This document shows, piece after piece, positions 1-64,000 of a DNA stretch of 64,000 nucleotides (position 1 is its first letter; each line of letters opens with the position of its first letter). This stretch comes from Flagellimonas taeanensis (GTDB taxonomy: Bacteria > Bacteroidota > Bacteroidia > Flavobacteriales > Flavobacteriaceae): the NCBI RefSeq assembly GCF_003584105.1, contig NZ_QXFO01000027.1, forward strand, positions 124,001-188,000, written 5' to 3'. Below the pieces are notes generated by a model that did no database searches, was not told the origin of the DNA, and saw nothing but the letters and a program-made list of their open reading frames with translations. Both the position numbers and the translations under genes were made by a program.

Positions 1-2
1 TG

Positions 3-887
3 AATGCAGTGGGACCCGTTTGGGATGGTAACGAGGTATGGCTGGTGATTGGCGGTGGGGCCCTTTTTGCAGGTTTTCCGCTGATGTATGCTACGCTGTT
101 CTCCTCCCTTTATATCCCATTCATGTTGTTTTTGCTCTTTATCATCTTTAGGGCCATTTCCATCGAATTTAGGGGCAAGGAACCCATGTTGTGGTGGAGA
201 AAGCTTTGGGACATTTGTTATAGCATCTCCAGTATCATGTTGGCCTTTTTGCTTGGGGTGGTGCTGGGGAATGTGCTTCAGGGTATTCCAATTGATGAAA
301 ATTATCAATATAAAGGCGGTGTCCTTTTTGAATTTTTGAATCCCTACGCCCTGATGACCGGATTTACCACCTTGTCACTTTTTATGGCACATGGAGCCAT
401 CTTTCTGCTGTTGAAGACAGAAGGCAGATTATTTGCCAAACTGACGAGATTGTTGAAAAGAGGAATGATCTTTTTTATGGTGAGTTTTTCCATTACCACG
501 CTCTACACCTTGATCTACATTCCCCATCTTTCGGATGATTTCAAGAGCAATCCATCCCTTTTCGTGATTCCTTTGCTGACCTTTTTGAGCATTGCCAACG
601 TGCCTCGATTGGCCGAACGGAGAAAATACAAATGGGCATTCCTGTTTTCATCATTGACCATTGCCTTTTTGTTGGTTTTGGTGGCGGTTGAATTATATCC
701 CGTACTCCTTCGTTCCACTATCGATCCTAAATTCCATATCGATATTTACAATGCCGCTTCCTCTACCAAATCGTTACAGATCATGTTGACGATCGTGGCT
801 ATCGGTACTCCTTTGGTGTTGTTCTACACCATTTTTGTGTACAAAACATTCTGGGGCAAGGTCAAGTTGGACGAGACCAGTTATTAG
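3..887 (+). CDS. cydB: Cytochrome bd ubiquinol oxidase subunit II (5' end outside window)
   Basis: The protein is the membrane subunit II of the bd-type quinol oxidase, which together with CydA reduces oxygen to water using quinol without pumping protons. The visible part opens with GPVWDGNEVWLVIGGG, a hallmark of the CydB N-terminal region, and continues through about seven hydrophobic segments to a short charged C-terminus. Full-length CydB proteins of this group have about 340 residues, so roughly the first 50 codons and cydA should lie before the window. An in-frame GTG near base 9 is an internal valine, not a start. A strong terminator follows the stop, so the gene is the end of its operon. 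Identification is confident; the exact missing length is inferred. Confidence 0.93.
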   Translation, partial: NAVGPVWDGNEVWLVIGGGALFAGFPLMYATLFSSLYIPFMLFLLFIIFRAISIEFRGKEPMLWWRKLWDICYSISSIMLAFLLGVVLGNVLQGIPIDENYQYKGGVLFEFLNPYALMTGFTTLSLFMAHGAIFLLLKTEGRLFAKLTRLLKRGMIFFMVSFSITTLYTLIYIPHLSDDFKSNPSLFVIPLLTFLSIANVPRLAERRKYKWAFLFSSLTIAFLLVLVAVELYPVLLRSTIDPKFHIDIYNAASSTKSLQIMLTIVAIGTPLVLFYTIFVYKTFWGKVKLDETSY

Positions 888-912
888 TTGTTTTTATAGG
901 TTTATACAGTTG

Positions 913-940
913 AAAGGCACCCAATTGGGTGCCTTTTTTC
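913..940 (+). terminator. Rho-independent terminator after cydB
   Basis: A GGCACCC/GGGTGCC stem with an AATT loop is followed by six T residues. It lies 28 bases after the cydB stop and separates the oxidase operon from the flavoprotein gene. Confidence 0.9.
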
Positions 941-942
941 TA

Positions 943-958
943 TGTGACCTAAGTCACT
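943..958. promoter_or_regulatory. Candidate CRP/FNR-family binding site
   Basis: TGTGACCTAAGTCACT contains the perfect dyad GTGAC-N4-GTCAC and fits the TGTGA-N6-TCACA pattern of CRP/FNR-family regulators with one mismatch. Its centre is about 43 bases before the transcription start predicted from the TAACTTTG box at 980-987, the place where a class II activator sits. The regulator itself is not in the window. Redox or oxygen control of the oxidase/sulfide genes is an inference. Confidence 0.6.
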
Positions 959-979
959 TTATATCTGAAACCCTAATGG

Positions 980-987
980 TAACTTTG
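980..987 (+). promoter_or_regulatory. Bacteroidota -7 box for the SQR-like gene
   Basis: TAACTTTG matches the TAnnTTTG consensus of the Bacteroidota primary sigma factor and lies 17 bases before the start codon. No good TTTG -33 element is present at the usual 19-21 base spacing, which fits a promoter that depends on the activator site just upstream. Confidence 0.55.
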
Positions 988-1004
988 GTGAAAATGATAT
1001 AAAA

Positions 1005-2462
1005 ATGTCCAAAATAGTTGTGCTGGGTGCTGGAATAGCGGGTCATGTGGCCGCATCGCATCTCAGAAGAAAGCTCACCAAAGAGCATGAAGTGGTGGTG
1101 GTTTCACCCAATAGTAACTACCAGTGGATTCCATCCAATATCTGGGTCGGGATCGGTAGGATGAAACCTAGGGATCTTATATTTCCGCTGGCCCCCCTGT
1201 ATGCCAAAAAACATATCGGCTATAAGCAGGCAAAAGCCATCAGTTTTTACCCCGAAGGTGATAAAGACGAGCAAACTCCCTATGTATTGGTAGAATATGT
1301 GGTTGGCGACAAAAAGGGAAAACAAGAGAAGGTCACGTATGATTACCTGATCAATGCAACAGGTCCAAAACTCAATTTTGAAGGGACCGAGGGACTTTCA
1401 CCAGGTAAGAACAAGGCACATTCCGTTTGTACCTATACCCACGCCCAAGAAGCTTGGGTGGCTCTGGAAGAGGTCATCAAACAGATGAAGCAGGGCAAAA
1501 AGGTCAAGATTCTGATCGGTACAGGTCATGCCAAGGCCACCTGCCAAGGTGCTGCTTTTGAATACATTTTGAATGTGGAACAAGAGCTTAGAAGACATAA
1601 GGTAAGGGATATGGCAGAAATCACCTGGATTTCCAATGAATACCAACTAGGGGATTTTGGGATGGATGGAATGCTGTTGAGCTACGGAAGCAATATCATG
1701 AAATCCAATGAAATGGTGGAAATGGTCTTTGAAGACCGTGGAATCCGTTGGATCTTGGGTGTCGGGGTCAACAAAGTGGAAGACGGTGTGGCCCATTACG
1801 AGACCCTTGATGGCGAGTACAAACAAGAAAGCTATGATTTCGCCATGTTGATCCCTTCCTTTTCCGGTCATGGATTTAAGGCTTATGATAAGAATGGTGG
1901 TGATATTACGGAGAAGCTTTTCAAAGGGTTTATGATTGTTGATGCCGATTATACACCCAAACCTTACGAGGAATGGACCGTTCAGGATTGGCCGGAAACC
2001 TATCAAAACCCGTCATACGCCAATATTTTTGCACCGGGGATAGCCTTTGCACCACCCCATGGCATTTCAAAACCGAGAAAGAGCAAGAACGGAACGGATA
2101 TTACCCCAGCTCCACCACGTACAGGGATGCCTTCGGGAATCACCGCAAAATTGGTGGCCGATAACATTATTGGGATGATCAAAAACCCGAACCATGATTT
2201 GCATCACAAAGGCTCCATGGGCAACATGGGGGCCGCGTGTATTGCTTCAGCAGGATTTGGAATGACCAAGGGCAGTGGTATCAGCATTACAACCTATCCC
2301 ATTGTGCCCGATTTCAAAAAATATCCGGACACCCATGGCAGGAAGCTGGGTAAAACCTTTGGTTCCATCGGCCTTGCCGGACACTGGCTAAAATTGGCAT
2401 TGCACTATGCCTTTCTCTACAAAGCAAAAATGAAACCTTTTTGGTGGCTAATTCCTGAATAA
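1005..2462 (+). CDS. Sulfide:quinone oxidoreductase-like FAD flavoprotein
   Basis: This is a pyridine-nucleotide-disulfide-reductase-fold flavoprotein most like sulfide:quinone oxidoreductases, which oxidise sulfide to zero-valent sulfur and pass electrons to the membrane quinone pool. The N-terminus has the dinucleotide-binding motif VVLGAGIAGHVAA (residues 5-17), a second flavin motif NATGP sits near residue 117, and three cysteines at 142, 180 and 412 match the spacing expected of the SQR redox and persulfide-carrying cysteines. The C-terminal 40 residues are amphipathic and end in KPFWWLIPE, a plausible membrane-contact segment. It is preceded by its own promoter and CRP/FNR-like site and followed after 7 bases by a tiny membrane protein gene. 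SQR function is likely; another type of flavoprotein (for example a type II NADH dehydrogenase relative) is less likely because of the cysteines. Confidence 0.82.
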   Translation: MSKIVVLGAGIAGHVAASHLRRKLTKEHEVVVVSPNSNYQWIPSNIWVGIGRMKPRDLIFPLAPLYAKKHIGYKQAKAISFYPEGDKDEQTPYVLVEYVVGDKKGKQEKVTYDYLINATGPKLNFEGTEGLSPGKNKAHSVCTYTHAQEAWVALEEVIKQMKQGKKVKILIGTGHAKATCQGAAFEYILNVEQELRRHKVRDMAEITWISNEYQLGDFGMDGMLLSYGSNIMKSNEMVEMVFEDRGIRWILGVGVNKVEDGVAHYETLDGEYKQESYDFAMLIPSFSGHGFKAYDKNGGDITEKLFKGFMIVDADYTPKPYEEWTVQDWPETYQNPSYANIFAPGIAFAPPHGISKPRKSKNGTDITPAPPRTGMPSGITAKLVADNIIGMIKNPNHDLHHKGSMGNMGAACIASAGFGMTKGSGISITTYPIVPDFKKYPDTHGRKLGKTFGSIGLAGHWLKLALHYAFLYKAKMKPFWWLIPE

Positions 2463-2469
2463 AAAAATC

Positions 2470-2604
2470 ATGACACAACGTATATCTAAATACAAACGAT
2501 TTATGATGATGAACCCCATTGTCCAGTTCTTTAAATTCATTTTTTTGAGCTTAAAAGTCCTGATAATAGTTGCTGGGGGACACGGGGGCACCCGAAAGGC
2601 TTAA
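2470..2604 (+). CDS. 44-residue membrane microprotein downstream of the SQR-like gene
   Basis: A short ORF begins 7 bases after the flavoprotein stop. The product starts MTQRISKYKRFMMMNPIVQF, has a basic N-terminus, a single hydrophobic helix at about residues 18-36 and a glycine-rich tail ending GGHGGTRKA. The close spacing, the basic-then-hydrophobic layout and the terminator 25 bases further on suggest that it is translated as the last cistron of the SQR operon. I do not recognise a family. A role in anchoring or assisting the flavoprotein at the membrane is only a guess. It could also be a chance ORF, although the layout argues against it. Confidence 0.6.
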   Translation: MTQRISKYKRFMMMNPIVQFFKFIFLSLKVLIIVAGGHGGTRKA

Positions 2605-2627
2605 ACACTGACATTCATCATTGTACA

Positions 2628-2679
2628 AAACCCCAGTTCGGATTTCCTTTGTAGGGACTTCTTCGTATTGGGGTTTTTT
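2628..2679 (+). terminator. Likely terminator after the SQR operon
   Basis: AAACCCCA pairs with TGGGGTTT across a roughly 33-base loop and is followed by a run of T residues. The loop is long, so termination may be partial. Confidence 0.55.
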
Positions 2680-2698
2680 ATGTCCAAATTTCTTGGTA

Positions 2699-2714
2699 AC
2701 ACAGGTTACTGTGT
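2699..2714. promoter_or_regulatory. Perfect palindrome, candidate operator of the efflux operon
   Basis: ACACAG-GTTA-CTGTGT is a perfect 6-base dyad whose centre is about 40 bases before the start predicted from the TAATTTTG box. The outer bases GTAAC/GTTAC form a second overlapping dyad. Such sites usually bind dimeric regulators of the TetR, MarR or CRP type; no regulator gene lies next to the pump. Confidence 0.45.
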
Positions 2715-2731
2715 ATGTCTTTTTACGCATC

Positions 2732-2739
2732 TAATTTTG
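2732..2739 (+). promoter_or_regulatory. Bacteroidota -7 box for the RND efflux operon
   Basis: TAATTTTG is a full match to TAnnTTTG and lies 19 bases before the TolC-like start codon. No clear -33 TTTG is seen; the palindrome at 2699-2714 occupies that area. Confidence 0.5.
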
Positions 2740-2758
2740 ACCCAAATTAAAATAGCAT

Positions 2759-4063
2759 ATGAAGCGAATACTTATAGCAATCACACTCATTGGCATTCAG
2801 GGAAACTTGTGGGCTCAAGACCATGTGAAGATTTCCATGGAAGATGTCTTGGCCAGGGTTCAGGAATCCAATGCCAGCATCAAGGTTTCGGAACAAGAAG
2901 CTAAGATGGCAAAATACGATTACCAGTTTTCAAGTTCCATCTTTTTGCCACAGGTATCGGTCTCCCACACAGGGATTACGACCACGAACCCATTGATGGC
3001 CTTTGGTTCCAAGTTGAACCAAGAGATATTGACCCAGGCAGATTTTAATCCTGCCTTGTTGAACGATCCCGATCAAATTGAAAACTTCGCGACCAAGATC
3101 TCGGTAGAGCAACCACTTATCAATATGGATGGGTTCTACCAGCGCAAGGCTGCTAAAACTACCATGGAAGCCAAGGACCTGCAGGCTATGCGTACTCGAG
3201 ACTATCTGAATTTTGAGGCTCAAAAGGCCTTTGGACAGTTGCAATTGGCCCACAGGGCAGTACAGGTATTGGAAAAAGCCTACGAAGCGGCCAATGCAAA
3301 CCTGAACACGGCCCAAAACAGCTATGATCAAGGATTGCTCCAAAAGGCAGACCTGTTGGAAGTTAAAGTAAGGGTCACCGAGGTGGAGAACCAATTGAAT
3401 TCGGCCAAAAGCAATGTAAAGAATGCGTCCGATTATTTGGCCTTTTTGATGAACGAACAACGCAATGTGGTCTATGAACCCACAGAAGAATTGATGCCCA
3501 CTGATTTAGGTGGACCTACCGAAGCAACGTTGGAAAATCGTGCGGATGTAAAGGCCATGGACTTGGTTTCCGAGGCATACAAGGCCAACATGAGGGCAGA
3601 GAACATGACCTTTTTGCCAAGGTTGAATGCCTTTGCCAGTTACGAAATGTACGATGACCAAATTTTCCGTGCAGATGCCAAGGGATATATCATCGGGGCC
3701 AGTTTAAGCTGGGATGTTTTTAAAGGAGCACAACGCTTTGCCAAAGTGGGCAAGAGCAAAACAAATTATGAAAGGGCAAAACAGGAATACGAACAGTACG
3801 TTGCCAAAAGTTCTATGGAGCTTCAACGCACCAGAAGGATGGTCGAAGATGCGCATAACAGGCTCCAGACCTCCAAATTGGCTATGGACCAGTCCGAAGA
3901 ATCCTTGAGAATACGTACAAACCGATTTAGGGAAGGCTTGGAAAAAACAACCGATCTGTTGATGGCAGAGGCCATGTATGCAGAAAAACAACTGGCATAC
4001 TACCAGACCATTTTTGAATACAACCAAGCACAATCCTTACTAACATTTTTAACCAAAGAATAA
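2759..4063 (+). CDS. TolC-family outer membrane efflux protein
   Basis: This is the outer membrane channel of a tripartite RND pump. An export signal with a cleavage site after NLWAQ (about residue 20) is followed by two long alpha-helical repeats typical of the OEP/TolC fold: heptad-like, alanine/glutamine-rich segments around residues 120-215 and 330-425. The length of 434 residues is normal for the family. It is the first gene of a three-gene operon, 7 bases before the adaptor gene, with its own promoter box. The export substrate cannot be read from the channel. The family assignment is confident. Confidence 0.92.
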   Translation: MKRILIAITLIGIQGNLWAQDHVKISMEDVLARVQESNASIKVSEQEAKMAKYDYQFSSSIFLPQVSVSHTGITTTNPLMAFGSKLNQEILTQADFNPALLNDPDQIENFATKISVEQPLINMDGFYQRKAAKTTMEAKDLQAMRTRDYLNFEAQKAFGQLQLAHRAVQVLEKAYEAANANLNTAQNSYDQGLLQKADLLEVKVRVTEVENQLNSAKSNVKNASDYLAFLMNEQRNVVYEPTEELMPTDLGGPTEATLENRADVKAMDLVSEAYKANMRAENMTFLPRLNAFASYEMYDDQIFRADAKGYIIGASLSWDVFKGAQRFAKVGKSKTNYERAKQEYEQYVAKSSMELQRTRRMVEDAHNRLQTSKLAMDQSEESLRIRTNRFREGLEKTTDLLMAEAMYAEKQLAYYQTIFEYNQAQSLLTFLTKE

Positions 4064-4070
4064 TTGCGAT

Positions 4071-5159
4071 ATGAAAAACACTACGATATATAAAAATGCC
4101 TTTATCGCCCTTGCCTTGGGTGTTACCCTTGCAAGCTGTGGAAGTGACAAGGAGCAAAAGCAGGACAGCGGATCAGCCGTTTCTGTGACCGTTGCTGAAG
4201 TGGAAACAGGTGACAGTAACACCATTTTGGCCGGAAGTGGACAGATAAACGCTTTGAACAATGCCACATTGAGCACCAGAATGATGGGTTATGTGGAGTC
4301 ATTGCCCGTGAAAATCGGCCAAAAAGTAAAGAAGGGGGATTTGTTGATCTCCATCAACAATGTGGACCTACGCGCCAAAAAAGCGCAAGTGGAAGCCTCT
4401 ATTACCGAGGCAACGGTGGCCTTCAACAATGCCAAGAAAGATTACGAAAGGTTCCAGAACCTTTTCAGGGAAAGCAGTGCTTCCCAAAAGGAATTGGATG
4501 ATATGACCGCCCGTTACGAAATGGCCAAGGCCCGATTGGAATCGGCCAACCAAATGAAGAACGAGGTCAATTCCCAATTCGCCTATGCCAACATTCGGGC
4601 CCCATTCAGTGGGGTGGTGACCAATACCTACATTGAAGAAGGGGATATGGCCAACCCAGGGGTTCCGTTGGTTTCCGTGGAATCTCCCGGTGGATTTGAA
4701 GTGGTGGCCAAAGTGGCCGAGAACAATATCACTGGGATTCAGGTGGGGACCAAAGCCTTGGTCCAAGTCAAAGCCTTGGACACCATCGTTACTGGAAAAG
4801 TGACCGAGTTGAGTGCCTCTGCCCAAAACACAGGGGGACAGTATTTGATGAAAGTACAATTGGATAAAACGGATGCCAAGATTTTGTCAGGTATGTATGC
4901 AACCGTGAGGCTGGAGACGGACAAAGCTAGCGATGAAAAGACCATGGTTACGGTTCCGTCCAAGGCCTTGATCCAAAAAGGACAGTTGAGCGGCATCTAT
5001 ACCTTGGGGCAAGACAATGTGGCCTTATTACGCTGGTTGCGATTGGGCGAAACTTATGGGGATGAGGTGGAAGTATTGTCCGGCCTTTCCAAAGGGGAAA
5101 CCTACATCGTTTCTGCCCAAGGCAAGCTATACAATGGAGCTAAAGTAACTATTCAATAA
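4071..5159 (+). CDS. RND efflux periplasmic adaptor, lipoprotein
   Basis: This membrane-fusion protein links the inner membrane permease to the TolC channel. The signal peptide ends in the lipobox TLASC (lipidated Cys at about residue 23), so the protein should be anchored in the inner membrane. Then follow a lipoyl/biotinyl-like segment split by a helical hairpin (residues about 65-170), the HlyD-type motif ANIRAPFSGVV, a beta-barrel domain and a C-terminal membrane-proximal domain. The 362-residue length is usual. It sits between the channel and permease genes with 7- and 16-base gaps and is surely co-transcribed with them. Confidence 0.93.
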   Translation: MKNTTIYKNAFIALALGVTLASCGSDKEQKQDSGSAVSVTVAEVETGDSNTILAGSGQINALNNATLSTRMMGYVESLPVKIGQKVKKGDLLISINNVDLRAKKAQVEASITEATVAFNNAKKDYERFQNLFRESSASQKELDDMTARYEMAKARLESANQMKNEVNSQFAYANIRAPFSGVVTNTYIEEGDMANPGVPLVSVESPGGFEVVAKVAENNITGIQVGTKALVQVKALDTIVTGKVTELSASAQNTGGQYLMKVQLDKTDAKILSGMYATVRLETDKASDEKTMVTVPSKALIQKGQLSGIYTLGQDNVALLRWLRLGETYGDEVEVLSGLSKGETYIVSAQGKLYNGAKVTIQ

Positions 5160-5175
5160 CCTAAAAAAGGGAATA

Positions 5176-8100
5176 ATGAAAGACGGACTTGCAGGAAAAA
5201 TAGCGAGAGGGTTCATCAGCTCTAAATTAACGGTACTCTTGATGATCGTGTTCATGGTCATTGGGGTGTATAGTTCCTTCCTGATTCCAAGGGAAGAGGA
5301 GCCACAGATCGATGTGCCCATGGCGGACATATTTGTGGGATATCCCGGAGCCAGCCCAACCGAGGTGGAATCCAGGATCACCAAACCGCTGGAAAAGATC
5401 ATATCCAACATAAAAGGGGTAGAATACGTGTACACCACATCCATGCAGGAGCAGGGAATGGCCATTGTGCAGTTTTATGTGGGTGAAGATATTGAACGTT
5501 CCTTGGTACGCTTGTACGATGAGATCAACAAGCACATGGACCAAATGCCCGAAGGGGTGACCATGCCCTTGGTGAAGACCCGTGCCATTGACGATGTGCC
5601 CATGTTGGCACTCACTCTTTGGAGCGATGAGTACAACGATTTCCAATTGCGTGAAATCTCTGGGGAACTCATTAACGAGATTGAAAAAGTGAACGGGGTT
5701 TCCATTACCAAAAAGATAGGGGGGCGTAGCCGCCAGCTTCGGATTGTGGTGGACAAGGACAAAATGGCCGAATCCGGAATAGACCTTTTGGCTGTTGCCC
5801 AAATGATCAAGGCCAATAACCAACAGATGGATTCCGGTAACTTTTTATCCAATGATACCGAATTCCATATCAGTACCGGCAATTTTTTAGAGACCAAGGA
5901 AGATTTGGAAAACTTGATAGTGGGTACCAAACAAGGCCAACCTATCTATTTGAAGCAGGTGGCGACTGTTTTGGATGGCCCAGAATTGCCCAAAAACTAT
6001 GTTTCCCTGGGATTTGGTGCTGCTAGCGAGAAATCATCGGAATACAAATCCGAATACCCAGCGGTTACCCTTTCCATTGCCAAGAGAAAAGGTGCCGATG
6101 CCATGAAGATTTCCGATGTGGTATTGGAGAAAGTGGAACATTTGAAAAAGAATTTGATTCCTGATGATGTTCATGTGGAAGTGACCCGTAACTATGGGGA
6201 GACGGCCTCGCAAAAAGTATCCGAACTGTTGATGCACTTGATCGGTGCCATCATTGCGGTGACTTTTGTGGTGATGTTGGCCATGGGATGGAGAGGTGGA
6301 TTGGTGGTGTTCCTTTCCGTACCGATTACTTTCGCCTTGACGTTGCTGAGCTACTACATGCTGGACTATACCTTGAACCGTATCACCTTGTTCGCTTTGG
6401 TGTTCGTAACGGGTATTGTGGTGGATGACTCCATCATCATTGCGGAGAACATGCACCGACACTTTAAGATGAAACGATTGCCGTTCAAAGATGCGGCTTT
6501 GTATGCCATCAATGAGGTAGGTAACCCGACCATTTTGGCCACCTTCACGGTAATTGCATCCGTGTTGCCCATGGCGTTTGTATCTGGTTTGATGGGGCCT
6601 TACATGTCCCCAATGCCTATCGGTGCGTCCATTGCCATGTTGTTGTCCTTGTTCGTGGCGTTGACCATCACCCCGTATTTGGGTTATATCTTCCTAAGGG
6701 AAAAGGACAAGAAAAATGAAAAGGAAAAAGAACCGGTTGAGATTCAGGATACCTTCATCTATAAAGCTTACGAGCGATTTGAAAAACCCCTGATCGAAAG
6801 CCGCAAAAAGAGATGGCTGTTCATAGGGATAACTGTGGTATTGTTGTTTGGTTCCGTGGGTATGTTCTTTACCAAATCGGTGGCCGTAAAAATGTTGCCT
6901 TTTGATAATAAGAACGAGTTTCAGGTAGTGATCGACCTTCCTGAAGGTTCCACTTTGGAACGTACTTCGGCGGTGGCCAAGGAAATTGGAGCCTATTTGT
7001 CAACCCGACCAGAAGTGATGAACTACCAGAGTTATGTGGGTACTTCGGCACCCATCACCTTTAACGGATTGGTAAGACACTATGATCTTCGGGGAGGTAG
7101 CAACATGGCCGATATTCAGGTGAACCTCACCGACAAACACGATCGCAGCGAGCAAAGCCACGATATTGCCAAATTGCTCAGACCGAAAATCCAGGAATTG
7201 GGCAAAAAATATAATGCCAACATCAAGATTGTGGAGGTGCCACCAGGTCCTCCAGTGTTATCTACCATAGTGGCCGAAGTATATGGCCCGGATTATAATG
7301 AACAGATTGCGGTGGCTGATAAAGTAAAAGGCATTTTGAACAACACTACCGATGTGGTGGATGTGGATTGGATGGTTGAGGATGATCAAGTAGAATATGA
7401 TTTTGTTGTAGATAAGGAAAAGGCCATGCTTTATGGTGTTACCCCCCAACAAATCGTTCAGGTTATGGGTATGGCTTTCCGGGAAATGCCGGTATCCCAT
7501 GTGTATGATGAAAATTCCTTTGATCAGATCGGGATTGTGCTTTCCATCAGTGAAAAGGATAAATCCACTTTGGATGCCATCAAACAATTGAAAGTGGCCT
7601 CCCAACAGGGTAACATGATCTCTGTAGGGGATTTGGTGTCCATCAACGAGGGTACCAAGGCCAAAAGCATCTATCGAAAAAATCAGAAACGTGTTGTATA
7701 TGTAATGTCCGATATGGCAGGGGAGTTGGAAAGCCCTGTGTACGCCATTTTGGGAATGACGGACAAATTGAACCAATTGGAATTGCCCAAAGGGTATACC
7801 ATGAACGAACTCTATATGGAACAGCCCCAGTTTGAGGACGACTATACCGTGAAATGGGACGGAGAGTGGCAAATTACCTTGGAAGTATTCCGGGATTTGG
7901 GCATTGCTTTCTTGGGGGTTATCGTAATCATTTACATGTTGATCGTGGGTTGGTTCCAAAACTTCAAGGCACCTATGGTGATGATGGTGGCCATACCGCT
8001 TTCATTGATTGGGATTGTATTGGGCCACTGGATGTTGGGAGCTTTCTTTACGGCTACTTCTTTTATTGGAATGATTGCCTTGGCGGGAATCATGGTGCGG

Positions 8101-8370
8101 AACTCGGTGTTGCTGATTGACTTTATCAACATAAGGTTGAATGACGGTATCCCGTTGAAACAAGCGGTAATCGAGGCTGGAGCGGTCCGTACCACACCAA
8201 TCCTACTTACGGCCGGAACGGTCGTTATTGGAGCTTTTGTGATCTTGTTCGATCCCATTTTCCAAGGATTGGCCATTTCACTCATGGGCGGAACTATAGT
8301 GTCTACCATTTTGACCCTATTGGTGGTGCCATTGGTGTATTATATGATTGAACGTAAAAACTACAATTAA
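5176..8370 (+). CDS. RND efflux permease (AcrB/HAE-type)
   Basis: This is the proton-driven inner membrane pump. The 1064 residues follow the RND plan: one N-terminal membrane helix, a large periplasmic loop, a six-helix block (about 340-520), a second periplasmic loop and a final five-helix block (about 910-1060). The helix with GIVVDDSIIIAEN carries the paired aspartates that relay protons in this superfamily, and LAGIMVRNSVLLIDF is the matching motif in the second half. Motifs read more like drug (HAE) pumps than heavy-metal (HME) pumps, but the sulfur-related neighbours and the PII-like gene just downstream leave room for an unusual substrate. Confidence 0.93.
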   Translation: MKDGLAGKIARGFISSKLTVLLMIVFMVIGVYSSFLIPREEEPQIDVPMADIFVGYPGASPTEVESRITKPLEKIISNIKGVEYVYTTSMQEQGMAIVQFYVGEDIERSLVRLYDEINKHMDQMPEGVTMPLVKTRAIDDVPMLALTLWSDEYNDFQLREISGELINEIEKVNGVSITKKIGGRSRQLRIVVDKDKMAESGIDLLAVAQMIKANNQQMDSGNFLSNDTEFHISTGNFLETKEDLENLIVGTKQGQPIYLKQVATVLDGPELPKNYVSLGFGAASEKSSEYKSEYPAVTLSIAKRKGADAMKISDVVLEKVEHLKKNLIPDDVHVEVTRNYGETASQKVSELLMHLIGAIIAVTFVVMLAMGWRGGLVVFLSVPITFALTLLSYYMLDYTLNRITLFALVFVTGIVVDDSIIIAENMHRHFKMKRLPFKDAALYAINEVGNPTILATFTVIASVLPMAFVSGLMGPYMSPMPIGASIAMLLSLFVALTITPYLGYIFLREKDKKNEKEKEPVEIQDTFIYKAYERFEKPLIESRKKRWLFIGITVVLLFGSVGMFFTKSVAVKMLPFDNKNEFQVVIDLPEGSTLERTSAVAKEIGAYLSTRPEVMNYQSYVGTSAPITFNGLVRHYDLRGGSNMADIQVNLTDKHDRSEQSHDIAKLLRPKIQELGKKYNANIKIVEVPPGPPVLSTIVAEVYGPDYNEQIAVADKVKGILNNTTDVVDVDWMVEDDQVEYDFVVDKEKAMLYGVTPQQIVQVMGMAFREMPVSHVYDENSFDQIGIVLSISEKDKSTLDAIKQLKVASQQGNMISVGDLVSINEGTKAKSIYRKNQKRVVYVMSDMAGELESPVYAILGMTDKLNQLELPKGYTMNELYMEQPQFEDDYTVKWDGEWQITLEVFRDLGIAFLGVIVIIYMLIVGWFQNFKAPMVMMVAIPLSLIGIVLGHWMLGAFFTATSFIGMIALAGIMVRNSVLLIDFINIRLNDGIPLKQAVIEAGAVRTTPILLTAGTVVIGAFVILFDPIFQGLAISLMGGTIVSTILTLLVVPLVYYMIERKNYN

Positions 8371-8383
8371 GATGAAATCGGCA

Positions 8384-8430
8384 TGACTAAAAGAATCTTT
8401 TGACATACAGTGCAATGATTCTTTTAGTTA
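8384..8430. repeat. 11-base perfect inverted repeat after the RND permease gene
   Basis: CTAAAAGAATC and GATTCTTTTAG pair perfectly across a 19-base loop, with three further pairable bases outside. There is no T-run, so it may stabilise the 3' end of the pump mRNA or weaken read-through to the PII-like gene rather than act as a full terminator. Confidence 0.5.
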
Positions 8431-8474
8431 TCAAAGATTCCATGTGACCATTGAAAAACAATAAAAATTAACGC

Positions 8475-8780
8475 ATGAAAATGATCATTGTTACCACAGT
8501 AGAGGAGTATAAAAAAGAAGTCCTCAAAATTTTTAAGAAGGCAGGTATTGAAAGCTTCAGTGGTTCAGACATTGACGGATATAAAAGTGCATCTCCCTTG
8601 TTGTATACCAGTAGTTGGTTTCCAAGTGAAAAGGGTGGTGCCGCATCCAATCTGTTTTTCTCTTTCTGCGAAGAGGAGAAAGTCACCGAGGTTTTCAGAT
8701 TGTTGAAAGAATTCAATGCGAAAAGTGAAACCACCAACCCCATCAGGGCCGTTGAGGTTCCCATTGAAAGAACAGTTTAA
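8475..8780 (+). CDS. Small PII-like (ferredoxin-fold) protein
   Basis: The 101-residue product opens MKMIIVTTVEEYKKEVLKIF, an N-terminal beta strand and helix of the kind seen in PII/CutA-like signal or trimeric proteins, and ends with a second beta-alpha-beta unit (EKVTEVFRLLKEFNAKSE) and a strand-rich tail. Such proteins often sit next to RND pumps or transporters and tune their activity. It follows the pump operon by about 100 bases and precedes two sulfur-related membrane genes. The fold assignment rests on pattern and context; no ligand-binding residues can be named with certainty. Confidence 0.6.
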   Translation: MKMIIVTTVEEYKKEVLKIFKKAGIESFSGSDIDGYKSASPLLYTSSWFPSEKGGAASNLFFSFCEEEKVTEVFRLLKEFNAKSETTNPIRAVEVPIERTV

Positions 8781-8791
8781 ATAAATCAAAA

Positions 8792-8995
8792 ATGAGAAAT
8801 AGAATCGTAAGAGGGGTCGCAGGGACCTTTATTCTGATAAGTTTGGCCTTGGCCATTTATGTGAACATCAATTGGTTGTGGTTCACGGCCTTTGTAGGGG
8901 CCAACTTGTTGCAATCTTCCTTGACCAAGTGGTGCCTTTTGGAGGACATCTTGAAGAAATTCGGGGTATCTGACTCTGATAAAAATTGTTGTTAG
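8792..8995 (+). CDS. DUF2892 (YgaP-like) small membrane protein
   Basis: This 67-residue protein has two hydrophobic segments (about residues 8-26 and 29-46) and the N-terminal NRIVRGVAGTFIL pattern and Cys-containing SLTKWCLLEDIL segment found in DUF2892 proteins, the membrane part of the E. coli rhodanese YgaP. It ends in a double cysteine (KNCC), which may carry or sense persulfides. It lies 11 bases after the PII-like gene and before the YeeE/YedE pair, in keeping with a sulfur-trafficking locus. There is no attached rhodanese domain here. Confidence 0.75.
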   Translation: MRNRIVRGVAGTFILISLALAIYVNINWLWFTAFVGANLLQSSLTKWCLLEDILKKFGVSDSDKNCC

Positions 8996-9003
8996 GCGGT
9001 AAC

Positions 9004-9011
9004 TAGGTTTG
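9004..9011 (+). promoter_or_regulatory. Bacteroidota -7 box for the YeeE/YedE pair
   Basis: TAGGTTTG fully matches TAnnTTTG. A transcript starting about seven bases downstream would begin at or very near the first base of the hairpin at 9018. Confidence 0.5.
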
Positions 9012-9017
9012 TAATTC

Positions 9018-9062
9018 AAAGCATTTTCGTGACATTTGTATAAAACCTCACGAAAATGCTTT
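9018..9062 (+). promoter_or_regulatory. 15-base perfect inverted repeat enclosing the yeeE start codon
   Basis: AAAGCATTTTCGTGA pairs with TCACGAAAATGCTTT across a 15-base loop. The start codon of the transporter gene (9056-9058) lies within the second arm, so in RNA the hairpin would hide the AUG at the very 5' end of the message. As DNA the same sequence could be an operator overlapping the transcription start. Both readings predict tight control of sulfur uptake; the sequence cannot choose between them. Confidence 0.65.
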
Positions 9063-9613
9063 ATCAACCTTGGCCATGGTATATTGCAGGGCCCCTTATT
9101 GCCTTGGTCATGACGGTTTTGATCCTCATGGGCAAACGCTTTGGCATGTCCTCCAACTTGGAGACTTTTTGTTCCATCGGGGGAGCAGGCAAGTTCACGG
9201 ACTATTTTAAAGTGGACCTAAAATCCCGAAGATGGAACCTTTTGGTGGTATTGGGTTCGGTTATTGGCGGATTTTTGGGTGCCCATGTACTGTCCCCCAA
9301 TCCTGCCGTTCAAATTTCGGAAAAGACCGTTGCCAAACTGAACGGACTCGGTTTTGAAAGCGTGGGTACTGCCTATTTGCCAACCGAATTGTTCAGTCTG
9401 GAAGCTTTGACGAGACCTTCGGTTTGGATTTTGCTCTTGGTGGCTGGATTTTTGGTCGGCTTCGGAACAAGATATGCCGGAGGCTGTACTTCGGGCCATG
9501 CCATTTCAGGATTGAGCAACCTGCAACGACCCTCGTTGATTGCCGTAATCGGCTTTTTTATGGGCGGACTGATCATGGTCCATCTTATTTTCCCCTTAAT
9601 CTTTGGATCATGA
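9056..9613 (+). CDS. YeeE/YedE sulfur transporter, N-terminal half
   Basis: YeeE/YedE proteins import thiosulfate or related sulfur species through a line of conserved cysteines. This 185-residue half begins with QPWPWYIAGPLIAL, the usual family start, and has about five membrane helices. Cys39 and Cys144 (in YAGGCTSGHAISG) are in the positions of substrate-relay cysteines. In E. coli the two halves form one chain; here they are two genes that overlap by four bases (ATGA). Control may come from the start-codon hairpin. Whether the substrate is thiosulfate, sulfide or persulfide is not visible. Confidence 0.87.
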   Translation: MLYQPWPWYIAGPLIALVMTVLILMGKRFGMSSNLETFCSIGGAGKFTDYFKVDLKSRRWNLLVVLGSVIGGFLGAHVLSPNPAVQISEKTVAKLNGLGFESVGTAYLPTELFSLEALTRPSVWILLLVAGFLVGFGTRYAGGCTSGHAISGLSNLQRPSLIAVIGFFMGGLIMVHLIFPLIFGS

Positions 9614-10023
9614 AAAGTGTATTGTACATCATCGTAGGTACCTTTTTAGGGGTGATTCTTTACAAGTCGGAAGCTGCTTCTTGGTTCCGTATTTATGAAA
9701 TGTTCCAGTTCGATTCGTTCCACATGTACGGTATTATTGGCTCTGCATTGGCGGTCGGGATTGTTTTGGTCCAATGGATCAAAAGATCTAAAGTGAAATC
9801 GTTCTTTGGCGAATCCATTCGAATAGAGGAGAAGGAAAGGTCTTTCACCCGCTATATCCTTGGCGGAACGCTTTTTGGATTGGGATGGGTCTTGGGAGGT
9901 GCTTGTCCCGGACCCATGTATATTTTGGTGGGGGCAGGATACTGGCCCATTTTCATTGTTCTTGTGGGAGCTGTGCTGGGAGTCTTTGTCTATGGGATTT
10001 TAAGGGATAAGTTGCCCCATTAA
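9610..10023 (+). CDS. YeeE/YedE sulfur transporter, C-terminal half
   Basis: This is the second half of the split sulfur transporter, 137 residues with about four membrane helices. The family motif GLGWVLGGACPGP contains the conserved Cys99. The start codon overlaps the stop of the first half (ATGA), which points to translational coupling and an obligate two-subunit transporter. It is the last gene of the sulfur block; the next gene begins 100 bases on with no related function. Confidence 0.87.
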   Translation: MKSVLYIIVGTFLGVILYKSEAASWFRIYEMFQFDSFHMYGIIGSALAVGIVLVQWIKRSKVKSFFGESIRIEEKERSFTRYILGGTLFGLGWVLGGACPGPMYILVGAGYWPIFIVLVGAVLGVFVYGILRDKLPH

Positions 10024-10123
10024 GGTTTTCTCAACGGGATTTTGGGCAAGACAACGATTTTGGATGGCTCGGGATGGGCAAGGCTTTAGCTTTGCGGTCA
10101 ACCCAAATCTACTTAAATCCGGA

Positions 10124-10534
10124 ATGAAGCTTACAGCGTGTATCATAGACGATGATCTGGTGTCGCAATTCGCGACCCGATACTGCATTCAACAATCCAA
10201 CAGAGATTTTGATATCATTACCTGTTCCAGTGGTGAGGAAGGGCTAAAATCCTGTTTTGAGCTATTGGAGAACAGCAATAAACTACCCGATATTATTTTT
10301 TTGGACCTTGTGATGGACGGAATGAGCGGCTGGGATTTCCTCCATAACCTACAAAACCTGTTCAAGGGCCATGAACTGCCCAGTGTTTATGTGCTCTCCG
10401 CCTTTGTGAACACGAGTGACAGAACCATTGCCAAGGACCACAAGCTCATATCGGGTTACATCGACAAGCCATTGTCCCGTTCCTTTTTGGACAAGATCTT
10501 GAAGGAAGAGGGAAAAAAACGGAATGCCCTTTAG
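10124..10534 (+). CDS. Single-domain response regulator
   Basis: This is a stand-alone CheY-like receiver of 136 residues with no output domain. The acidic pocket IIDDDL (Asp9-11), the phosphoacceptor Asp61 in IIFLDLVMDGMSG and Lys115 in DKPLS are all in place, so it should be phosphorylated by a histidine kinase. I start at the ATG of MKLTACIIDDD because it places the first strand correctly; upstream in-frame codons do not look like protein. Such single-domain regulators of Bacteroidota often act by protein contact. No kinase is adjacent; the nearest in the window is at 22.3 kb. Confidence 0.88.
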   Translation: MKLTACIIDDDLVSQFATRYCIQQSNRDFDIITCSSGEEGLKSCFELLENSNKLPDIIFLDLVMDGMSGWDFLHNLQNLFKGHELPSVYVLSAFVNTSDRTIAKDHKLISGYIDKPLSRSFLDKILKEEGKKRNAL

Positions 10535-10589
10535 GGGAAGTACCTTTTTTGAGCTGTTTTTTTCAGATTTCTGGCTGATGTTGGCATTG

Positions 10590-10624
10590 TTTGGTGGAAA
10601 GTTTTCCAAAAAAACATATTTTTG
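10590..10624 (+). promoter_or_regulatory. Promoter of tRNA-Arg
   Basis: TATTTTTG at 10617-10624 is a full -7 match, with TTTG at 10590-10593 (spacing 23, slightly long). The predicted start lies about 11 bases before the mature tRNA. Confidence 0.55.
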
Positions 10625-10641
10625 CACTCCATTATGGAAAC

Positions 10642-10713
10642 GGCCTCGTAGTTCAATGGATAGAATAGAAGTTTCCTAAACTTTAGATGCAAGTTCGATT
10701 CTTGCCGAGGCTA
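10642..10713 (+). tRNA. tRNA-Arg (anticodon CCU)
   Basis: A full cloverleaf of 72 bases can be drawn. The acceptor stem GGCCTCG pairs with CGAGGCT (with one G-U), the D-stem is GTTC/GAAT, the anticodon stem GAAGT/ACTTT frames the loop TTCCTAA with anticodon CCT, and the T-arm is GCAAG-TTCGATT-CTTGC. The discriminator is A, and CCA is not encoded, as is common in Bacteroidota. It reads AGG codons. No integration scar is seen next to it. Confidence 0.95.
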
Positions 10714-10779
10714 CTTTTCTACAACCGATCGAAAGCAATAAAATACTGTTTTCGTAATTGGTGACCAGCACCCTAAGTA

Positions 10780-12444
10780 TCATATAGCAAAAGGAATTTC
10801 TGTTCCGATTTTTATTGGTTTTTTGTTCATGGGATGATTAAATTCTACCTGTTGCGCATGCAAACAAAGTCGTTCTGACGGGGTGCCATATAAATTGTCC
10901 CCAACAATTGGCGCATGTAGCCCCAATTTATGCGCACAGTGCACCCGCAATTGATGCGAACGTCCCGTGACAGGATTTAATTTGATCAAAGTTTGGGTAG
11001 CTGTCTTTTGTATCACTTCATAAAGTGTCAATGCGGGTCTGCCATGCTCATAATGAACCATTTGCATGGGCCTGTTGTGAATATCCAAAGCAAGGGGAAG
11101 CTCAATTTTTCCCGACGTTTCTTCAATAGGTTTTTCCAGTATCGCAAAATAAGTTTTATGAATGGTACGCTCCAAGAATTGTTGTTGTAGCAGCTTGTGC
11201 GCTTTTTTGGAAAGGGCAACGATCATTATCCCCGAGGTGTCTTGGTCCAGCCGATGTACGATCATTGGACCGTTGGCATTGGAATATTTTTCCAGAACGC
11301 GGGCCTTGACCGAATCCTTTATGTGCCTTCCCGGGACGGACAACATGCCGGCAGGTTTATTCACGACGACCAAATGTTCGTCCTCAAAGAGAACTTCCAG
11401 TTTCTTTCCTGCTCCAAAATTTTCCAATAAGGGGTTTGGTTTTACAGGAATTCCTTTGAGCATATGCGCCAAAATAGGTCGGCATTTACCTTTACAGGCC
11501 GGGTAAAACTTGCCATGTTCCCGTATCTCCGAATTGGGGGAAGGCCCCCACCAAAATTCAGCCAGTGCCACAGGTTTCACTCCCTGTTTAAAGGCGTATT
11601 GAAATAGTTTTGGAGCGGCACATTCCCCAGCTCCGGCAGGTGGGGCGTCCACCCCAAAATCGGTAAAGACTGTTTTAACATTTTTGCCTTCTCCAACACT
11701 GTTCAAAAAAATGAAGGATTTAAAAATGGCGTCCTGCAGCTCAGTAGACTTGATTTTACGTTGGGTTTTCAGCGCTTCTATTCGTTCTTGGAACTTCCCA
11801 TACGCGGTTATTGCCTTTTCTAGCCGCAAGTTCTCTGTACGGGTAAAACGCCTCAGGTCCATTCCTTCATTGGCCCCTTGATTTGCTAAGTCTTCTAGGA
11901 GTTTATGGCGTTCTTTTTCAGGAAGGTGAATTGACTCCTTTCTAAGTCTGTCACGTTCCGATTTGCCCTTTTTTGCCGCTTTCTTGGCGGCCAATATATT
12001 TTCTTTGGTCTCTTCTGTGATTTTTTTTAATTGCTGTTCGGCATTGATATACCCATCACTTTTTTCCAACGCTTTAACTTCTTTGTTAATGGCGTTGATA
12101 GCGGCCATTTCTGGAAAATCCTCTCCTTTTGGTAATTGATGAACAGGAGGTACAAAGGGCAGGATTTCCAGTTCAGGTTGTAGCTCACCCGAATAGGCGC
12201 TAAGATATCCAAGTCCACCGCCTTTGGTTTGCACCACAAGCACGCCTAACATACGTCCGGTTGGTTGATCCACCAATTCCGGTAGACTTTGTTCCAATCT
12301 ATTTTGAAGGTCTTGCGCCGCTTTTTTTGCAATAGCGATTGGCGTATAAAAATGGGGATATTCAAATGAATCAGGTAGTGGGTCCTGTCCATTCGTTGTC
12401 AAATAAACTATTTTGGATTCTTCTAAAGGTGAACCAGTTGCCAA
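10780..12444 (-). CDS. RluA-family pseudouridine synthase with long N-terminal extension
   Basis: The C-terminal 210 residues are an RluA-type pseudouridine synthase that isomerises uridines in rRNA or tRNA. The catalytic motif is HRLDQDTSG with Asp400, and NPVTGRSHQLRVH follows. The first 350 residues are an added region: a coiled-coil, lysine/glutamate-rich part (about 115-235) and a segment with Cys275, Cys317 and Cys321 (ACKGKC) that may bind metal or RNA. This long form is found in several bacteria, but the role of the extension is not known to me. The start is a TTG, because an in-frame TAA lies two codons before it and the next ATG is codon 65. Confidence 0.85.
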   Translation of the reverse strand: MATGSPLEESKIVYLTTNGQDPLPDSFEYPHFYTPIAIAKKAAQDLQNRLEQSLPELVDQPTGRMLGVLVVQTKGGGLGYLSAYSGELQPELEILPFVPPVHQLPKGEDFPEMAAINAINKEVKALEKSDGYINAEQQLKKITEETKENILAAKKAAKKGKSERDRLRKESIHLPEKERHKLLEDLANQGANEGMDLRRFTRTENLRLEKAITAYGKFQERIEALKTQRKIKSTELQDAIFKSFIFLNSVGEGKNVKTVFTDFGVDAPPAGAGECAAPKLFQYAFKQGVKPVALAEFWWGPSPNSEIREHGKFYPACKGKCRPILAHMLKGIPVKPNPLLENFGAGKKLEVLFEDEHLVVVNKPAGMLSVPGRHIKDSVKARVLEKYSNANGPMIVHRLDQDTSGIMIVALSKKAHKLLQQQFLERTIHKTYFAILEKPIEETSGKIELPLALDIHNRPMQMVHYEHGRPALTLYEVIQKTATQTLIKLNPVTGRSHQLRVHCAHKLGLHAPIVGDNLYGTPSERLCLHAQQVEFNHPMNKKPIKIGTEIPFAI

Positions 12445-12498
12445 TACCCGTTAATTTTCTAGTTGATTACCTGTCCTGAATAGACTTGATCATTCTTG

Positions 12499-12506
12499 CA
12501 AATTTA
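12499..12506 (-). promoter_or_regulatory. Possible -7 box for the RluA-like gene
   Basis: On the minus strand TAAATTTG matches TAnnTTTG, about 55 bases before the TTG start. No -33 element is evident, so support is modest. Confidence 0.35.
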
Positions 12507-12667
12507 GAGTTCTTATGTTAATTGGCTATTCTAAGGTTTAAAAGTAGGGGGACTTTTGCAGGGGCACCATTTCTAACATAAACCAGATCGGTAATTCAAA
12601 CTGATTTTCGGAAATACATGGAAATGGCAAGATGGAACTTGAATGACATTTTCTGATGTTATTTGAA

Positions 12668-12675
12668 TATATTTA
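12668..12675 (+). promoter_or_regulatory. Possible -7 box for the dikinase-like gene
   Basis: TATATTTA fits TAnnTTTG at seven of eight positions. If used, transcription would begin near 12682, which favours the start codon at 12708 over an upstream in-frame one. Confidence 0.3.
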
Positions 12676-12707
12676 CTACACCGAACCCTGCTCAAAACGT
12701 GATTGCT

Positions 12708-15617
12708 ATGAAACGTTTGTATAGAATTGTACTATTCCTTTTAATTCTATTCCCCAATTCAAATCAGGCCCAAAAAGTGGAGCCAAAGAATATTGTTTTA
12801 CTTGTAAATAAGTTTAAAAATGATATTCGAGGACCTTACAAGGACATTCGTTGGTTTTGCACCGATGGGAGCATTCGGGCACCTAAAGATCCCTGCCCCG
12901 ATGATATTGGTCCGGGGGTACAGCACGCCCGCTATAAAGATGAGGTGGTGGCCTTGGGAAAAGCCAATCACATTTATTTGGGCCAGATATTGGCCTACAC
13001 CGATCAAGAACTTTTTTGGGATGTAGAAAATGACCACTCCCGATTGAAACAGTACCAAATCGACAAATATTTAAAGAGCGTCGATAATGGTTGGATCAAT
13101 CAAAAAGGACAGTTTTATCGAGGTGCCATCCAGGCTGAGGATGAGGAAGCCTGGGGCATCGAATTTTACAAATGGCTTTTGGCGAAGGATACCGTTTTGA
13201 AGGATGAATACTTCTTGGTCCGCCAATCCTTAAAAGATATTCCCCACAATGGGGACGACAATGTGGCCCAAAAGATGCGAAGTGAATCCAAAGTGATATC
13301 TGATCTGTATCTGCCATTCATGGATCTACGAGTGAAGATCCATAGTCAACCGGAAGAAGGTGATATTCAAAAAGTAGTTCGATTCAAGCAAGCGAATAGC
13401 AGCAAGTTGACTGCGGATATTTCCAAAAAATTGGATGAGTTGGTGGCTACCATGAAGGAATTCCATAAGCCTGTGGATATTTCGGCACTTCCCAGAATGG
13501 CTCCCTTGACTAAAGGAACTGATTTAGGTAAGAAAATCGAAAGCTTTGCTTCCAATTCAGCATTAATGGGCAGTCCAAAATTGTTATTGGAACAAGCTTC
13601 GCAACTTCTGTTCGATATCCGAAGTGGTCTTATGGAAGAAAAAAGACCCGAAGCTCGCCTCCAATTGCTGGATGTTTCCCTAAAACTCGAAGAGATCGTA
13701 TTCAAAGGTTCGTCCGATTATCAACCCGAAACCTTAAAGGAACTCCTGCATAAAATCTGTTACTTGGGCATGGCCGTTACCGGATCGGGCTACTTGGAGC
13801 AATGGGAATGGGACCAATTGGCCAGTGACCTCACAAATTATGAAACTCAGGAACGTTCCCTTGGCGAACTGACCGAGGTTTTGAATCGCGCAAGGGCCGC
13901 AGTGGAATGGAGCGCCGCCATGGTCAAGGCCAATTACGATGGTATTGTAAAGGAATATGTGACCTTTGAACCTCTTGCCGCTGGTTTCGTGGATGATAAG
14001 ATTCGTGGTTCAGTTGCCCTACATTTAGGACAAAGCGTGGGGGAATTGGGTACTCTCATTTCAACGGAATCCCAATTGGCCAATAAGGTGATGGACTTGC
14101 AGAACCAAAGCACCATCCGCGGTCTCAATCCGGGCTATGCTTTTGGGGAATTGGTGGTCGTTGGCGGCAGTTCGGATGATATCGAAGTTTCCTCGGACAA
14201 AATCTATGTGTTTCAGCGTCCGCCTTCCGATTTAAAACCTGTCGCTGGTATCGCCACCGTTGCCGAAGGAAATATGGTGTCCCACGTGCAATTGTTGGCC
14301 CGAAACTTGGGGATTCCCAATGCGGCCCTCTCGGATGAAAACCTGCAAAATCTTCAAAAGTACGACGGTACCCGGGTGTTCTATGCGGTTTCCAACAAAG
14401 GAAATGTCATCCTGAAACCTGAAAACCAAATGACCCAGGAGGAATTGACCCTTTTCGCAAAAAAAGAACGAAAAGAGGAACGCATTGAGGTGCCCATTGC
14501 ACAGATACGGTTGGATGAAAACAAGGTGTTGGATATGCGAAACGTGGATGCTGATGATTCGGGAAAATTATGCGGACCCAAAGCGGCTAACTTGGGTCAG
14601 CTTAAAAAAATGTTCCCTGAAAAAGTCGTCGAAGGCCTGGTCATTCCTTTTGGGATTTTCAGAACACACATGGACCAGAAAATGCCGGGTCAAGAAGGTT
14701 CCTATTGGCAGTTTTTGACGAAAATGTTCGAAGAGGCCGATCGGATGTCGGCCTCGGGCATATCCGAAGAAGAGGTTGAAAACTACCAATTGCGACAATT
14801 GGAAACCTTGCGGGACGCCATCAAAAAAATGCCGCTGCAAGACAGTTTTGTGGACCAACTGGAAAAAGGGTTCAAAGAAGTATTGGGTTCCGAATTGGGC
14901 ACTGTTCCTGTGTTCCTTCGCAGTGATACCAACATGGAAGATCTAAAGGATTTCACGGGTGCAGGGTTGAACCTCACTATTTTCAATTCGGTGGACAAAG
15001 AAAAAATCTTGGCAGGCATCAAGGATGTTTGGGCATCGCCGTATACCGAGCGAAGTTTTAAATGGCGTCAAAAATATTTGTTGAACCCGGAGAATGTATT
15101 TCCGTCCATTTTGGTGATTCCCAGTGTGGATGTGGACTATTCCGGTGTGTTGATCACCAAGGGAATCAGTTCGGGGACGGATAATGATCTTACCGTGGCA
15201 TTTAGTCGAGGCGCTGGCGGTGCCGTTGACGGTCAGGCTGCGGAACAATACCTCATCAAAGATGAAGGGGGCTACACCTTGTTAGCACCCGCCAGGGAAC
15301 GGTTTTACAACAGTTTACCAAAAACGGGCGGTACCGAAAAGAAAAAGACTACTTTTCAGGACCGTGTTTTGAATGAAAAGAACATCAATGAAATTCGGGA
15401 GTTGGCCAACACCATTCGGGAACGGGTTCCCAAAGAGACAAATTCGGATTACGAGGGCGCTTATGATGTGGAACTGGGCTTTCAGGACAATAAGCTGTGG
15501 TTGTTCCAAATCCGACCTTTTGTGGAGAACAAAAAGGCATTGGGATCTACGTATTTGGAATCCATCACCCCAAAGATCGACCTTGCCAAACGTATTTCAC
15601 TTTCCAAAAAATTGTAG
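12708..15617 (+). CDS. Exported PEP-synthase/glucan-water-dikinase-like protein
   Basis: The protein combines a phosphohistidine swivel domain with a PPDK/PEP-synthase-type ATP-grasp domain. The order is unlike PEP synthase: the histidine motif SHVQLLARNLGIPN (His526) comes first, and the ATP-binding part with CGPKAANLGQLKK and FLRSDTNMEDL (Arg738) forms the C-terminus, which is the arrangement of plant alpha-glucan, water dikinase. The N-terminal 470 residues are unassigned. The start I use gives a clear signal peptide, MKRLYRIVLFLLILF then SNQAQ, so the enzyme would leave the cytoplasm, which is odd for an ATP-using dikinase. The next gene follows with no gap. Catalysis, substrate and location are inferred. 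Confidence 0.75.
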   Translation: MKRLYRIVLFLLILFPNSNQAQKVEPKNIVLLVNKFKNDIRGPYKDIRWFCTDGSIRAPKDPCPDDIGPGVQHARYKDEVVALGKANHIYLGQILAYTDQELFWDVENDHSRLKQYQIDKYLKSVDNGWINQKGQFYRGAIQAEDEEAWGIEFYKWLLAKDTVLKDEYFLVRQSLKDIPHNGDDNVAQKMRSESKVISDLYLPFMDLRVKIHSQPEEGDIQKVVRFKQANSSKLTADISKKLDELVATMKEFHKPVDISALPRMAPLTKGTDLGKKIESFASNSALMGSPKLLLEQASQLLFDIRSGLMEEKRPEARLQLLDVSLKLEEIVFKGSSDYQPETLKELLHKICYLGMAVTGSGYLEQWEWDQLASDLTNYETQERSLGELTEVLNRARAAVEWSAAMVKANYDGIVKEYVTFEPLAAGFVDDKIRGSVALHLGQSVGELGTLISTESQLANKVMDLQNQSTIRGLNPGYAFGELVVVGGSSDDIEVSSDKIYVFQRPPSDLKPVAGIATVAEGNMVSHVQLLARNLGIPNAALSDENLQNLQKYDGTRVFYAVSNKGNVILKPENQMTQEELTLFAKKERKEERIEVPIAQIRLDENKVLDMRNVDADDSGKLCGPKAANLGQLKKMFPEKVVEGLVIPFGIFRTHMDQKMPGQEGSYWQFLTKMFEEADRMSASGISEEEVENYQLRQLETLRDAIKKMPLQDSFVDQLEKGFKEVLGSELGTVPVFLRSDTNMEDLKDFTGAGLNLTIFNSVDKEKILAGIKDVWASPYTERSFKWRQKYLLNPENVFPSILVIPSVDVDYSGVLITKGISSGTDNDLTVAFSRGAGGAVDGQAAEQYLIKDEGGYTLLAPARERFYNSLPKTGGTEKKKTTFQDRVLNEKNINEIRELANTIRERVPKETNSDYEGAYDVELGFQDNKLWLFQIRPFVENKKALGSTYLESITPKIDLAKRISLSKKL

Positions 15618-16880
15618 ATGAAGAAGATACTTGCTTTAGCAATTTTAGGTTTGATAGGATTGGGGTTCACTGAATTTGTAGAATACCCCATCGATGGTTA
15701 TGAACGCACAGGAATCAAACGCCTCAAACGGCTGGAAATGATCAAGAATGGGGAACTGAAGGAAACCTCACCTTTGCCCGAGGGCGCTAAAAAATCTTGG
15801 GAGGACATCCAATTGAATCTACTCAACAGAAAGGAAGATAGTGTGGGAAGCTTTTTTATGGTGGATGAATCCTTTCAAAAGGATATCGGAGCACTTTTTC
15901 GAGGGCTGGACAAAAGCTATTCCCTAGCTATTATGGATATTTCCGATCCTGATAGTGTTCGGTATGCCGAACGGAACAAAACCTTGGGGTATCAGCCGGG
16001 AAGTGTGGGCAAATTGGCGGTGCTTGTGGCGCTTTTCGAGCAAATGGCCAAAATTTATCCTGATTCCTTTGAGCTGCGCACCCAATTATTGAAAAACAAA
16101 GTGGTAAAAGCTGGGGTTTGGGGGTTGACCGATGAACATACCATCCCTATTTTCAATGTAGAGAAGAATACCTTGGTCAAGCGTCAGGTGATTGCGAGTG
16201 ATGTGTTCAGTCTGTATGAGTGGGCCGACCATATGCTTTCGGTGAGCAATAACGGTGCGGCCAGTATTGTTTGGCGCGAAGCGCTGTTAATGGCTGCTTT
16301 CGGTGAAAAGTATCCTGGACTTACCGAAGAAGAAGCAATGGCCTATTTCAAGGAAACGCCAAAAAAAGAGTTGACCGATTTGGCCAATGATGTGGTCAAC
16401 CTTCCCCTCCGCGATTTAGGGATTACTTCTGATGAATGGCGACTGGGCAGTTTTTTCACTTCCGGGGCCAATACCTATGTGGGTGACAAAGGCGGAAGCA
16501 TTGGCACACCCTACGGACTCATGAAGTTTTTGGTGCAGTTGGAGCAGGGCAAGGTCATCGACGAGGCCAGCAGTTTGGAGATGAAACGCTTGATGTACAT
16601 GACCGATAGACGGATTCGCTATGCACAATCCCCTGTTTTAAAGGAGGCTGCCGTTTATTTTAAATCGGGGAGTCTTTACAAATGCGACCGGAGCAAGGGC
16701 GAGGAGTGCGGAAAATATATGGGCAATGTGCAAAACTTTATGAACTCCGTCATCATTGTGGAGCACCCGGATAACTGCAGGTATATGGTGGTGTTGATGA
16801 CCAACGTGCTTCGAAAAAATTCAGCTTCGGACCACATGTATTTGGCCTCTGCCATCGATAAAATTGTTAGGAAAGGCTGA
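15618..16880 (+). CDS. Exported beta-lactamase-fold serine hydrolase
   Basis: A 420-residue protein of the penicillin-binding/class A beta-lactamase superfamily. The SxxK motif is SVGK at 129-132, the SxN motif is SNN at 210-212 and the KTG box appears as KSG at 349-351. It has a hydrophobic N-terminal signal or anchor. The ATG follows the stop of the dikinase-like gene directly, so the two are coupled. Its 3' end overlaps the convergent transporter-like gene by 14 bases. It is more likely a D,D-peptidase-like or unknown amidase/esterase than a drug-resistance enzyme, since the size and inserted regions differ from true beta-lactamases. Confidence 0.75.
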   Translation: MKKILALAILGLIGLGFTEFVEYPIDGYERTGIKRLKRLEMIKNGELKETSPLPEGAKKSWEDIQLNLLNRKEDSVGSFFMVDESFQKDIGALFRGLDKSYSLAIMDISDPDSVRYAERNKTLGYQPGSVGKLAVLVALFEQMAKIYPDSFELRTQLLKNKVVKAGVWGLTDEHTIPIFNVEKNTLVKRQVIASDVFSLYEWADHMLSVSNNGAASIVWREALLMAAFGEKYPGLTEEEAMAYFKETPKKELTDLANDVVNLPLRDLGITSDEWRLGSFFTSGANTYVGDKGGSIGTPYGLMKFLVQLEQGKVIDEASSLEMKRLMYMTDRRIRYAQSPVLKEAAVYFKSGSLYKCDRSKGEECGKYMGNVQNFMNSVIIVEHPDNCRYMVVLMTNVLRKNSASDHMYLASAIDKIVRKG

Positions 16881-19668
16881 TTTCCTCCAAAGCTTTCTGG
16901 GCAAAATCCTTGATTTTTGGGCTGTCATCGGTCACGAACCGTTCCAGAAGCGGTTTAAACCGACTGTCTTTTTGTCTTCCAATGAGATAGATGACGGCAA
17001 GTGTCAAATTAATGTCCGGGATTTTCAACAATTGCTCAAAACATTCCATTTCACTGGGAATGGCATGCTTTATTTTTTGGATGGCTTCTTCAGAAGAAAA
17101 GTCCATAGTGGCCTCTTCAATAATGGGCAGCAACTTTTGTTTGAGATTCCCAGTGAGCAAGTTGTCCAAAAACTCTATGGCCTTGTTCCGCGACTCTGCC
17201 TTGGGGCTCAAAAGTCCCAAATAGGCATTTTGTACATCTTCCTGCACATATTTTAACCCCAAAAGCTTAAAAATGCGTTCCAGGCCCGAATCCAGTCTTC
17301 GTTCCAAAAGATCCAACAACGAAGCGCGGGCATCCCTTTCTTCGGAATCGATGGTTGCCCCCGATTTTTTCCGGTTTCGATAAGATATGATGATTTGGGT
17401 ATGCATGGCCGAAAGTGTCTGGTGGTACAAGTTGCATTCCTCAAAAATCTTGGACACTATTTTAAACCGATTGAACCGTAAAGTGGGGCGTTCTTTTCGG
17501 ATATCGCTCAGGGCTCGGACCACTTCCAGACGAACGCTTAGGTCAACATCGTCAAAAAGCAAGAACAATGCATGGACCGCTTCTTTGGACATGAAGGACT
17601 TTATCACCAAAGGGACTAATCGGCAAATCTCGAGATTTATGGTGCGATTATTTACATGTGAAACCAAAATAGGGAGAATCTTTGGGCCATAGTTGTTCAA
17701 GGCCTCAATCACCAAGGGGCGCATTGCCTTATAAGGAAGCAAATGTAATAATTTGTTGATGAACATAGGTCTCATGCTTATGCCCGCGGCAATGATGGCA
17801 GCTTTTTTTAGTTCATCATCCTTACCCTCAAGGCTATCCATGATCACCGGGTAATATTGGGGATAACCCGAAGTGCCAATGGTTTTCAAAACAAGTGGAT
17901 TTATGGGAATTTCCTTTTGGGCCAACCGCTTTTCCAACCTTTCCTCCAGATTGTGCCTGGACTTCAAAGTCATGTTCCCGGCACTTTCCCTGGCAAGACA
18001 GAACAACGCCGTATCCTTGACCAATACACTTTCCGAATCCAAAAATTGGTCAAAAATATATGCTTCATTTTGATCCGCATGAAGCAGCAAATATTCAAAA
18101 GTGGCCAGGGTCAGTTCTTCATCACCATACCCTAAAAGTTCATTGATATTGACCACCATGGTAGCGCTGTTCAAAAAGTAGAGGTTTCGCATGGCGGCGG
18201 CCTTCACTTTTAGGGAAGGATGGTCGAGTAATCTCAAAACATCTTCGGAAAACCTTCGATCGTTGATTTCCATCAATTTGTTCAGCATAAAAAGGAGCTG
18301 CTCCTCGTTTCCGCTTGAAAAAACGTTCTTCATTCCCTCGACCACGGACACTTTCTTCACCTTTGCCGTGGGAGTATTGGTTGTTTTGGCCGAAGCATTT
18401 TCCAAGTTTTTTTTGAAGGTGGCATAGTATTCCTTGCGCAATACCCCAACAAAAAAGATCCAAACCAGAACCAGACCTATGATCAATAGGGTGATACTCA
18501 TGGTGCCCAGTTCAAGCCCGTTCACAAAGAAAACCAACAATAATCCGGCAAAACCGGTCGCAATGCTGTCCACCACCACATCGATAAAGGATTTGGTCCT
18601 ATTCTTTAGCTCGAAGGGCAGCGGAAGCGCCAGCAACTCTGAGGCACTTTTGTTGATGGATTGCTTTAACACCCCGTCCATGGCCTTGATGGCAACAATA
18701 GCGGACAGTTCGGGCAATATCAAGAAAAAAATGGCGCCAAAAAGGATACCCAAGGGCAGCATGAGGAGGGAAAATCCAACTCCCCAAATACCCACGATCC
18801 GGTGGGTGAGGAAGAGCTGCACGGCAAGCGACAGTAAATTGAAAGTAGAAAACCAAAAGGCCAAAAATGAGGTCAATTCCTCTGGATCTTCAATGGATTT
18901 GGCGGCAAAATCACTGAAGAGATAATCCACCAATTTGGCCACCAATACCCCAACGGCCACGGTCAAGGCCATATAGGTGAGGTGGCGGGATTTTTTGATC
19001 AATTTATAGGGATGGCCATCGCTCAATGAGATTCGTTTTTTCTGTTTGAACTCATCCAAGTTGTTCACCCGGAGCTTCCAAATAGACCTCAATAACGGAA
19101 AACAGCCGACCAATAAGAGGGCGGCAATGAATATCATGGCCTCATTGCCCAACAGCGGAGCAAAAATGGAGGTGAGATAGCCTCCGAAAATACCCCCTAA
19201 AATGGCCCCGGAGCCTATAAAACCAAAGAGCCGTTTTGCATCCCTGACATTAAAGACCAAGTTGGCCAAGACCCAAAACTGGGAAGCGGACAGCACGGCG
19301 TATATGGCCAACCAGATATAGAAGAAAAAGAGTAAATAGGTATTCATCAGCCCTAATTTCAAGAGACTTCCCAAGACAGCTAGGACGATAATTGAACTTG
19401 TCAGGGTGGTTTTTATGATATGGCTCAAGCCAAATTTGGCCAGTATCCGGTTGTAGAACATGGAACTGAGAACGGCGGTGAGGGCAACCAATACGTAGGC
19501 CACGGAAAGTTTTTCGGCACCAAGCTCAGAAAGGAAAAGCGCATTGATGGTCGGCTTTATGATCAACAGTACCGAGATGATCAGAAAGATGTAAAAAAAC
19601 ATAAAAAGGGAGATTTTATATTCCCCCTTTCGAATGTCGAAAAAGTTGCTTGCGAGTCTATAGATCAT
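16867..19668 (-). CDS. ADP/ATP-carrier (NTT)-like membrane protein fused to HEAT repeats
   Basis: Residues 1-425 form about 11-12 membrane helices resembling the bacterial/plastid nucleotide transporter family (NTT, MFS fold), with features such as SASQFWVLANLVFNVRDAKR near residue 125-145. The remaining 500 residues are helical HEAT-like repeats (for example HPSLKVKAAAMRNLYFL). NTT proteins of parasites exchange ATP for ADP; free-living Bacteroidota have these HEAT-fused relatives whose substrate is not known to me. The gene follows a serine hydrolase gene by 22 bases on the same strand and meets the dikinase operon tail to tail. Confidence 0.75.
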   Translation of the reverse strand: MIYRLASNFFDIRKGEYKISLFMFFYIFLIISVLLIIKPTINALFLSELGAEKLSVAYVLVALTAVLSSMFYNRILAKFGLSHIIKTTLTSSIIVLAVLGSLLKLGLMNTYLLFFFYIWLAIYAVLSASQFWVLANLVFNVRDAKRLFGFIGSGAILGGIFGGYLTSIFAPLLGNEAMIFIAALLLVGCFPLLRSIWKLRVNNLDEFKQKKRISLSDGHPYKLIKKSRHLTYMALTVAVGVLVAKLVDYLFSDFAAKSIEDPEELTSFLAFWFSTFNLLSLAVQLFLTHRIVGIWGVGFSLLMLPLGILFGAIFFLILPELSAIVAIKAMDGVLKQSINKSASELLALPLPFELKNRTKSFIDVVVDSIATGFAGLLLVFFVNGLELGTMSITLLIIGLVLVWIFFVGVLRKEYYATFKKNLENASAKTTNTPTAKVKKVSVVEGMKNVFSSGNEEQLLFMLNKLMEINDRRFSEDVLRLLDHPSLKVKAAAMRNLYFLNSATMVVNINELLGYGDEELTLATFEYLLLHADQNEAYIFDQFLDSESVLVKDTALFCLARESAGNMTLKSRHNLEERLEKRLAQKEIPINPLVLKTIGTSGYPQYYPVIMDSLEGKDDELKKAAIIAAGISMRPMFINKLLHLLPYKAMRPLVIEALNNYGPKILPILVSHVNNRTINLEICRLVPLVIKSFMSKEAVHALFLLFDDVDLSVRLEVVRALSDIRKERPTLRFNRFKIVSKIFEECNLYHQTLSAMHTQIIISYRNRKKSGATIDSEERDARASLLDLLERRLDSGLERIFKLLGLKYVQEDVQNAYLGLLSPKAESRNKAIEFLDNLLTGNLKQKLLPIIEEATMDFSSEEAIQKIKHAIPSEMECFEQLLKIPDINLTLAVIYLIGRQKDSRFKPLLERFVTDDSPKIKDFAQKALEEISLS

Positions 19669-19690
19669 TGGTGGTAGAACTATCCAATGA

Positions 19691-20593
19691 CTAAATTTCG
19701 GGTTTTTTCAATACTTTCTCTACGGGTTTGACCAAATTTCGGATGATTTGCTCTCCATCAGGATCGTCGACTAAGGCAACTAGGATATACCTTCGGTTCG
19801 ATTCTTTGCCCCAGACGAGGATGGAATCTGAGTGATAGGTTTTCCATGATCCAGATTTGCGAAAGAGTCGCGCTGTTGGCGCTATCATGTCCAAGGTGTT
19901 GACAAATTTGTGGTGAAGTTCCGGGTTTTCCATGATGCTCAACATCTGCTTGGATCTTTTTTCATTGACCAGTTTTCCATTGGCAAGCAAGTAGTAAAAA
20001 CGGCACACTTGGGTTACCGAGGCAGCGTGACTGAGCTGTTTCAATGGTTCCCTGTTGGTGTCACCTCCTCCACCATAACGTTTTCCGACCCATAGGCCCC
20101 CTCCACTGTTTTCATCGTAAAATTCATAATTTGGGTCGGTCATTACCGATTCTATTTTCGCATATCCAATTCGGTCGATCATGCGGGTGGAAGCTGCATT
20201 GTCCGATTTGCTGATCATCAGCCGCATGTCCTTTTTTACTTCTGGGGTCTCTGTAAGCTCTCCTTTTTCAATAGCGTCCATGGCGGACAACAGAATGGCG
20301 ATTTTGGGGAGACTGGCGGCATACATCATGTAGTTGCCATTGAGACGTGCAAACCTGACCCTTTCAGGGTCGCTTAAATCCACTATGCCAATGGCCATTT
20401 TCTTTTGGGAAATCAGTTGGGACCATATCTCATTGCTCAATATCTCTTCTTCCAGGTTTGCCTGCAGGGAATTGTCCACCAGCCTTGTGAGGGGTTTAAT
20501 GTTTTCATTCCCAATTTTCAACGGCAGGGATTGCTGTCCTGAAATAGAAGAACATAGAGCGAAAAGGAAAATTGTAAGCAGGATGTTCCTCAT
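19691..20593 (-). CDS. Class A beta-lactamase-like serine hydrolase, exported
   Basis: A 300-residue exported hydrolase. The signal peptide MRNILLTIFLFALCSSISGQ is followed by the class A set: SLPK at 94-97, SDN at 130-132 and KSG at 246-248. A start 15 codons further upstream is open but would put extra residues before a good signal peptide, so I use the internal ATG. The classical Glu166 loop is not obvious, so cell-wall or other hydrolase activity is as likely as beta-lactam hydrolysis. It heads a two-gene unit with the NTT/HEAT protein. Confidence 0.78.
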   Translation of the reverse strand: MRNILLTIFLFALCSSISGQQSLPLKIGNENIKPLTRLVDNSLQANLEEEILSNEIWSQLISQKKMAIGIVDLSDPERVRFARLNGNYMMYAASLPKIAILLSAMDAIEKGELTETPEVKKDMRLMISKSDNAASTRMIDRIGYAKIESVMTDPNYEFYDENSGGGLWVGKRYGGGGDTNREPLKQLSHAASVTQVCRFYYLLANGKLVNEKRSKQMLSIMENPELHHKFVNTLDMIAPTARLFRKSGSWKTYHSDSILVWGKESNRRYILVALVDDPDGEQIIRNLVKPVEKVLKKPEI

Positions 20594-20908
20594 TATAATG
20601 CACCGTAATAAAAAACTAGCCAAAAATATATAATCCAATAACGCACAACATGTTAAAAATATTTTTTTTAGATGAATTGAAATGATAAGTATTTGTGCGG
20701 TTCACCAAATACCGTGGTTGTATAATGTGTTAAAATATGCTCTTTGGATAACGATTCAAAGATGGTAGCATTACCATTTCTCTTCAGGATTGAAGGCTTT
20801 TATAAGCGTATCCCTTTTTTTAAGATGCTGTATTTTGTGATTTTGAAACTGCATTATGATTAAATTGGAGCTTATTTGGGAAAATATGAGAATAACAAGG
20901 CCTGATTG
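20594..20908. other. Divergent intergenic region with two dyads
   Basis: This AT-rich gap separates the leftward hydrolase gene from the rightward FGE-like gene and must hold both promoters, but I see no full TTTG/TAnnTTTG pair. Two dyads stand out: GTATTTG/CAAATAC (20689-20712, 10-base spacer) and ATGGTA-GCAT-TACCAT (20762-20777). Either could be an operator. No coding sequence is visible. Confidence 0.4.
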
Positions 20909-22021
20909 ATGGTGACTAAGCAAAATTTCAAGTTTTTATTACTGTCGGCTTCATTGTTGGCCCTCACTAATTGCAAAAATAAGGGCAACAAAACCAAGCA
21001 AAGTATCGAGGCAGAAAAGGAGGTGGAAGTAGTGGACGGGTATAAGTTGGACCCACCGACACAAACGCCAGAGGGGATGGTCTGGATACCAGGTGGGGAG
21101 TTCGTACAAGGGGCCGTACCCAAGGACAAAATGGCCATGATGCATGAAAAACCGGCCCACAGGGTAGTCTTGAGCGGTTTTTTCATGGATATCCACGAAG
21201 TGACCAATGCCCAATTTGCAAGATTTGTTGAAGAGACGGGTTATATATCGGTTGCAGAGCGTGAAATCGATTGGGAAGAAATGAAAAAACAATTGCCCCA
21301 AGGTACACCAAAGCCCCATGACTCCATTTTACAACCGGGCTCGCTGGTGTTCAAAAAGTCCAAGTCAAGTGTCCCCAACCTGTTCGACTATTCACAATGG
21401 TGGGAATGGAAGATCGGGGCCAACTGGAAACATCCAAATGGACCGGGAACGGACATTGTTGGAAAAGAGAACGAGCCAGTGGTGCACATCGCATTTGAGG
21501 ATGCCCAAGCCTATTGCGAGTGGGCAGGCAGAAGATTGCCGACCGAGGCAGAATGGGAATATGCGGCGAGGGCCTATCAAAGCAACGAGCTCTTTTTTTG
21601 GGGAAGTGACGTGGCTCAATTGAGTTCCCATGCCAATACCTGGGAAGGAGAGTTTCCGGTAAACAATACCAAAGAGGATGGTTTTGAACGCAGGGCTCCT
21701 GTGATGAGCTATCCCAAAAATGGTTTTGGACTGTACGATATGGCGGGCAATGTATGGGAATGGACCGGCGATTGGTACAACACGGACTATTATAAAGAGT
21801 TGGCCCATAAACAAACTAGCATAAAAAATCCAAAAGGGGCTTCAAGGGCTTTCAATCCTTCCAATCCTTATGCAGAAGAGAAAGTGATCAAAGGCGGGTC
21901 GTTCCTTTGTAGTGCCTCGTATTGTGCGAGCTACCGAATCAGTGCGCGGATGGCAACCAGCCCCGATTCCGGGATGGAACATTTGGGTTTCAGGACCGTA
22001 TATGTTCCCAAGATAGAGTAG
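20909..22021 (+). CDS. Formylglycine-generating-enzyme family lipoprotein
   Basis: This SUMF1/FGE-fold protein is a lipoprotein: LALTNC gives a lipobox with Cys22. Residues 45-365 carry the family landmarks MVWIPGGEF, EVTNAQFARFVEETGY, GRRLPTEAEWEYAAR and MAGNVWEWTGDWY. Near the C-terminus GGSFLCSASYC has Cys334 and Cys339 at the five-residue spacing of the copper-binding catalytic pair of human FGE (Cys336/Cys341), then SYRISAR and LGFR. It may therefore really convert cysteine to formylglycine in exported sulfatases, unlike most family members that lack the pair. No sulfatase gene is in the window. I start at ATG 20909; a TTG codon directly before it is possible. Confidence 0.82.
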   Translation: MVTKQNFKFLLLSASLLALTNCKNKGNKTKQSIEAEKEVEVVDGYKLDPPTQTPEGMVWIPGGEFVQGAVPKDKMAMMHEKPAHRVVLSGFFMDIHEVTNAQFARFVEETGYISVAEREIDWEEMKKQLPQGTPKPHDSILQPGSLVFKKSKSSVPNLFDYSQWWEWKIGANWKHPNGPGTDIVGKENEPVVHIAFEDAQAYCEWAGRRLPTEAEWEYAARAYQSNELFFWGSDVAQLSSHANTWEGEFPVNNTKEDGFERRAPVMSYPKNGFGLYDMAGNVWEWTGDWYNTDYYKELAHKQTSIKNPKGASRAFNPSNPYAEEKVIKGGSFLCSASYCASYRISARMATSPDSGMEHLGFRTVYVPKIE

Positions 22022-22238
22022 GGGAAGGATATCCAAATGCGTTGTTTGGGCTAAGCTGAATTAACCAAGGAGACACATCGATATAGTATAAGGTGACCCA
22101 TCAAAGTGCCATTTTTTTGGGAAGCCCATCCTTTCGACGCACGGAAACTTCCGTTCAATGTATGTCAAGACAACAGCTGTTTCCTACAACCAAATACACA
22201 TTTTATTAAAAAAAGTAGACTTGGCTTGGTATTGCTAC

Positions 22239-22246
22239 TAACTTTG
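22239..22246 (+). promoter_or_regulatory. Bacteroidota -7 box for the PAS kinase gene
   Basis: TAACTTTG is a full match to TAnnTTTG, 15 bases before the ATG at 22262. It supports that start over an upstream in-frame codon at 22106. A -33 TTTG is missing. Confidence 0.5.
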
Positions 22247-22261
22247 TGGATAGCCAAACGA

Positions 22262-23329
22262 ATGACCAAACAAATGTACCTTCAACTCGAACCACTCTTT
22301 GAACAATCCATGGATTGTCTTTGCATTGCGAATTATGATGGATATTTTGTAAAAACCAACCCTGCCTTTGTAAAACTATTGGGGTATTCCGAAGAGGAAT
22401 TGCGCTCCAAGCTCATTTCCGAGTTCATCTATGAAGAAGATAGGAAACTCACTGCGGCACACAGGGAAAAATTGAAGAAAAATGTCCCCTTGATCAATTT
22501 TGAGAACAGATATGTATGCAAGAACGGGGAATTGGTCTGGTTGCACTGGACATCCATCCCTATGGAAAAGGAACAATTGATCTATGCCATAGCAAAGGAC
22601 GTCACATACAAAAAGGAGCTTGAAAGTGAGCGTATTTCTCGGTTGAGCCAGCTTTCCGAGGTAAATGAGAAGCTCAAGCGGCTGAACTACACCACCTCCC
22701 ATGATCTACGATCTCCCTTGAACAATCTCATATCCATGGTCGATTTGATCGACCCATCCAAAATTGAGGATGCGGAAACAGTGGAGATTCTCAGTTTTAT
22801 AAGACTTTCGGCAGAGGGACTGAAGGCTTCATTGAACTTATTGGTCGATGCCTCCAAGCAAAACAATATCTTGGCCGAAAAACAGGAAATGATTGGGTTT
22901 AATGCTATCCTTCTAAAAGTACAAAAGGCCATCGGTACATTGATTCAGAATGCAGGGACTAAATTTGAAGTGGATTTTTCTGCATTGGAGGGTGTGGAGT
23001 TCATTCCATCTTATATGGAAAGTGTTTTTCTCAACCTGATCACCAATTCCATCAAATATGCACGACCTGGCGTTCCCCCCATCGTCTCTATCAAATCAAG
23101 TTGTATTGATGGTGTAAAAACATTGGTCTATTCGGATAATGGTATGGGCTTCGATATGGATAAAGTAGGGCACTTGGTCTTCAGCTTGAACCAGAAATTC
23201 CACGGAAACAAGGACAGCAAAGGAGTGGGCCTCTATTTGGTGCACAGCCACATCACCTGCCTTGGAGGAAGCATCACCGTGGACAGCAGGGTCAATGAAG
23301 GGACCACTTTCACAATTGGATTCAAATAA
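22262..23329 (+). CDS. Cytoplasmic PAS-domain sensor histidine kinase
   Basis: A 355-residue kinase without membrane segments. A PAS domain fills residues 10-125 (FEQSMDCLCIANYDGYFVKT, then a PAC-like YAIAKDVTYKK), a HisKA-type helix pair carries the phosphorylated His147 in TTSHDLRSPLNN, and the HATPase domain shows NLITNSIKYA, SDNGMGFD and GVGLYLVHSH. It probably senses a cytoplasmic signal. There is no adjacent response regulator; the orphan receiver at 10.1 kb is one candidate partner, by inference only. Confidence 0.88.
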   Translation: MTKQMYLQLEPLFEQSMDCLCIANYDGYFVKTNPAFVKLLGYSEEELRSKLISEFIYEEDRKLTAAHREKLKKNVPLINFENRYVCKNGELVWLHWTSIPMEKEQLIYAIAKDVTYKKELESERISRLSQLSEVNEKLKRLNYTTSHDLRSPLNNLISMVDLIDPSKIEDAETVEILSFIRLSAEGLKASLNLLVDASKQNNILAEKQEMIGFNAILLKVQKAIGTLIQNAGTKFEVDFSALEGVEFIPSYMESVFLNLITNSIKYARPGVPPIVSIKSSCIDGVKTLVYSDNGMGFDMDKVGHLVFSLNQKFHGNKDSKGVGLYLVHSHITCLGGSITVDSRVNEGTTFTIGFK

Positions 23330-23456
23330 GGTTGAAAAGGGCCGAGCTGGACTTTTGGCATGAAGGACATAATGGTTTTCTTGCGTTTGCCGTTCGGGGT
23401 TCTTTTTCCCAATTCTTCCTTACCTTAGTGGAGAACATCCAAATAGGCGGACGAAG

Positions 23457-23885
23457 ATGAAGAGTGTATTTGTACAAGGGGCCATAAACCCAAATTTTAT
23501 TGCGGACTCCATTGCCAAGCACCGATCCAAGACACAGATAGGGGCACACGATATCTTTTTAGGGCAGGTGCGTGCCGATGTGATTGAGGGGAAAACGGTT
23601 TCTGCCATAGAATATACGGCCTATGAAGCCATGGCCGACCAAAAGTTCCACGAAATAAGGGAAACCACCTTTGCGAGGTTTGACATCACCTGTATGCACA
23701 TCTACCACAGTCTTGGCAAAGTGGTGGCGGGCGAAATATGTCTTTTTGTGTTTGTCTCCTCTTCCCACAGACGGACCGCTTTTGAGGCCCTGGAATTTGT
23801 GGTGGAAGAAATAAAGGCCCAAGTCCCCGTTTTTGGGAAGGAACTCTTTGGGGATGATTCCTATCAATGGAAAACAAACAACTAA
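23457..23885 (+). CDS. moaE: Molybdopterin synthase catalytic subunit
   Basis: MoaE forms molybdopterin synthase with MoaD and inserts two sulfurs into cyclic pyranopterin monophosphate. The 142-residue protein shows FLGQVRADVIEGKTVSAIEY, YHSLGKVVAGEICLFVFVSS, HRRTAFEALEFVVEEIK and the lysine-rich end PVFGKELFGDDSYQWK, which match the family including active-site lysines. It is followed 3 bases later by moaC. MoaD and the other cofactor genes are not in the window. Confidence 0.92.
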   Translation: MKSVFVQGAINPNFIADSIAKHRSKTQIGAHDIFLGQVRADVIEGKTVSAIEYTAYEAMADQKFHEIRETTFARFDITCMHIYHSLGKVVAGEICLFVFVSSSHRRTAFEALEFVVEEIKAQVPVFGKELFGDDSYQWKTNN

Positions 23886-23888
23886 CGT

Positions 23889-24317
23889 ATGGTAGATATT
23901 ACCCAGAAACAGTCCACACACAGAACGGCGGTGGCCCAAGCAGTGGTCAAGGTGAGCCGTAAGGAGACCATTGAGGCCATCAAAAAAGGAACAGTGCCCA
24001 AGGGCGATGTATTGTCCATGGGCAGGGCCGCAGGATTTTTGGGCGTGAAGAAAACAGCCGACCTCTTGCCCGATTGCCATCCGTTACCTGTAGAGTATTG
24101 TGGAATAGACTATGAAATGGAGGGTCTGGAGATCAAGATCATCATCACCGTGAAGACATTCTACAAGACCGGGGTGGAAGTGGAAGCGATGCACGGCGCC
24201 AGCGTGGTTGCCCTTACCATGTACGATATGCTCAAGCCCTTGGATAAGGGTGTGGAGATCCACTATATCAAACTATTGAAGAAAACAGGGGGAAAGTCAG
24301 ATATTGGCAACCAATAA
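23889..24317 (+). CDS. moaC: Cyclic pyranopterin monophosphate synthase
   Basis: MoaC, with the radical SAM enzyme MoaA, makes cyclic pyranopterin monophosphate from GTP in the first step of molybdenum cofactor synthesis. The family motifs LLPDCHPLPV, GVEVEAMHGASVVALTMYDM and LLKKTGGKSD are present, the last two holding catalytic Asp and Lys residues. Its 142 residues are slightly shorter than the usual 155-160. Close spacing to moaE indicates one transcript. Confidence 0.92.
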   Translation: MVDITQKQSTHRTAVAQAVVKVSRKETIEAIKKGTVPKGDVLSMGRAAGFLGVKKTADLLPDCHPLPVEYCGIDYEMEGLEIKIIITVKTFYKTGVEVEAMHGASVVALTMYDMLKPLDKGVEIHYIKLLKKTGGKSDIGNQ

Positions 24318-24332
24318 TTTTTTTCATATTTT

Positions 24333-24364
24333 TTTTCCATGCAATTACTTTTATTCTAATTTTA
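24333..24364 (+). promoter_or_regulatory. Possible promoter of the acidic-tail protein gene
   Basis: TTTT at 24333 and TAATTTTA at 24357, 20 bases apart, each miss the TTTG-N20-TAnnTTTG consensus by one base. The predicted start lies about 20 bases before the ATG. Confidence 0.4.
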
Positions 24365-24390
24365 GCCCGATTTGAACAAATCTTATTGCT

Positions 24391-24771
24391 ATGGATAACC
24401 TCAAACGTGTAATAGTCGATTATAAGAAGTTGACCCCGGAAGTACTCAAGCTTTTGGTGGAAAAATATCCGGATGGATATGGGGACAACGATGTCATCAA
24501 TTTTAGGAACCTCAAGGGAGAGTTGATAGAGGCTGTTGAAGTATCAACGGAAGACACCAAATACTTGGTCAAGATAAGCTCAAAACTGGAGCGCAGCATG
24601 GCAAATTTTGACGATGACGATGACGATGAAGGACTGGACACGGATGACCTGGGCAAACTTCCAGGGGACGATGAAGACTTTTCGGATTCCGATTCGGATG
24701 ATGACAGCGACGACAATGACAGCGACGATGTCGAAGATCCCGAGGATATGGATGATGACGAAGAGGAATAA
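24391..24771 (+). CDS. Small protein with Asp/Glu-rich C-terminal tail
   Basis: The first 75 residues look folded (MDNLKRVIVDYKKLTPEVLK, a KYPDGYGD turn, LVKISSKLERSMANF) and the last 50 are almost only Asp, Glu and Ser, giving a very acidic protein of 126 residues. Acidic tails like this occur in DNA-mimic, histone-chaperone-like or RNA-polymerase-binding proteins, but I do not recognise a family with known function. The GAT/GAC repeats in the tail make it prone to length change. It faces tdh tail to tail with an 11-base gap. Confidence 0.8.
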   Translation: MDNLKRVIVDYKKLTPEVLKLLVEKYPDGYGDNDVINFRNLKGELIEAVEVSTEDTKYLVKISSKLERSMANFDDDDDDEGLDTDDLGKLPGDDEDFSDSDSDDDSDDNDSDDVEDPEDMDDDEEE

Positions 24772-24781
24772 ACTTCGCCTA

Positions 24782-25720
24782 TTATTTCAGATTGTTTAGC
24801 ATTTCAAGGGTAGTCTGGTCCAAGTTGAACTTGGGCTCCCATCCCCATTGCTCCTTGGCAGCGGAATCATCGATGCTGCTTGGCCAGGAATCCGCAATCT
24901 GTTGCCTGAAATCGGGCGCATAGCTGATCGTAAAATCGGGAATGTGTTTTTGGATGCTTTCTGCGATCTCTTCAGGGGTGAAACTCATGCTCGCCAAATT
25001 GTAGGATGACCGAACCTTGATTTTTTCCGATGGGCTTTCCATCAAATCGATGGTCGCCCTGATGGCATCGTCCATATACATCATGGGAAGTTTGGTGCCC
25101 TTGTCCAAAAAGCATTCGTATTGCCCTTTTTGGAGCGCTTCGTGGTAGATTTCCACCGCATAGTCCGTGGTGCCCCCCCCTGGCATGGTCTTCCAACTGA
25201 TGAGTCCGGGGTAACGCACGCTCCGCACATCCACGCCATATTTTTTGAAATAGTACTCGCACCAGCGCTCTCCCGACTGTTTGCTGATCCCATACACGGT
25301 GCTGGGCTCCATAATGGTGTTCTGTGGGGTGTCCTCCTTTGGGGTATTCGGCCCAAATACGGCAATGCTCGAAGGCCAAAAAATTTTGGAGATCTTGCTT
25401 TCCTTGGCCAAGTTGAGCACATTGAACAGCGAGTTCATGTTCAGGTTCCACGCACGCATCGGAAACTTTTCGGCAGTGGCGCTCAGCATAGCTGCCATTA
25501 AATAGATTTCATCGATCTCATAGTGCATCACCACATCCTCAATGGCAGCATAGTTGGTGGCATCCAAAAGCTCAAAAGGGCCAGAGCCCATCAAAGTGTC
25601 GCCGCCTTCCCTAATGTCACTGGCAATTACCTTTTCATTGCCATATCTTTCCCGGAGTTCCATAGTGAGTTCCGTGCCTATTTGGCCACATGCGCCGATG
25701 ATGAGTATGGGTCTGTGCAT
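24782..25720 (-). CDS. tdh: L-threonine 3-dehydrogenase, SDR type
   Basis: An extended short-chain dehydrogenase that oxidises threonine to 2-amino-3-ketobutyrate with NAD+. The Rossmann motif GACGQIGTEL sits at residues 8-17, the catalytic YxxxK is YGISK, and the segment RYPGLISWKTMPGGGTTDYA is typical of the SDR-type threonine dehydrogenases of Bacteroidota and animals rather than UDP-sugar epimerases. I start at MHRPILIIGACG; an upstream in-frame extension of 56 codons runs into the neighbouring promoter area. No kbl (2-amino-3-ketobutyrate ligase) gene is adjacent. Confidence 0.88.
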   Translation of the reverse strand: MHRPILIIGACGQIGTELTMELRERYGNEKVIASDIREGGDTLMGSGPFELLDATNYAAIEDVVMHYEIDEIYLMAAMLSATAEKFPMRAWNLNMNSLFNVLNLAKESKISKIFWPSSIAVFGPNTPKEDTPQNTIMEPSTVYGISKQSGERWCEYYFKKYGVDVRSVRYPGLISWKTMPGGGTTDYAVEIYHEALQKGQYECFLDKGTKLPMMYMDDAIRATIDLMESPSEKIKVRSSYNLASMSFTPEEIAESIQKHIPDFTISYAPDFRQQIADSWPSSIDDSAAKEQWGWEPKFNLDQTTLEMLNNLK

Positions 25721-25784
25721 TAAAAATGAAGTTAATTCCGATTCCCCGCAAAGATACCCTTTATTAAAATTTGTACATTCGCCT

Positions 25785-26282
25785 ATGCGAAAATTGTTAG
25801 GCATCCTGATTGTTTTTTCAGTTTTATGGAGCTGCAAAAAGACTGAACCTGCGCCTTCGGAAACCTCCGGAGAGGAACTTGCGTTCAATTACCAAAAATT
25901 GCCCCAAAAGGCAAATATTAACCCAGAAGCTACTGCCATTGTGGAGACCTGGGAGGAATTCAAGGCACTGAACACCAGTATGGATGTGCTATACAAGGCC
26001 ACCAATAATGAAGATCTCGCCCTGGCCATAGACAATCTCATCGAAAAGGAAAAGAACATGGAAGCGGGCCAGTATCCCGAACTTTTCAACACTTTTCAAG
26101 TAAAGAGCAGACAGTTGGTGTTGCGTACCTATCTCTACAAAACCAAGGCGGCCATCCTTGAGAACCAGCCGACCACTGAACCCGCCGTTCAAATGTTGGA
26201 TGCCTATAATGCCATTCGTACACAATTGAATGTGATCGTGAACAGTCAACTGGACAAAAATTTGATTCTGGATGAAAAATAA
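25785..26282 (+). CDS. Predicted lipoprotein of unknown function
   Basis: A 165-residue protein with signal MRKLLGILIVFSVLWSC, lipidated at Cys17, followed by an all-helical domain (for example MLDAYNAIRTQLNVIVNSQL near the end). I do not recognise a family; the fold may be a helical bundle. It starts 64 bases from the divergent tdh gene, and its stop codon overlaps the start of the NTF2-like gene by 11 bases, so translation is coupled. Confidence 0.78.
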   Translation: MRKLLGILIVFSVLWSCKKTEPAPSETSGEELAFNYQKLPQKANINPEATAIVETWEEFKALNTSMDVLYKATNNEDLALAIDNLIEKEKNMEAGQYPELFNTFQVKSRQLVLRTYLYKTKAAILENQPTTEPAVQMLDAYNAIRTQLNVIVNSQLDKNLILDEK

Positions 26283-26772
26283 GATTTTATGTTGCTGCCT
26301 TATGGTCTTGGCATCGGCGCTCAATGCCCAAATGACCGAAAAACAAAAGATCGGAGAGGTCTTGGACAGTTGGCACTTGGCCGCCGCAAATGCCGATTTT
26401 GATGCCTATTTTGGGAAAATGACCAAGGATGGCGTCTTCGTCGGTACGGATGCCATGGAAAATTGGCAGAACGAAGAATTCAGAACATTTTCCAAGCCCT
26501 ATTTTGATAGGGGCAAGGCATGAAATTTCAAGGCGGTACAGCGGAATATCTACTTGGATGAAGCCAAGAATTTTGCTTGGTTCGATGAATTATTGGACAC
26601 CCAAATGAAGATCTGTCGTGGTTCTGGGGTGCTCATAAAAGAAAATGGGCAATGGAAGATTGCCCATTATGTACTTTCCATAGCCGTTCCCAATGAAAAT
26701 GTGGACGAACTGGTCCAAATCAAGGAAAAAAAGGACGACAAGCTGCTCATGGAGCTCAAAAAGAACCCGTAG
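26272..26772 (+). pseudogene. Exported NTF2-like/SnoaL-like gene interrupted by one in-frame TGA
   Basis: The reading frame encodes a signal peptide (LMVLASALNAQ) and an NTF2-like fold: EKQKIGEVLDSWHLAAANAD, then DAYFGKMTKDGVFVGTDAMENW. Codon 84 is TGA, after which the same frame continues without loss to a normal end (RNIYLDEAKNFAWFDE, then GSGVLIKENGQWKIAHYVLS). Families of this type usually have Trp after YFDRGKA, so a TGG-to-TGA change is the simplest account. The 166-residue full product would be a periplasmic ketosteroid-isomerase-like protein of unknown role. A sequencing error is possible. Confidence 0.8.
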
Positions 26773-26775
26773 CCT

Positions 26776-27474
26776 TTAGTTTTCTTCTGTGGCCTTTTCT
26801 TCCTTTCGGGACAACAGGGCCTGCTTGCTCAAACTTGCCAGATTAAAGTTTGGCGCAATCTTCAAAGCTTCGTCAAAAGAAACTATGGCGGCATCGATGT
26901 TGTTTTTGTCCTGGTTGAAATCCGTCAATCCCTTCAGGTGGTAAAAGGCGGCTTTCAATGGCACTTCATAAGGTTGTTGCCGCTCATAAAAAGCATATTG
27001 CATCTCATCAGTGGCATTGGCTATGCCGTATTCAATATTGGTAATGGCCCCATTGATGTCGCCGGTCTGTATTTTAAGGTCCGCCAATTCATAGGCAATA
27101 TAGGGGGAAGGATTCCGGCTGAACAATGCCTCAAAATGTTCCAAGGCCCTTTTGGGTTGGTTCAATGCCTTCAATGAAACCGCTTTTATCTGAATGGCAA
27201 GTTCGGAATCATCTGCATTTTTCTCAATTCCGATGGTGTTCAGGGCCTGAATGTGCCGCCCATCGTTCATGTAGACAAACGCCAATGTATCCCTTCTTTC
27301 TTTGGAAGGGGAAAGTACGTTCATGTGTGTCAGTGCCCCAATGACACCGTTGACATCACCCTGCATGCGCATTTCCTTGTAATAGGCTCTGTAATGTTCC
27401 AAAAGTTCGTTCTTGGTCTGTGAGATTCCGGTAAAACCCACGAGCAAGAGGAGCAGGAGTACGGTCTTTTTCAT
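26776..27474 (-). CDS. Exported TPR-repeat protein
   Basis: The 232-residue product has a signal peptide (MKKTVLLLLLLVGFTGISQ) and a chain of tetratricopeptide-like helix pairs, for example KALNQPKRALEHFEALFSRN, IQTGDINGAITNIEYGIANA and NIDAAIVSFDEALKIAPNFN. It ends in a charged tail. It should act as a periplasmic protein-binding scaffold; the partner is unknown. It is a single gene with its own promoter box, meeting the NTF2-like gene tail to tail with 3 bases between stops. Confidence 0.85.
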   Translation of the reverse strand: MKKTVLLLLLLVGFTGISQTKNELLEHYRAYYKEMRMQGDVNGVIGALTHMNVLSPSKERRDTLAFVYMNDGRHIQALNTIGIEKNADDSELAIQIKAVSLKALNQPKRALEHFEALFSRNPSPYIAYELADLKIQTGDINGAITNIEYGIANATDEMQYAFYERQQPYEVPLKAAFYHLKGLTDFNQDKNNIDAAIVSFDEALKIAPNFNLASLSKQALLSRKEEKATEEN

Positions 27475-27494
27475 TCATTATCACTTTAGTGCGC

Positions 27495-27502
27495 CAAAAC
27501 TA
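27495..27502 (-). promoter_or_regulatory. Bacteroidota -7 box for the TPR protein gene
   Basis: TAGTTTTG on the minus strand is a full match to TAnnTTTG, 20 bases before the start codon. No -33 TTTG at the expected spacing. Confidence 0.45.
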
Positions 27503-27551
27503 AAAAAATAATCGGTACTATCCTGTTAAGAATGCCATAAGTAATGATGGA

Positions 27552-28361
27552 CTACGACCCAATCGACGTTTTGAAAATGGGATGACATTGGTGAAAATGC
27601 ATGCTGGTCACCGTTTTTCCTCTTTTTATTGGGGTTTCAACCTTATATGTAGGCGGGGGAATCCCCCTTTTTTTGGCTTCTGAACTATAGTAATCCCTTT
27701 TGGTGGGATGAAGAGGATATACCCCATTGAAGGTTCTGCCCCATAGTTGTTCGTCCATGACGTTGACTATCATTCGTATGCAATCATCTTGATGGATCAG
27801 GTTCACAGGATCGTCCCCATTGGAGAGGTTTTCCCTGCCCGATAGCATGGTGACAGGGTGCCTTTCTGGGCCGATAAGCCCCCCAAACCGTATGACGGTC
27901 GTCTGTAGGGAGTCTACATTTTTAAAAAGTTCTTCGCTGTCCAACAGTTGTTTGCCGGATTCTGTGGTGGGTTTTGGAAGGGTTTCTTCCGTCACCTCCC
28001 CTTCGATATCGCCATACACCGAGGTGCTACTGATGAACAAGATCTTGGTGACAGGACTTTTTTTGACCTCATCCAAGAGAAGTTCCATCTTTTTATAAAA
28101 GCTTTCCGCATTGTTGCCCCGCAATCTGGGCGGTACATTGATGATCAAAATATCGACATGGGACAGAAAACCTTCGATGTCCCCATGGATCTCTGTGGAT
28201 GACAATGAGATAAGATAGGGAGCGATGCCCTCTTTTTCCAATACTATCAATTTGTCCGACGAGGTTGTCGTGCCATACACCTGATGGGAATTTCCAACCA
28301 ATTGTCTTGCCAAGGGCAATCCCAGCCAACCACAGCCCAAAACTCCTATTTTTTTACTCAA
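27552..28361 (-). CDS. SDR-family NAD(P)-dependent oxidoreductase (YeeZ-like)
   Basis: An atypical extended short-chain dehydrogenase of 269 residues. The N-terminal motif GVLGCGWLGLPLARQL binds the dinucleotide, ISSTSVYGD resembles the strand before the active site, and IRFGGLIGPERHP is a substrate-side motif of the family. The usual YxxxK catalytic pair is not evident, as in YeeZ relatives, so activity is uncertain. Its start overlaps the end of the M28 peptidase gene by 8 bases, so it is the second gene of that operon. Confidence 0.8.
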   Translation of the reverse strand: MSKKIGVLGCGWLGLPLARQLVGNSHQVYGTTTSSDKLIVLEKEGIAPYLISLSSTEIHGDIEGFLSHVDILIINVPPRLRGNNAESFYKKMELLLDEVKKSPVTKILFISSTSVYGDIEGEVTEETLPKPTTESGKQLLDSEELFKNVDSLQTTVIRFGGLIGPERHPVTMLSGRENLSNGDDPVNLIHQDDCIRMIVNVMDEQLWGRTFNGVYPLHPTKRDYYSSEAKKRGIPPPTYKVETPIKRGKTVTSMHFHQCHPIFKTSIGS

Positions 28362-30645
28362 ATCTCACGGTTTTAATGGTTAATACTGCATCGTTCAGCA
28401 CAAAGGGCATTGGGATGCTGTTGCTTGGCCGCTTGGGTATACTGAACTCCTCATGGTTCAAAAGATCGTTCGATGCTTCGTAAAAGGTAAGCTCCAGAAT
28501 GGAATCTTTGGGGAAGCTCAACTCCAACTCGGTAAAATCGTTGTTGGAGATGTAATGCGTGATCAGCCGGTTGCCACGGTTTTCCAGAAAATGGGAGGAG
28601 AGGGCAATTTGGTTGGCCTTGGCCGATTTCAGCGGTATGGGATTGGTATAGATATCCAAGCGGTTGACATCCCTTTTTGGGGTCACGCAGAGTTCCACCA
28701 GTCTGTCCTCGCCAATAATGGTATCCCGAATGGTCTCGATATAGGGCAGGGCAATGTCCTTTTTGGGGGCATCGGCAATATAGCTGAGCTTGGTCCTGTA
28801 CTTGCTAAAAAGCGTTTCCGCCTCCGGTTTTCTTTTGGTATCCCCCAGAAACTGACTGTTCCATCCGATGAGTTTTTGATCATAGGTGGCCCAAACCGCG
28901 GAATCCTTTTCGGCATTGTAAACATAGAGCAGACTGGTGGGCTTTGGTCGTTTTTCGTTGAAATCGGATTGGATATGGCTTGTTACCCCAAAGGCGAAGA
29001 AGAGGAACAAGAACAGATAGGCCAAGCGCCCCATACTCTTCAGTTGTCCAAAAAAGGGCAGTACCAAGAAAAACAAAAGAGTGGTGAGAACCGTGGAGGC
29101 CACCATCATTTTCAATCCAAGGCCCACAGGGAACATTTTGATGAACGGGGCATAGATGATCACTGCTGGCAGGGCCAGAAATACCATCAGGTAAGGGTTG
29201 GGCTCCTCTTGGTTGACGGTTACCATAAAAGCGGCCAACAGCCCGAACAAGGGTACAATGAAAAAGCTTGCCCCTTGCAGGTAAGTGGCCACCAATCCAC
29301 AAATGGCCAACCAAAGGATAATGGGGGCGACCAAAAGATTGGGTGTGCCGGTCTTTCGGAACTTGTGGTAGGTATAAAAACAGATGGCAAGTGATAGCGC
29401 TACATAGACCAAGATATAAGTGTAGCCGTTATAGGTGAACCCGTGTAGCATGTCCTTAAAACCGGGATACCACCAAGTGATCACCGTCCAACAGAAATAC
29501 CCGATGACCCCGTTGACGGCCAAAGTGATGAGCAATGGCAGAAAACCCTTTAAGATACCCGTGGCATTTAATTTTTTCTTTTTGAACCCCATGACCAGCA
29601 AGACCACAAAGGCCAAGGCCGCTATAACGAACATGGGCCAGATCCACTCAAAGGGGTAGGAGACAAACTTAAAAAAGGGCAAGTTGAAATAGACCTTTTC
29701 GTTCAGGCTCTTGAGATTGCCCAGATCGGCATTGCTGAAATAGTGCAGAAGCGGCATCAAATAGCTGCCCTGATGCGCCAAGGTGTTCTTGTCCAAACGT
29801 TCTGCATTATCCAAAGCCGTGTGATAGTCAAAATGGTCATCGATAAAGGCAAAATTGAAGCCCTCAATATCACCGTCCTCTCGGAATACGGTGAGATCGG
29901 TATCATTCGGCAGCATCTTGTAAATGCTGTAGACCAAGGAATTCGCTACGGGGTATTGGGGATTGGCCTTGGTGAACTCCTCGATCAATTGGCCATTGCC
30001 ACGATTGGTCTCGATGAGCATATAACTGGGGCCGCCACTCCCCCTTGCCTCAAAATTCAGTACAAGCCCCACATCTTTTGCCCAAGGGTGGTTGTTCACA
30101 AAGAGGTCCGCACCATTGAGCCCCAGCTCCTCGGCGTCGGTGATCAGGATGATGATGTCGTTTTTCGGAATCTTTTCCTCGGCCAAAAATGCCCTGACCC
30201 CTTCCAAAATGGTGGCAACACCACTTGCGGCATCACTTGCGCCCAAAGAGGAATGCGGATTGCTATCGTAATGGGACAATAACAAAAGTGCCTTGCCATT
30301 ACCAGAACCCTCTATCCGGGCCAAAATATTGGTGGCCTTGCTCAGATTGGCCCAGTCCCCGGCGGTATACCCCTCTTGGGTAGTGGTCTCCAGCCCCATC
30401 TTTTTCAGCTCCGAAATGATATACGCCCTCGTGCGCGCATGCCCGGGAAACCCCACCGCGTGGGGTTCCATGGATAGGCTCTTTACATGGGTCAACGCCC
30501 TATCGGTGGAAAAGGAGTTGGGTGCCGAATCTGCATCCGGTCCATAATCGGGCATCAAGGAGTTGAAGCTCCAATATGCTGCTAGAAAAAGGAGAAGAAG
30601 GGCAAGGGTCCGGGAAAATTTCATGGTTTGGCGATGTTGTTGCAT
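28354..30645 (-). CDS. Membrane-bound M28-family metallopeptidase
   Basis: An N-terminal membrane anchor precedes an M28 zinc peptidase domain (residues about 60-330). Zinc and catalytic residues are visible: LLSHYDSNPHSS (His125, Asp127), ASDAASG (Asp138), ITDAEELG (Glu172-173), NFEARGSGG (Glu199) and the final histidine in DDHFDYHTALDN. Then come about eight membrane helices (340-560) and a C-terminal extracytoplasmic beta domain. The plan is like Fxna/ERMP1-type peptidases. A start seven codons later (MKFSRTLALLLLF) is equally possible and gives a cleaner signal anchor. Confidence 0.87.
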   Translation of the reverse strand: MQQHRQTMKFSRTLALLLLFLAAYWSFNSLMPDYGPDADSAPNSFSTDRALTHVKSLSMEPHAVGFPGHARTRAYIISELKKMGLETTTQEGYTAGDWANLSKATNILARIEGSGNGKALLLLSHYDSNPHSSLGASDAASGVATILEGVRAFLAEEKIPKNDIIILITDAEELGLNGADLFVNNHPWAKDVGLVLNFEARGSGGPSYMLIETNRGNGQLIEEFTKANPQYPVANSLVYSIYKMLPNDTDLTVFREDGDIEGFNFAFIDDHFDYHTALDNAERLDKNTLAHQGSYLMPLLHYFSNADLGNLKSLNEKVYFNLPFFKFVSYPFEWIWPMFVIAALAFVVLLVMGFKKKKLNATGILKGFLPLLITLAVNGVIGYFCWTVITWWYPGFKDMLHGFTYNGYTYILVYVALSLAICFYTYHKFRKTGTPNLLVAPIILWLAICGLVATYLQGASFFIVPLFGLLAAFMVTVNQEEPNPYLMVFLALPAVIIYAPFIKMFPVGLGLKMMVASTVLTTLLFFLVLPFFGQLKSMGRLAYLFLFLFFAFGVTSHIQSDFNEKRPKPTSLLYVYNAEKDSAVWATYDQKLIGWNSQFLGDTKRKPEAETLFSKYRTKLSYIADAPKKDIALPYIETIRDTIIGEDRLVELCVTPKRDVNRLDIYTNPIPLKSAKANQIALSSHFLENRGNRLITHYISNNDFTELELSFPKDSILELTFYEASNDLLNHEEFSIPKRPSNSIPMPFVLNDAVLTIKTVRFE

Positions 30646-30746
30646 AAAAATATGAAATTATGAAAGGTTCGCATATTTGGATATAAAAAATTAGGTTATT
30701 CGCTAAAAAAAGCTATATTTAATGTTCAACTTCAAATTCTAACCAC

Positions 30747-31217
30747 ATGGCAATCAAAAGTTTTCAAGGAGTACGATCGAAGGAGGAATCCAAGAAGAAG
30801 TACAATGCCCCAATATTGGTGGAGGACTACATGACCAAAAAATTGATCACTTTTTCTCCCGACCAGTCCATTTTGGAAGTTATGGAGACTTTTGCCAAAT
30901 TCCACATCTCTGGTGGACCTGTGGTGGACAACAGTGGTTTTTTGGTAGGTATCATCTCCGAAGCGGACTGCATGAAGCAGATTTCCGAAAGTAGGTATTT
31001 CAACCAGCCCATCCTCGACAAGAGTGTGGAACGCTTCATGACCAAAAATGTGGAGACCATCCCGCATGACATGAGCATTTTTGACGCTGCCGGTGTTTTT
31101 GACCGACACAATAGGCGTCGACTGCCCGTCATGAAAAATGACATCCTGGTGGGCCAGATCAGCCGAAAGGACATTGTGATTGCTGCCCTCAAATTGACCG
31201 CCCATAGTTGGAAATAA
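30747..31217 (+). CDS. CBS-domain pair protein
   Basis: The 156 residues hold two CBS domains in tandem: VEDYMTKKLITFSPDQSILE to GIISEADCMKQI, then VERFMTKNVETIPHDMSIFD to GQISRKDIVIAAL. Such Bateman modules bind adenine nucleotides and usually sense energy state. No enzyme domain is attached, so it must act on a partner. It stands alone on its strand, 6 bases from the convergent zinc-ribbon gene. A weak promoter box TATATTTA lies about 30 bases before the ATG. Confidence 0.9.
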   Translation: MAIKSFQGVRSKEESKKKYNAPILVEDYMTKKLITFSPDQSILEVMETFAKFHISGGPVVDNSGFLVGIISEADCMKQISESRYFNQPILDKSVERFMTKNVETIPHDMSIFDAAGVFDRHNRRRLPVMKNDILVGQISRKDIVIAALKLTAHSWK

Positions 31218-31222
31218 CCCTA

Positions 31223-31576
31223 TCATTCTCTTTTTACGATCATATAATAATCATTGTCAAGGGGCAAATACCCCATGTCGTACACAAAATAGTAAGTGCT
31301 GCCCTTTTTGGTGGTATATAGGTTAGTGATGTGCTCAAAGTCGAAACCTTTGTCCAGTAATCGCATTTTTGTGGTCTTGGCTTTCCCTTCCTTTAGGGGA
31401 AAACTCCCCAAGATACGGTAGTTCTTTCGGAGTTTGTTGTTGATGTTTCGCAGCAGGTTCTTGCTGTCCCGGTTCAGGCGGTTGTTGTAGGCATTCCGAC
31501 AGTGGTCCGAGCAGTACTTTTGGTCTATGCGACCTAGGAGCTTTGTGCCACATTCTAAGCATTCTCTTTGGGTCAT
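31223..31576 (-). CDS. Small zinc-ribbon-like protein
   Basis: The 117-residue protein begins with a Cys4 motif (CLEC at 6-9 and YCSDHCRNAYNNRLNR at 21-36), the pattern of short zinc-ribbon or treble-clef proteins that begin by capping nucleic acid or protein partners. A basic linker and a beta-rich second half (TYYFVYDMGYLPLDNDYYMI) follow. I do not know its function. It lies 9 bases after the pentapeptide-repeat gene on the same strand. Confidence 0.8.
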   Translation of the reverse strand: MTQRECLECGTKLLGRIDQKYCSDHCRNAYNNRLNRDSKNLLRNINNKLRKNYRILGSFPLKEGKAKTTKMRLLDKGFDFEHITNLYTTKKGSTYYFVYDMGYLPLDNDYYMIVKRE

Positions 31577-31585
31577 GGGATAAGA

Positions 31586-32176
31586 TTAGGTGACCACAAT
31601 ATCATACTTTTTCAGCAAACCGATCAATCCGTCTTTATTGAACTTACACTTTTTCAATGAGTTGATGGATGGATCTATGTCAAAACCAACGGCTGTTGAA
31701 AGGTCGGCCCCCTCCAGATTGGTGGAGTGGAACAGGGTATTTTCCATAGTACAGCCGGGAAAAATGGATCGGGAAAAATCGGCCCCGGTAAAGTCCACCT
31801 GGGTCAATGTGCAATCGATAAAAGTGGTTTCCTTCAACGAAAGTCCATTGAAAGAGGCCAGCGTCAGGTTGCAGCCTTCAAAACGGACCGACATCAAAAA
31901 ATCGTTGCAGTCCTCAAAGTGAAGCCCCATCAACTTACACCCTTTAAAAAAGGTTTCCTTGAAAATGGTGTGCTTTATATTGGCATTGGTAAGGTCACAT
32001 TCCTCAAAAGTGCACTCCATGAAATTTTGGTTGTCCAGAAAGGCATGGGAGAACCGACATCCCCTAAAAGTACAGTTTTCATATTCTCCCTTGGCAAGCG
32101 GGACGGAAGAGAAATCCTGTTTTTCAAATAGTTGGTCAAAAATGAAGGGCTTCTCCATGGAAAAAGGATTGGGCAA
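31586..32176 (-). CDS. Pentapeptide-repeat protein
   Basis: The 196 residues are built of A(D/N)LxX-type pentapeptides, e.g. CTFRGCRFSHAFLDNQNFME, CDLTNANIKHTIFKETFFKG and QVDFTGADFSRSIF, which fold as a right-handed quadrilateral helix. Some such proteins (Qnr, MfpA) mimic DNA and protect gyrase from quinolones. The length and repeat density resemble Qnr-like proteins, but many pentapeptide proteins have other or unknown roles, so resistance is not claimed. A start six codons later is possible. Confidence 0.87.
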   Translation of the reverse strand: MPNPFSMEKPFIFDQLFEKQDFSSVPLAKGEYENCTFRGCRFSHAFLDNQNFMECTFEECDLTNANIKHTIFKETFFKGCKLMGLHFEDCNDFLMSVRFEGCNLTLASFNGLSLKETTFIDCTLTQVDFTGADFSRSIFPGCTMENTLFHSTNLEGADLSTAVGFDIDPSINSLKKCKFNKDGLIGLLKKYDIVVT

Positions 32177-32227
32177 TAGGTAGCCTAAGATAAGCCTTTA
32201 TTGGTGAAATGACCGTGGTGTGGCGTT

Positions 32228-32719
32228 CTATTTCACTCTTTTGTAGGCGAACAGGACCTCCTCGGAACTGCCTTCCTCTTCGATGAGCACGGTCACGTTC
32301 ATTTCATCGGGACCTACCTTTTCCATGGTCAGTCCTTCAAAGTACACCTTGTCCTTTTCAATCTTGACAAGCCTGAAATCGATGGTTTGATCCTTTTCCT
32401 CCCAACCACGTAGGGTACCGTCAAAGTGTTTCAACTGTAGGATCAGGGTATGGTTCAATTTCTGGATGTGGCCGATTTCGTAAAAGGAGATTTCGTTGTC
32501 CTTCGCCAATTTGAAGACGAACATCATGGAGCCCCCGAGTGGGGGACTCCAGATTTCTTCTGCTATACCACCAAAAGCCTCACCCTGCCAATGACCCGCT
32601 ATCCAGGCCACGTCATGTAAAGACGCAGCGGGGGATGCCTGCCCTTTGGGCAATTGCATGGTCTGCTGTGCCGAAGCTAGGGCAACACAGCAAAAAAAGA
32701 GGGTCAATGTCAGTTTCAT
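32228..32719 (-). CDS. DUF6265-like exported protein
   Basis: The 163-residue product has a signal peptide (FFCCVALASAQQ) and a beta-barrel-like domain starting with VAWIAGHWQGEAFGGIAEEI and WSPPLGGSMMFVFKL, the pattern of DUF6265 proteins. The family is lipocalin-like, suggesting binding of a small molecule, but no ligand is known to me. It is 31 bases from the SIMPL gene upstream and may share its transcript. Confidence 0.75.
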   Translation of the reverse strand: MKLTLTLFFCCVALASAQQTMQLPKGQASPAASLHDVAWIAGHWQGEAFGGIAEEIWSPPLGGSMMFVFKLAKDNEISFYEIGHIQKLNHTLILQLKHFDGTLRGWEEKDQTIDFRLVKIEKDKVYFEGLTMEKVGPDEMNVTVLIEEEGSSEEVLFAYKRVK

Positions 32720-32750
32720 GTGTTAGGTTTTTGGGTTCGGTAAACGGGCA

Positions 32751-33452
32751 TTAATTGGTAAGTGCAAACTTCACGTTCACTAGGGTCTCTACCCGTATCT
32801 TTTCAAAATCGATGTCCAACGGTTGGGCACCACCCATATCGGCGGAAACAGCTTTCATTTCCATCATTGGGGCTTGGTTGTATCTGGGGTAATAGGGTTG
32901 CGAGTTGTCCATAATGTGGAGGGCGGCACCCAACTTTTGTCCAAGTGGTTTGGTCAGGGCCTCGGCCTTAAGTTTGGCCTTTTTGATGGCCCTGGTCTTC
33001 AGTTCCAGTTCCAGTTCGTCCATTTTGGAATATTCCGTTTTTTCAACATAGGCATTGGCAATGTCCAATTGCTCCAAGGCGACCATCACTTCACCGGCTT
33101 GCTTTCCTGAATAGACGACAAGCGAATATTCCTTGCTCTTCAGCACTTCTTTTTCGCGGAGAAAGTATTTTTTGAAATTACTGCTCATGTCCTTGATCAC
33201 CAATTGCTCGTCCAAGTCTATCCCAAGAGCTTTAAGGCGTTGCGCCATTTTGTTCTCCTGTTCTTCAACGGAGATCTTTCCTTTGGAATCCTTTTCCTGG
33301 ATGGTGATGTTGAGGTGGATCTTGTCCGGGGTCACCAAAGTGTCCACTTGGGCGGAAGTTTCCAGATAGGGGGTGTCCAAAAAGTTTTTGGATTGGGCAA
33401 AAATTGAAGTCGAAAGCAACAAGGCTGCCAAGGGTAAGATCATTTTTTTCAT
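32751..33452 (-). CDS. SIMPL-domain (DUF541) periplasmic protein
   Basis: A 233-residue protein with signal peptide MKKMILPLAALLLSTSIFAQ and a SIMPL domain covering the rest: VDTLVTPDKIHLNITIQEK, YSLVVYSGKQAGEVMVALEQ and RAIKKAKLKAEALTKPLGQK are the typical strands and the long helix. SIMPL proteins form oligomeric rings in the envelope and are tied to oxidative stress defence in some bacteria. The start is set by the signal peptide and by a good promoter 19 bases upstream. Confidence 0.87.
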   Translation of the reverse strand: MKKMILPLAALLLSTSIFAQSKNFLDTPYLETSAQVDTLVTPDKIHLNITIQEKDSKGKISVEEQENKMAQRLKALGIDLDEQLVIKDMSSNFKKYFLREKEVLKSKEYSLVVYSGKQAGEVMVALEQLDIANAYVEKTEYSKMDELELELKTRAIKKAKLKAEALTKPLGQKLGAALHIMDNSQPYYPRYNQAPMMEMKAVSADMGGAQPLDIDFEKIRVETLVNVKFALTN

Positions 33453-33470
33453 AGTAGAGATTTTTTTGTT

Positions 33471-33501
33471 TAAAGGTAAATACTTCACCCCAATGAGCAA
33501 A
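33471..33501 (-). promoter_or_regulatory. Promoter of the SIMPL gene
   Basis: On the minus strand TTTG (33498-33501), 19 bases, then TACCTTTA (33471-33478). This fits TTTG-N19-TAnnTTTG except for the last base. Confidence 0.55.
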
Positions 33502-33575
33502 ACCTGTGCCGTTTTTAAACCAAATTGAAGGGAAAATACATGGGCCACTCCATTTATCTTGATTACATTGTGGGA

Positions 33576-33686
33576 ATGAAATTTGTTCTCACACCCGATA
33601 AGTACAAAGGCTCCCTCACCGGGCAGCAATTCTGCGAAGCGGTGGCCAGTGGTATCCAAAAAGCCTCGCCAGTACCCTTAGCTTAG
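33576..33686 (+). pseudogene. Truncated duplicate of the glycerate kinase 5' end
   Basis: The first 88 bases repeat the start of the intact glycerate kinase gene at 35789 with seven mismatches, including PDKYKGSLTGQ and FCEAVASGI. After codon 29 the similarity stops and the frame ends at a TAG after 36 codons. The upstream sequences of the two copies are unrelated. It is a dead remnant left by duplication, recombination or gene replacement, with the exported hydrolase gene lying between the broken and intact copies. Confidence 0.85.
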
Positions 33687-33764
33687 GCATTGCACCACAT
33701 TTTTGAAAAACACGGACAACCCTTTGCATCCTATGAACGTCTATAATTGTAGATGTACTTTTTA

Positions 33765-35684
33765 ATGAAAAAAAACCAACTGATCATCCTTGTAGCCCTA
33801 CTGACTTTTGGGGCCAACCTTGCCCAAACCTATAACGCTGGCTATAAATCTTTCCAACTAAAAGACAGTACAAGAACCTATAAACCAAACACGGAACAGA
33901 CGGACAAACTCCATTATAGACCCGTGGATTTGGACATTTGGTATCCATCAAATGACAAAAAGGCAAGCACCTTAAAATTCGGGAATCTGTTCAACCTTTT
34001 TGAACAGCGAGCGGTCAACTATCAAGATACCGAAGATTATTCTGGAATAACCAACGATCTGGCCCAGTTTTATGTGGCCCAATTAGGTGTTGGTGCAGAC
34101 GGCAAACAACTGCTGAATATTGAAACAAATAGCTTTTTAGACCTTGAACCTTCACCGTCTAAACACCCCGTCATTATTTATATGGCAGGTTTTAATGGAA
34201 TGGGATTTGAAAACTATAGGATTCTTGAGGCACTGGCCCAGAATGGATTTTTGGTGGTTTCTGTTTGGTCGGTCGGTCGTTATCCTGGCGATATGACCAA
34301 TCAAAAGGAAGATATGCTTGAACAAGTTTATGACGCTGAATTTGCAATGCGTTATCTTAAACAGAACAACCTGTTCAATGCCGATTTTAATACTATTGGC
34401 ATTATTGGCTATAGTTGGGGCGGAATGAGTTCTGCGGTTTTTATCGATAGAAACCCAAACACAAAAGCCTTTGTATCGCTCGACGGAACAGAAACCCATT
34501 ACTTTGGGGAAGAGGATGAAAATGACCGATTTATTCAAGAAATCCATGATTCAAATCTCTTGGATCCCGAAACACAACCTATCAAGTACCTTTATTTGGA
34601 AAGTGGCGATAAACTTGATGGGTTTCAACCCTCAAAAGACTATAACTACTTCAGGCAACTGAATTCCGAAAAATACTATTTGCGCTTCAAAAATGGTGTC
34701 CATGCCGATTTTACGTGTATCCCCTCGATACTGGAGGCTTCAAAAAGCTCGGTGCTGATCTATGACGATATCGTAAAACTGGCCACAGCTTTTTTCAAGG
34801 AATCGTTTGGGGACAAAGCCGTTTTTCAATCTGCTTGGAAGAATTTAAGTAAATCAAGCTACGTCACCGAAGAACTTTACAATATATCCGGTACACCTAA
34901 AATTGGGACCGACATAGAAGGTATGGTTCTCGATGATGAAAGCCATGAGCCGCTGCCCTACGTAAACATCGGCATTTTGAACAAAGAAATAGGGACGGTT
35001 ACAGATACCAATGGAAAATTTATGCTCAGTTTAAATAGGGAATTGGAGAAGGATACCCTACGGATTTCGTCCATTGGGTACAAACCGGTTGAAATTTTGG
35101 TCAACGATTTTTTGTCAAGAAAACAGCCTATATCCATAGAACTGGAAGAAGAAATAAGTACATTGAACGAAGTAGTCGTCACCGCAAAGGCTTTCAAGAA
35201 AAAAACACTAGGGAACAAAACGGAGTCGAAGTTTATAAGTACGGGATTTAGTTATGACCAACTTGGCGCTGAAATGGGTGTTAAGATCAACGTTAGGAAA
35301 CCCCCGACCTTTGTAGATGCCTTTAATTTCAATATTTCATACAATAGATTAAGTGCAACAGCTATTTTTAGGGTTAATTTTTATAACATTGAAAATAACA
35401 GACCAAAAGAAAACATGCTTACGCAGAATATTATCGTTCCCATTGAGCCAAAACAAGTCGGCAAAATAACCGTGGATCTAAAACCCTATGACATTGTTTT
35501 GAACGATGATGTTATGGTCACCTTGGAATGGGTGGAAACGGAAGGAGAAAACAACAAAGGGGAAGCTATATTTTTTTCTGTTGGAATGTTCAATAGCGGA
35601 ACGCTCTATAAAAAATCAAGTCAGGCAAAATTTAAGAAGCATAGCAGTATGGGAGTCGGATTTAATATTGATGTGAGATATTAA
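33765..35684 (+). CDS. Exported alpha/beta hydrolase with CarboxypepD_reg-like domain
   Basis: Three parts follow a signal peptide (LIILVALLTFGANLAQ). Residues 50-360 are an alpha/beta hydrolase like dienelactone hydrolase or PAF acetylhydrolase, with nucleophile Ser217 in GYSWGG and a late histidine in NGVHADF. Residues about 380-465 are a carboxypeptidase-regulatory-like beta sandwich (EGMVLDDESHEPLPYVNIGI, then GTVTDTNGKFMLSL) like those at the N-terminus of TonB-dependent receptors. The final 170 residues are an unassigned beta-rich domain. It lies between the broken and intact glycerate kinase copies and its base use is more AT-rich than the neighbours, which suggests acquisition. Confidence 0.8.
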   Translation: MKKNQLIILVALLTFGANLAQTYNAGYKSFQLKDSTRTYKPNTEQTDKLHYRPVDLDIWYPSNDKKASTLKFGNLFNLFEQRAVNYQDTEDYSGITNDLAQFYVAQLGVGADGKQLLNIETNSFLDLEPSPSKHPVIIYMAGFNGMGFENYRILEALAQNGFLVVSVWSVGRYPGDMTNQKEDMLEQVYDAEFAMRYLKQNNLFNADFNTIGIIGYSWGGMSSAVFIDRNPNTKAFVSLDGTETHYFGEEDENDRFIQEIHDSNLLDPETQPIKYLYLESGDKLDGFQPSKDYNYFRQLNSEKYYLRFKNGVHADFTCIPSILEASKSSVLIYDDIVKLATAFFKESFGDKAVFQSAWKNLSKSSYVTEELYNISGTPKIGTDIEGMVLDDESHEPLPYVNIGILNKEIGTVTDTNGKFMLSLNRELEKDTLRISSIGYKPVEILVNDFLSRKQPISIELEEEISTLNEVVVTAKAFKKKTLGNKTESKFISTGFSYDQLGAEMGVKINVRKPPTFVDAFNFNISYNRLSATAIFRVNFYNIENNRPKENMLTQNIIVPIEPKQVGKITVDLKPYDIVLNDDVMVTLEWVETEGENNKGEAIFFSVGMFNSGTLYKKSSQAKFKKHSSMGVGFNIDVRY

Positions 35685-35788
35685 AAAACAAGTTTTTTAG
35701 ATCAATTTCGATATTGAGTTCCCATCATGGGGCAGTCCCGATTTCACCATTACACCTGGCCGAAACCGTTACAAAAATTAAATAGACC

Positions 35789-36925
35789 ATGAAATTCCTC
35801 CTCGCACCCGATAAATACAAAGGCTCCCTCACCGGGCAGGAATTCTGCGAAGCGGTGGCCAGTGGTATCCTAAAAGTCTTTCCCCATGCGGAGATCGTAA
35901 AAAGACCCTTGGCGGATGGCGGGGATGGCACCATTGAGGTGGTGAGCCATTACCTGAATGCCTCTTCCGTTCCCGTGCGGGTGCATGACCCCTTGTTCCG
36001 AGAAATTGAAGCACCTTATTTGCTTTCCCAAGACAAACAAACCGCTTTTATTGAAATGTCCGAAGCCTCTGGCTACAAGCTGCTCCAAAAGGCTGAAATG
36101 AACTGCATGCACACCACTTCTTTGGGCACCGGGGAACTCATTTTGGATGCTTTGGAAAAAGGGGCCACAACACTAGTTTTGGGTATCGGTGGAAGTGCCA
36201 CCAACGATGGCGGCATGGGCATGGCCCAGCCCTTGGGGTATCGGTTTTTGGATTCGGAAGGGAAGGAATTGGAGCTTGTGGGCAAAAACTTGGGGTTGGT
36301 AGCTCAAATCGATACGGAAAAGGTGCATCCGCAACTGTCCAAAGTCAAAATTCAAGTGGCCTGCGATGTGAACAATCCGTTTTATGGCGAACAAGGTGCC
36401 GCCAAAATTTACGGTCCACAAAAAGGAGCTTCCGCTGAAGAAATTGAATTCTTGGACCATGGGTTGGCACATTTTGCCAAAGTGCTCCAAACCACTTTTG
36501 ATATGGATGTGCAACAAATTCCCGGAGCAGGTGCCGCTGGGGGTGTTGGGGGAGGAGCCGTAGTGTTCCTGAACGCCAGCCTTACCTCAGGGGTGGATTT
36601 GGTGATGCAGATGGCCCATTTTGATGAGGTGATGCAAGGAGCCGATTGGGTCATCACCGGAGAAGGCCAGTTGGACAGACAAACATTTTCGGGCAAGACC
36701 ATCAATGGGGTGATCAAGGCTGCCCAAAAGCATAAGGTTCCCGTTGCTGCCTTTTGTGGCTCGGTGGATGTGACCATCGCGGAAATGCAACACATGGGAT
36801 TGGATTATGCCGTTTCCATCTTAAACCAGATCGGAAACTTGGACGATGCCAAGGCCAAGAGTTTTCAAAACCTGGAACTGGCGAGCTACAACTTTGCCCA
36901 TCTTTTGAAGCTAAGCAAAGCTTGA
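35789..36925 (+). CDS. Glycerate kinase (GlxK/GarK family)
   Basis: Phosphorylates D-glycerate with ATP to give phosphoglycerate. The 378-residue protein has LLAPDKYKGSLTG at the N-terminus, PLADGGDGTIEV, the glycine-rich GIGGSATNDGGMG and GAAGGVGGGAVVFL, all characteristic of family I glycerate kinases. It is monocistronic and ends 12 bases from the convergent GNAT gene. Its 5' end has a broken duplicate 2.2 kb upstream. Confidence 0.93.
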   Translation: MKFLLAPDKYKGSLTGQEFCEAVASGILKVFPHAEIVKRPLADGGDGTIEVVSHYLNASSVPVRVHDPLFREIEAPYLLSQDKQTAFIEMSEASGYKLLQKAEMNCMHTTSLGTGELILDALEKGATTLVLGIGGSATNDGGMGMAQPLGYRFLDSEGKELELVGKNLGLVAQIDTEKVHPQLSKVKIQVACDVNNPFYGEQGAAKIYGPQKGASAEEIEFLDHGLAHFAKVLQTTFDMDVQQIPGAGAAGGVGGGAVVFLNASLTSGVDLVMQMAHFDEVMQGADWVITGEGQLDRQTFSGKTINGVIKAAQKHKVPVAAFCGSVDVTIAEMQHMGLDYAVSILNQIGNLDDAKAKSFQNLELASYNFAHLLKLSKA

Positions 36926-36937
36926 ACCCCAAAGGGC

Positions 36938-37540
36938 TTATTTTGAAGCGCCTTGCTTCATCTTGAACTCCAACGAAGTCTTTACCGTTTTCCATTCACT
37001 GTACAAGATGGAAAAAACAACTGTATCCCTTAGATTTCCGTTTGCATCAACCTTGTGGTTTCTCAAGATTCCGTCCTGTTTGGCGCCTAAACGCAGAATG
37101 GCAGTGCGGGACGTATGGTTATGGAAATTGGTCCGGAATTCCACGGCAATGCATTTTAAGGTCTCAAAGGCATATTTCAGCAACAGGTATTTGCACTCGG
37201 TGTTCACCCCGGTGCGCTGTACTTTTTTGGCATACCAGGTATGACCGATTTCCAGCCGTTTGTTTGCAGCGTCCACATTCATGTAACGGGTAGTGCCCAC
37301 CACGGCATTGGTCCTTTTGTCCACAATGGTAAAGGGGAGCGATTTGCCTGCTTCCAGTTCCAAAAGAGCGGTATTAATGTAGGCATCCGTGGTGGCAGGG
37401 GTAGGGACAGAGGTGTACCAAAGTTCCCAAAGATTGCCATCGGATGCGGCGAATGCAAGGTCCACTTTGTGGGATTTTTCCAAAGGAACAAGCTTCACCA
37501 GCTCTCCTTCTAGCACAACGGGATGTAACCAAGACTCCAT
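36938..37540 (-). CDS. GNAT-family N-acetyltransferase (RimJ/RimL-like)
   Basis: A 200-residue acetyltransferase. LEGELVKLVPLEKSH at the N-terminus, LPFTIVDKRTNAVVGTTRYM in the core and the acetyl-CoA region with KVQRTGVNTECKYLLLKYAF and HNHTSRTAILRLGAK follow the RimJ/RimL type 3 subfamily, which acetylates protein N-termini or small amines. The start at MESWLHPVVLEG gives the normal length; the longer open frame upstream overlaps a region with terminator features. Confidence 0.87.
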   Translation of the reverse strand: MESWLHPVVLEGELVKLVPLEKSHKVDLAFAASDGNLWELWYTSVPTPATTDAYINTALLELEAGKSLPFTIVDKRTNAVVGTTRYMNVDAANKRLEIGHTWYAKKVQRTGVNTECKYLLLKYAFETLKCIAVEFRTNFHNHTSRTAILRLGAKQDGILRNHKVDANGNLRDTVVFSILYSEWKTVKTSLEFKMKQGASK

Positions 37541-37590
37541 AAGTTGGGTTTTTGCCCCAAATATAGGCGTTAATCGGCCGAAAATGACAA

Positions 37591-37619
37591 ACAAAAAGGC
37601 CGGGAGTTTCCCCCCGACC
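37591..37619 (-). terminator. Terminator after the 157-residue exported protein gene
   Basis: Minus strand: GGTCGGG pairs with CCCGGCC (one U-G pair) and is followed by TTTTTGTTT. It lies about 30 bases after the stop of the gene at 37651. Confidence 0.7.
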
Positions 37620-37650
37620 CTCTTGTCAATCAAAAAAACAAAATTTGAAA

Positions 37651-38124
37651 TCACCCAATTTCCCTGAATTCTTCCACAGAGAAAAAGTCTTGGTCCTTGT
37701 TGTCGATGAAGTAGATACCTTCCTTGACAAAGTATTTCATGGTCCGGTCATTCACCTTTACCGCAAACCCCTTATCGGTGGCTACCACGGAAAAATCATC
37801 CGTGACCGATCTTCTGTATTTCAGCACCATGTAGTGCTCATATTCCTTATCATTGTTGGAATCCACTGCAATAAGTTTGGTCACTAATGCAGGTTGGGAA
37901 TCACGGTCCAGATTTTCTGTTTTTTTGTTCTTGTCAAAGGCCATAGGATAGTTTCTGTGCTCCATGACCTTGATGTTAAAGGGCTTTTCGGCCCCGTTCT
38001 CTTCAATGGAGAAGGTCTTGTGGATGGTGGCGTTCATCAGTCCTGGGTTATTGCTTTGGCCATAGCTGTTGAAGCCGAACCATAGAAGCATTGATATGGA
38101 TAAAAGTGTTGTGAGTGTTTTCAT
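37651..38124 (-). CDS. Exported protein of unknown function
   Basis: The 157-residue product has a signal peptide (LLSISMLLWFGFNSYGQ) and a beta-rich body with many charged residues, such as IKVMEHRNYPMAFDKNKKTE and HYMVLKYRRSVTDDFSVV. I do not recognise a family with known function; similar small exported proteins are common in flavobacteria. It is monocistronic with a clear terminator, and follows dps on the same strand by 47 bases. Confidence 0.8.
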   Translation of the reverse strand: MKTLTTLLSISMLLWFGFNSYGQSNNPGLMNATIHKTFSIEENGAEKPFNIKVMEHRNYPMAFDKNKKTENLDRDSQPALVTKLIAVDSNNDKEYEHYMVLKYRRSVTDDFSVVATDKGFAVKVNDRTMKYFVKEGIYFIDNKDQDFFSVEEFREIG

Positions 38125-38171
38125 GGGTATGTTTTTTATAGTTTTCGAATCTTTTTTGGGATGTTCTTTGC

Positions 38172-38666
38172 CTATTTGAGGTATGAGGTGAACATCCAGT
38201 TCCTCTTTTCCAGATGGGTGAGAAAATCGGTAAGGATCTGTTCCGTTACCACATCTCCGCTGTCCAAAGCGGCATTCACGCCATCCAGCATGTTGTTGTG
38301 CAATATTTCATAGTCCTTGAGCAGTTCCCTTACCATTTCAATGGCGGTGAGCTCTTTGGTGGGCTCTTTGATTTGGGAGAGCTCCATGGTCTTTTTCAGG
38401 GTGAACTTGGTCTTTACCCCAAAAGCGCGGATACGCTCGGCCACGATGTCTATGTTTTCCTTGGTGGTATTATACTCTTTTTCAAATTCTTCGTGCAGTT
38501 CAAAAAATTCCGGGCCCTCAATGTTCCAGTGAAAGTTTCGCAACTTGTTGTAGAACACTTGGTAATTGGCCAAAAGGGTGTTCAAGGTCACTACGATTTC
38601 TGCGGTTTCCAGATAAGTGAATCCTAATTTTTTAAACGTCTTGTTCTTACTGCTTACTGTTTCCAT
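38172..38666 (-). CDS. dps: Dps-family ferritin-like protein
   Basis: A dodecameric mini-ferritin that oxidises iron with hydrogen peroxide and protects DNA in starvation. The intersubunit ferroxidase residues are present: NFHWNIEGPEFFELHEEFE gives His46, His58 and Glu62, and ENIDIVAERIRAFG follows. The basic N-terminal tail (SSKNKTFKKLG) may bind DNA. The length of 164 residues is usual. No OxyR or Fur site was recognised in the AT-rich upstream region. Confidence 0.9.
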   Translation of the reverse strand: METVSSKNKTFKKLGFTYLETAEIVVTLNTLLANYQVFYNKLRNFHWNIEGPEFFELHEEFEKEYNTTKENIDIVAERIRAFGVKTKFTLKKTMELSQIKEPTKELTAIEMVRELLKDYEILHNNMLDGVNAALDSGDVVTEQILTDFLTHLEKRNWMFTSYLK

Positions 38667-38730
38667 TTTGTTTTAATTTTTGATTTGACATTAATAGTAA
38701 TTGTGTGCGTGTTGAATCCAAGTGTCACAT

Positions 38731-38773
38731 CGAGCGCAGTCGAGATGTTTTTGTCAGTCTTTCGACTGCGCTC
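38731..38773. repeat. Palindromic repeat, intergenic copy
   Basis: GAGCGCAGTCGA (38732-38743) and TCGACTGCGCTC (38762-38773) form a perfect 12-base hairpin with an 18-base loop. It belongs to the same family as the copies inside metG (52271) and mfd (62839, 63064). Confidence 0.85.
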
Positions 38774-39049
38774 AAGAGGACAAAAACTGAATCTAAAGAG
38801 TTGTTGACCCAAAAATGAATTTGACATTTTGTGGTACGCAACAAAGTGTGGGCGATGATATCAACCTAGGTATGCGTTTTCTTGGGAGATGGGGAAAAAA
38901 TTTCCCATAGGGATATTAGGTCGGTCTGCTGACCTAGAATACAGATTTCTTGAAGTGGTTTCCTGTGCAATCCATACTATCAATATAGAGATATTTAGCA
39001 GAAAATCAAGTATTTAACAGGATTTAACATTTCTCGGGAAGTGTCTTGA

Positions 39050-39274
39050 TCAAGAGTTTTCCGCATTCTGGACAATGAATCCCTTGCAGAGGGACAGGTA
39101 CATATCCGGCGAGATATCGGTCACATATTCCTTATCGGTATTGAAGACTTTTTGGGGTTCCCGGTTCATGGAGTCGTGCTCTTGGATATAGATGACATCC
39201 AGTTTGTCGTACATCCGTTTTCCAAGACTGAACCTTCTTACCACTGTATATTTATTGATGCTGCGAATGGGCAT
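39050..39274 (-). CDS. Doubtful 74-residue ORF at the island edge
   Basis: The predicted product (MPIRSINKYTVVRRFSLGKR ... CKGFIVQNAENS) resembles no family I know. It lies in a junction region between dps and the island, with no promoter box. It could be a real small gene, or the remnant of one. Support is only the open frame and a reasonable amino-acid mix. Confidence 0.35.
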   Translation of the reverse strand: MPIRSINKYTVVRRFSLGKRMYDKLDVIYIQEHDSMNREPQKVFNTDKEYVTDISPDMYLSLCKGFIVQNAENS

Positions 39275-39332
39275 ACGGTTGTTGTTGGGGTCACTTCATA
39301 GGACACCAAAAAGGGGGAGGGGTCACATTATA

Positions 39333-39356
39333 GGGGAACTATATATCACTTTACAC
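39333..39356 (+). repeat. Left boundary sequence of the island
   Basis: GGGGAACTATATATCACTTT plus ACAC. The same 24 bases with two changes occur in inverted orientation at 43206-43229, so the two copies frame the AT-rich island and point inward. Confidence 0.65.
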
Positions 39357-39365
39357 TATAACAAA

Positions 39366-39542
39366 ATGGAAAAGACAAACGCAGATTACGTACTCAAAAA
39401 ATTGAGAAAAATAAGTTTTCCACTTCCGAGGATAATGGGGAAAAAGGATCTATCCTATATTCTAATGGAAGCGGAACGAATCGAAGAAAGCCTAAAGGAC
39501 TATATAAAGTATTTAGAGTCCAAGAATGATTTTAAAACGTAA
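39366..39542 (+). CDS. 58-residue hypothetical protein
   Basis: A small basic helical protein, MEKTNADYVLKKLRKISFPL then an EAERIEESLKDYIKYLES helix. No family recognised. The ATG comes 10 bases after the left boundary repeat, so the repeat may serve as its leader. Its 3' end overlaps the opposite gene by 11 bases, normal for small accessory genes. Confidence 0.55.
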   Translation: MEKTNADYVLKKLRKISFPLPRIMGKKDLSYILMEAERIEESLKDYIKYLESKNDFKT

Positions 39543-39726
39543 GATTGTTCTCCAATGGATTTTGCTCATTTATGATTAGTCCGTTACCATTTTCTGAATA
39601 TATTCTACGGACAACAACATAGAGGTTGTCGCCAAATACTACTGAATCCCCCTTTTTAGGAAAAGAATCAATTTCAATGGATCCTAAATTTTCAAAGTTT
39701 TGATGTTCAAACAGTGTGATTTTCAT
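39532..39726 (-). CDS. 64-residue hypothetical protein
   Basis: The product begins MKITLFEHQNFENLGSIEID and contains KKGDSVVFGDNLYVVVRRIY, a small beta-barrel-like pattern resembling SH3-type or phage-derived small proteins. No function can be given. It is transcribed away from the 39754 gene with a short shared upstream region. Confidence 0.55.
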   Translation of the reverse strand: MKITLFEHQNFENLGSIEIDSFPKKGDSVVFGDNLYVVVRRIYSENGNGLIINEQNPLENNLTF

Positions 39727-39753
39727 TTGAATGTTTTTTGGTTAAAATTAAAT

Positions 39754-39921
39754 ATGATGTTCTTTATAAATAGGATTAGACATTTGTTCAGTAGGAAAGA
39801 TGATTTTGATAAAAAGTATCTCCCATTGTTAAAACACGGAATCGTTAGCAGGAAGTCCTATATGGAGGTCAAGGAGTATTACTATCATAATCTTCAGGAA
39901 AAAGATACGGCATTATTTTAG
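39754..39921 (+). CDS. 55-residue hypothetical protein
   Basis: A small basic protein MMFFINRIRHLFSRKDDFDK with a tyrosine-rich middle (KSYMEVKEYYYHNLQEKDTA). It overlaps the opposite gene at 39869 by 53 bases tail to tail, so one of the two 3' ends may be wrong or this ORF may be spurious. No family recognised. Confidence 0.4.
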   Translation: MMFFINRIRHLFSRKDDFDKKYLPLLKHGIVSRKSYMEVKEYYYHNLQEKDTALF

Positions 39922-40315
39922 TCTTGTTATTGGGTAGAAATTCATCTATAAACCTTATTTGGTCGTCTTTTTTGTTTTTTAAACAGTTCTGTAGTAAATA
40001 CACCGTAGATAAAAATAACTCTGTATGTTCCTTGCCCATTATTTCTTTATAATGTTCAGAGATTTCATCAACCTTAAGAGTAAGCCCCTCTCTTACAATT
40101 TTCCAAATCTTTTCATCGTCAGCTACAAATTTCTCAGCTTTTGCCATTATAGTTTCCTCTCTCATTTCAGCATACTCCTTAACCTTTTTTGTATCAAAAA
40201 TGCTCATAAAGTCCTTTATTGACGAAACGATTTTATTTTGAGAGTAAAAAGCAATACCAAGTATGAATATACAAACTGTGTTTACCAACTGTAAATAAGG
40301 TTCAAATTCTTCCAT
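39869..40315 (-). CDS. Membrane-anchored helical hypothetical protein
   Basis: A 148-residue protein with one N-terminal membrane helix (LQLVNTVCIFILGIAFY, about residues 8-25) and a cytoplasmic helical domain containing KEYAEMREETIMAKAEKFVA. No family recognised. Single-helix proteins of this size are common in mobile islands and may act as membrane-tethered effectors or sensors, which is a guess. It diverges from the transposase gene, whose promoter lies 40 bases away. Confidence 0.6.
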   Translation of the reverse strand: MEEFEPYLQLVNTVCIFILGIAFYSQNKIVSSIKDFMSIFDTKKVKEYAEMREETIMAKAEKFVADDEKIWKIVREGLTLKVDEISEHYKEIMGKEHTELFLSTVYLLQNCLKNKKDDQIRFIDEFLPNNKTKIMPYLFPEDYDSNTP

Positions 40316-40345
40316 AATAGATGTTTTGAAAAAGTTAGTTGTTTT

Positions 40346-40389
40346 TTACACTTTATATTTGTTTTTAGTGTAATTAAGTTCTATATTTG
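40346..40389 (+). promoter_or_regulatory. Promoter of the IS1595-type transposase with overlapping operator
   Basis: TTTG (40358-40361), 20 bases, TATATTTG (40382-40389): a perfect TTTG-N20-TAnnTTTG promoter giving a leader of about 15 bases. TTACACT (40346) and AGTGTAA (40367) form a perfect 7-base dyad around the -33 box, a likely place for repressor binding. Confidence 0.75.
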
Positions 40390-40409
40390 ATGTATCAAAT
40401 TATACAAAG

Positions 40410-41321
40410 ATGATCAATAAGGACTTCAATTCAATCTTAGAACTTATCCAAGCCTTTCCAGACGAGCAGTCATGCATCGACCATTTGGAAGAACTTAGAT
40501 GGAACGGTAACGTTGTAAGTCCTTTTGACCCATCATCAAAAGTGTATGATTGTAAGGGGAACAAATATAAATGTAAGAATACTGGTAAATACTTCAACGT
40601 AAAGACCAACACAATTTTCGATAATACCAAGATGCCATTGCAAAAATGGTTCCTTGCTATTTGGTTGGTTACTTCCCATAAGAAAGGTATTTCTTCTCTA
40701 CAATTGGGCAGGGATTTGAACATTACCCAAAAATCCGCTTGGTTCATGCTTCAAAGGATAAGGCAATGCTTTGGACTTGACAATGACCAAATGGAAGGGG
40801 AGATCGAAGCGGATGAAACATACGTTGGTGGTAAAGAGGGAAACAAGCACGCTGATAAAAGAATCAAAAATGCCCAAGGTGGTGTCGGTAAGGCTGCCGT
40901 ACTTGGAATGGTACAAAGAGGTGGTAACGTTTCGGCAAAAAAGGTGGATGATGTTACCATGCAGACATTGACCAATGAGATATTGAAGAACGTAAAAGAG
41001 GGCGCAAAACTATATACAGACGATTTCACCTCTTACAAAAGGCTTAAAAGGATATACGACCACAAGTTTGTGAAGCACAGCAGAAGCCAGTACGTTAAAG
41101 GACGTGTCCACACCAACACGATAGAAAGCTTTTGGGCACTTCTAAAGCGTGGGATTTTTGGTATCTACCATTTCACCTCTAAAAAGCATTTGCAGTTGTA
41201 CGTGGACGAATTTTGCTTTAGATACAATACTAGGGAAGTTGGTGAATCTGCTAGATTTGACCTGCTTTTAACTAATATCGAAAATAGAATTAAATATGTT
41301 GATTTAATTAAAAATGCTTAA
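40410..41321 (+). CDS. IS1595-family (ISXO2-like) transposase
   Basis: The 303-residue protein has an N-terminal zinc-ribbon-like part that has lost most cysteines (residues 20-60: YDCKGNKYKCKNTGKYFNVK), a helix-turn-helix (ITQKSAWFMLQRIRQ), and the ISXO2-like DDE domain with EIEADETYVGG, LYTDDFTSYKRL and HTNTIESFWALLKRG, the three acidic/Asn catalytic positions. It looks complete and has a strong promoter. I could not find matching terminal inverted repeats or a target duplication, so the limits of the insertion sequence are not known. The proteasome-like gene starts 8 bases after its stop. Confidence 0.88.
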   Translation: MINKDFNSILELIQAFPDEQSCIDHLEELRWNGNVVSPFDPSSKVYDCKGNKYKCKNTGKYFNVKTNTIFDNTKMPLQKWFLAIWLVTSHKKGISSLQLGRDLNITQKSAWFMLQRIRQCFGLDNDQMEGEIEADETYVGGKEGNKHADKRIKNAQGGVGKAAVLGMVQRGGNVSAKKVDDVTMQTLTNEILKNVKEGAKLYTDDFTSYKRLKRIYDHKFVKHSRSQYVKGRVHTNTIESFWALLKRGIFGIYHFTSKKHLQLYVDEFCFRYNTREVGESARFDLLLTNIENRIKYVDLIKNA

Positions 41322-41329
41322 TTTGTAAT

Positions 41330-42127
41330 ATGTCTTTAGGTATTGTGATAAAAGCTCCAGAAGGTATAGTTCTGGCAGCGGAAAGCCGAGTGACCCTGAC
41401 AAATACAGATTCTCAGGGCAATAAACTGCATGTAAACTTTGATAATGCCGATAAAGTTTTGTCTTTTAATGGCAGTTATAACAATATTGGCGTAGTTACC
41501 TTCGGTGCTGCTGCTATTGGTGTTCGTACAGCGCATAGCTTTATACCTGAATTTGAGACCACTCTTAGTGATGATAGGCAACTTAGTGTTTTGGAATTTA
41601 CACAATCCCTAAGCGACTTCTTTTCACAGCAGTGGACAGAGGCTGGTATGCCAGATGCCGCAAACTATCAAGGCCAGAACATGACATTTATTGTTGCTGG
41701 ATATAATCAAGGGGATGCCTATGGATCAGTTTATCAATTTGATATACCTCGTGCTCCAAATCCACGACAGCAAAACCCAAATAGAGAGGATTTTGGAATC
41801 ACTTGGGGCGGTCAAAGAGAGATTGTGGATCGGATGATTATGGGGTATGACACAAGGGCAATTCAATTATTGATTCAGAACGGATTTATACAACCTGAAA
41901 ATCAAGCGAATGTTTTGAACGCTTTACGATCACTTCAACTATCTTTACCGATTCAATTCATGCCTTTACAAGATTGTGTCAATTTAGCCGTTCTATTTAT
42001 TAGGACAACAATCGAAACCCAAGAATTAACCATTGGGCTTAGGGGATGTGGTGGTGCTATAGATGTGGCTATTATAACAAAAAACAGCCCATTGGAGTTT
42101 ATAAAGAAGAAAGAATTAAGTATATAA
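41330..42127 (+). CDS. Proteasome-fold (Ntn-hydrolase) protein with possible N-terminal serine
   Basis: The N-terminus MSLGIVIKAPEGIVLAAESR lines up with proteasome beta subunits: after methionine removal Ser would take the place of catalytic Thr1, Glu17 and Arg19 fall where Asp17 and Arg19 lie in beta subunits, and ADKVLSF supplies a lysine like Lys33. Later segments (NIGVVTFGAAAIG; ITWGGQREIVDRMI; GCGGAIDVAIITK) fit the rest of the fold. There is no propeptide. The 265 residues are longer than beta subunits. The gene is 8 bases downstream of the transposase and is probably read from its promoter. Peptidase activity and substrate are unknown; it might also be an inactive structural relative. 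Confidence 0.7.
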   Translation: MSLGIVIKAPEGIVLAAESRVTLTNTDSQGNKLHVNFDNADKVLSFNGSYNNIGVVTFGAAAIGVRTAHSFIPEFETTLSDDRQLSVLEFTQSLSDFFSQQWTEAGMPDAANYQGQNMTFIVAGYNQGDAYGSVYQFDIPRAPNPRQQNPNREDFGITWGGQREIVDRMIMGYDTRAIQLLIQNGFIQPENQANVLNALRSLQLSLPIQFMPLQDCVNLAVLFIRTTIETQELTIGLRGCGGAIDVAIITKNSPLEFIKKKELSI

Positions 42128-42152
42128 TGCTCTCATTTTAACAAAAAAGGAT

Positions 42153-42353
42153 ATGAAAAATTCAGTAGTTTTTGGAACGTTTAATGTTCCTTTGTTGAGC
42201 GAATCTCTTACAGCTTCGTATACCGCTCCTGGATTGCTTCCAGATGAAGAACAGGCAAAAATAAATAATGCTAGTGTTGAAGAAAAACAGTTGTCTAACT
42301 TCAATCAAAGTCTAAAAAAAGGTTTGGAATGGAATCCTAAAGAAGAGAAATAA
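42153..42353 (+). CDS. 66-residue protein downstream of the proteasome-like gene
   Basis: A small protein MKNSVVFGTFNVPLLSESLT with a hydrophilic, probably disordered second half rich in Glu, Lys and Gln. It starts 25 bases after the proteasome-like gene and ends at a strong terminator, so it belongs to the same transcript. A substrate, tag or inhibitor of the Ntn-hydrolase is a natural idea but untested; the C-terminus (EWNPKEEK) has no Gly-Gly as ubiquitin-like modifiers do. Confidence 0.6.
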   Translation: MKNSVVFGTFNVPLLSESLTASYTAPGLLPDEEQAKINNASVEEKQLSNFNQSLKKGLEWNPKEEK

Positions 42354-42385
42354 AAAAAGGCCATTAATTACCATTGGCCTTTTTT
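42352..42385. terminator. Bidirectional terminator
   Basis: AAAAAAGGCCA and TGGCCTTTTTT form a perfect 11-base stem around an 11-base loop. It ends the transposase/proteasome-like transcript and, read the other way, the HicB-like pair; the stop codon of the leftward gene lies inside the loop. Confidence 0.9.
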
Positions 42386-42633
42386 GTAACTGGTAAGTTT
42401 TTTCTAAACTCGACAAATTCTGCATAGCTTTCTTCCAATCCATCGGGAGGGTCAATCTCTAACTCAAAAATAATGTCTAAATAAGAAATTTCATCCATCT
42501 CCTCTTTTAGTGCATAGCAAATTTCAAAATTGTTTAAGTTTTGATAAAAAGCCCCTTCAGGGAAATCTCCATCATCCATCACAACACATGCTTTGGATTG
42601 AATATATTCTGAGACTTCCTCGTAGCTATACAT
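42364..42633 (-). CDS. 89-residue acidic hypothetical protein
   Basis: An acidic protein starting MYSYEEVSEYIQSKACVVMD with a long alternating helix/strand pattern (ISYLDIIFELEIDPPDGLEE). It begins one base after the stop of the HicB-like gene, so the two are translated together. It has no HicA features (no basic double-stranded-RNA-binding fold or catalytic His), so it is not an ordinary HicA toxin. Function unknown. Confidence 0.6.
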   Translation of the reverse strand: MYSYEEVSEYIQSKACVVMDDGDFPEGAFYQNLNNFEICYALKEEMDEISYLDIIFELEIDPPDGLEESYAEFVEFRKNLPVTKKANGN

Positions 42634-42634
42634 A

Positions 42635-42835
42635 CTAAATCAAATTGGGTTCTGAAAACTCAATATTGTCCTGTCTAGCTTCAGTCATTTTTACATAATT
42701 CATAAAAGATTTATGCAATTTTTCCTTAGCTTCTTCAACAGTAGAACCTTGGGCAATAACACCAGAATACTCATTGATAAATGCCAAAAAGTTCCCTGTG
42801 TCCTTGTTTTTAATAATTGTTCCTGTGAGCTTCAT
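42635..42835 (-). CDS. HicB-like antitoxin-domain protein
   Basis: The 66 residues match the N-terminal HicB RNase-H-like unit: IIKNKDTGNFLAFINEYSGV followed by AQGSTVEEAKEKLHKSFMNY. HicB normally neutralises the HicA mRNA interferase and carries a C-terminal DNA-binding part, which is absent here. The partner gene downstream is not HicA, so this is an orphan or a member of a different two-gene system. A -7 box lies 22 bases upstream. Confidence 0.72.
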   Translation of the reverse strand: MKLTGTIIKNKDTGNFLAFINEYSGVIAQGSTVEEAKEKLHKSFMNYVKMTEARQDNIEFSEPNLI

Positions 42836-42856
42836 TTTTTTTAACTAGGTTTAAAT

Positions 42857-42864
42857 CAAATATA
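42857..42864 (-). promoter_or_regulatory. Bacteroidota -7 box for the HicB-like operon
   Basis: TATATTTG on the minus strand is a full match to TAnnTTTG, 22 bases before the start codon. No TTTG at the -33 position. Confidence 0.5.
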
Positions 42865-42905
42865 TACATTCTTGCGAATAAATTGTAATTTATGCTATAT
42901 AATTC

Positions 42906-42918
42906 CCACATAATGTGG
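42906..42918. promoter_or_regulatory. CCACAT/ATGTGG palindrome upstream of the HicB-like operon
   Basis: CCACATAATGTGG is a 6-base perfect dyad around one base, about 60 bases before the predicted start of the HicB-like transcript. It could bind a dimeric regulator; this is a weak call. Confidence 0.35.
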
Positions 42919-43046
42919 TGTATGTAAGTATTTTGGTTATATAAGTTAGTCAATTATTGTTCCAAATAATTACATTTAATCATAATTTTCACATAAATTA
43001 CATTAACAAAGCCTCGGTTTTGGCCGTTCAGTCATGGTACAGCGTC

Positions 43047-43241
43047 CTAAGAAAACGATTCATTGACAGGCTCCATGTTCTTTCCCATGCAACATTCTTT
43101 ACGTAACGCTCTGGTGTTCTGATTTAGTGGGACACTAACCGTGGTACGGAATGCGTGCCGAAAAAAATGGGATGATACCTTTCCAAGAGAAATCCACACC
43201 GCTTGGTGTAAAGAAATATATAGTTCCCCATTATAGGGCAC
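43047..43241 (-). pseudogene. Possible decayed tyrosine recombinase fragment
   Basis: The minus-strand frame contains VSSHFFRHAFRTTVSV, close to the HxxRHxFxTT signature around the second catalytic arginine of phage-type integrases. The following residues (LRKECCMGKNMEPVNESF) only loosely recall the MLGH box and the frame ends early. No other catalytic part is found nearby. If real, it is the remnant of the integrase that brought the island. Chance similarity cannot be excluded. Confidence 0.35.
43206..43229 (-). repeat. Right boundary sequence of the island (inverted)
   Basis: Read on the minus strand this is GGGGAACTATATATTTCTTT plus ACAC, identical to the copy at 39333-39356 at 22 of 24 positions. 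Confidence 0.65.
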
Positions 43242-43322
43242 CCTAAGTCATTTCTAATCATTTACATCCGTTTACAAACGAAAGCAAACAATTCAATACC
43301 GATTGGCCCATTTCCCTGCCCC

Positions 43323-43330
43323 TAAGTTTG
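43323..43330 (+). promoter_or_regulatory. Bacteroidota -7 box for ssb
   Basis: TAAGTTTG is a full TAnnTTTG match, 58 bases before the ssb start. No -33 TTTG is present. Confidence 0.4.
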
Positions 43331-43388
43331 CCTCGTCGGACAAAGAAGTTTGATGGTATTGACTGTTTAACGCTTAAATCGTATCAAA

Positions 43389-43721
43389 ATGAATTCACTG
43401 AAAAACAAAGTACAGTTGATTGGACACTTGGGCAGCGACCCGGAAATCATCACCCTTGAGAATGGGGGCAAATTGGCCAAGTTTTCCCTGGCCACCAACG
43501 AGACCTATAAAAATGCGGAGGGCGAAAAGGTGACGGACACCCAATGGCACAACATTGTGGCTTGGGGCAAAATGGCGGAGATTGCCGAAAATTACCTCGC
43601 CAAGGGTAAGGAAATTATGGTAGAGGGCAAACTGATGTCCCGCTCCTACGAGACCAAGGAAGGGGAGAAGAGGTACATCACCGAGATCAAGTGCAACGAG
43701 CTCTTGATGTTGGGGAAATAA
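43389..43721 (+). CDS. ssb: Single-stranded DNA-binding protein
   Basis: An OB-fold SSB of 110 residues: LKNKVQLIGHLGSDPEIITL, KLAKFSLATNETYKN, DTQWHNIVAWGKMAEIAENY and GKLMSRSYETKEGEKRYITE match the SSB core throughout. It ends directly after the OB fold (NELLMLGK) and lacks the flexible tail with acidic DDDxPF tip that recruits repair proteins, so it is probably an accessory SSB, not the main one. It sits at the edge of the island and has its own terminator. Confidence 0.92.
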   Translation: MNSLKNKVQLIGHLGSDPEIITLENGGKLAKFSLATNETYKNAEGEKVTDTQWHNIVAWGKMAEIAENYLAKGKEIMVEGKLMSRSYETKEGEKRYITEIKCNELLMLGK

Positions 43722-43743
43722 TACGAACCGTAACCAAAAGACG

Positions 43744-43766
43744 AAGGGGCAATTTTGCCCCTTTTT
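43744..43766 (+). terminator. Terminator after ssb
   Basis: AAGGGGCAA/TTGCCCCTT stem followed by T residues, 23 bases after the stop. Confidence 0.85.
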
Positions 43767-43867
43767 ATATGGACCCAATTAGGGTAAATCCATTTTGGGT
43801 TGTTATAGAACTGAATGCGAACTTATCTCGTATATCAGATAAGGACACTGATTAAAACTTTTACGCT

Positions 43868-44311
43868 ATGAAACATATCGAATTTTTTATAATGCTTTTG
43901 GCCCTGACATTTTCAACCGTAATGGTCGCTCAAGAGAAAGGAACAGAAGCTCCCGAACTGGACAGGGATTCCTATTACGAACAACGGGCCAGGGAAGATG
44001 CCGAGTACGAACAGGCACTGGAGATGCGCAATGAGGAGGATGAAAAGGATTTTTGGGAAGACCAGGACAAGTATGAAAAAGACCTCAGAAAGCGCGATAA
44101 AAAAGCTTACAAGGCCTATATGAAAGGAAAACGGGACGCTTATGCGGAACATGCGGCGCATTGTGACAACCACTGTCACCACAGCGATCACTATCACCGT
44201 CAGGCCCAAATTTACTACACATATCATGAGTACCACTACCCTCGCAGTAGCACAGTTGTACAGAGCAGGGTAAGAGTGGCCACCCCAAGAGTTGGACTTA
44301 GTATTTTCTAA
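43868..44311 (+). CDS. Exported highly charged, His-rich small protein
   Basis: After a signal peptide (LLALTFSTVMVAQ) the 147-residue protein has a charged helical stretch rich in Glu, Asp, Lys and Arg (residues 25-90) and a Cys/His/Tyr-rich segment AAHCDNHCHHSDHYHRQAQI at about 105-124 that could bind metal. No family recognised. The gene stands alone with a palindrome CTTATCT/AGATAAG about 25-45 bases before the ATG (43822-43843) and a strong terminator after it. Confidence 0.78.
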   Translation: MKHIEFFIMLLALTFSTVMVAQEKGTEAPELDRDSYYEQRAREDAEYEQALEMRNEEDEKDFWEDQDKYEKDLRKRDKKAYKAYMKGKRDAYAEHAAHCDNHCHHSDHYHRQAQIYYTYHEYHYPRSSTVVQSRVRVATPRVGLSIF

Positions 44312-44331
44312 GGTTGAATTAGTTGGTTAAT

Positions 44332-44362
44332 AAAAACGCCCCAATATATTGGGGCGTTTTTT
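44332..44362 (+). terminator. Terminator after the His-rich protein gene
   Basis: ACGCCCCAAT/ATTGGGGCGT stem with a T-run after it. The A-run before it lets it work for the leftward peptidase gene too. Confidence 0.9.
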
Positions 44363-44379
44363 GTTGTAGGGTCTAGGAT

Positions 44380-45933
44380 TTAGTCCAAACCTCCTTTGCG
44401 TTCTGGGGAACGGGGAGTGGGCCATTCCAACTGTTCCCCTGTTCGGTTACTGATGGGAAGTACCGCCTTGGTGCGCGAGGTTTTCTCTGGGTGCTCGCTG
44501 GCCATATACGCAAGGATGGCCGTAAGGATGGCGTTGTTCCTGACATCATCAAAAATGATTTTATCATAGGTGTCACGGTTGGTATGCCAAGTGTAGTTCC
44601 AATAGGACCAGTTCAGTGAACTCAAGCTAAAGGCGGGAGCCCCTGCTGCTTGGAACGAGGCATAATCGGAACCGCCACGGGCAGGTGTGCCAGGGAAGGT
44701 GGTCTCTATTTCATCCGTGATTTCCTGTGGAACGGGATGTAGCCATTTGCCCAGATAGTCATAGGCATCCAAGAATCCACCTCCTGAAATGCTCACTACC
44801 CTTCCTGTACCGTTATCTTGGTTGAAAAGCGCCTGGACGCCATCCACAATCTCGGGATGATCTTCCACAAAGGCCCTAGAACCGTTAAGGCCTTGTTCCT
44901 CGCTGCCCCAATGTCCCACCAGAATAGTACGTTTTGGGTTGGGATAGACTTTTTTCAAGATGCGCATGGCTTCCATCATCACCAAAGTGCCGGTACCGTT
45001 GTCCGTGGCCCCGGTTCCTCCGTCCCAAGAATCGAAATGGGCGGACAGGATCACATATTCATCAGGCTTTTCAGAACCTTTGATCTCGGCAATAGTGTTA
45101 AAGGTTGGCGATACCCCCAAATCTTTGGACTCGGCCACTACATGGATCTGTGGTTTCTGACCGGATTCCACCAAGCGGTAGAGCATACCATAATCTTCCA
45201 ATTCCAAATCCACAGTCGGGATTTTTTTGGTGCGGGCACTAAAGATCTTGTTTACGCCAAATCCTTTGGACCAATAGGAAGCCACGATACCAACAGCTCC
45301 TGCGGCTTCCAACGCTTCGGGCAAGGTTCTGGAGTTATGCCCCATGTTTTTCATGTTGTCGTTCCAGGCCTTTTCCTGTTCGTCACGCTCCTTTTTCATT
45401 TTTTCGAACGACTTTTCGGTGGCGAATTCTTCCCAGTTGTAATCCGGCCTTCCAGTGGGCTCCAATTTGGAGACCATGACCATCTTGCCCTTAACTGTGG
45501 GCAACCATTTTACAAATTCCATGGAATCCTTTACCATGGGCAATACCACCAACTCGGCAGTAGTCCCTTTTTTGGGTGTGGCAGGGCTCCAGGCCAATTG
45601 GGTCCCTTGTAGGCTTTGTACCCGTGGATATACCATATCGATGTGCGAAATGCCGCGTTCCCAGCCTTTCCATTCGCCCCATTGTTCGTTGCGGGCCGTA
45701 ATTCCCCAACCGGCATATTTGGCGACCGCCCAATCGTGGGCTTTTTTCATTTGTGGGGTTCCGACCAATCGAGGTCCGATACCGTCCATCAACTCGTGGC
45801 CAAGTGCCTCGAGCTGTGAGTTTTCGTTGGCCTCTTTGATGATGGCCTGGACAACAGGATCTTGTTCCTGGGCCAAAAGGAATACGCTGTTGGCCAGCAG
45901 CAATGCAATGAGCAGAGCGATTTTTCGTGTCAT
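44380..45933 (-). CDS. Exported M28-family aminopeptidase/carboxypeptidase Q-like
   Basis: A 517-residue secreted zinc peptidase. Signal peptide ALLLANSVFLLAQ, an N-terminal segment with LGHELMDGIGPRLVGTPQMK typical of carboxypeptidase Q/aminopeptidase relatives, a PA-type insertion, and the metal centre: LSAHFDSWDGGTGATDNGTG, GSEEQGLNGSRAF, FNQDNGTG and the last histidine in YTWHTNRDTYDKI. It degrades peptides in the periplasm or outside. Single gene. The sequence between the catalytic parts is intact. Confidence 0.9.
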   Translation of the reverse strand: MTRKIALLIALLLANSVFLLAQEQDPVVQAIIKEANENSQLEALGHELMDGIGPRLVGTPQMKKAHDWAVAKYAGWGITARNEQWGEWKGWERGISHIDMVYPRVQSLQGTQLAWSPATPKKGTTAELVVLPMVKDSMEFVKWLPTVKGKMVMVSKLEPTGRPDYNWEEFATEKSFEKMKKERDEQEKAWNDNMKNMGHNSRTLPEALEAAGAVGIVASYWSKGFGVNKIFSARTKKIPTVDLELEDYGMLYRLVESGQKPQIHVVAESKDLGVSPTFNTIAEIKGSEKPDEYVILSAHFDSWDGGTGATDNGTGTLVMMEAMRILKKVYPNPKRTILVGHWGSEEQGLNGSRAFVEDHPEIVDGVQALFNQDNGTGRVVSISGGGFLDAYDYLGKWLHPVPQEITDEIETTFPGTPARGGSDYASFQAAGAPAFSLSSLNWSYWNYTWHTNRDTYDKIIFDDVRNNAILTAILAYMASEHPEKTSRTKAVLPISNRTGEQLEWPTPRSPERKGGLD

Positions 45934-46033
45934 AGTTGATTTAATTTGTCCCTAAAATAGGACATAATCGGGAGCTTGGGAAATGGAGAACAGGGAAAAA
46001 GGATTGAAAAGGAACAGAGGTACGAGGGAAGAC

Positions 46034-46198
46034 TTACGCTACTTTCTTTAAAAGGTCAAAACATGGGCATTTGGAACAACGCTTGTTTTCCCCTTTTTTG
46101 AATTTTTCACAGCATTTGGATTTTAATTTGCCTTGGTTGGACAAATTCTTCAGCAATGCCTTTTTGAGTTTCTTTTTTTCTTTCTTCTTTTTTCCCAT
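46034..46198 (-). CDS. 54-residue Lys/Cys-rich protein
   Basis: A very basic small protein MGKKKKEKKKLKKALLKNLS with five cysteines (29, 30, 41, 44, 46; RCSKCPC) that may form a zinc site. Similar short KKK/CxxC proteins occur in flavobacteria; their role is not known to me. The start used is 12 bases downstream of a predicted transcription start (box at 46217), while an upstream in-frame ATG would overlap that box. Confidence 0.7.
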   Translation of the reverse strand: MGKKKKEKKKLKKALLKNLSNQGKLKSKCCEKFKKGENKRCSKCPCFDLLKKVA

Positions 46199-46216
46199 CA
46201 CTTGGAACAGAGAGGG

Positions 46217-46224
46217 CAAACATA
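46217..46224 (-). promoter_or_regulatory. Bacteroidota -7 box for the Lys/Cys-rich protein gene
   Basis: TATGTTTG on the minus strand, a full TAnnTTTG match, 19 bases before the start codon at 46198. Confidence 0.45.
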
Positions 46225-46277
46225 ATTATTTTAATTCAATCTAAATAAGAAATTAACACTAAAGTGTTAAGGCTGAA

Positions 46278-47117
46278 TCAAAAGTGGAGGGAGACCCCCA
46301 ATGTATTTGGACCGAATGAAAGGTTCCAACTCACTTGTTTCGGATTGTCGTTGTACTTTTCATCATACTTGGAATCCAAATATCGGTCGATGGACTCCAC
46401 AATGAATATGCTCAGCACCGTACTGAAGGCCACATCGGAGACCCAATGGAAATCATCCATGACCCGCACAAAACCGGGCACCAGACCGATGGCATAGATG
46501 CCTCCCTTCACCCAAGGGTTCTTGAACTGTTTGGCAATGGCATACGCATTGCTGAAGGCCAACATCGCATGCCCAGAAGGGAACGAGTCATAATTGTAGA
46601 CCCGGTTCAGGTGAAAGGGATCAAAGGTATCTGAACTTTCCCCGCTCTTGGGCCTGGCCCGACCAATGATCCGCTTGCTGACTTGCTGAAGAAACCCGCC
46701 CGCGGTCGCTGATGAAATCAACAAAACTCCAGTTCGTCTCAATTTTTCATTTTGGGTGAACAGTCCCGCCAAATAGACCCCGCCGGTCAACATATAGTTG
46801 TTTTCAGGACTTCCGTATTCGTGTCCGTAGTCCATCACCACATCGGGAATATCCTGCCTGAAACCATTTTTCCAGTCGTTCAGTTCATCATCCACAGTAA
46901 ATAGGAGCAGGGTGCCCGCGGTCAAATAGCCAAAGTTGGCCCAATCGTTCCCTTTCCAATGCACTGGGCGGGAATAGGCATAACCCACACCGCCAAACAT
47001 GTTGCCCACATCATAGGTGAAATGGTTCCACAAATTTTTTTCTTTTTCCTGGGCCACTTCTTGGCCAAAAACAGGGGAAATCAATACGAATACAAATAGA
47101 AGAACAGCTGCTTTCAT
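46278..47117 (-). CDS. PAP2-family membrane-associated phosphatase
   Basis: A 279-residue phosphatidic-acid phosphatase type 2 protein with signal peptide. The three PAP2 motifs are KRIIGRARP (about 149-157), FPSGHAM (about 179) and RVMDDFHWVSDV (about 219-230), holding the catalytic histidines. Substrate may be undecaprenyl diphosphate, lipid A or phosphatidates. The C-terminus ends GVSLHF, a beta-strand-like end seen in outer membrane proteins, so it may reside there. It follows the HDAC-like gene by 29 bases. Confidence 0.87.
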   Translation of the reverse strand: MKAAVLLFVFVLISPVFGQEVAQEKEKNLWNHFTYDVGNMFGGVGYAYSRPVHWKGNDWANFGYLTAGTLLLFTVDDELNDWKNGFRQDIPDVVMDYGHEYGSPENNYMLTGGVYLAGLFTQNEKLRRTGVLLISSATAGGFLQQVSKRIIGRARPKSGESSDTFDPFHLNRVYNYDSFPSGHAMLAFSNAYAIAKQFKNPWVKGGIYAIGLVPGFVRVMDDFHWVSDVAFSTVLSIFIVESIDRYLDSKYDEKYNDNPKQVSWNLSFGPNTLGVSLHF

Positions 47118-47146
47118 GAGGTTGAAAAAAAGAACAGTCGGTAAAA

Positions 47147-48049
47147 TTACGCATAAATATCCTGCACCAAACGAAATGTGTTCGCATGGGCCTCCACAAT
47201 CGTTTTGATGTCGGGCGAATACCCACCTCCCATGCTACATTGAACGGGGATGTTGGCATCGTGACAGGTTTGCAGTACAAAGCGATCTCGTTCCTTACAT
47301 CCTTCCAAAGATAGGGAGAGCGTACCGAGTTTGTCTGTCTCCAAAACATCGACTCCGCAGAGGTAAAAGATAAATTCCGGCCTTACTTTTTTAAACAACG
47401 AAGGGAGCATTTTTTTTAGGATGGAAAGGTATTCCTCGTCCGTAGTGCCTTTCTCTAAAGGGATATCCAAATCGGAAACTTCCTTTTTAAAGGGATAGTT
47501 CCCCTTCCCGTGCATGGAAAAAGTAAAAACAGAACGGTCGGTCTGAAAAATTTCAGCGGTTCCGTTCCCTTGGTGTACATCCAAGTCCACTATCAAGATG
47601 TTGTTAATCTGTTTGTTACGCTGCAGGTATCGAGCCCCGATGGCCTGGTCGTTCAACATACAAAAAGCTTCCCCGCGATTGGAATAAGCGTGGTGTGTTC
47701 CCCCGGCAATATTCATGGCGATGCCATATTCCAGGGCAAATTCGCATCCTTTTATGGTGCCATCGGCAATGATGCGTTCCCGTAAAACCAGTTCTTCGCT
47801 TAGCGGAAAACCTATTTTTCTAGCTTCTTTGGAAGGGATCTCCAAGTTCAACAAATCGTGGTAATACCCTGCATCGTGCACGGCCAAAATGGGCCCGTCA
47901 TCGGGAATGGAAGGCTCAAAAAAATGCTCTTCTCCACAAGTGCCTTCGTGGAGCAATTGCTGGGGCAACAGCTCATATTTCGCCATGGGGAAACGGTGCC
48001 CATCCGGTAAATGATGTTTGTAGATGGGATGGTAGGCAATCTTGAGCAT
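47147..48049 (-). CDS. Histone deacetylase-family (class IV-like) amidohydrolase
   Basis: A 300-residue arginase/deacetylase-fold zinc hydrolase. GGTHHAYSNRGEAFCMLND carries the catalytic histidine pair, DLDVHQGNGTA the zinc Asp and His, and SMGGGYSP the C-terminal active-site loop. The layout is like HDAC11-type enzymes, some of which remove fatty acyl groups from lysine. Bacterial members act on acetylpolyamines or protein lysines. It ends the Tex operon, 8 bases after tex. Confidence 0.87.
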   Translation of the reverse strand: MLKIAYHPIYKHHLPDGHRFPMAKYELLPQQLLHEGTCGEEHFFEPSIPDDGPILAVHDAGYYHDLLNLEIPSKEARKIGFPLSEELVLRERIIADGTIKGCEFALEYGIAMNIAGGTHHAYSNRGEAFCMLNDQAIGARYLQRNKQINNILIVDLDVHQGNGTAEIFQTDRSVFTFSMHGKGNYPFKKEVSDLDIPLEKGTTDEEYLSILKKMLPSLFKKVRPEFIFYLCGVDVLETDKLGTLSLSLEGCKERDRFVLQTCHDANIPVQCSMGGGYSPDIKTIVEAHANTFRLVQDIYA

Positions 48050-48057
48050 GTAAAAAA

Positions 48058-50181
48058 TTATTTGTGTAGCGCCAACTGAATCCGTTTTCTGGGGACATCC
48101 ACATCCAATACCTTAACGATTACTTGTTGATGAAGGCTTACATGTTCGTTGACATCCTTTACAAATGTATCGGACAGGTTGGAAATATGGATCAGGCCGC
48201 TTTCCTTAATCCCGACATCCACAAAGCATCCAAAGTTGGTGATGTTGTTCACGATACCGGGCAGTAATTGCCCTTGTCGCAGATCCGTAATTTCCCTGAT
48301 GTTTTGGTCAAACGTGAACACCTTGGCTTTCTCCCTCACATCCAAACCTGGTTTTTCCAACTCCTTTACAATATCCTCCAAAGTCGGCATGCCAATGGTT
48401 TCCGTGCAATAGGATTTTAGATTGATGCGCTGCAGGGCAGCCTTGTTCCCAACGATTTCCTGAAGTGGAATTTTTTGGTCCTTGGCCATTTTGGCCACCA
48501 AACCATAACTTTCAGGGTGTACCGAGGAGTCATCCAAAGGATTATCCCCATTTTTGATGCGTAAAAAACCGGCACTTTGTTCAAAGGCCTTACCACCCAA
48601 ACGGGCCACTTTTTTGATTTCATCCCTGTTTTTGAAAGCCCCATTTTCATTGCGATAAGCCACAATGTTTTCCGCCAATTTGGGTCCAATACCCGAAACA
48701 TAACTGAGCAAGGGGACACTTGCCGTGTTGATGTTGACGCCTACAGCGTTCACACAACTTTCCACTACCGTATCCAAAGAGGATTTCAATTGGGTTTGGT
48801 CCACATCGTGCTGGTATTGCCCCACCCCAATGGACTTGGCATCGATTTTAACGAGCTCGGCCAACGGATCGGCCAACCGGCGACCAATGGAGACCGCTCC
48901 CCGAACGGTAACATCATAATTGGGAAACTCATCCCTTGCAATTTTGGAAGCGGAATAGATGGAGGCCCCTGCTTCGCTCACTACAAATACTTCAATGGGC
49001 TTTTTAAAGGGAATGCGTTTGATCAATTGCTCCGTTTCGCGCGATGCGGTCCCGTTGCCAATGGCAATGGCCTCAATTTTATAGGCATCCACCAAGGAAC
49101 TTATTTTTTTAATGGCACCCGTTCTGTCATTTTGCGGAGCATGGGGATAAATGGTTTCGTTGTGTTTCAGATCGCCCTGTTCATCCAAACAGACCACTTT
49201 ACACCCCGTCCGGAACCCAGGGTCGATGGCCAAAATGCGTTTTTCGCCCAAAGGCGCACCCAACAGTAATTGCTTTAGGTTTTTGGAGAACACTTGAATA
49301 GCGGCCAAATCCGCTTTTTCTTTTGAAACACTTAAAAGTTCGTTGGAAAGGGAAGGAAACAAAAGCCTTTTGTAGGCATCTGCAATGGCCAATTCGATTT
49401 GTTCGGCACAGGCATTGTTCGATTTGATCAAACGGCGTTCCATATTCTGAAGGGCACGCTCTTCATCGATTTCAATTTTCACCCGGATGAACCCTTCCTT
49501 TTCTGCCCTCATGATGGCCAAAAACCGATGGGAGGGGCAACGGTCCAAAGGTTCGCTCCAATCAAAATAATCCTGGAATTTTTGGGCTTTCTCGTCGTCT
49601 TTTTTGGTCTTGATTACTTGAGTAGTGATCAAAGCATGGCGTTCCAATTGTCCTCTCAATTGATTTCGGATATCGCCCCGTTCGTTGATCCATTCCGCAA
49701 TGATATGGCGGGCACCTTCCAAGGCTTCATCCTCGTTCTGGACTTCCTTGTTGAGGTATTTGGAGGCAATGAACTCGATTTCATCGGCATTTTGCGCCAT
49801 GATGATTTTGGCCAACGGTTCCAACCCATTTTTACGGGCGGTTTCCGCTTTTGTCTTTTTACTCTTCTTGAAAGGTAAATACAGGTCTTCCAAGCTGGTG
49901 AGGTCCATGCAGCCCAAAAATTTAGCCTTGAGGTCCGGGGTGAGGGCTCCCTGTTCTTCCACCGCCTTGATGATGGCCGCCTTTCTTTTTTCAAGGGCCT
50001 CGAACTGGGTTTTGTATTGCACAATGGCACCGATCTGGACTTCATCCAAATTCCCGGTGCGTTCCTTTCGGTATCGGGAAATAAAGGGAATGGTACAATC
50101 CTCGTTCAAAAGGGCCACGGTATTCTCCACACTTTTTTCCGGTAATTGGGTGTGCTGAACAATATAGGGTATGAGTTGCAT
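48058..50181 (-). CDS. tex: Tex-family transcription accessory protein
   Basis: Tex/Spt6-like RNA-binding protein of 707 residues: a helical N-terminus (VALLNEDCTIPFISRYRKER), YqgF RNase H-like domain (LAIDPGFRTGCKVVCLDEQG), helix-hairpin-helix (LLSYVSGIGPKLAENIVAYR) and a C-terminal S1 domain (LLPGIVNNITNFGCFVDVGI). It binds nucleic acid and influences transcription. It lies upstream of the HDAC-like gene with an 8-base gap. Confidence 0.93.
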   Translation of the reverse strand: MQLIPYIVQHTQLPEKSVENTVALLNEDCTIPFISRYRKERTGNLDEVQIGAIVQYKTQFEALEKRKAAIIKAVEEQGALTPDLKAKFLGCMDLTSLEDLYLPFKKSKKTKAETARKNGLEPLAKIIMAQNADEIEFIASKYLNKEVQNEDEALEGARHIIAEWINERGDIRNQLRGQLERHALITTQVIKTKKDDEKAQKFQDYFDWSEPLDRCPSHRFLAIMRAEKEGFIRVKIEIDEERALQNMERRLIKSNNACAEQIELAIADAYKRLLFPSLSNELLSVSKEKADLAAIQVFSKNLKQLLLGAPLGEKRILAIDPGFRTGCKVVCLDEQGDLKHNETIYPHAPQNDRTGAIKKISSLVDAYKIEAIAIGNGTASRETEQLIKRIPFKKPIEVFVVSEAGASIYSASKIARDEFPNYDVTVRGAVSIGRRLADPLAELVKIDAKSIGVGQYQHDVDQTQLKSSLDTVVESCVNAVGVNINTASVPLLSYVSGIGPKLAENIVAYRNENGAFKNRDEIKKVARLGGKAFEQSAGFLRIKNGDNPLDDSSVHPESYGLVAKMAKDQKIPLQEIVGNKAALQRINLKSYCTETIGMPTLEDIVKELEKPGLDVREKAKVFTFDQNIREITDLRQGQLLPGIVNNITNFGCFVDVGIKESGLIHISNLSDTFVKDVNEHVSLHQQVIVKVLDVDVPRKRIQLALHK

Positions 50182-50271
50182 TTTCTTTTTTTGTAAAGTA
50201 GGCTTTTAAAAAAGTAAGAGTATTTTGATCAAGTCATTTTACTCTCGATACCATCAATCTCAATTCAAACT

Positions 50272-51720
50272 TTAGAATTTGAAAAGGGTGTATTGATTGA
50301 GTTTTTTGCTATAAACTCCCCAGATATAGGAATCATTCAACTTAAAAACAGTTTCCGCGTCCTTTTTGGGAAACGTATCAGCGGATTCTGTAATAATATC
50401 AAACACATTTTTGGGGATATCACCTGATTTATGCTTAAAATCCTGATCAAACAAACATTCAATACGTGTTGCCTTTGTGGAATTGTAACTTCCATAGGCA
50501 TAAAAAGTTGGGTTGAAAGTAACAGTAAATCCACCAATGGCACCTATCGGCATTCCAAAACCAGGCATCATCATAGGAGCGCCCCCTCTTACCATTTCTT
50601 TCTTGCAGCCCATGGTAATAACATAGTCAGTGTTGGACTTTATAACAGCGACGCCAATATCTTCTTTACTGAGTCTTCTCAGAAATTTACTGCTCTTTTC
50701 CATCTCCCTATAATCTTTGTATGTGCCACCTTCTTGAATTATGGGGGTGTTTTTGAAAGTGATGTCCTCATCTTTTTTTACTTGGAGGTTTTTCAGTTCT
50801 TGACCAGTTTCCAAGGATTTTATTGAAAAGACCATTTCTTCATCGGATGAAGAGATAAGATAAATCGTATCATCCAAAATGAAGGAATTGGAATTGAACA
50901 AAGGGGCCGAAATGGAAGGTTTTTCAATAGTGGAAAGTGTATAGTTCAATTCTTCAGTGGAAACATCCACGATATAGGTGAGCATTTGAGTGTCAATGGT
51001 CAATTTAAACCCATGCTTTCCAGGATACATCTTCAAAATTTCACTAGTGGTTTCAATGGAATTAGGGGAATGGGAATCAATCTTGTCAATTTTAAATGAA
51101 CTGAAATTTCCAAATCTTGTTTCTGAACCTCCCGTAGCCATGATGGTATAAAGATGTTGGACAGCTCCCTGAGTATCATAAAATGACTCTTTCGATAAGT
51201 CCAAAGACTGCTTTTTATACTCACTACCTTCTTCAAAGACATAAAAATTCAGAATACTGGATTCCTTGTTTATGGTTACCAGATGAAATTTGGAGGCATC
51301 ACTATAACCTCCTACGTAAACCTCATTTTTGAGTTTGAAATCATAAAGGGTTTCTTCTGTGGACTTATTTTCAAAATTGAAGAGAATACTTCCAAAAGTT
51401 TTATCCTTCCTATCTTTTAAGAATAAGCGGATTTCTTTTCCATTCACAGAATAGCCTATAATTTGCTCGTATTTTTTTGGGAGGCCTTCTGAAGCAAATT
51501 CACCAATCAAATCAAGTGCAGCGGAATATAGAAATCCATAGATATTATTATCATCGTCCAAGAAAATTGCAAAATTTCCAGTTACTTCATCTACAACAGG
51601 AAAGGCGGTGTGCACTTTTCTGGACCCTTCTTTGAAATTGTTGTTTATTTCAAGGAATTTTTCTTGCGAGATGATGACTTGTGATACTAAAAGCAAAAAA
51701 AGTAAGATTGGTCTTTTCAT
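50272..51720 (-). CDS. Exported protein of unknown function
   Basis: A 482-residue exported protein with signal peptide (ILLFLLLVSQVIISQ) and a beta-rich body that resembles beta-propeller-like repeats (FAIFLDDDNNIYGFLYSAAL; ETRFGNFSSFKIDKI). A Gly/Met-rich stretch RGGAPMMMPGFGMPIGAIGG sits at about residues 383-402. No known family. It lies 15 bases after metG on the same strand and is AT-richer than its neighbours. Confidence 0.75.
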   Translation of the reverse strand: MKRPILLFLLLVSQVIISQEKFLEINNNFKEGSRKVHTAFPVVDEVTGNFAIFLDDDNNIYGFLYSAALDLIGEFASEGLPKKYEQIIGYSVNGKEIRLFLKDRKDKTFGSILFNFENKSTEETLYDFKLKNEVYVGGYSDASKFHLVTINKESSILNFYVFEEGSEYKKQSLDLSKESFYDTQGAVQHLYTIMATGGSETRFGNFSSFKIDKIDSHSPNSIETTSEILKMYPGKHGFKLTIDTQMLTYIVDVSTEELNYTLSTIEKPSISAPLFNSNSFILDDTIYLISSSDEEMVFSIKSLETGQELKNLQVKKDEDITFKNTPIIQEGGTYKDYREMEKSSKFLRRLSKEDIGVAVIKSNTDYVITMGCKKEMVRGGAPMMMPGFGMPIGAIGGFTVTFNPTFYAYGSYNSTKATRIECLFDQDFKHKSGDIPKNVFDIITESADTFPKKDAETVFKLNDSYIWGVYSKKLNQYTLFKF

Positions 51721-51735
51721 GGTTTGTATGATTGG

Positions 51736-53880
51736 TTAGTTTATACTTGTTCCATTCCCAACCCCATCCTCATCGGGATTCATGAAAACGAGTTTCCCCT
51801 CTTGGTTTTCCGTCATCAAGATCATGCCCTCACTTTCCACGCCACGTAGTTTTCGAGGGGCCAAGTTTACCAAAACAGTCACTTTTTTACCGATGATTTC
51901 CTCTGGTTTAAAACTTTCGGCAATGCCGGAAACAATGGTTCGGGTATCCAGTCCGGTATCAATTTTCAACACCAGAAGTTTATCGGCCTTTGGCATTTTT
52001 TCCGCTTCCAAAATGGTGCCCACTCGCATGTCCAATTTTGCAAAATCTTCGTAGGCAATGGTCTCTTTTTGTGGCATAATGTCTTTTTCAGTTGTACCTG
52101 TGCTGGGTGTAGTCTCAGCATTGGATTTTTTAGTGGCTTCCAGTTTGTCCAATTGTTTTTGGATCTCTTCATCCTCAATTTTTCGGAAAAGCAATTCACT
52201 TGGATTGAGTTGGTGTCCACCGGGAAGCAAGATGTCTTCTGAGGCAATATCATCCCAATCCGTATCGGCGGAGCCTGTGCCGAGCGCAGTCGAGGTACTC
52301 GAAATGACACTATTTTGGTCATTCTGAGCAACGCCAAGAATCCCCTTCAATTTTGATGAAGTAAACGGCAAAAACGGTTCGCTTAAAATAGCAAGTCCCG
52401 TTGCAATCTGAAGTGCCACATACATGATGGTCTTTACGCGATCCTCATCGGTTTTGATGAGTTTCCAAGGCTCTTCATCGGCCAAATATTTGTTGCCCAA
52501 TCGTGCCAGGTTCATCAGTTCCTGACTGCCTTCACGGAATCGGTAACGCTCCAAGGAATTGGACAGAATTTCAGGAAAACCTTTTAGGGCTTCCAAAGTT
52601 TCTTTGTCCACTTCTGAAAGAGCACCAGGAGTTGGGACTATTCCGTTGTAATATTTTTGGGTGAGCACGGCAACACGGTTCACAAAATTGCCAAAAATGG
52701 CCACCAGTTCGTTGTTGTTGCGTGCTTGAAAATCCTTCCAGGTAAAGTCGTTGTCCTTGGTTTCGGGCGCGTTGGCCGTCAAGGCGTAACGGAGCACATC
52801 CTGCATATCCGGGAATTCCTCCAAATACTCGTGCAACCAAACCGCCCAGTTCTTGGAGGTGGATAGCTTGTTGCCTTCCAGGTTCAGGAATTCGTTAGCA
52901 GGAACGTTTTCGGGCAATATAAAATCACCGTGGGCCTTCAGCATGCTTGGGAACACAATACAGTGGAACACGATGTTGTCCTTGCCGATAAAGTGTACCA
53001 ATTTGGTGCTTTGGTCCATCCAATAGGGTTTCCAGTCCTTGCCTTCACGTTCGGCCCATTCCTTGGTGGACGAAATATACCCAATGGGTGCATCGAACCA
53101 TACATAAAGCACCTTGCCCTCGCCCCCTTTCACGGGAACCGGTATGCCCCAATCGAGGTCACGGGTCACGGCACGGGGTTTCAATCCGTCATCGATCCAC
53201 GATTTGCACTGGCCATATACGTTGGGTTTCCAATCGGACCTGTGCCCTTCCAAAATCCATTCTTTTAAGAATGCTTCATATCGATCCAAGGGCAAAAACC
53301 AATGTTTGGTCTTTTTTAGGGAAGGGATTGTTCCTGTAATGGTTGATTTTGGGTTGATGAGGTCGGTAGCGTTCAAAGAAGATCCACAGCGTTCGCATTG
53401 ATCTCCATAAGCTTCCTCATTACCACATTTGGGGCAGGTACCGATGACGAAACGGTCGGCCAAAAATTGCTTGGCCTCATCGTCGTACAATTGTTCGGTC
53501 TCCTCTTCAATAAAGTCGCCCTGATCATACATTTTTTGGAAAAAATCGGAAGCCGTTTTATGGTGCACTTCTGCGGAAGTCCTGGAATAATTATCGAACG
53601 AAATACCAAAATCGGCAAATGATTTTTTGATGATGCCGTGGTATTTATCAATTACTTCTTTTGGGGTGACCCCTTCTTTCTTGGCCTTCATGGAAATGGC
53701 CACACCGTGTTCATCGCTACCACAAACAAAGGCCACATCGTTGCCCTTGAGCCTTAAATAGCGTGAATAGATGTCCGCAGGAACATAGACCCCGGCCAAA
53801 TGCCCAATGTGGATGGGACCGTTGGTGTATGGGAGGGCCGCGGTAATGGTATATCTTGAAGGATGGGTATGTTGGGCCAT
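51736..53880 (-). CDS. metG: Methionyl-tRNA synthetase
   Basis: Charges tRNA-Met with methionine. The class I signature appears as [14 protein letters not shown], the zinc knuckle as [18 protein letters not shown] and the KMSKS loop as NKLSTSKNW. After the anticodon-binding helices a C-terminal tRNA-binding (EMAP-like) domain covers residues 600-714. Between the two (about residues 520-545, [17 protein letters not shown]) the chain carries an insertion encoded by a palindromic repeat arm. Length is a little above usual. Confidence 0.95.
52271..52310. repeat. Palindromic-repeat arm inside metG
   Basis: GCCGAGCGCAGTCGAGGTAC belongs to the same family as the intergenic hairpin at 38731. Read with metG the arm gives codons TCG ACT GCG CTC, the same phase as both copies in mfd. 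Confidence 0.75.
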
Positions 53881-53900
53881 GAAAATTTTAAATTAGGCCC

Positions 53901-53934
53901 CAAAAATACTGATTTTAACGGGATCGGTCATAAA
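53901..53934 (-). promoter_or_regulatory. Promoter of metG
   Basis: Minus strand: TATTTTTG (53901-53908), a full -7 match, with TTTA at 53931-53934 as a weak -33 (spacing 22). The predicted start is about 14 bases before the ATG. Confidence 0.55.
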
Positions 53935-53998
53935 AAAGGAAACCCCCGAAGATGCGACCCAATTTGGGGTGTGGGGTACATCATCGAGGGAATCCCGA
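53932..53998 (-). terminator. Imperfect terminator after the DUF1501 gene
   Basis: Minus strand: GGGATTCCCTCGATGATG pairs imperfectly with CATCTTCGGGGGTTTCC and is followed by TTTTTT. It ends the DUF1800-DUF1501 transcript just before the metG promoter. Confidence 0.5.
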
Positions 53999-54021
53999 AA
54001 TAAATGTTAGGGTAAGGTTTC

Positions 54022-55734
54022 TTAGGAAATCATAATTGATTTGCTCATTTTTTTACCTCCGACCGAAATCCTATAAATGTATTTTCCTGTGGAAAGGCTG
54101 TCCCGCATGCGTTCACGGATGTTGATCTCCATGGGGCCTTCCTGCATAATTTGATTCAAGAGCGTCCCGACCCGTTGTCCCAAAATATTGAACAATTCAA
54201 TGTCCACATGAGCCGAAACGGGCATTTCCAAATGGATGTGGGGTGCGCTGGAATTTGGGTAGTAGGGTGAGTGCACGATACCGTCCAGAATATCCGGGTT
54301 CGGATTGTTCGGGTCTTGTCCAGGAGGGGTTTCCGGTAAGATGGGTGGGTCATTGTCCATGGCAATGTCCTCCAAGGTCTCACCGCTACAGTTAAAGCCG
54401 AGGTCTATGGCCCGGTAGGGGTGCCCCAAAAGGTGTTGCTCCACGGAAGCCCTTGGCACACAGAGCCATTCGGCCAAAACGGTACCGTAAAGGTCCCTAA
54501 AGTCCATGGTGTATTCCAGATTGCCCCGATTGTTCGGTTCGTCAAGGGAGGGATGCTCGCCCACAAAGGCACTTCCACTCAGTCCGGATCCAAAGAACAG
54601 GGTCGGGGCGGCCTTACCGTGATCGGTACCGTTGGATCCATTTTCAAAGATCCTACGTCCAAATTCGGAGAAGGTCATGCTCAATACCTTGTCATCCTGT
54701 TGGGTGAAAGCGATATCCTCATAAAAATTGTTGATGGCAATGGACAGGTTGGACATCAATCGCTCGTGAACCAAAGGCTGGTTGCCATGGGTGTCGAACC
54801 CGCCCATGGAGATCATATAGACTTTGGTGCCCAAATTTCCTTTGATCAATCGAGCCAAAAGGGCCAATTGCCTGGCAAAGCCGTTATCCTGATATTCCAC
54901 CTGGTTCTGTCCCCGCATGTATGCCTCATGGATTATACCAGCATATTCATAAGTGGTATTGGCCACGCCGCGTAGGAAACGGAGCTGATCGCCGTACATA
55001 CAGTTGTCGAAAGGTGCGTTCTCAATTTCATAGAAGGAACCCGTTTGGGCAATCTGTTCCAATTGGTCCACATTGTTGGTCACAAAGGCATAGTTGGTCT
55101 CCTCACCTTGGAAGACCAAGTTGGCCAAGTTCCCGATTTGGATGGCCGCAGGGGCCGCTGGCGGATTGATAAGGTAATCAGGGTAGAGTTCTTCAAAATG
55201 TCTGCCCATCCAACCTGTGTTTTCCCCAGAAAACCCAGTGGTAGTGAGGTCGGTATTGGCAAAAATGTCGGATCCCGTAAAGTGGGAGAGGCTTTGGTTC
55301 TGATAGCCTACGCCATGCACCGCTTTGAACTGCCCATCGCCCCAAAGGGATTCCAGGGCACTCATATAGGTGGGCACGCCAAAGTCATCCGTAAGTTTTA
55401 GGACCTTACTCTCAGGTATATAGATATTGGGCCTGGCATTGGCATAGGTGTCATATTGTTGGATGGGAATCACGGTGCTGAGACCGTCATTTCCACCTGA
55501 TAATCTGATCAAGATCAGAATATTGTCCGTTTCTGCAGCTGCAACGGCTGCCGTCAAAGGTGATGGGGCGGAGGCCGAGATCAAGTGGCTTCCTAGGAAC
55601 ATGGACCCAGAACCGGCTATACCTAGTGCCTGGATGAACGAGCGTCTGCTCCATTTGGTGTGCTCCAAATCGTGGCCCTCATGCTCAAGACCTTTGTGTG
55701 GAGATGTATCGTGGGTGTGGTGGGTATCGCACAT
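54022..55734 (-). CDS. DUF1501 protein with Tat-type signal and T9SS-like C-terminal domain
   Basis: A 570-residue DUF1501 protein. A twin-arginine motif SRRSFIQALGIAGSG starts at about residue 29, followed by a sulfatase/alkaline-phosphatase-like body (LIRLSGGNDGLSTVIP, GGFDTHGNQPLVHERL, MTFSEFGRRIFENGSNGTDH). The final 75 residues (VDIELFNILGQRVGTLL, STGKYIYRISVGGKK) have the look of a type A T9SS sorting domain. It is paired with the DUF1800 gene, 11 bases upstream. Role unknown. Confidence 0.87.
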   Translation of the reverse strand: MCDTHHTHDTSPHKGLEHEGHDLEHTKWSRRSFIQALGIAGSGSMFLGSHLISASAPSPLTAAVAAAETDNILILIRLSGGNDGLSTVIPIQQYDTYANARPNIYIPESKVLKLTDDFGVPTYMSALESLWGDGQFKAVHGVGYQNQSLSHFTGSDIFANTDLTTTGFSGENTGWMGRHFEELYPDYLINPPAAPAAIQIGNLANLVFQGEETNYAFVTNNVDQLEQIAQTGSFYEIENAPFDNCMYGDQLRFLRGVANTTYEYAGIIHEAYMRGQNQVEYQDNGFARQLALLARLIKGNLGTKVYMISMGGFDTHGNQPLVHERLMSNLSIAINNFYEDIAFTQQDDKVLSMTFSEFGRRIFENGSNGTDHGKAAPTLFFGSGLSGSAFVGEHPSLDEPNNRGNLEYTMDFRDLYGTVLAEWLCVPRASVEQHLLGHPYRAIDLGFNCSGETLEDIAMDNDPPILPETPPGQDPNNPNPDILDGIVHSPYYPNSSAPHIHLEMPVSAHVDIELFNILGQRVGTLLNQIMQEGPMEINIRERMRDSLSTGKYIYRISVGGKKMSKSIMIS

Positions 55735-55745
55735 GGGTGTTGGGG

Positions 55746-57236
55746 TTATTTAAGTTGAAATTCAGGTTGTCGGACAATATTCAGTAGTAATAAATACACC
55801 TGATAGTCAGCATCTTCCAAAGTCATATTCCAACTGTTTGTTTCATAAACGTTGTTGTCTTTGTAAGGTTCACGAAAAACAGTGAATGCTGCTGAATAAT
55901 CATCTTCCGTCAATAGTCCTTTGGGCAACATAAAGTCAATTATTGCCCTGGCAACTACATCGGGGTCACTGACAGTGGCCCCATTGGCACCAGTAACAGC
56001 GATTCCAAAATCTCGAAATTGCTCAGAGTCTGCTTGGAAGAAGCGCTCCAAAAACACTTCGGCGGTCAACCAGCGACCGATCATAAAATTGGTGTTGATC
56101 CATTGTCGGTCCCGTTGCCAGCCTTCCACCTCGGGTGGGTTGAAGAGTTCTTGGCCGATGAGCGATGCCGAATCAATCATGTTCAACACCGTGGTGTCGT
56201 CATAGGTGAACCCGGTTTCTTTCAATAGGTTAAAATACAGGTCAAAAGGACTCTTTATGATGACGCCAATGGCGGTTTCATCAAAAAAGTGTTGGCTTTT
56301 TAAAAGTTGACGGATTACCGGGGCTATTTCAAAATTGCTGGAGATAAAAGTTTGTGCCATCCCATCAATGATCTGTGGGGCAATGCCATTGCCTTCTTCG
56401 TCCGTTGAATCCGGATGCACAAAAAACTCATACAGTTTCTTGCAGATGAACCATGCCGTTTCGCTGGCCCTTTCATTGAAAAGGATATCGATTACATCAT
56501 CGTAGTCCCAATTCCCGGTCTGTCCGAAGATGGTTTTGTTATCGGTGTTGAACTCGGTGGGGTCAAAAGTGACTTGGGTACAGCCTTCCTCGCCTGTTTC
56601 GGTATATCCCGAAAGTGCTTTGGCCGTCTCAATAATATCCTGTTCGGTATAATTGTTCCCTTCGCCCATGGTAAAAAGCTCATAGAGCTCGCGGGCATAG
56701 TTTTCGTTGGGATTGTTTCCCCGGTTTCTGGCACCGTCCAAATAATACAGCATGGCACTCGTGAGCCCCACTTCACTGGTCAGTGTCTTGAAATTGCCCA
56801 AGGCATTTCTTTGAAGACAATTGATGTAATAGTAAAGGAACTGGTTACAGTTATAGACTTCCAATTGGGTCACGAAGTGGTTGCTCCAAAAAAAGCTCAT
56901 CCTATCCAAGAGGTTGTTGTTCAACAGCGCGTTTCCGTAAGTGATGGAATATTCCCGTAGTTGTGCCCGGCGCATCTGTCCGGCCTGCTCGTCGTCGGCA
57001 GGATAATTGGCATTGTTCCAATCTGCCCATTCGGGAGGAGGAATCAACGGAGCGGCCATGGCCTGATCCACAAGATTGTCGACGAGGGAAACAGCTGATT
57101 GCCCGATTCCTGCATTGACGGTCTGCACGGAAGCACTGAAACCGAGCCTGCGGTACAAATGGGCTACGCGAACCTCATCCAATGGGGTAGTATAGGGCGC
57201 CAAAGTTGAGGTATTGCAATTGACGAAGTACTCCAT
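55746..57236 (-). CDS. DUF1800 protein
   Basis: A 496-residue DUF1800 protein with HLYRRLGFSASVQTVNAGIG near the start, and RMSFFWSNHFVTQLEVYNC, NPNENYARELYELFTMGEGN and FNPPEVEGWQRDRQWINTNF as family landmarks. No clear signal peptide is visible at the start I see; it may have a Tat-less route through its partner. DUF1800 and DUF1501 genes are nearly always paired, as here (11 bases apart), which suggests a two-protein exported complex with unknown function. Confidence 0.87.
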   Translation of the reverse strand: MEYFVNCNTSTLAPYTTPLDEVRVAHLYRRLGFSASVQTVNAGIGQSAVSLVDNLVDQAMAAPLIPPPEWADWNNANYPADDEQAGQMRRAQLREYSITYGNALLNNNLLDRMSFFWSNHFVTQLEVYNCNQFLYYYINCLQRNALGNFKTLTSEVGLTSAMLYYLDGARNRGNNPNENYARELYELFTMGEGNNYTEQDIIETAKALSGYTETGEEGCTQVTFDPTEFNTDNKTIFGQTGNWDYDDVIDILFNERASETAWFICKKLYEFFVHPDSTDEEGNGIAPQIIDGMAQTFISSNFEIAPVIRQLLKSQHFFDETAIGVIIKSPFDLYFNLLKETGFTYDDTTVLNMIDSASLIGQELFNPPEVEGWQRDRQWINTNFMIGRWLTAEVFLERFFQADSEQFRDFGIAVTGANGATVSDPDVVARAIIDFMLPKGLLTEDDYSAAFTVFREPYKDNNVYETNSWNMTLEDADYQVYLLLLNIVRQPEFQLK

Positions 57237-57407
57237 AGCAATGTTTGGGGTTATTTTAGTACATAGTTTGGGGTCAACTATATGTTTATGCTAATGTTGG
57301 GTGTGGTTCAATTGAGCCAACAAATTACAATGATAACGCCGGTTTGTCCTTGAACTACCAATTTTTTCGATGAACTGCACATATTTTTTTGATATTTTTC
57401 CAACCGT

Positions 57408-57767
57408 ATGGAATCTAGCAACGATTTTGGAAAGTTTGGGGAGCAAATGGCCGTGGAACATTTGCTGGGAAATGGGTATGCTATCTTGGAGCGGAACTAC
57501 CGATACCTCAAGGCTGAGGTGGACATTATTGCAAGGAAAGGGGACACCTTGGCCATTGTGGAGGTAAAGTCAAGGAACATGGGCTTTTTGGAGGATATTT
57601 TGGATACGGTGAATGCCAAGAAAGTGAAACTTTTGACCATGGCGGCCGACCATTATGTACAGGAAAATGACCTTGATGTGGAGGTAAGGTTCGATGTGAT
57701 CACCGTCATCAAAACGGGCAGTGGAATCCACCTGGAGCATCTCGAAAATGCATTCTTTCATTTTTAA
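57408..57767 (+). CDS. YraN-family (UPF0102) nuclease-like protein
   Basis: A 119-residue protein of the restriction-endonuclease-like fold. FGKFGEQMAVEHLLGNGYAI, ERNYRYLKAEVDIIARKGDT and AIVEVKSRN show the E...D...ExK catalytic pattern of the family. YraN proteins are thought to act in DNA uptake or repair. It is followed 54 bases later by the ACT-like gene and begins about 170 bases from the divergent DUF1800 gene. Confidence 0.87.
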   Translation: MESSNDFGKFGEQMAVEHLLGNGYAILERNYRYLKAEVDIIARKGDTLAIVEVKSRNMGFLEDILDTVNAKKVKLLTMAADHYVQENDLDVEVRFDVITVIKTGSGIHLEHLENAFFHF

Positions 57768-57770
57768 CCA

Positions 57771-57802
57771 TTTGTTTGTTTTATAACAATATGTTATTTT
57801 TG
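57771..57802 (+). promoter_or_regulatory. Promoter of the ACT-like protein gene
   Basis: TTTG (57771-57774), 20 bases, TATTTTTG (57795-57802): a perfect Bacteroidota promoter, start about 14 bases before the ATG. It lies directly after the yraN stop. Confidence 0.75.
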
Positions 57803-57821
57803 TACCAAACCAACTGTAGAA

Positions 57822-58481
57822 ATGAAAACAATATCCGCCGTAGTTGAGCACTACATCAAGAAAAAGCCGTTTTTGCAAACCGCATTGGCACAGGGTATTA
57901 TCAACTTGACCTCGCTTTCAAGGCAAATAAAGCCTGAGATAGCCGACGAACTGGGCAAGGATGTAAAGGATGGTGCCATTGTGATGGCGCTCAAGCGACT
58001 TTCGGACGATTTGGAGTTCAGGGCCACCCACAAGATCGTGAAGGTGCTCAAGAACATCGGTGAGATCACCGTGCGGTCCAACCTCTCCGACTACACCTTT
58101 TTGGCCTCGGACACCATTTTGCAGCAGCAGGCCAAATTGCTCGAGGAAGTGAACGTAAACCAAGATGTGTTCTACACCTCGTCCCGTGGGGTGAACGAGA
58201 TCAATATCGTGATCAGCAACATCATGGACAAAGTGGTGGAAAAGTATTTCAAGCACGAGCGATGCACCCAAAAGGCGGAGGGACTGTCCTCCATCACCGT
58301 AAAACTGCCCGCTGAGAACGTTTCCGTGCCCGGGATTTATTACTTCATCTTCCAACGGCTGGCTTGGGAGGGAATCGTACTCTATGAGGTGATCTCCACG
58401 ACCAATGAATTTACCATTTTGGTGAACGACGAGCAGGTGGATGTGGCCTTCAAGACCATCAAGGACCTTAAATTGCTATAA
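57822..58481 (+). CDS. ACT-domain-like regulatory protein
   Basis: The 219-residue protein has a helical N-terminal half with a winged-helix feel (KPFLQTALAQGIINLTSLSR, MALKRLSDDLEFRATHKIVK) and a C-terminal half with two ACT-like beta-alpha-beta units (SSITVKLPAENVSVPGIYYF; FTILVNDEQVDVAFKTIKDL). Related flavobacterial proteins are sometimes labelled aspartate kinase because of the ACT part, but no kinase domain is present. It may be a DNA-binding amino-acid sensor; this is inferred. It has a strong own promoter. Confidence 0.75.
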   Translation: MKTISAVVEHYIKKKPFLQTALAQGIINLTSLSRQIKPEIADELGKDVKDGAIVMALKRLSDDLEFRATHKIVKVLKNIGEITVRSNLSDYTFLASDTILQQQAKLLEEVNVNQDVFYTSSRGVNEINIVISNIMDKVVEKYFKHERCTQKAEGLSSITVKLPAENVSVPGIYYFIFQRLAWEGIVLYEVISTTNEFTILVNDEQVDVAFKTIKDLKLL

Positions 58482-58555
58482 AATAGCGGCTCTTTTCTTG
58501 GGTCTAAACTAAAATGCGGACTCTTTCGTTTTAGAAGGAGACACTTTTCAGTAGA

Positions 58556-60532
58556 ATGACCAAAAAAAGGATTCTTTACGGATTTTTGGCCCTTTTTGCG
58601 CTCTATCTGTGCTACTTGGCCTATATTTTTCTGCTTTCTCCCAAGACCAATCTGCAATCCATCTATCTGATTCCCAAGGACGCTGTTTTCATTGTGGAAT
58701 CGGAACAACCCGTGGAGAGCTGGAAAAAGGTGAGTGAAAGTGATGCTTGGCACCACCTCAGGAAGAACGATTATTTTTCCGAACTCACGGAGAGCATCCA
58801 AAAGGTGGATACGGTCTTTAACAACAACCACAAATTGTTCGAGTTTTTTGATGGCCGCTCGCTGTTCATCTCCGTCCACATGATCTCTCCCAAGGACTAT
58901 GGCATTTTTTATGTGCTCGACCTTAAGCGGATTGCCAAACTGCAATTGCTGAAGACCTACCTGAACACCTTGCTGAATGATGATTATGTGATGAGCAAGC
59001 GCATGTACCACAACCATGAGATCTTGGAGGTTCACGATCGCGAGAGCAAGGAAACCATGTACCTGGCTTTTATCAAAAATCAATTGGTGGCTTCCTATAC
59101 GCATACCTTGGTGGAAGCTTCCATAGATCAGTACCAAGAACCCGTGCTGGGCAGAAACCTCAATTTTATTGAAGTCAACCAAAAGGTGGGCCATGAGGAC
59201 CTCTTCCGGATGTATGTTCAGTACCATTATTTTGATGACTATGTAAAACGGTTTACCGACACCCCATCGGATTGGGTGCGACGGGTGAGCGAGAATTTTT
59301 TGTTTTCAGGATTTTATTTTGACCTTGACAAGAACAGTACCTTGACGGCCAATGGGTTCACCAACATCAGCGGGACCAATGAGTATTATTTGGAGGCCCT
59401 TCAAAAATCGGGAACTGCCGAGCGGACCATCCCGACTATTGTGCCCAAACGTACCGCGCTCTACATCAGTTATGGGTTCGATAGCTTTTCCGAGTTCTAT
59501 AAAAATTTTGAAAAGGTCCAGCAGAACGACCCCCAACAGTTTGAAAGCTACCAGAATGGCATCGAAAAAGTAGAAAAATTTCTGAAGATCGATGTAAAGG
59601 AGAATTTTGTGAACTGGATTGATGATGAAATAGCCGTATTGCAGATCCAGTCGCGCATTTCCAAAGGAAAAAACGATATGGCGCTGGTGCTCAAGGCCAA
59701 TGATGCGGAAAAGGCCAGGACGAATCTTGACTTTGTGCTGGAGCAGATCCGAAGAAAGACTCCGGTCAAGTTCAAGACAGTGGAATACAAGAAATACGAG
59801 ATCAATTTCCTTTCCATCAAAGGGTTTTTCAAAATGTTGCTGGGTGGCAGGTTCGACGAATTTGACAAGCCCTATTTTACGCAGATCGATGAGTTTGTGA
59901 TTTTTAGTGACAACCCCAACACCCTCAAAAGTATCATTGATGACGCTTTGGAAGGGGAGACCCTGGCCACTTCAAAGGAGTTCCGTGATTTTGATGACAA
60001 GTTTGAATCGGAATCCACCGTGTTCATATACAGCAATGTGCCCCTATTTTTTGACAATATGTATGCACTGGCCGATGCACCAACCCAACAAAAAATGCTG
60101 AAAAACAAGGATTTCATCATCTGCTTCCCACAGTTTGGACTGCAATTGACCCCGGAGGATGACCTGTTCGAAAGTAGATTGGTGATCAACTATCAAGACG
60201 TGCAAGAAGTGAAAAGAAATACACCGTTGGAGGTAAAGGTCCCAAGTTCCAAACCCCAAAGTGCCGACCCAGTCGAGATCACGGATGCTGTTTTTGACCT
60301 ACGGCCCATTTACCCAACAGATCTCAATGCAGATACCTTCAGCGTAAAATATGCGAATGGGACCACCAAGTTTGAGGTGGAATTGAAGGATGGCCTCAAA
60401 CACGGCCGCTACACCGAATACTATTTGGATGGCACCGAAAAAATGACGGGCCGTTTCCGAAAGGACGAACAAGTGGGCACTTGGCGATACTACAACGAAG
60501 AAGGCGAACAAGTACATAAAAAACGATTTTAG
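58556..60532 (+). CDS. DUF3352-like membrane-anchored protein with MORN-like end
   Basis: A 658-residue protein with one N-terminal membrane helix (YGFLALFALYLCYLAYIFLL) and a long extracytoplasmic region similar to DUF3352 proteins (NLQSIYLIPKDAVFIVESEQ; ISGTNEYYLEALQKSGTAER). The last 60 residues are MORN/YwqK-like repeats (KDGLKHGRYTEYYLDGTEKM, GRFRKDEQVGTWRYYNEEGE), usually found in outer-surface or toxin-immunity proteins. Function unknown. It follows the ACT-like gene by 74 bases and faces mfd tail to tail. Confidence 0.8.
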   Translation: MTKKRILYGFLALFALYLCYLAYIFLLSPKTNLQSIYLIPKDAVFIVESEQPVESWKKVSESDAWHHLRKNDYFSELTESIQKVDTVFNNNHKLFEFFDGRSLFISVHMISPKDYGIFYVLDLKRIAKLQLLKTYLNTLLNDDYVMSKRMYHNHEILEVHDRESKETMYLAFIKNQLVASYTHTLVEASIDQYQEPVLGRNLNFIEVNQKVGHEDLFRMYVQYHYFDDYVKRFTDTPSDWVRRVSENFLFSGFYFDLDKNSTLTANGFTNISGTNEYYLEALQKSGTAERTIPTIVPKRTALYISYGFDSFSEFYKNFEKVQQNDPQQFESYQNGIEKVEKFLKIDVKENFVNWIDDEIAVLQIQSRISKGKNDMALVLKANDAEKARTNLDFVLEQIRRKTPVKFKTVEYKKYEINFLSIKGFFKMLLGGRFDEFDKPYFTQIDEFVIFSDNPNTLKSIIDDALEGETLATSKEFRDFDDKFESESTVFIYSNVPLFFDNMYALADAPTQQKMLKNKDFIICFPQFGLQLTPEDDLFESRLVINYQDVQEVKRNTPLEVKVPSSKPQSADPVEITDAVFDLRPIYPTDLNADTFSVKYANGTTKFEVELKDGLKHGRYTEYYLDGTEKMTGRFRKDEQVGTWRYYNEEGEQVHKKRF

Positions 60533-60593
60533 CCACAAATTGGCACTTCGTACTTGGTGCTGAACTTTCGGAGGAGCTTCGGGGAATCTTAAA

Positions 60594-63500
60594 TTATGTT
60601 GATGTGATTTGGGAAGGGACTGATTTCAAAGGCCCCAAAACCTTCAAGGCCTTTTCCACACTGGTAATCCGTTCAAAAGTCAATAAAAGTCGTAGTCCGT
60701 TCCGGGTCTGCTTTTCCTTGAGTTTGGCCTGTTGGGAGTGGCTCTGCACGTATTGTAATACTTGGGTGAACACGGGGGTTTGGTAAAAATTGGATTGCTG
60801 GTCGGCAATAAAATACCCCAAGAACTTCCCTTGTTTCATCACCACTTTTTCAAGACCAATGTGGGTAGCGATCCATTTGATCCGGACAGAATTCAACAAG
60901 TCCTGTGCCTGATCGGGCAGTTCCCCAAAACGGTCCACAAGGTCGGCCTCGAATTTCTGGAGTCCTTCCTCATCCTTTACCTCATTGAGTTGGGTGTACA
61001 GGTTTAGTCGTTCCGTAATATTATTGATGTAGTCATCGGGGAAGAGCAGTTCAAAATCGGTATCCAGTTGAATGTCCTTCACATATACTTTTTCTTTGTG
61101 GCCCTCCACCTCTTCATACAGTTCCTTGAACTCATTTTCCTTGAGTTCGTCAATGGCCTCCGTCAATATTTTTTGGTAGGTCTCAAACCCAATTTCGTTG
61201 ATGAAACCACTCTGCTCACCACCTAATAGATCTCCGGCACCCCGAATTTCGAGATCCTTCATGGCAATGTTGAAACCACTTCCCAAATCCGTGAACTGTT
61301 CCAACGCCTCGATGCGTTTTCGGGCATCGGGGGTCATTACTTCGTATGGCGGGGTAATGAAAAAACAGAACGCCTTTTTGTTGCTCCGCCCCACACGGCC
61401 GCGCATTTGGTGGAGGTCGCTCAATCCAAAATTATTGGCATTGTTGATGAAAATGGTGTTCGCATTGGTCACATCCAGGCCACTTTCCACGATGGTGGTG
61501 GAAATCAGCACATCAAACTCCCCGTTCATGAAGGCGAGCATGAGTTGTTCCAATTTTTTGCCCTCCATCTGCCCATGACCGATACCGATCTTGGCATCGG
61601 GTACCAAACGTTGGATCATCCCGGCCACTTCCTTGATGTTTTCGATACGGTTATGGATAAAGAAGATCTGTCCACCCCGCTGGATTTCATAGGAAATCGC
61701 ATCACGGATAATCTCTTCATTGAATCGGATGACCTGGCTCTCGATGGGATAACGGTTGGGTGGTGGGGTATTGATGACCGATAGGTCCCGGGCCGCCATC
61801 AAACTAAATTGAAGTGTTCGTGGAATGGGTGTTGCCGTTAAGGTAAGCACATCCACATTTTGCTTGATGGAACGCAGTTTTTCCTTCACCGAAACCCCGA
61901 ATTTCTGCTCTTCGTCCACAATGAGCAATCCTAAATCCTTGAACTGCACATTTTTGTTCACCAATTGATGGGTGCCGATGATAATATCCACCTTGCCACT
62001 TGCCAAATTCTCCAAGGTTTCCTTTTTCTCTTTGGCGGTCCTGAACCGATTGAGGTAATCCACGGTAACCGGCATGTCCTTCAACCGTTCGGAAAAAGTG
62101 CGATGATGTTGAAATGCCAAAATGGTTGTGGGTACCAAAACGGCTACCTGTTTGCCATTATCCACGGCCTTGAATGCCGCGCGAATGGCCACTTCGGTCT
62201 TTCCAAAACCAACATCCCCACAGATGAGTCGGTCCATGGGTCGTTCGCTCTCCATGTCCATTTTTACATCTTGGGTCGACTTTTCCTGATCGGGCGTGTC
62301 CTCGTACAGGAAGGAAGCCTCTAGTTCGTATTGCAAATAACTATCAGGGGCGCACTGAAACCCTTTTTCCAGGCGACGTTTGGCATATACTTGGATCAGG
62401 TTGAAGGCAATCTGCTTGACCCGGCTCTTGGTCTTTTGTTTTAGGCTTTTCCAGGCTGCGGAACCCAGTTTGTAGATTTTGGGCGGTGCCCCGTCCTTAC
62501 CGTTGTATTTTGAGATTTTGTGGAGCGAATGGATACTGACATACAAAATATCGCGGTCGCCATAGATCAACTTGATGGCCTCCTGCTTTTTGCCCTCGAC
62601 ATCAATTTTTTGGAGCCCGCCGAACTTTCCTATACCGTGATCGATATGGGTTACGTAATCCCCTATCTCCAGTTTGTTGAGTTCCTTGAGGGTGATGGCT
62701 TGTTTCTTGGCATAGCCATTTTTAAGGTGGAACTTGTGGTACCGCTCAAAGATCTGATGGTCCGTATAGCAGGCCAGTTTCAGGTCATCATCAATAAAAC
62801 CTTGATAGAGGGGTAGTACGATTATTTTGTAATCCACACTTCGACTACGCTCAGTGTCCTTGCTGTTTTCATTTTCTTGTTGGCTGAGCGTAGTCGAAGC
62901 CAAATCATCAAAAATATCGTGGAAGCGTTTGGCCTGCTGCTCGGTGGAGCAGAAAATATAGTTGGTATACCCTGCTTTCCGGTTTTCGTTGAGGTTTTCG
63001 ATCAACAGGTCGAACCTTTTGTTAAAGGCGGGTTGGGGTTTTGTATGAAATTGTATTTCGTCACTTCGACTTTGCTCAGTGACCATATCGCCTATATTTG
63101 GGGTGCTGAGCGGAGCCGAAGTCCCAATCTCAACACATAAAAAATCCTGCAATTGCTCCTTCAGCAAAGCTGAATCCGTAAAAAGCTCTTTGGGCTCTGC
63201 ATGTTTGATCTCCGTGCCCAATTTGGCAAAACTTTCCTCGGCCTTTACAAAAAACGAATCGATTCGGTCGTAGATCAGCGCCGGATTTTTGGCAAAAACT
63301 ACCGTTCGGGGAGAGATATATTTTAGAAAACTCTCCCGTGATTCCTGCAAGAACTTGTTCTCCACATTGGGGATGATGGTGATTTTCTTCACCTTGTCCG
63401 TAGAGAGTTGGGTCTCCACGTCAAAAGTTCGGATGCTGTCCACTTCGTCCCCAAAAAATTCAATGCGATAAGGTTGGTCATGAGAGAAGGAGAATACATC

Positions 63501-64000
63501 CACTATACCGCCACGAACGGAAAACTCCCCAGGTTCGGTCACAAAATCCACCCGTTTGAACTGGTATTCAAAAAGCACTTCGTTCAAAAAATCGAGGGAG
63601 AGGGTATCTTCCAGTTTTATTTTCAGGGTATTCCTGTCCAATTCCTTTCGCGTGACCACTTTTTCAAAAAGGGCATCGGGGTAGGTGACAATCACCGCTG
63701 GTTTTTTCCTAGAGTTGATGCGGTTGAGCACTTCGGCACGCAACAACACATTGGCATTGTCCGTTTCCTCAATTTGGTAGGGCCTTCGGTAACTGCCCGG
63801 ATAAAAAAGTACATCGTTCTCCCCGATCAACAGTTCAAGGTCGTTCAAGAGATATGCCGCTTCTTCCTTGTCGTTCAGAATCAATAGAAAAGGAGAGTCA
63901 ACAGTTTTAAAAACCTCTGAAACCGCAAAGGACAAGGAAGAACCAACGAGTCCTCTAACATTTATTCTTCTATTCTTATTTTGGGCGGATTCAAGGGATT
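60594..64000 (-). CDS. mfd: Transcription-repair coupling factor (5' end outside window)
   Basis: Mfd removes stalled RNA polymerase and recruits UvrAB to DNA damage. Visible parts are UvrB-like N-terminal domains, the RNA-polymerase-interacting domain (LNKLEIGDYVTHIDHGIGKF), helicase motifs (DRLICGDVGFGKTEVAIRAA, LLIVDEEQKFGV, LTATPIPRTL, RGRVGRSNKKAFC), and the C-terminal autoinhibitory domain. The open frame runs through the window end (SAQNKNRRINVRGLVGSSLS), so the real start lies beyond 64000; an in-frame TTG at 63935 is internal. Two palindromic repeats are inserted in frame between the N-terminal domains. Confidence 0.95.
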   Translation of the reverse strand, partial: SLESAQNKNRRINVRGLVGSSLSFAVSEVFKTVDSPFLLILNDKEEAAYLLNDLELLIGENDVLFYPGSYRRPYQIEETDNANVLLRAEVLNRINSRKKPAVIVTYPDALFEKVVTRKELDRNTLKIKLEDTLSLDFLNEVLFEYQFKRVDFVTEPGEFSVRGGIVDVFSFSHDQPYRIEFFGDEVDSIRTFDVETQLSTDKVKKITIIPNVENKFLQESRESFLKYISPRTVVFAKNPALIYDRIDSFFVKAEESFAKLGTEIKHAEPKELFTDSALLKEQLQDFLCVEIGTSAPLSTPNIGDMVTEQSRSDEIQFHTKPQPAFNKRFDLLIENLNENRKAGYTNYIFCSTEQQAKRFHDIFDDLASTTLSQQENENSKDTERSRSVDYKIIVLPLYQGFIDDDLKLACYTDHQIFERYHKFHLKNGYAKKQAITLKELNKLEIGDYVTHIDHGIGKFGGLQKIDVEGKKQEAIKLIYGDRDILYVSIHSLHKISKYNGKDGAPPKIYKLGSAAWKSLKQKTKSRVKQIAFNLIQVYAKRRLEKGFQCAPDSYLQYELEASFLYEDTPDQEKSTQDVKMDMESERPMDRLICGDVGFGKTEVAIRAAFKAVDNGKQVAVLVPTTILAFQHHRTFSERLKDMPVTVDYLNRFRTAKEKKETLENLASGKVDIIIGTHQLVNKNVQFKDLGLLIVDEEQKFGVSVKEKLRSIKQNVDVLTLTATPIPRTLQFSLMAARDLSVINTPPPNRYPIESQVIRFNEEIIRDAISYEIQRGGQIFFIHNRIENIKEVAGMIQRLVPDAKIGIGHGQMEGKKLEQLMLAFMNGEFDVLISTTIVESGLDVTNANTIFINNANNFGLSDLHQMRGRVGRSNKKAFCFFITPPYEVMTPDARKRIEALEQFTDLGSGFNIAMKDLEIRGAGDLLGGEQSGFINEIGFETYQKILTEAIDELKENEFKELYEEVEGHKEKVYVKDIQLDTDFELLFPDDYINNITERLNLYTQLNEVKDEEGLQKFEADLVDRFGELPDQAQDLLNSVRIKWIATHIGLEKVVMKQGKFLGYFIADQQSNFYQTPVFTQVLQYVQSHSQQAKLKEKQTRNGLRLLLTFERITSVEKALKVLGPLKSVPSQITST
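62839..62899. repeat. Palindromic repeat inside mfd (perfect)
   Basis: CTTCGACTACGCTCAG (62839-62854) and CTGAGCGTAGTCGAAG (62884-62899) are perfect 16-base inverted arms with a 29-base loop. In the mfd frame they encode ASTTLS and TERSRS at the two ends of an insertion of about 20 residues. Confidence 0.9.
63064..63121. repeat. Palindromic repeat inside mfd (degenerate)
   Basis: CTTCGACTTTGCTCAG (63064-63079) and CTGAGCGGAGCCGAAG (63106-63121) are related 16-base arms with three mismatches and a 26-base loop. They encode SAPLS and TEQSRS in the same phase as the perfect copy, 165 bases away. Confidence 0.85.

Follow-up and report, generated by a model that had tools for sequence, protein, structure and literature searches.

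Organisation of the locus

The window, a 64,000-nt stretch of contig NZ_QXFO01000027.1 of Flagellimonas taeanensis, contains the gene of a proteasome-like protein, hereafter T, which lies directly behind an IS1595-type transposase gene and is followed by a gene for a protein of 66 aa (Table 1). In agreement with the distances of the initial annotation, 8 nt separate the transposase stop codon, which ends at 41321, from the ATG of T, and the 66-aa ORF starts 25 nt past the stop codon of T. The GC content is 0.36 over 38.7–43.2 kb versus 0.45–0.46 in the flanks, and the gene at 43389–43721 was recognised by eye as ssb-like from its N-terminal sequence. In our best explanation, T and the 66-aa gene would be cargo that follows the transposase gene as a small operon, within a low-GC island close to ssb; the explanation as a whole, together with the function proposed below, is given a probability of about 0.5.

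Table 1. Features of the T locus, with positions in the window.
Feature	Position	Strand	Basis
IS1595-type (ISXO2-like) transposase, 303 aa	40410..41321	+	PF12762, E 3.2e-43
T, proteasome-like Ntn protein, 265 aa, without propeptide	41330..42127	+	ORF, predicted fold, relatives
Ser2 codon (mature Ser1), putative nucleophile	41333..41335	+	Structural alignment and relatives
66-aa gene, probable small partner, N-terminal stretch FGTFNVPLLSESLTASYTA	42153..42353	+	Similar stretch directly behind T in L067, L072, L079, L070 and L064
Terminator-like inverted repeat, boundary of T operon and convergent pair	42353..42385	.	By eye
89-aa gene of the convergent pair behind the cargo	42364..42633	-	No Pfam match
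66-aa UPF0150-like (HicB-like) gene of the same convergent pair	42635..42835	-	PF21748, E 1.6e-5

The single terminator of the initial annotation was retained as an inverted repeat read by eye (AAAAAAGGCCA, 11-nt loop, TGGCCTTTTTT), but it was absent from the automatic terminator scan, which covered loops of ≤8 nt. The PF21748 match of the UPF0150-like gene, 25.2 bits, was below the cut-off of 27.3. A convergent pair of like size and place was seen by eye also behind the P63C cargo gene of a transposase relative (L138).

Two further stretches were recorded in the vicinity. The stretch CCGTTTACAAACGAAAGCAAAC at 43268–43289 (+) precedes ssb; it is conserved in genome G229 of the same genus and less strictly on the ssb side of five other Flavobacteriaceae loci and one further locus (L129, L130, L133, L137, L145 and L146), and is perhaps an operator or attachment site. 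This palindrome-rich stretch has the look of an attachment site, but was present on one side only in the loci searched. Upstream of the transposase gene (40355–40385) a TTACACT...AGTGTAA palindrome, kept in L106, L108, L112, L114 and L115, is a possible operator.

Start site and predicted fold of T

The ORF of T begins MSLGIVIKAPEGIVLAAESR, and the previous in-frame stop is only 6 codons before the ATG (open frame 271 versus 265), which leaves no room for a long propeptide, in line with the earlier description of a propeptide-less protein. The possibility that the transposase had truncated T at its 5′-end was rejected, because relatives begin at the same residue and, in 39 of 66, an in-frame stop is present at most 10 codons upstream of the start.

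The predicted structure of T reached a pLDDT of 95.6 and a pTM of 0.91. The best VIA-align match was the Anbu structure 5nyw (Z 20.4, rmsd 2.8 over 199 residues), and a second Anbu structure, 5lox, gave Z 19.8 and the yeast beta5 subunit 4qv8 Z 19.3 (rmsd 2.7 over 185 residues), with a range of Z 18.7–20.4 among the best 50 structural matches listed; the best Foldseek E-value was 7.8e-9. Residue 2 of the model superposes on chain residue 1 (Thr1) of the Anbu and beta5 structures, which places a serine at the nucleophile position, as was initially suggested. Helices of the model include residues 68–78, 87–104, 164–171, 175–183, 189–202 and 213–232, and the last strand is 253–259, after which the chain ends 6 residues later without a C-terminal helix.

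At the sequence level, T alone matched the proteasome family PF00227 with E 0.15 (12.2 bits, below the curated cut-off of 22.4), and the relative L007 passed the cut-off with 23.1 bits. This family was matched at E ≤1 by 19 of 51 aligned members (best 4.9e-5), and the 51-row family profile found a proteasome beta chain at E 8.3e-6. Single-sequence searches with T returned no PDB chain at E ≤1, and neither the plasmid searches nor the viral-contig search with the single protein gave a match; these searches were weak, and alignments were needed to find the relatives. On the basis of the model and the family profile, the predicted fold is clear and the resemblance to proteasomes is more than chance, which upholds the proteasome fold of the initial annotation.

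Active-site residues and their conservation

Conservation at the start was counted in 66 full-length relatives, i.e. loci with a readable start, from which broken, partial or duplicate ones had been dropped (for example L036, L041, L043, L061, L069, L072, L073, L078, L082 and L087). Since several of the 66 are near-identical, the counts are not independent. Mature position 1 was Ser in 60, Thr in 5 and Ala in 1, and Ser in the window; the conserved N-terminus expected among homologues was thus found, with Ser or Thr in 65 of 66. The start codon was ATG in 62 relatives, TTG in 2, GTG in 1 and ATT in 1. The relative with Ala at position 1 (L021, 4810, beginning MAFVITLY) is possibly, judged by this residue, an inactive member.

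With Ser counted as residue 1, T has Glu17 and Arg19, and the lysine of the ADKV segment, mature residue 41, was aligned with the lysine of the beta subunit 8oix in the profile alignment; all three residues had been pointed out before. In the 51-row alignment (the window and 50 of the 66 relatives; the 16 outside it include the Ala member L021 and the four with non-ATG starts), position 17 was Asp in 44 and Glu in 7 rows, the ADKV lysine was invariant (51/51), and the TFG glycine was kept in 49 rows. By alignment, equivalents of proteasome Asp17, Lys33 and Gly47 are thereby present in the T family. The residues at the places of Asp166 and Ser169 (positions 237 and 240, by our own count from the GG pair) were not kept. 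An N-terminal nucleophile enzyme is the natural reading of T from the predicted fold, the start site and the conserved residues.

Distribution of T relatives

T matches were sparse among close relatives of the host: 2 of 299 genomes drawn from the same family, own genome included, with no match in the one same-genus genome among the 299, and 4 of 395 genomes drawn from the phylum, again including the own genome. Relatives were nevertheless, judged by their record titles, spread across many phyla and archaea (61 loci), and 12 loci, with 3 more in a further search, were in viral contigs. Sixteen Pseudomonas phage records contained a distant homologue of ca. 21% identity, and in a viral structure library a siphovirus fold close to T was named “Proteasome beta type-2 subunit”.

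The distant homologues of Pseudomonas phages LESphi2 and LPPA33 (L003 and L004) had differing annotated starts; one was named proteasome subunit beta and the other hypothetical protein, and the homologous frame extends further upstream. In the L081 and L084 region, the viral contig L084 had T-like frames on opposite strands, 3694(-) and 2068(+), one of them broken. The clade of L062, L063 and L071 has an insertion between the first strands that is rich in cysteine and resembles a zinc ribbon, as observed in the L006/L062 and L071 sequences, with weak Zn_ribbon matches.

The transposase and its variable cargo slot

At E ≤0.001 the transposase was matched once in its own genome, and matches were present in 62 of the 299 genomes drawn from the family. 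Of 19 loci compared (the window and 18 relatives), 13 have an ORF on the same strand that begins -7 to +9 nt from the transposase end; for L137, where the transposase is broken, the distance was taken from the end of the match. According to Pfam scans of ten proteins, the slot holds genes for Bro-N (L130), RhuM (L131), P63C (L134 and L138) and KilA-N (L146), and the proteins of L136, L139, L140 and L141 received no Pfam name; L129 had HTH and M78 names for a gene at +71, outside the slot. By eye, the slot genes of L133, L135 and L137 look RhuM-like. An ssb-like gene, recognised by eye from its N-terminus, was at most 4 kb away in 10 of the 19 loci. No convincing terminal inverted repeats were found around the transposase and T, and the same-genus flank was too divergent for the element boundaries to be placed.

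IS1595-family elements with passenger genes are termed transporter IS. The window resembles them in having an unrelated, variable gene directly behind an ISXO2-like transposase, and differs in that no terminal inverted repeats were found. The initial placing of T behind an IS1595-type transposase is supported, at a position where relatives carry other genes and in a low-GC island. As a general companion of T, the transposase did not hold up: besides the window only L071 has an IS1595 transposase near T, on the other strand, and no transposase family was among the 25 commonest families listed for 98 scanned neighbours of T.

The small ORF behind T

A motif, approximately FG-x3-[IV]P-x-[IL]-x-E-x-x-L-x-A-x-Y-x-A, is common to the ORF directly behind T in six loci: the window, L064, L067, L070, L072 and L079, i.e. 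three Bacteroidota, an armatimonadote MAG, an actinobacterial MAG and a viral contig. It is imperfect in L064 and L072, and falls within a conserved N-terminal stretch of about 20 residues, after which the tail is divergent. The pairs window/L067, window/L072 and L079/L070 each scored above all 1000 shuffles, in a test that covered 48 of 66 pairs (those scoring ≥22). When 27,372 frames were searched with a motif model made from L079 and L070 alone, the window ORF ranked third and the L064 downstream ORF fourth behind the two sequences of the model itself, with E-values of 1.4 and 1.6 that are without significance.

Co-occurrence was assessed by counting ATG ORFs of 40–130 aa with a start at -20..+40 nt of the T stop. 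Nine near-duplicates and two loci with <450 nt downstream were dropped, and L082, L087 and L088 were outside the sample. Such an ORF was found in 11 of 13 loci of the window subfamily (MSLGIV...PEG...) versus 5 of 45 other T loci, and at 480 of 2600 random positions. The Fisher probability of the former comparison, 1.2e-6, overstates the difference because the rows are related, and the list of 13, made by hand from sequence similarity, was fixed before the test and after several downstream ORFs had been seen. Three of the five positives outside the subfamily (L062, L071 and L081) are on tree branches that adjoin it. Within the subfamily, the motif was absent from five of the eleven small ORFs (L068, L080, L083, L085 and L086), of which L080 and L086 have another short stretch in common, and L065 and L069 had no ORF at the tested place.

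The predicted structure of the small protein was poor (pLDDT 58.9), with two short strands around the motif, and in its own genome the protein matched only its own gene at E ≤10, with no second copy. On this sequence evidence the link is good, and the 66-aa protein is probably a partner coupled to T, as had been proposed.

Restriction operons and other neighbours

Six T genes (L032, L033, L035, L037, L044 and L063) are situated in type I restriction operons. The order is hsdR-hsdS-T-hsdM in L032, L033, L035 and L037 according to BLAST clusters and gene maps; in L044 hsdS and T are separated by one 444-aa gene, and in L063 one small ORF lies in the gap before hsdM. The R, S and M genes were confirmed by Pfam or PADLOC in L033 and L063; in the other four operons, S and M are taken from 5 Methylase_S and 5 N6_Mtase matches among the 98 neighbours, and R from BLAST clusters. 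In the tree, which does not include L032, L063 is on a branch distant from the others (support 1.000), and L035/L037 are separated from L033/L044. As these lie on separate branches, the association of T with restriction genes had two or more origins by the phylogeny, barring transfer of whole operons with replacement of T. None of the six restriction-linked T genes had a small ORF by the same test, and these relatives may act on other clients; by analogy with ClpXP, HsdR is the obvious candidate. ClpXP degrades HsdR in Escherichia coli in the course of restriction alleviation (PMC4231737).

Other defence neighbours were ThsB in L002/L008, 144 nt downstream of T (PADLOC E 4.2e-77), and, on the upstream side, a type II endonuclease at 28 nt in L045, a PDC-S28 gene in L067 (1036.7 bits) and, two genes away from T, one of Schlafen type in L042. 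Many T loci had no recognised defence neighbour, and in the window none was found among the scanned neighbours beyond the UPF0150-like pair. Among the 25 of 123 neighbour families listed, most appear once, and ordinary metabolism is included.

Comparison with known proteasome homologues

Twenty-two homologues of the proteasome in prokaryotes, with Thr1 or Ser1, were reported by Fuchs, Alva and Lupas (2021; PMC8665760). Since that paper already lists these subfamilies, Ser1 included, the supposed novelty of serine-type relatives outside Anbu and HslV is withdrawn. Among the homologues are the PMI types with insertions between H3 and H4, for which the paper argues that the insertion could hinder ring stacking. 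In the text available it reports no suggestive genomic context for the homologues, and it describes connectase, an archaeal member of the same superfamily, as a specific protein ligase. The T model has two extra helices (175–183 and 189–202) between helices 164–171 and 213–232, with H3 and H4 assigned by order, and because these are at the place of the PMI insertion, T is probably, by its model, a member of the PMI group in this known superfamily. T has in common with the PMI group the proteasome beta-like core, Thr1 or Ser1, the lack of a propeptide and a scattered distribution; with PMI-2 to PMI-6 the insertion between H3 and H4; and with PMI-4 the occurrence also in phages. Unlike that group as there described, T has a context, i.e. 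the probable small partner, the transposase slot and the restriction operons.

Anbu gave the best structural matches and is likewise without propeptide, but it has the C-terminal helix H5, which T lacks, and Thr where T has Ser. The nucleophile of Anbu is Thr. The beta subunits of the 20S proteasome share with T the fold, the register, the lysine, Asp/Glu17 and the GG-x-ID segment, and differ in having a propeptide and in keeping Asp166 and Ser169. For HslV, a neighbouring gene of the unfoldase HslU would be expected; no AAA+ family was matched in the five scanned window neighbours of T. Connectase, according to PMC8665760, lacks H1 and H2 and has two helices between S3 and S4, whereas T keeps helices 68–78 and 87–104; the connectase Pfam family was matched weakly by 4 of 51 T members (best E 0.11). 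What looks new is thus the genomic context and not the kind of protein, as no earlier report of these proteins in restriction operons or with a small partner was found in the searches of open-access papers, and one sentence of PMC8665760 points the same way. The earlier proposal of a serine Ntn peptidase on a mobile unit is thereby partly supported, in the fold, the serine at the nucleophile position, the lack of a propeptide, the conserved N-terminus, the place behind the transposase and the probable coupling to the small protein, without the novelty of a serine-type family.

Proposed mechanism and alternatives

We propose, at the even odds given above, that T and the small protein are a mobile serine Ntn enzyme and its dedicated ligand, from a family engaged in conflicts between elements, phages and hosts. 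The N-terminal amino group is established as the base in proteasomes. In T, the start Met would be removed and the amino group of Ser1 would serve as base, making T a propeptide-less, serine-nucleophile Ntn hydrolase of the PMI type, and as the H3–H4 insertion could, following the argument in PMC8665760, hinder ring stacking, a small, specific enzyme is favoured over a barrel protease. The conserved head and divergent tail of the small protein suggest that T would recognise the head. As a first guess, the small protein would be a specific substrate, cut or transferred as by connectase, with an inhibitor or adaptor role ranked slightly after. With relatives in viral contigs, within type I restriction operons and next to other defence genes, a role of the family in conflicts between mobile elements, phages and hosts is probable.

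Less probably, T is a harmful protease to which the small protein serves as inhibitor or antitoxin, as in a toxin-antitoxin-like pair on mobile elements and phages. The two-gene layout, with starts -14 to +29 nt of the T stop, would fit, as would the ParE-like gene that follows the pair in the viral contig L079 (PF05016, E 2e-5); the other T subfamilies, including the restriction-linked ones, are however without the small gene. It is doubtful that T works on its own as a PMI-type protease, with the small gene as a functionally unrelated hitchhiker: short ORFs are not rare at such places, as the random positions indicate, and five of the eleven small ORFs miss the motif, yet the motif is common to loci across phyla and the ORF is enriched in the subfamily (11/13 versus 5/45, with the caution on related rows).

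A service of T to the transposon, for example by limiting the transposase, as other slot genes may, appears improbable: T does sit in the slot otherwise taken by Bro-N, RhuM, P63C or KilA-N genes, but these are from unrelated families and T elsewhere rarely adjoins a transposase. That T is a catalytically dead scaffold with the fold kept, to which the missing Asp166 and Ser169 equivalents and the Ala of L021 would point, is hardly probable, as even highly diverged members retain Ser/Thr1, Asp/Glu17, the lysine and the glycine.

The preferred reading of enzyme and dedicated ligand allows a bolder, rather speculative version, in which the two would be an enzyme-tag pair: T would cut its partner or, like connectase, transfer the divergent tail to another protein, and phages, transposons and type I restriction operons would repeatedly have taken up relatives of T for use as a post-translational weapon or control switch. 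Such a specific pair, if true, would be of practical use, as is the case with connectase.

For the proteasome homologues of 2021, which are without assigned function, the small partner, the cargo slot and the restriction operons are testable handles, and a simple Ntn enzyme, monomeric or ring-forming, has in the small protein a candidate ligand. In the restriction operons, T may represent a proteolytic arm in phage-host or element-host conflict; with HsdR being degraded by ClpXP, a protease gene inside the operon suggests a built-in counterpart. The context of T is thereby a first hint at the function of a little-explored enzyme family.
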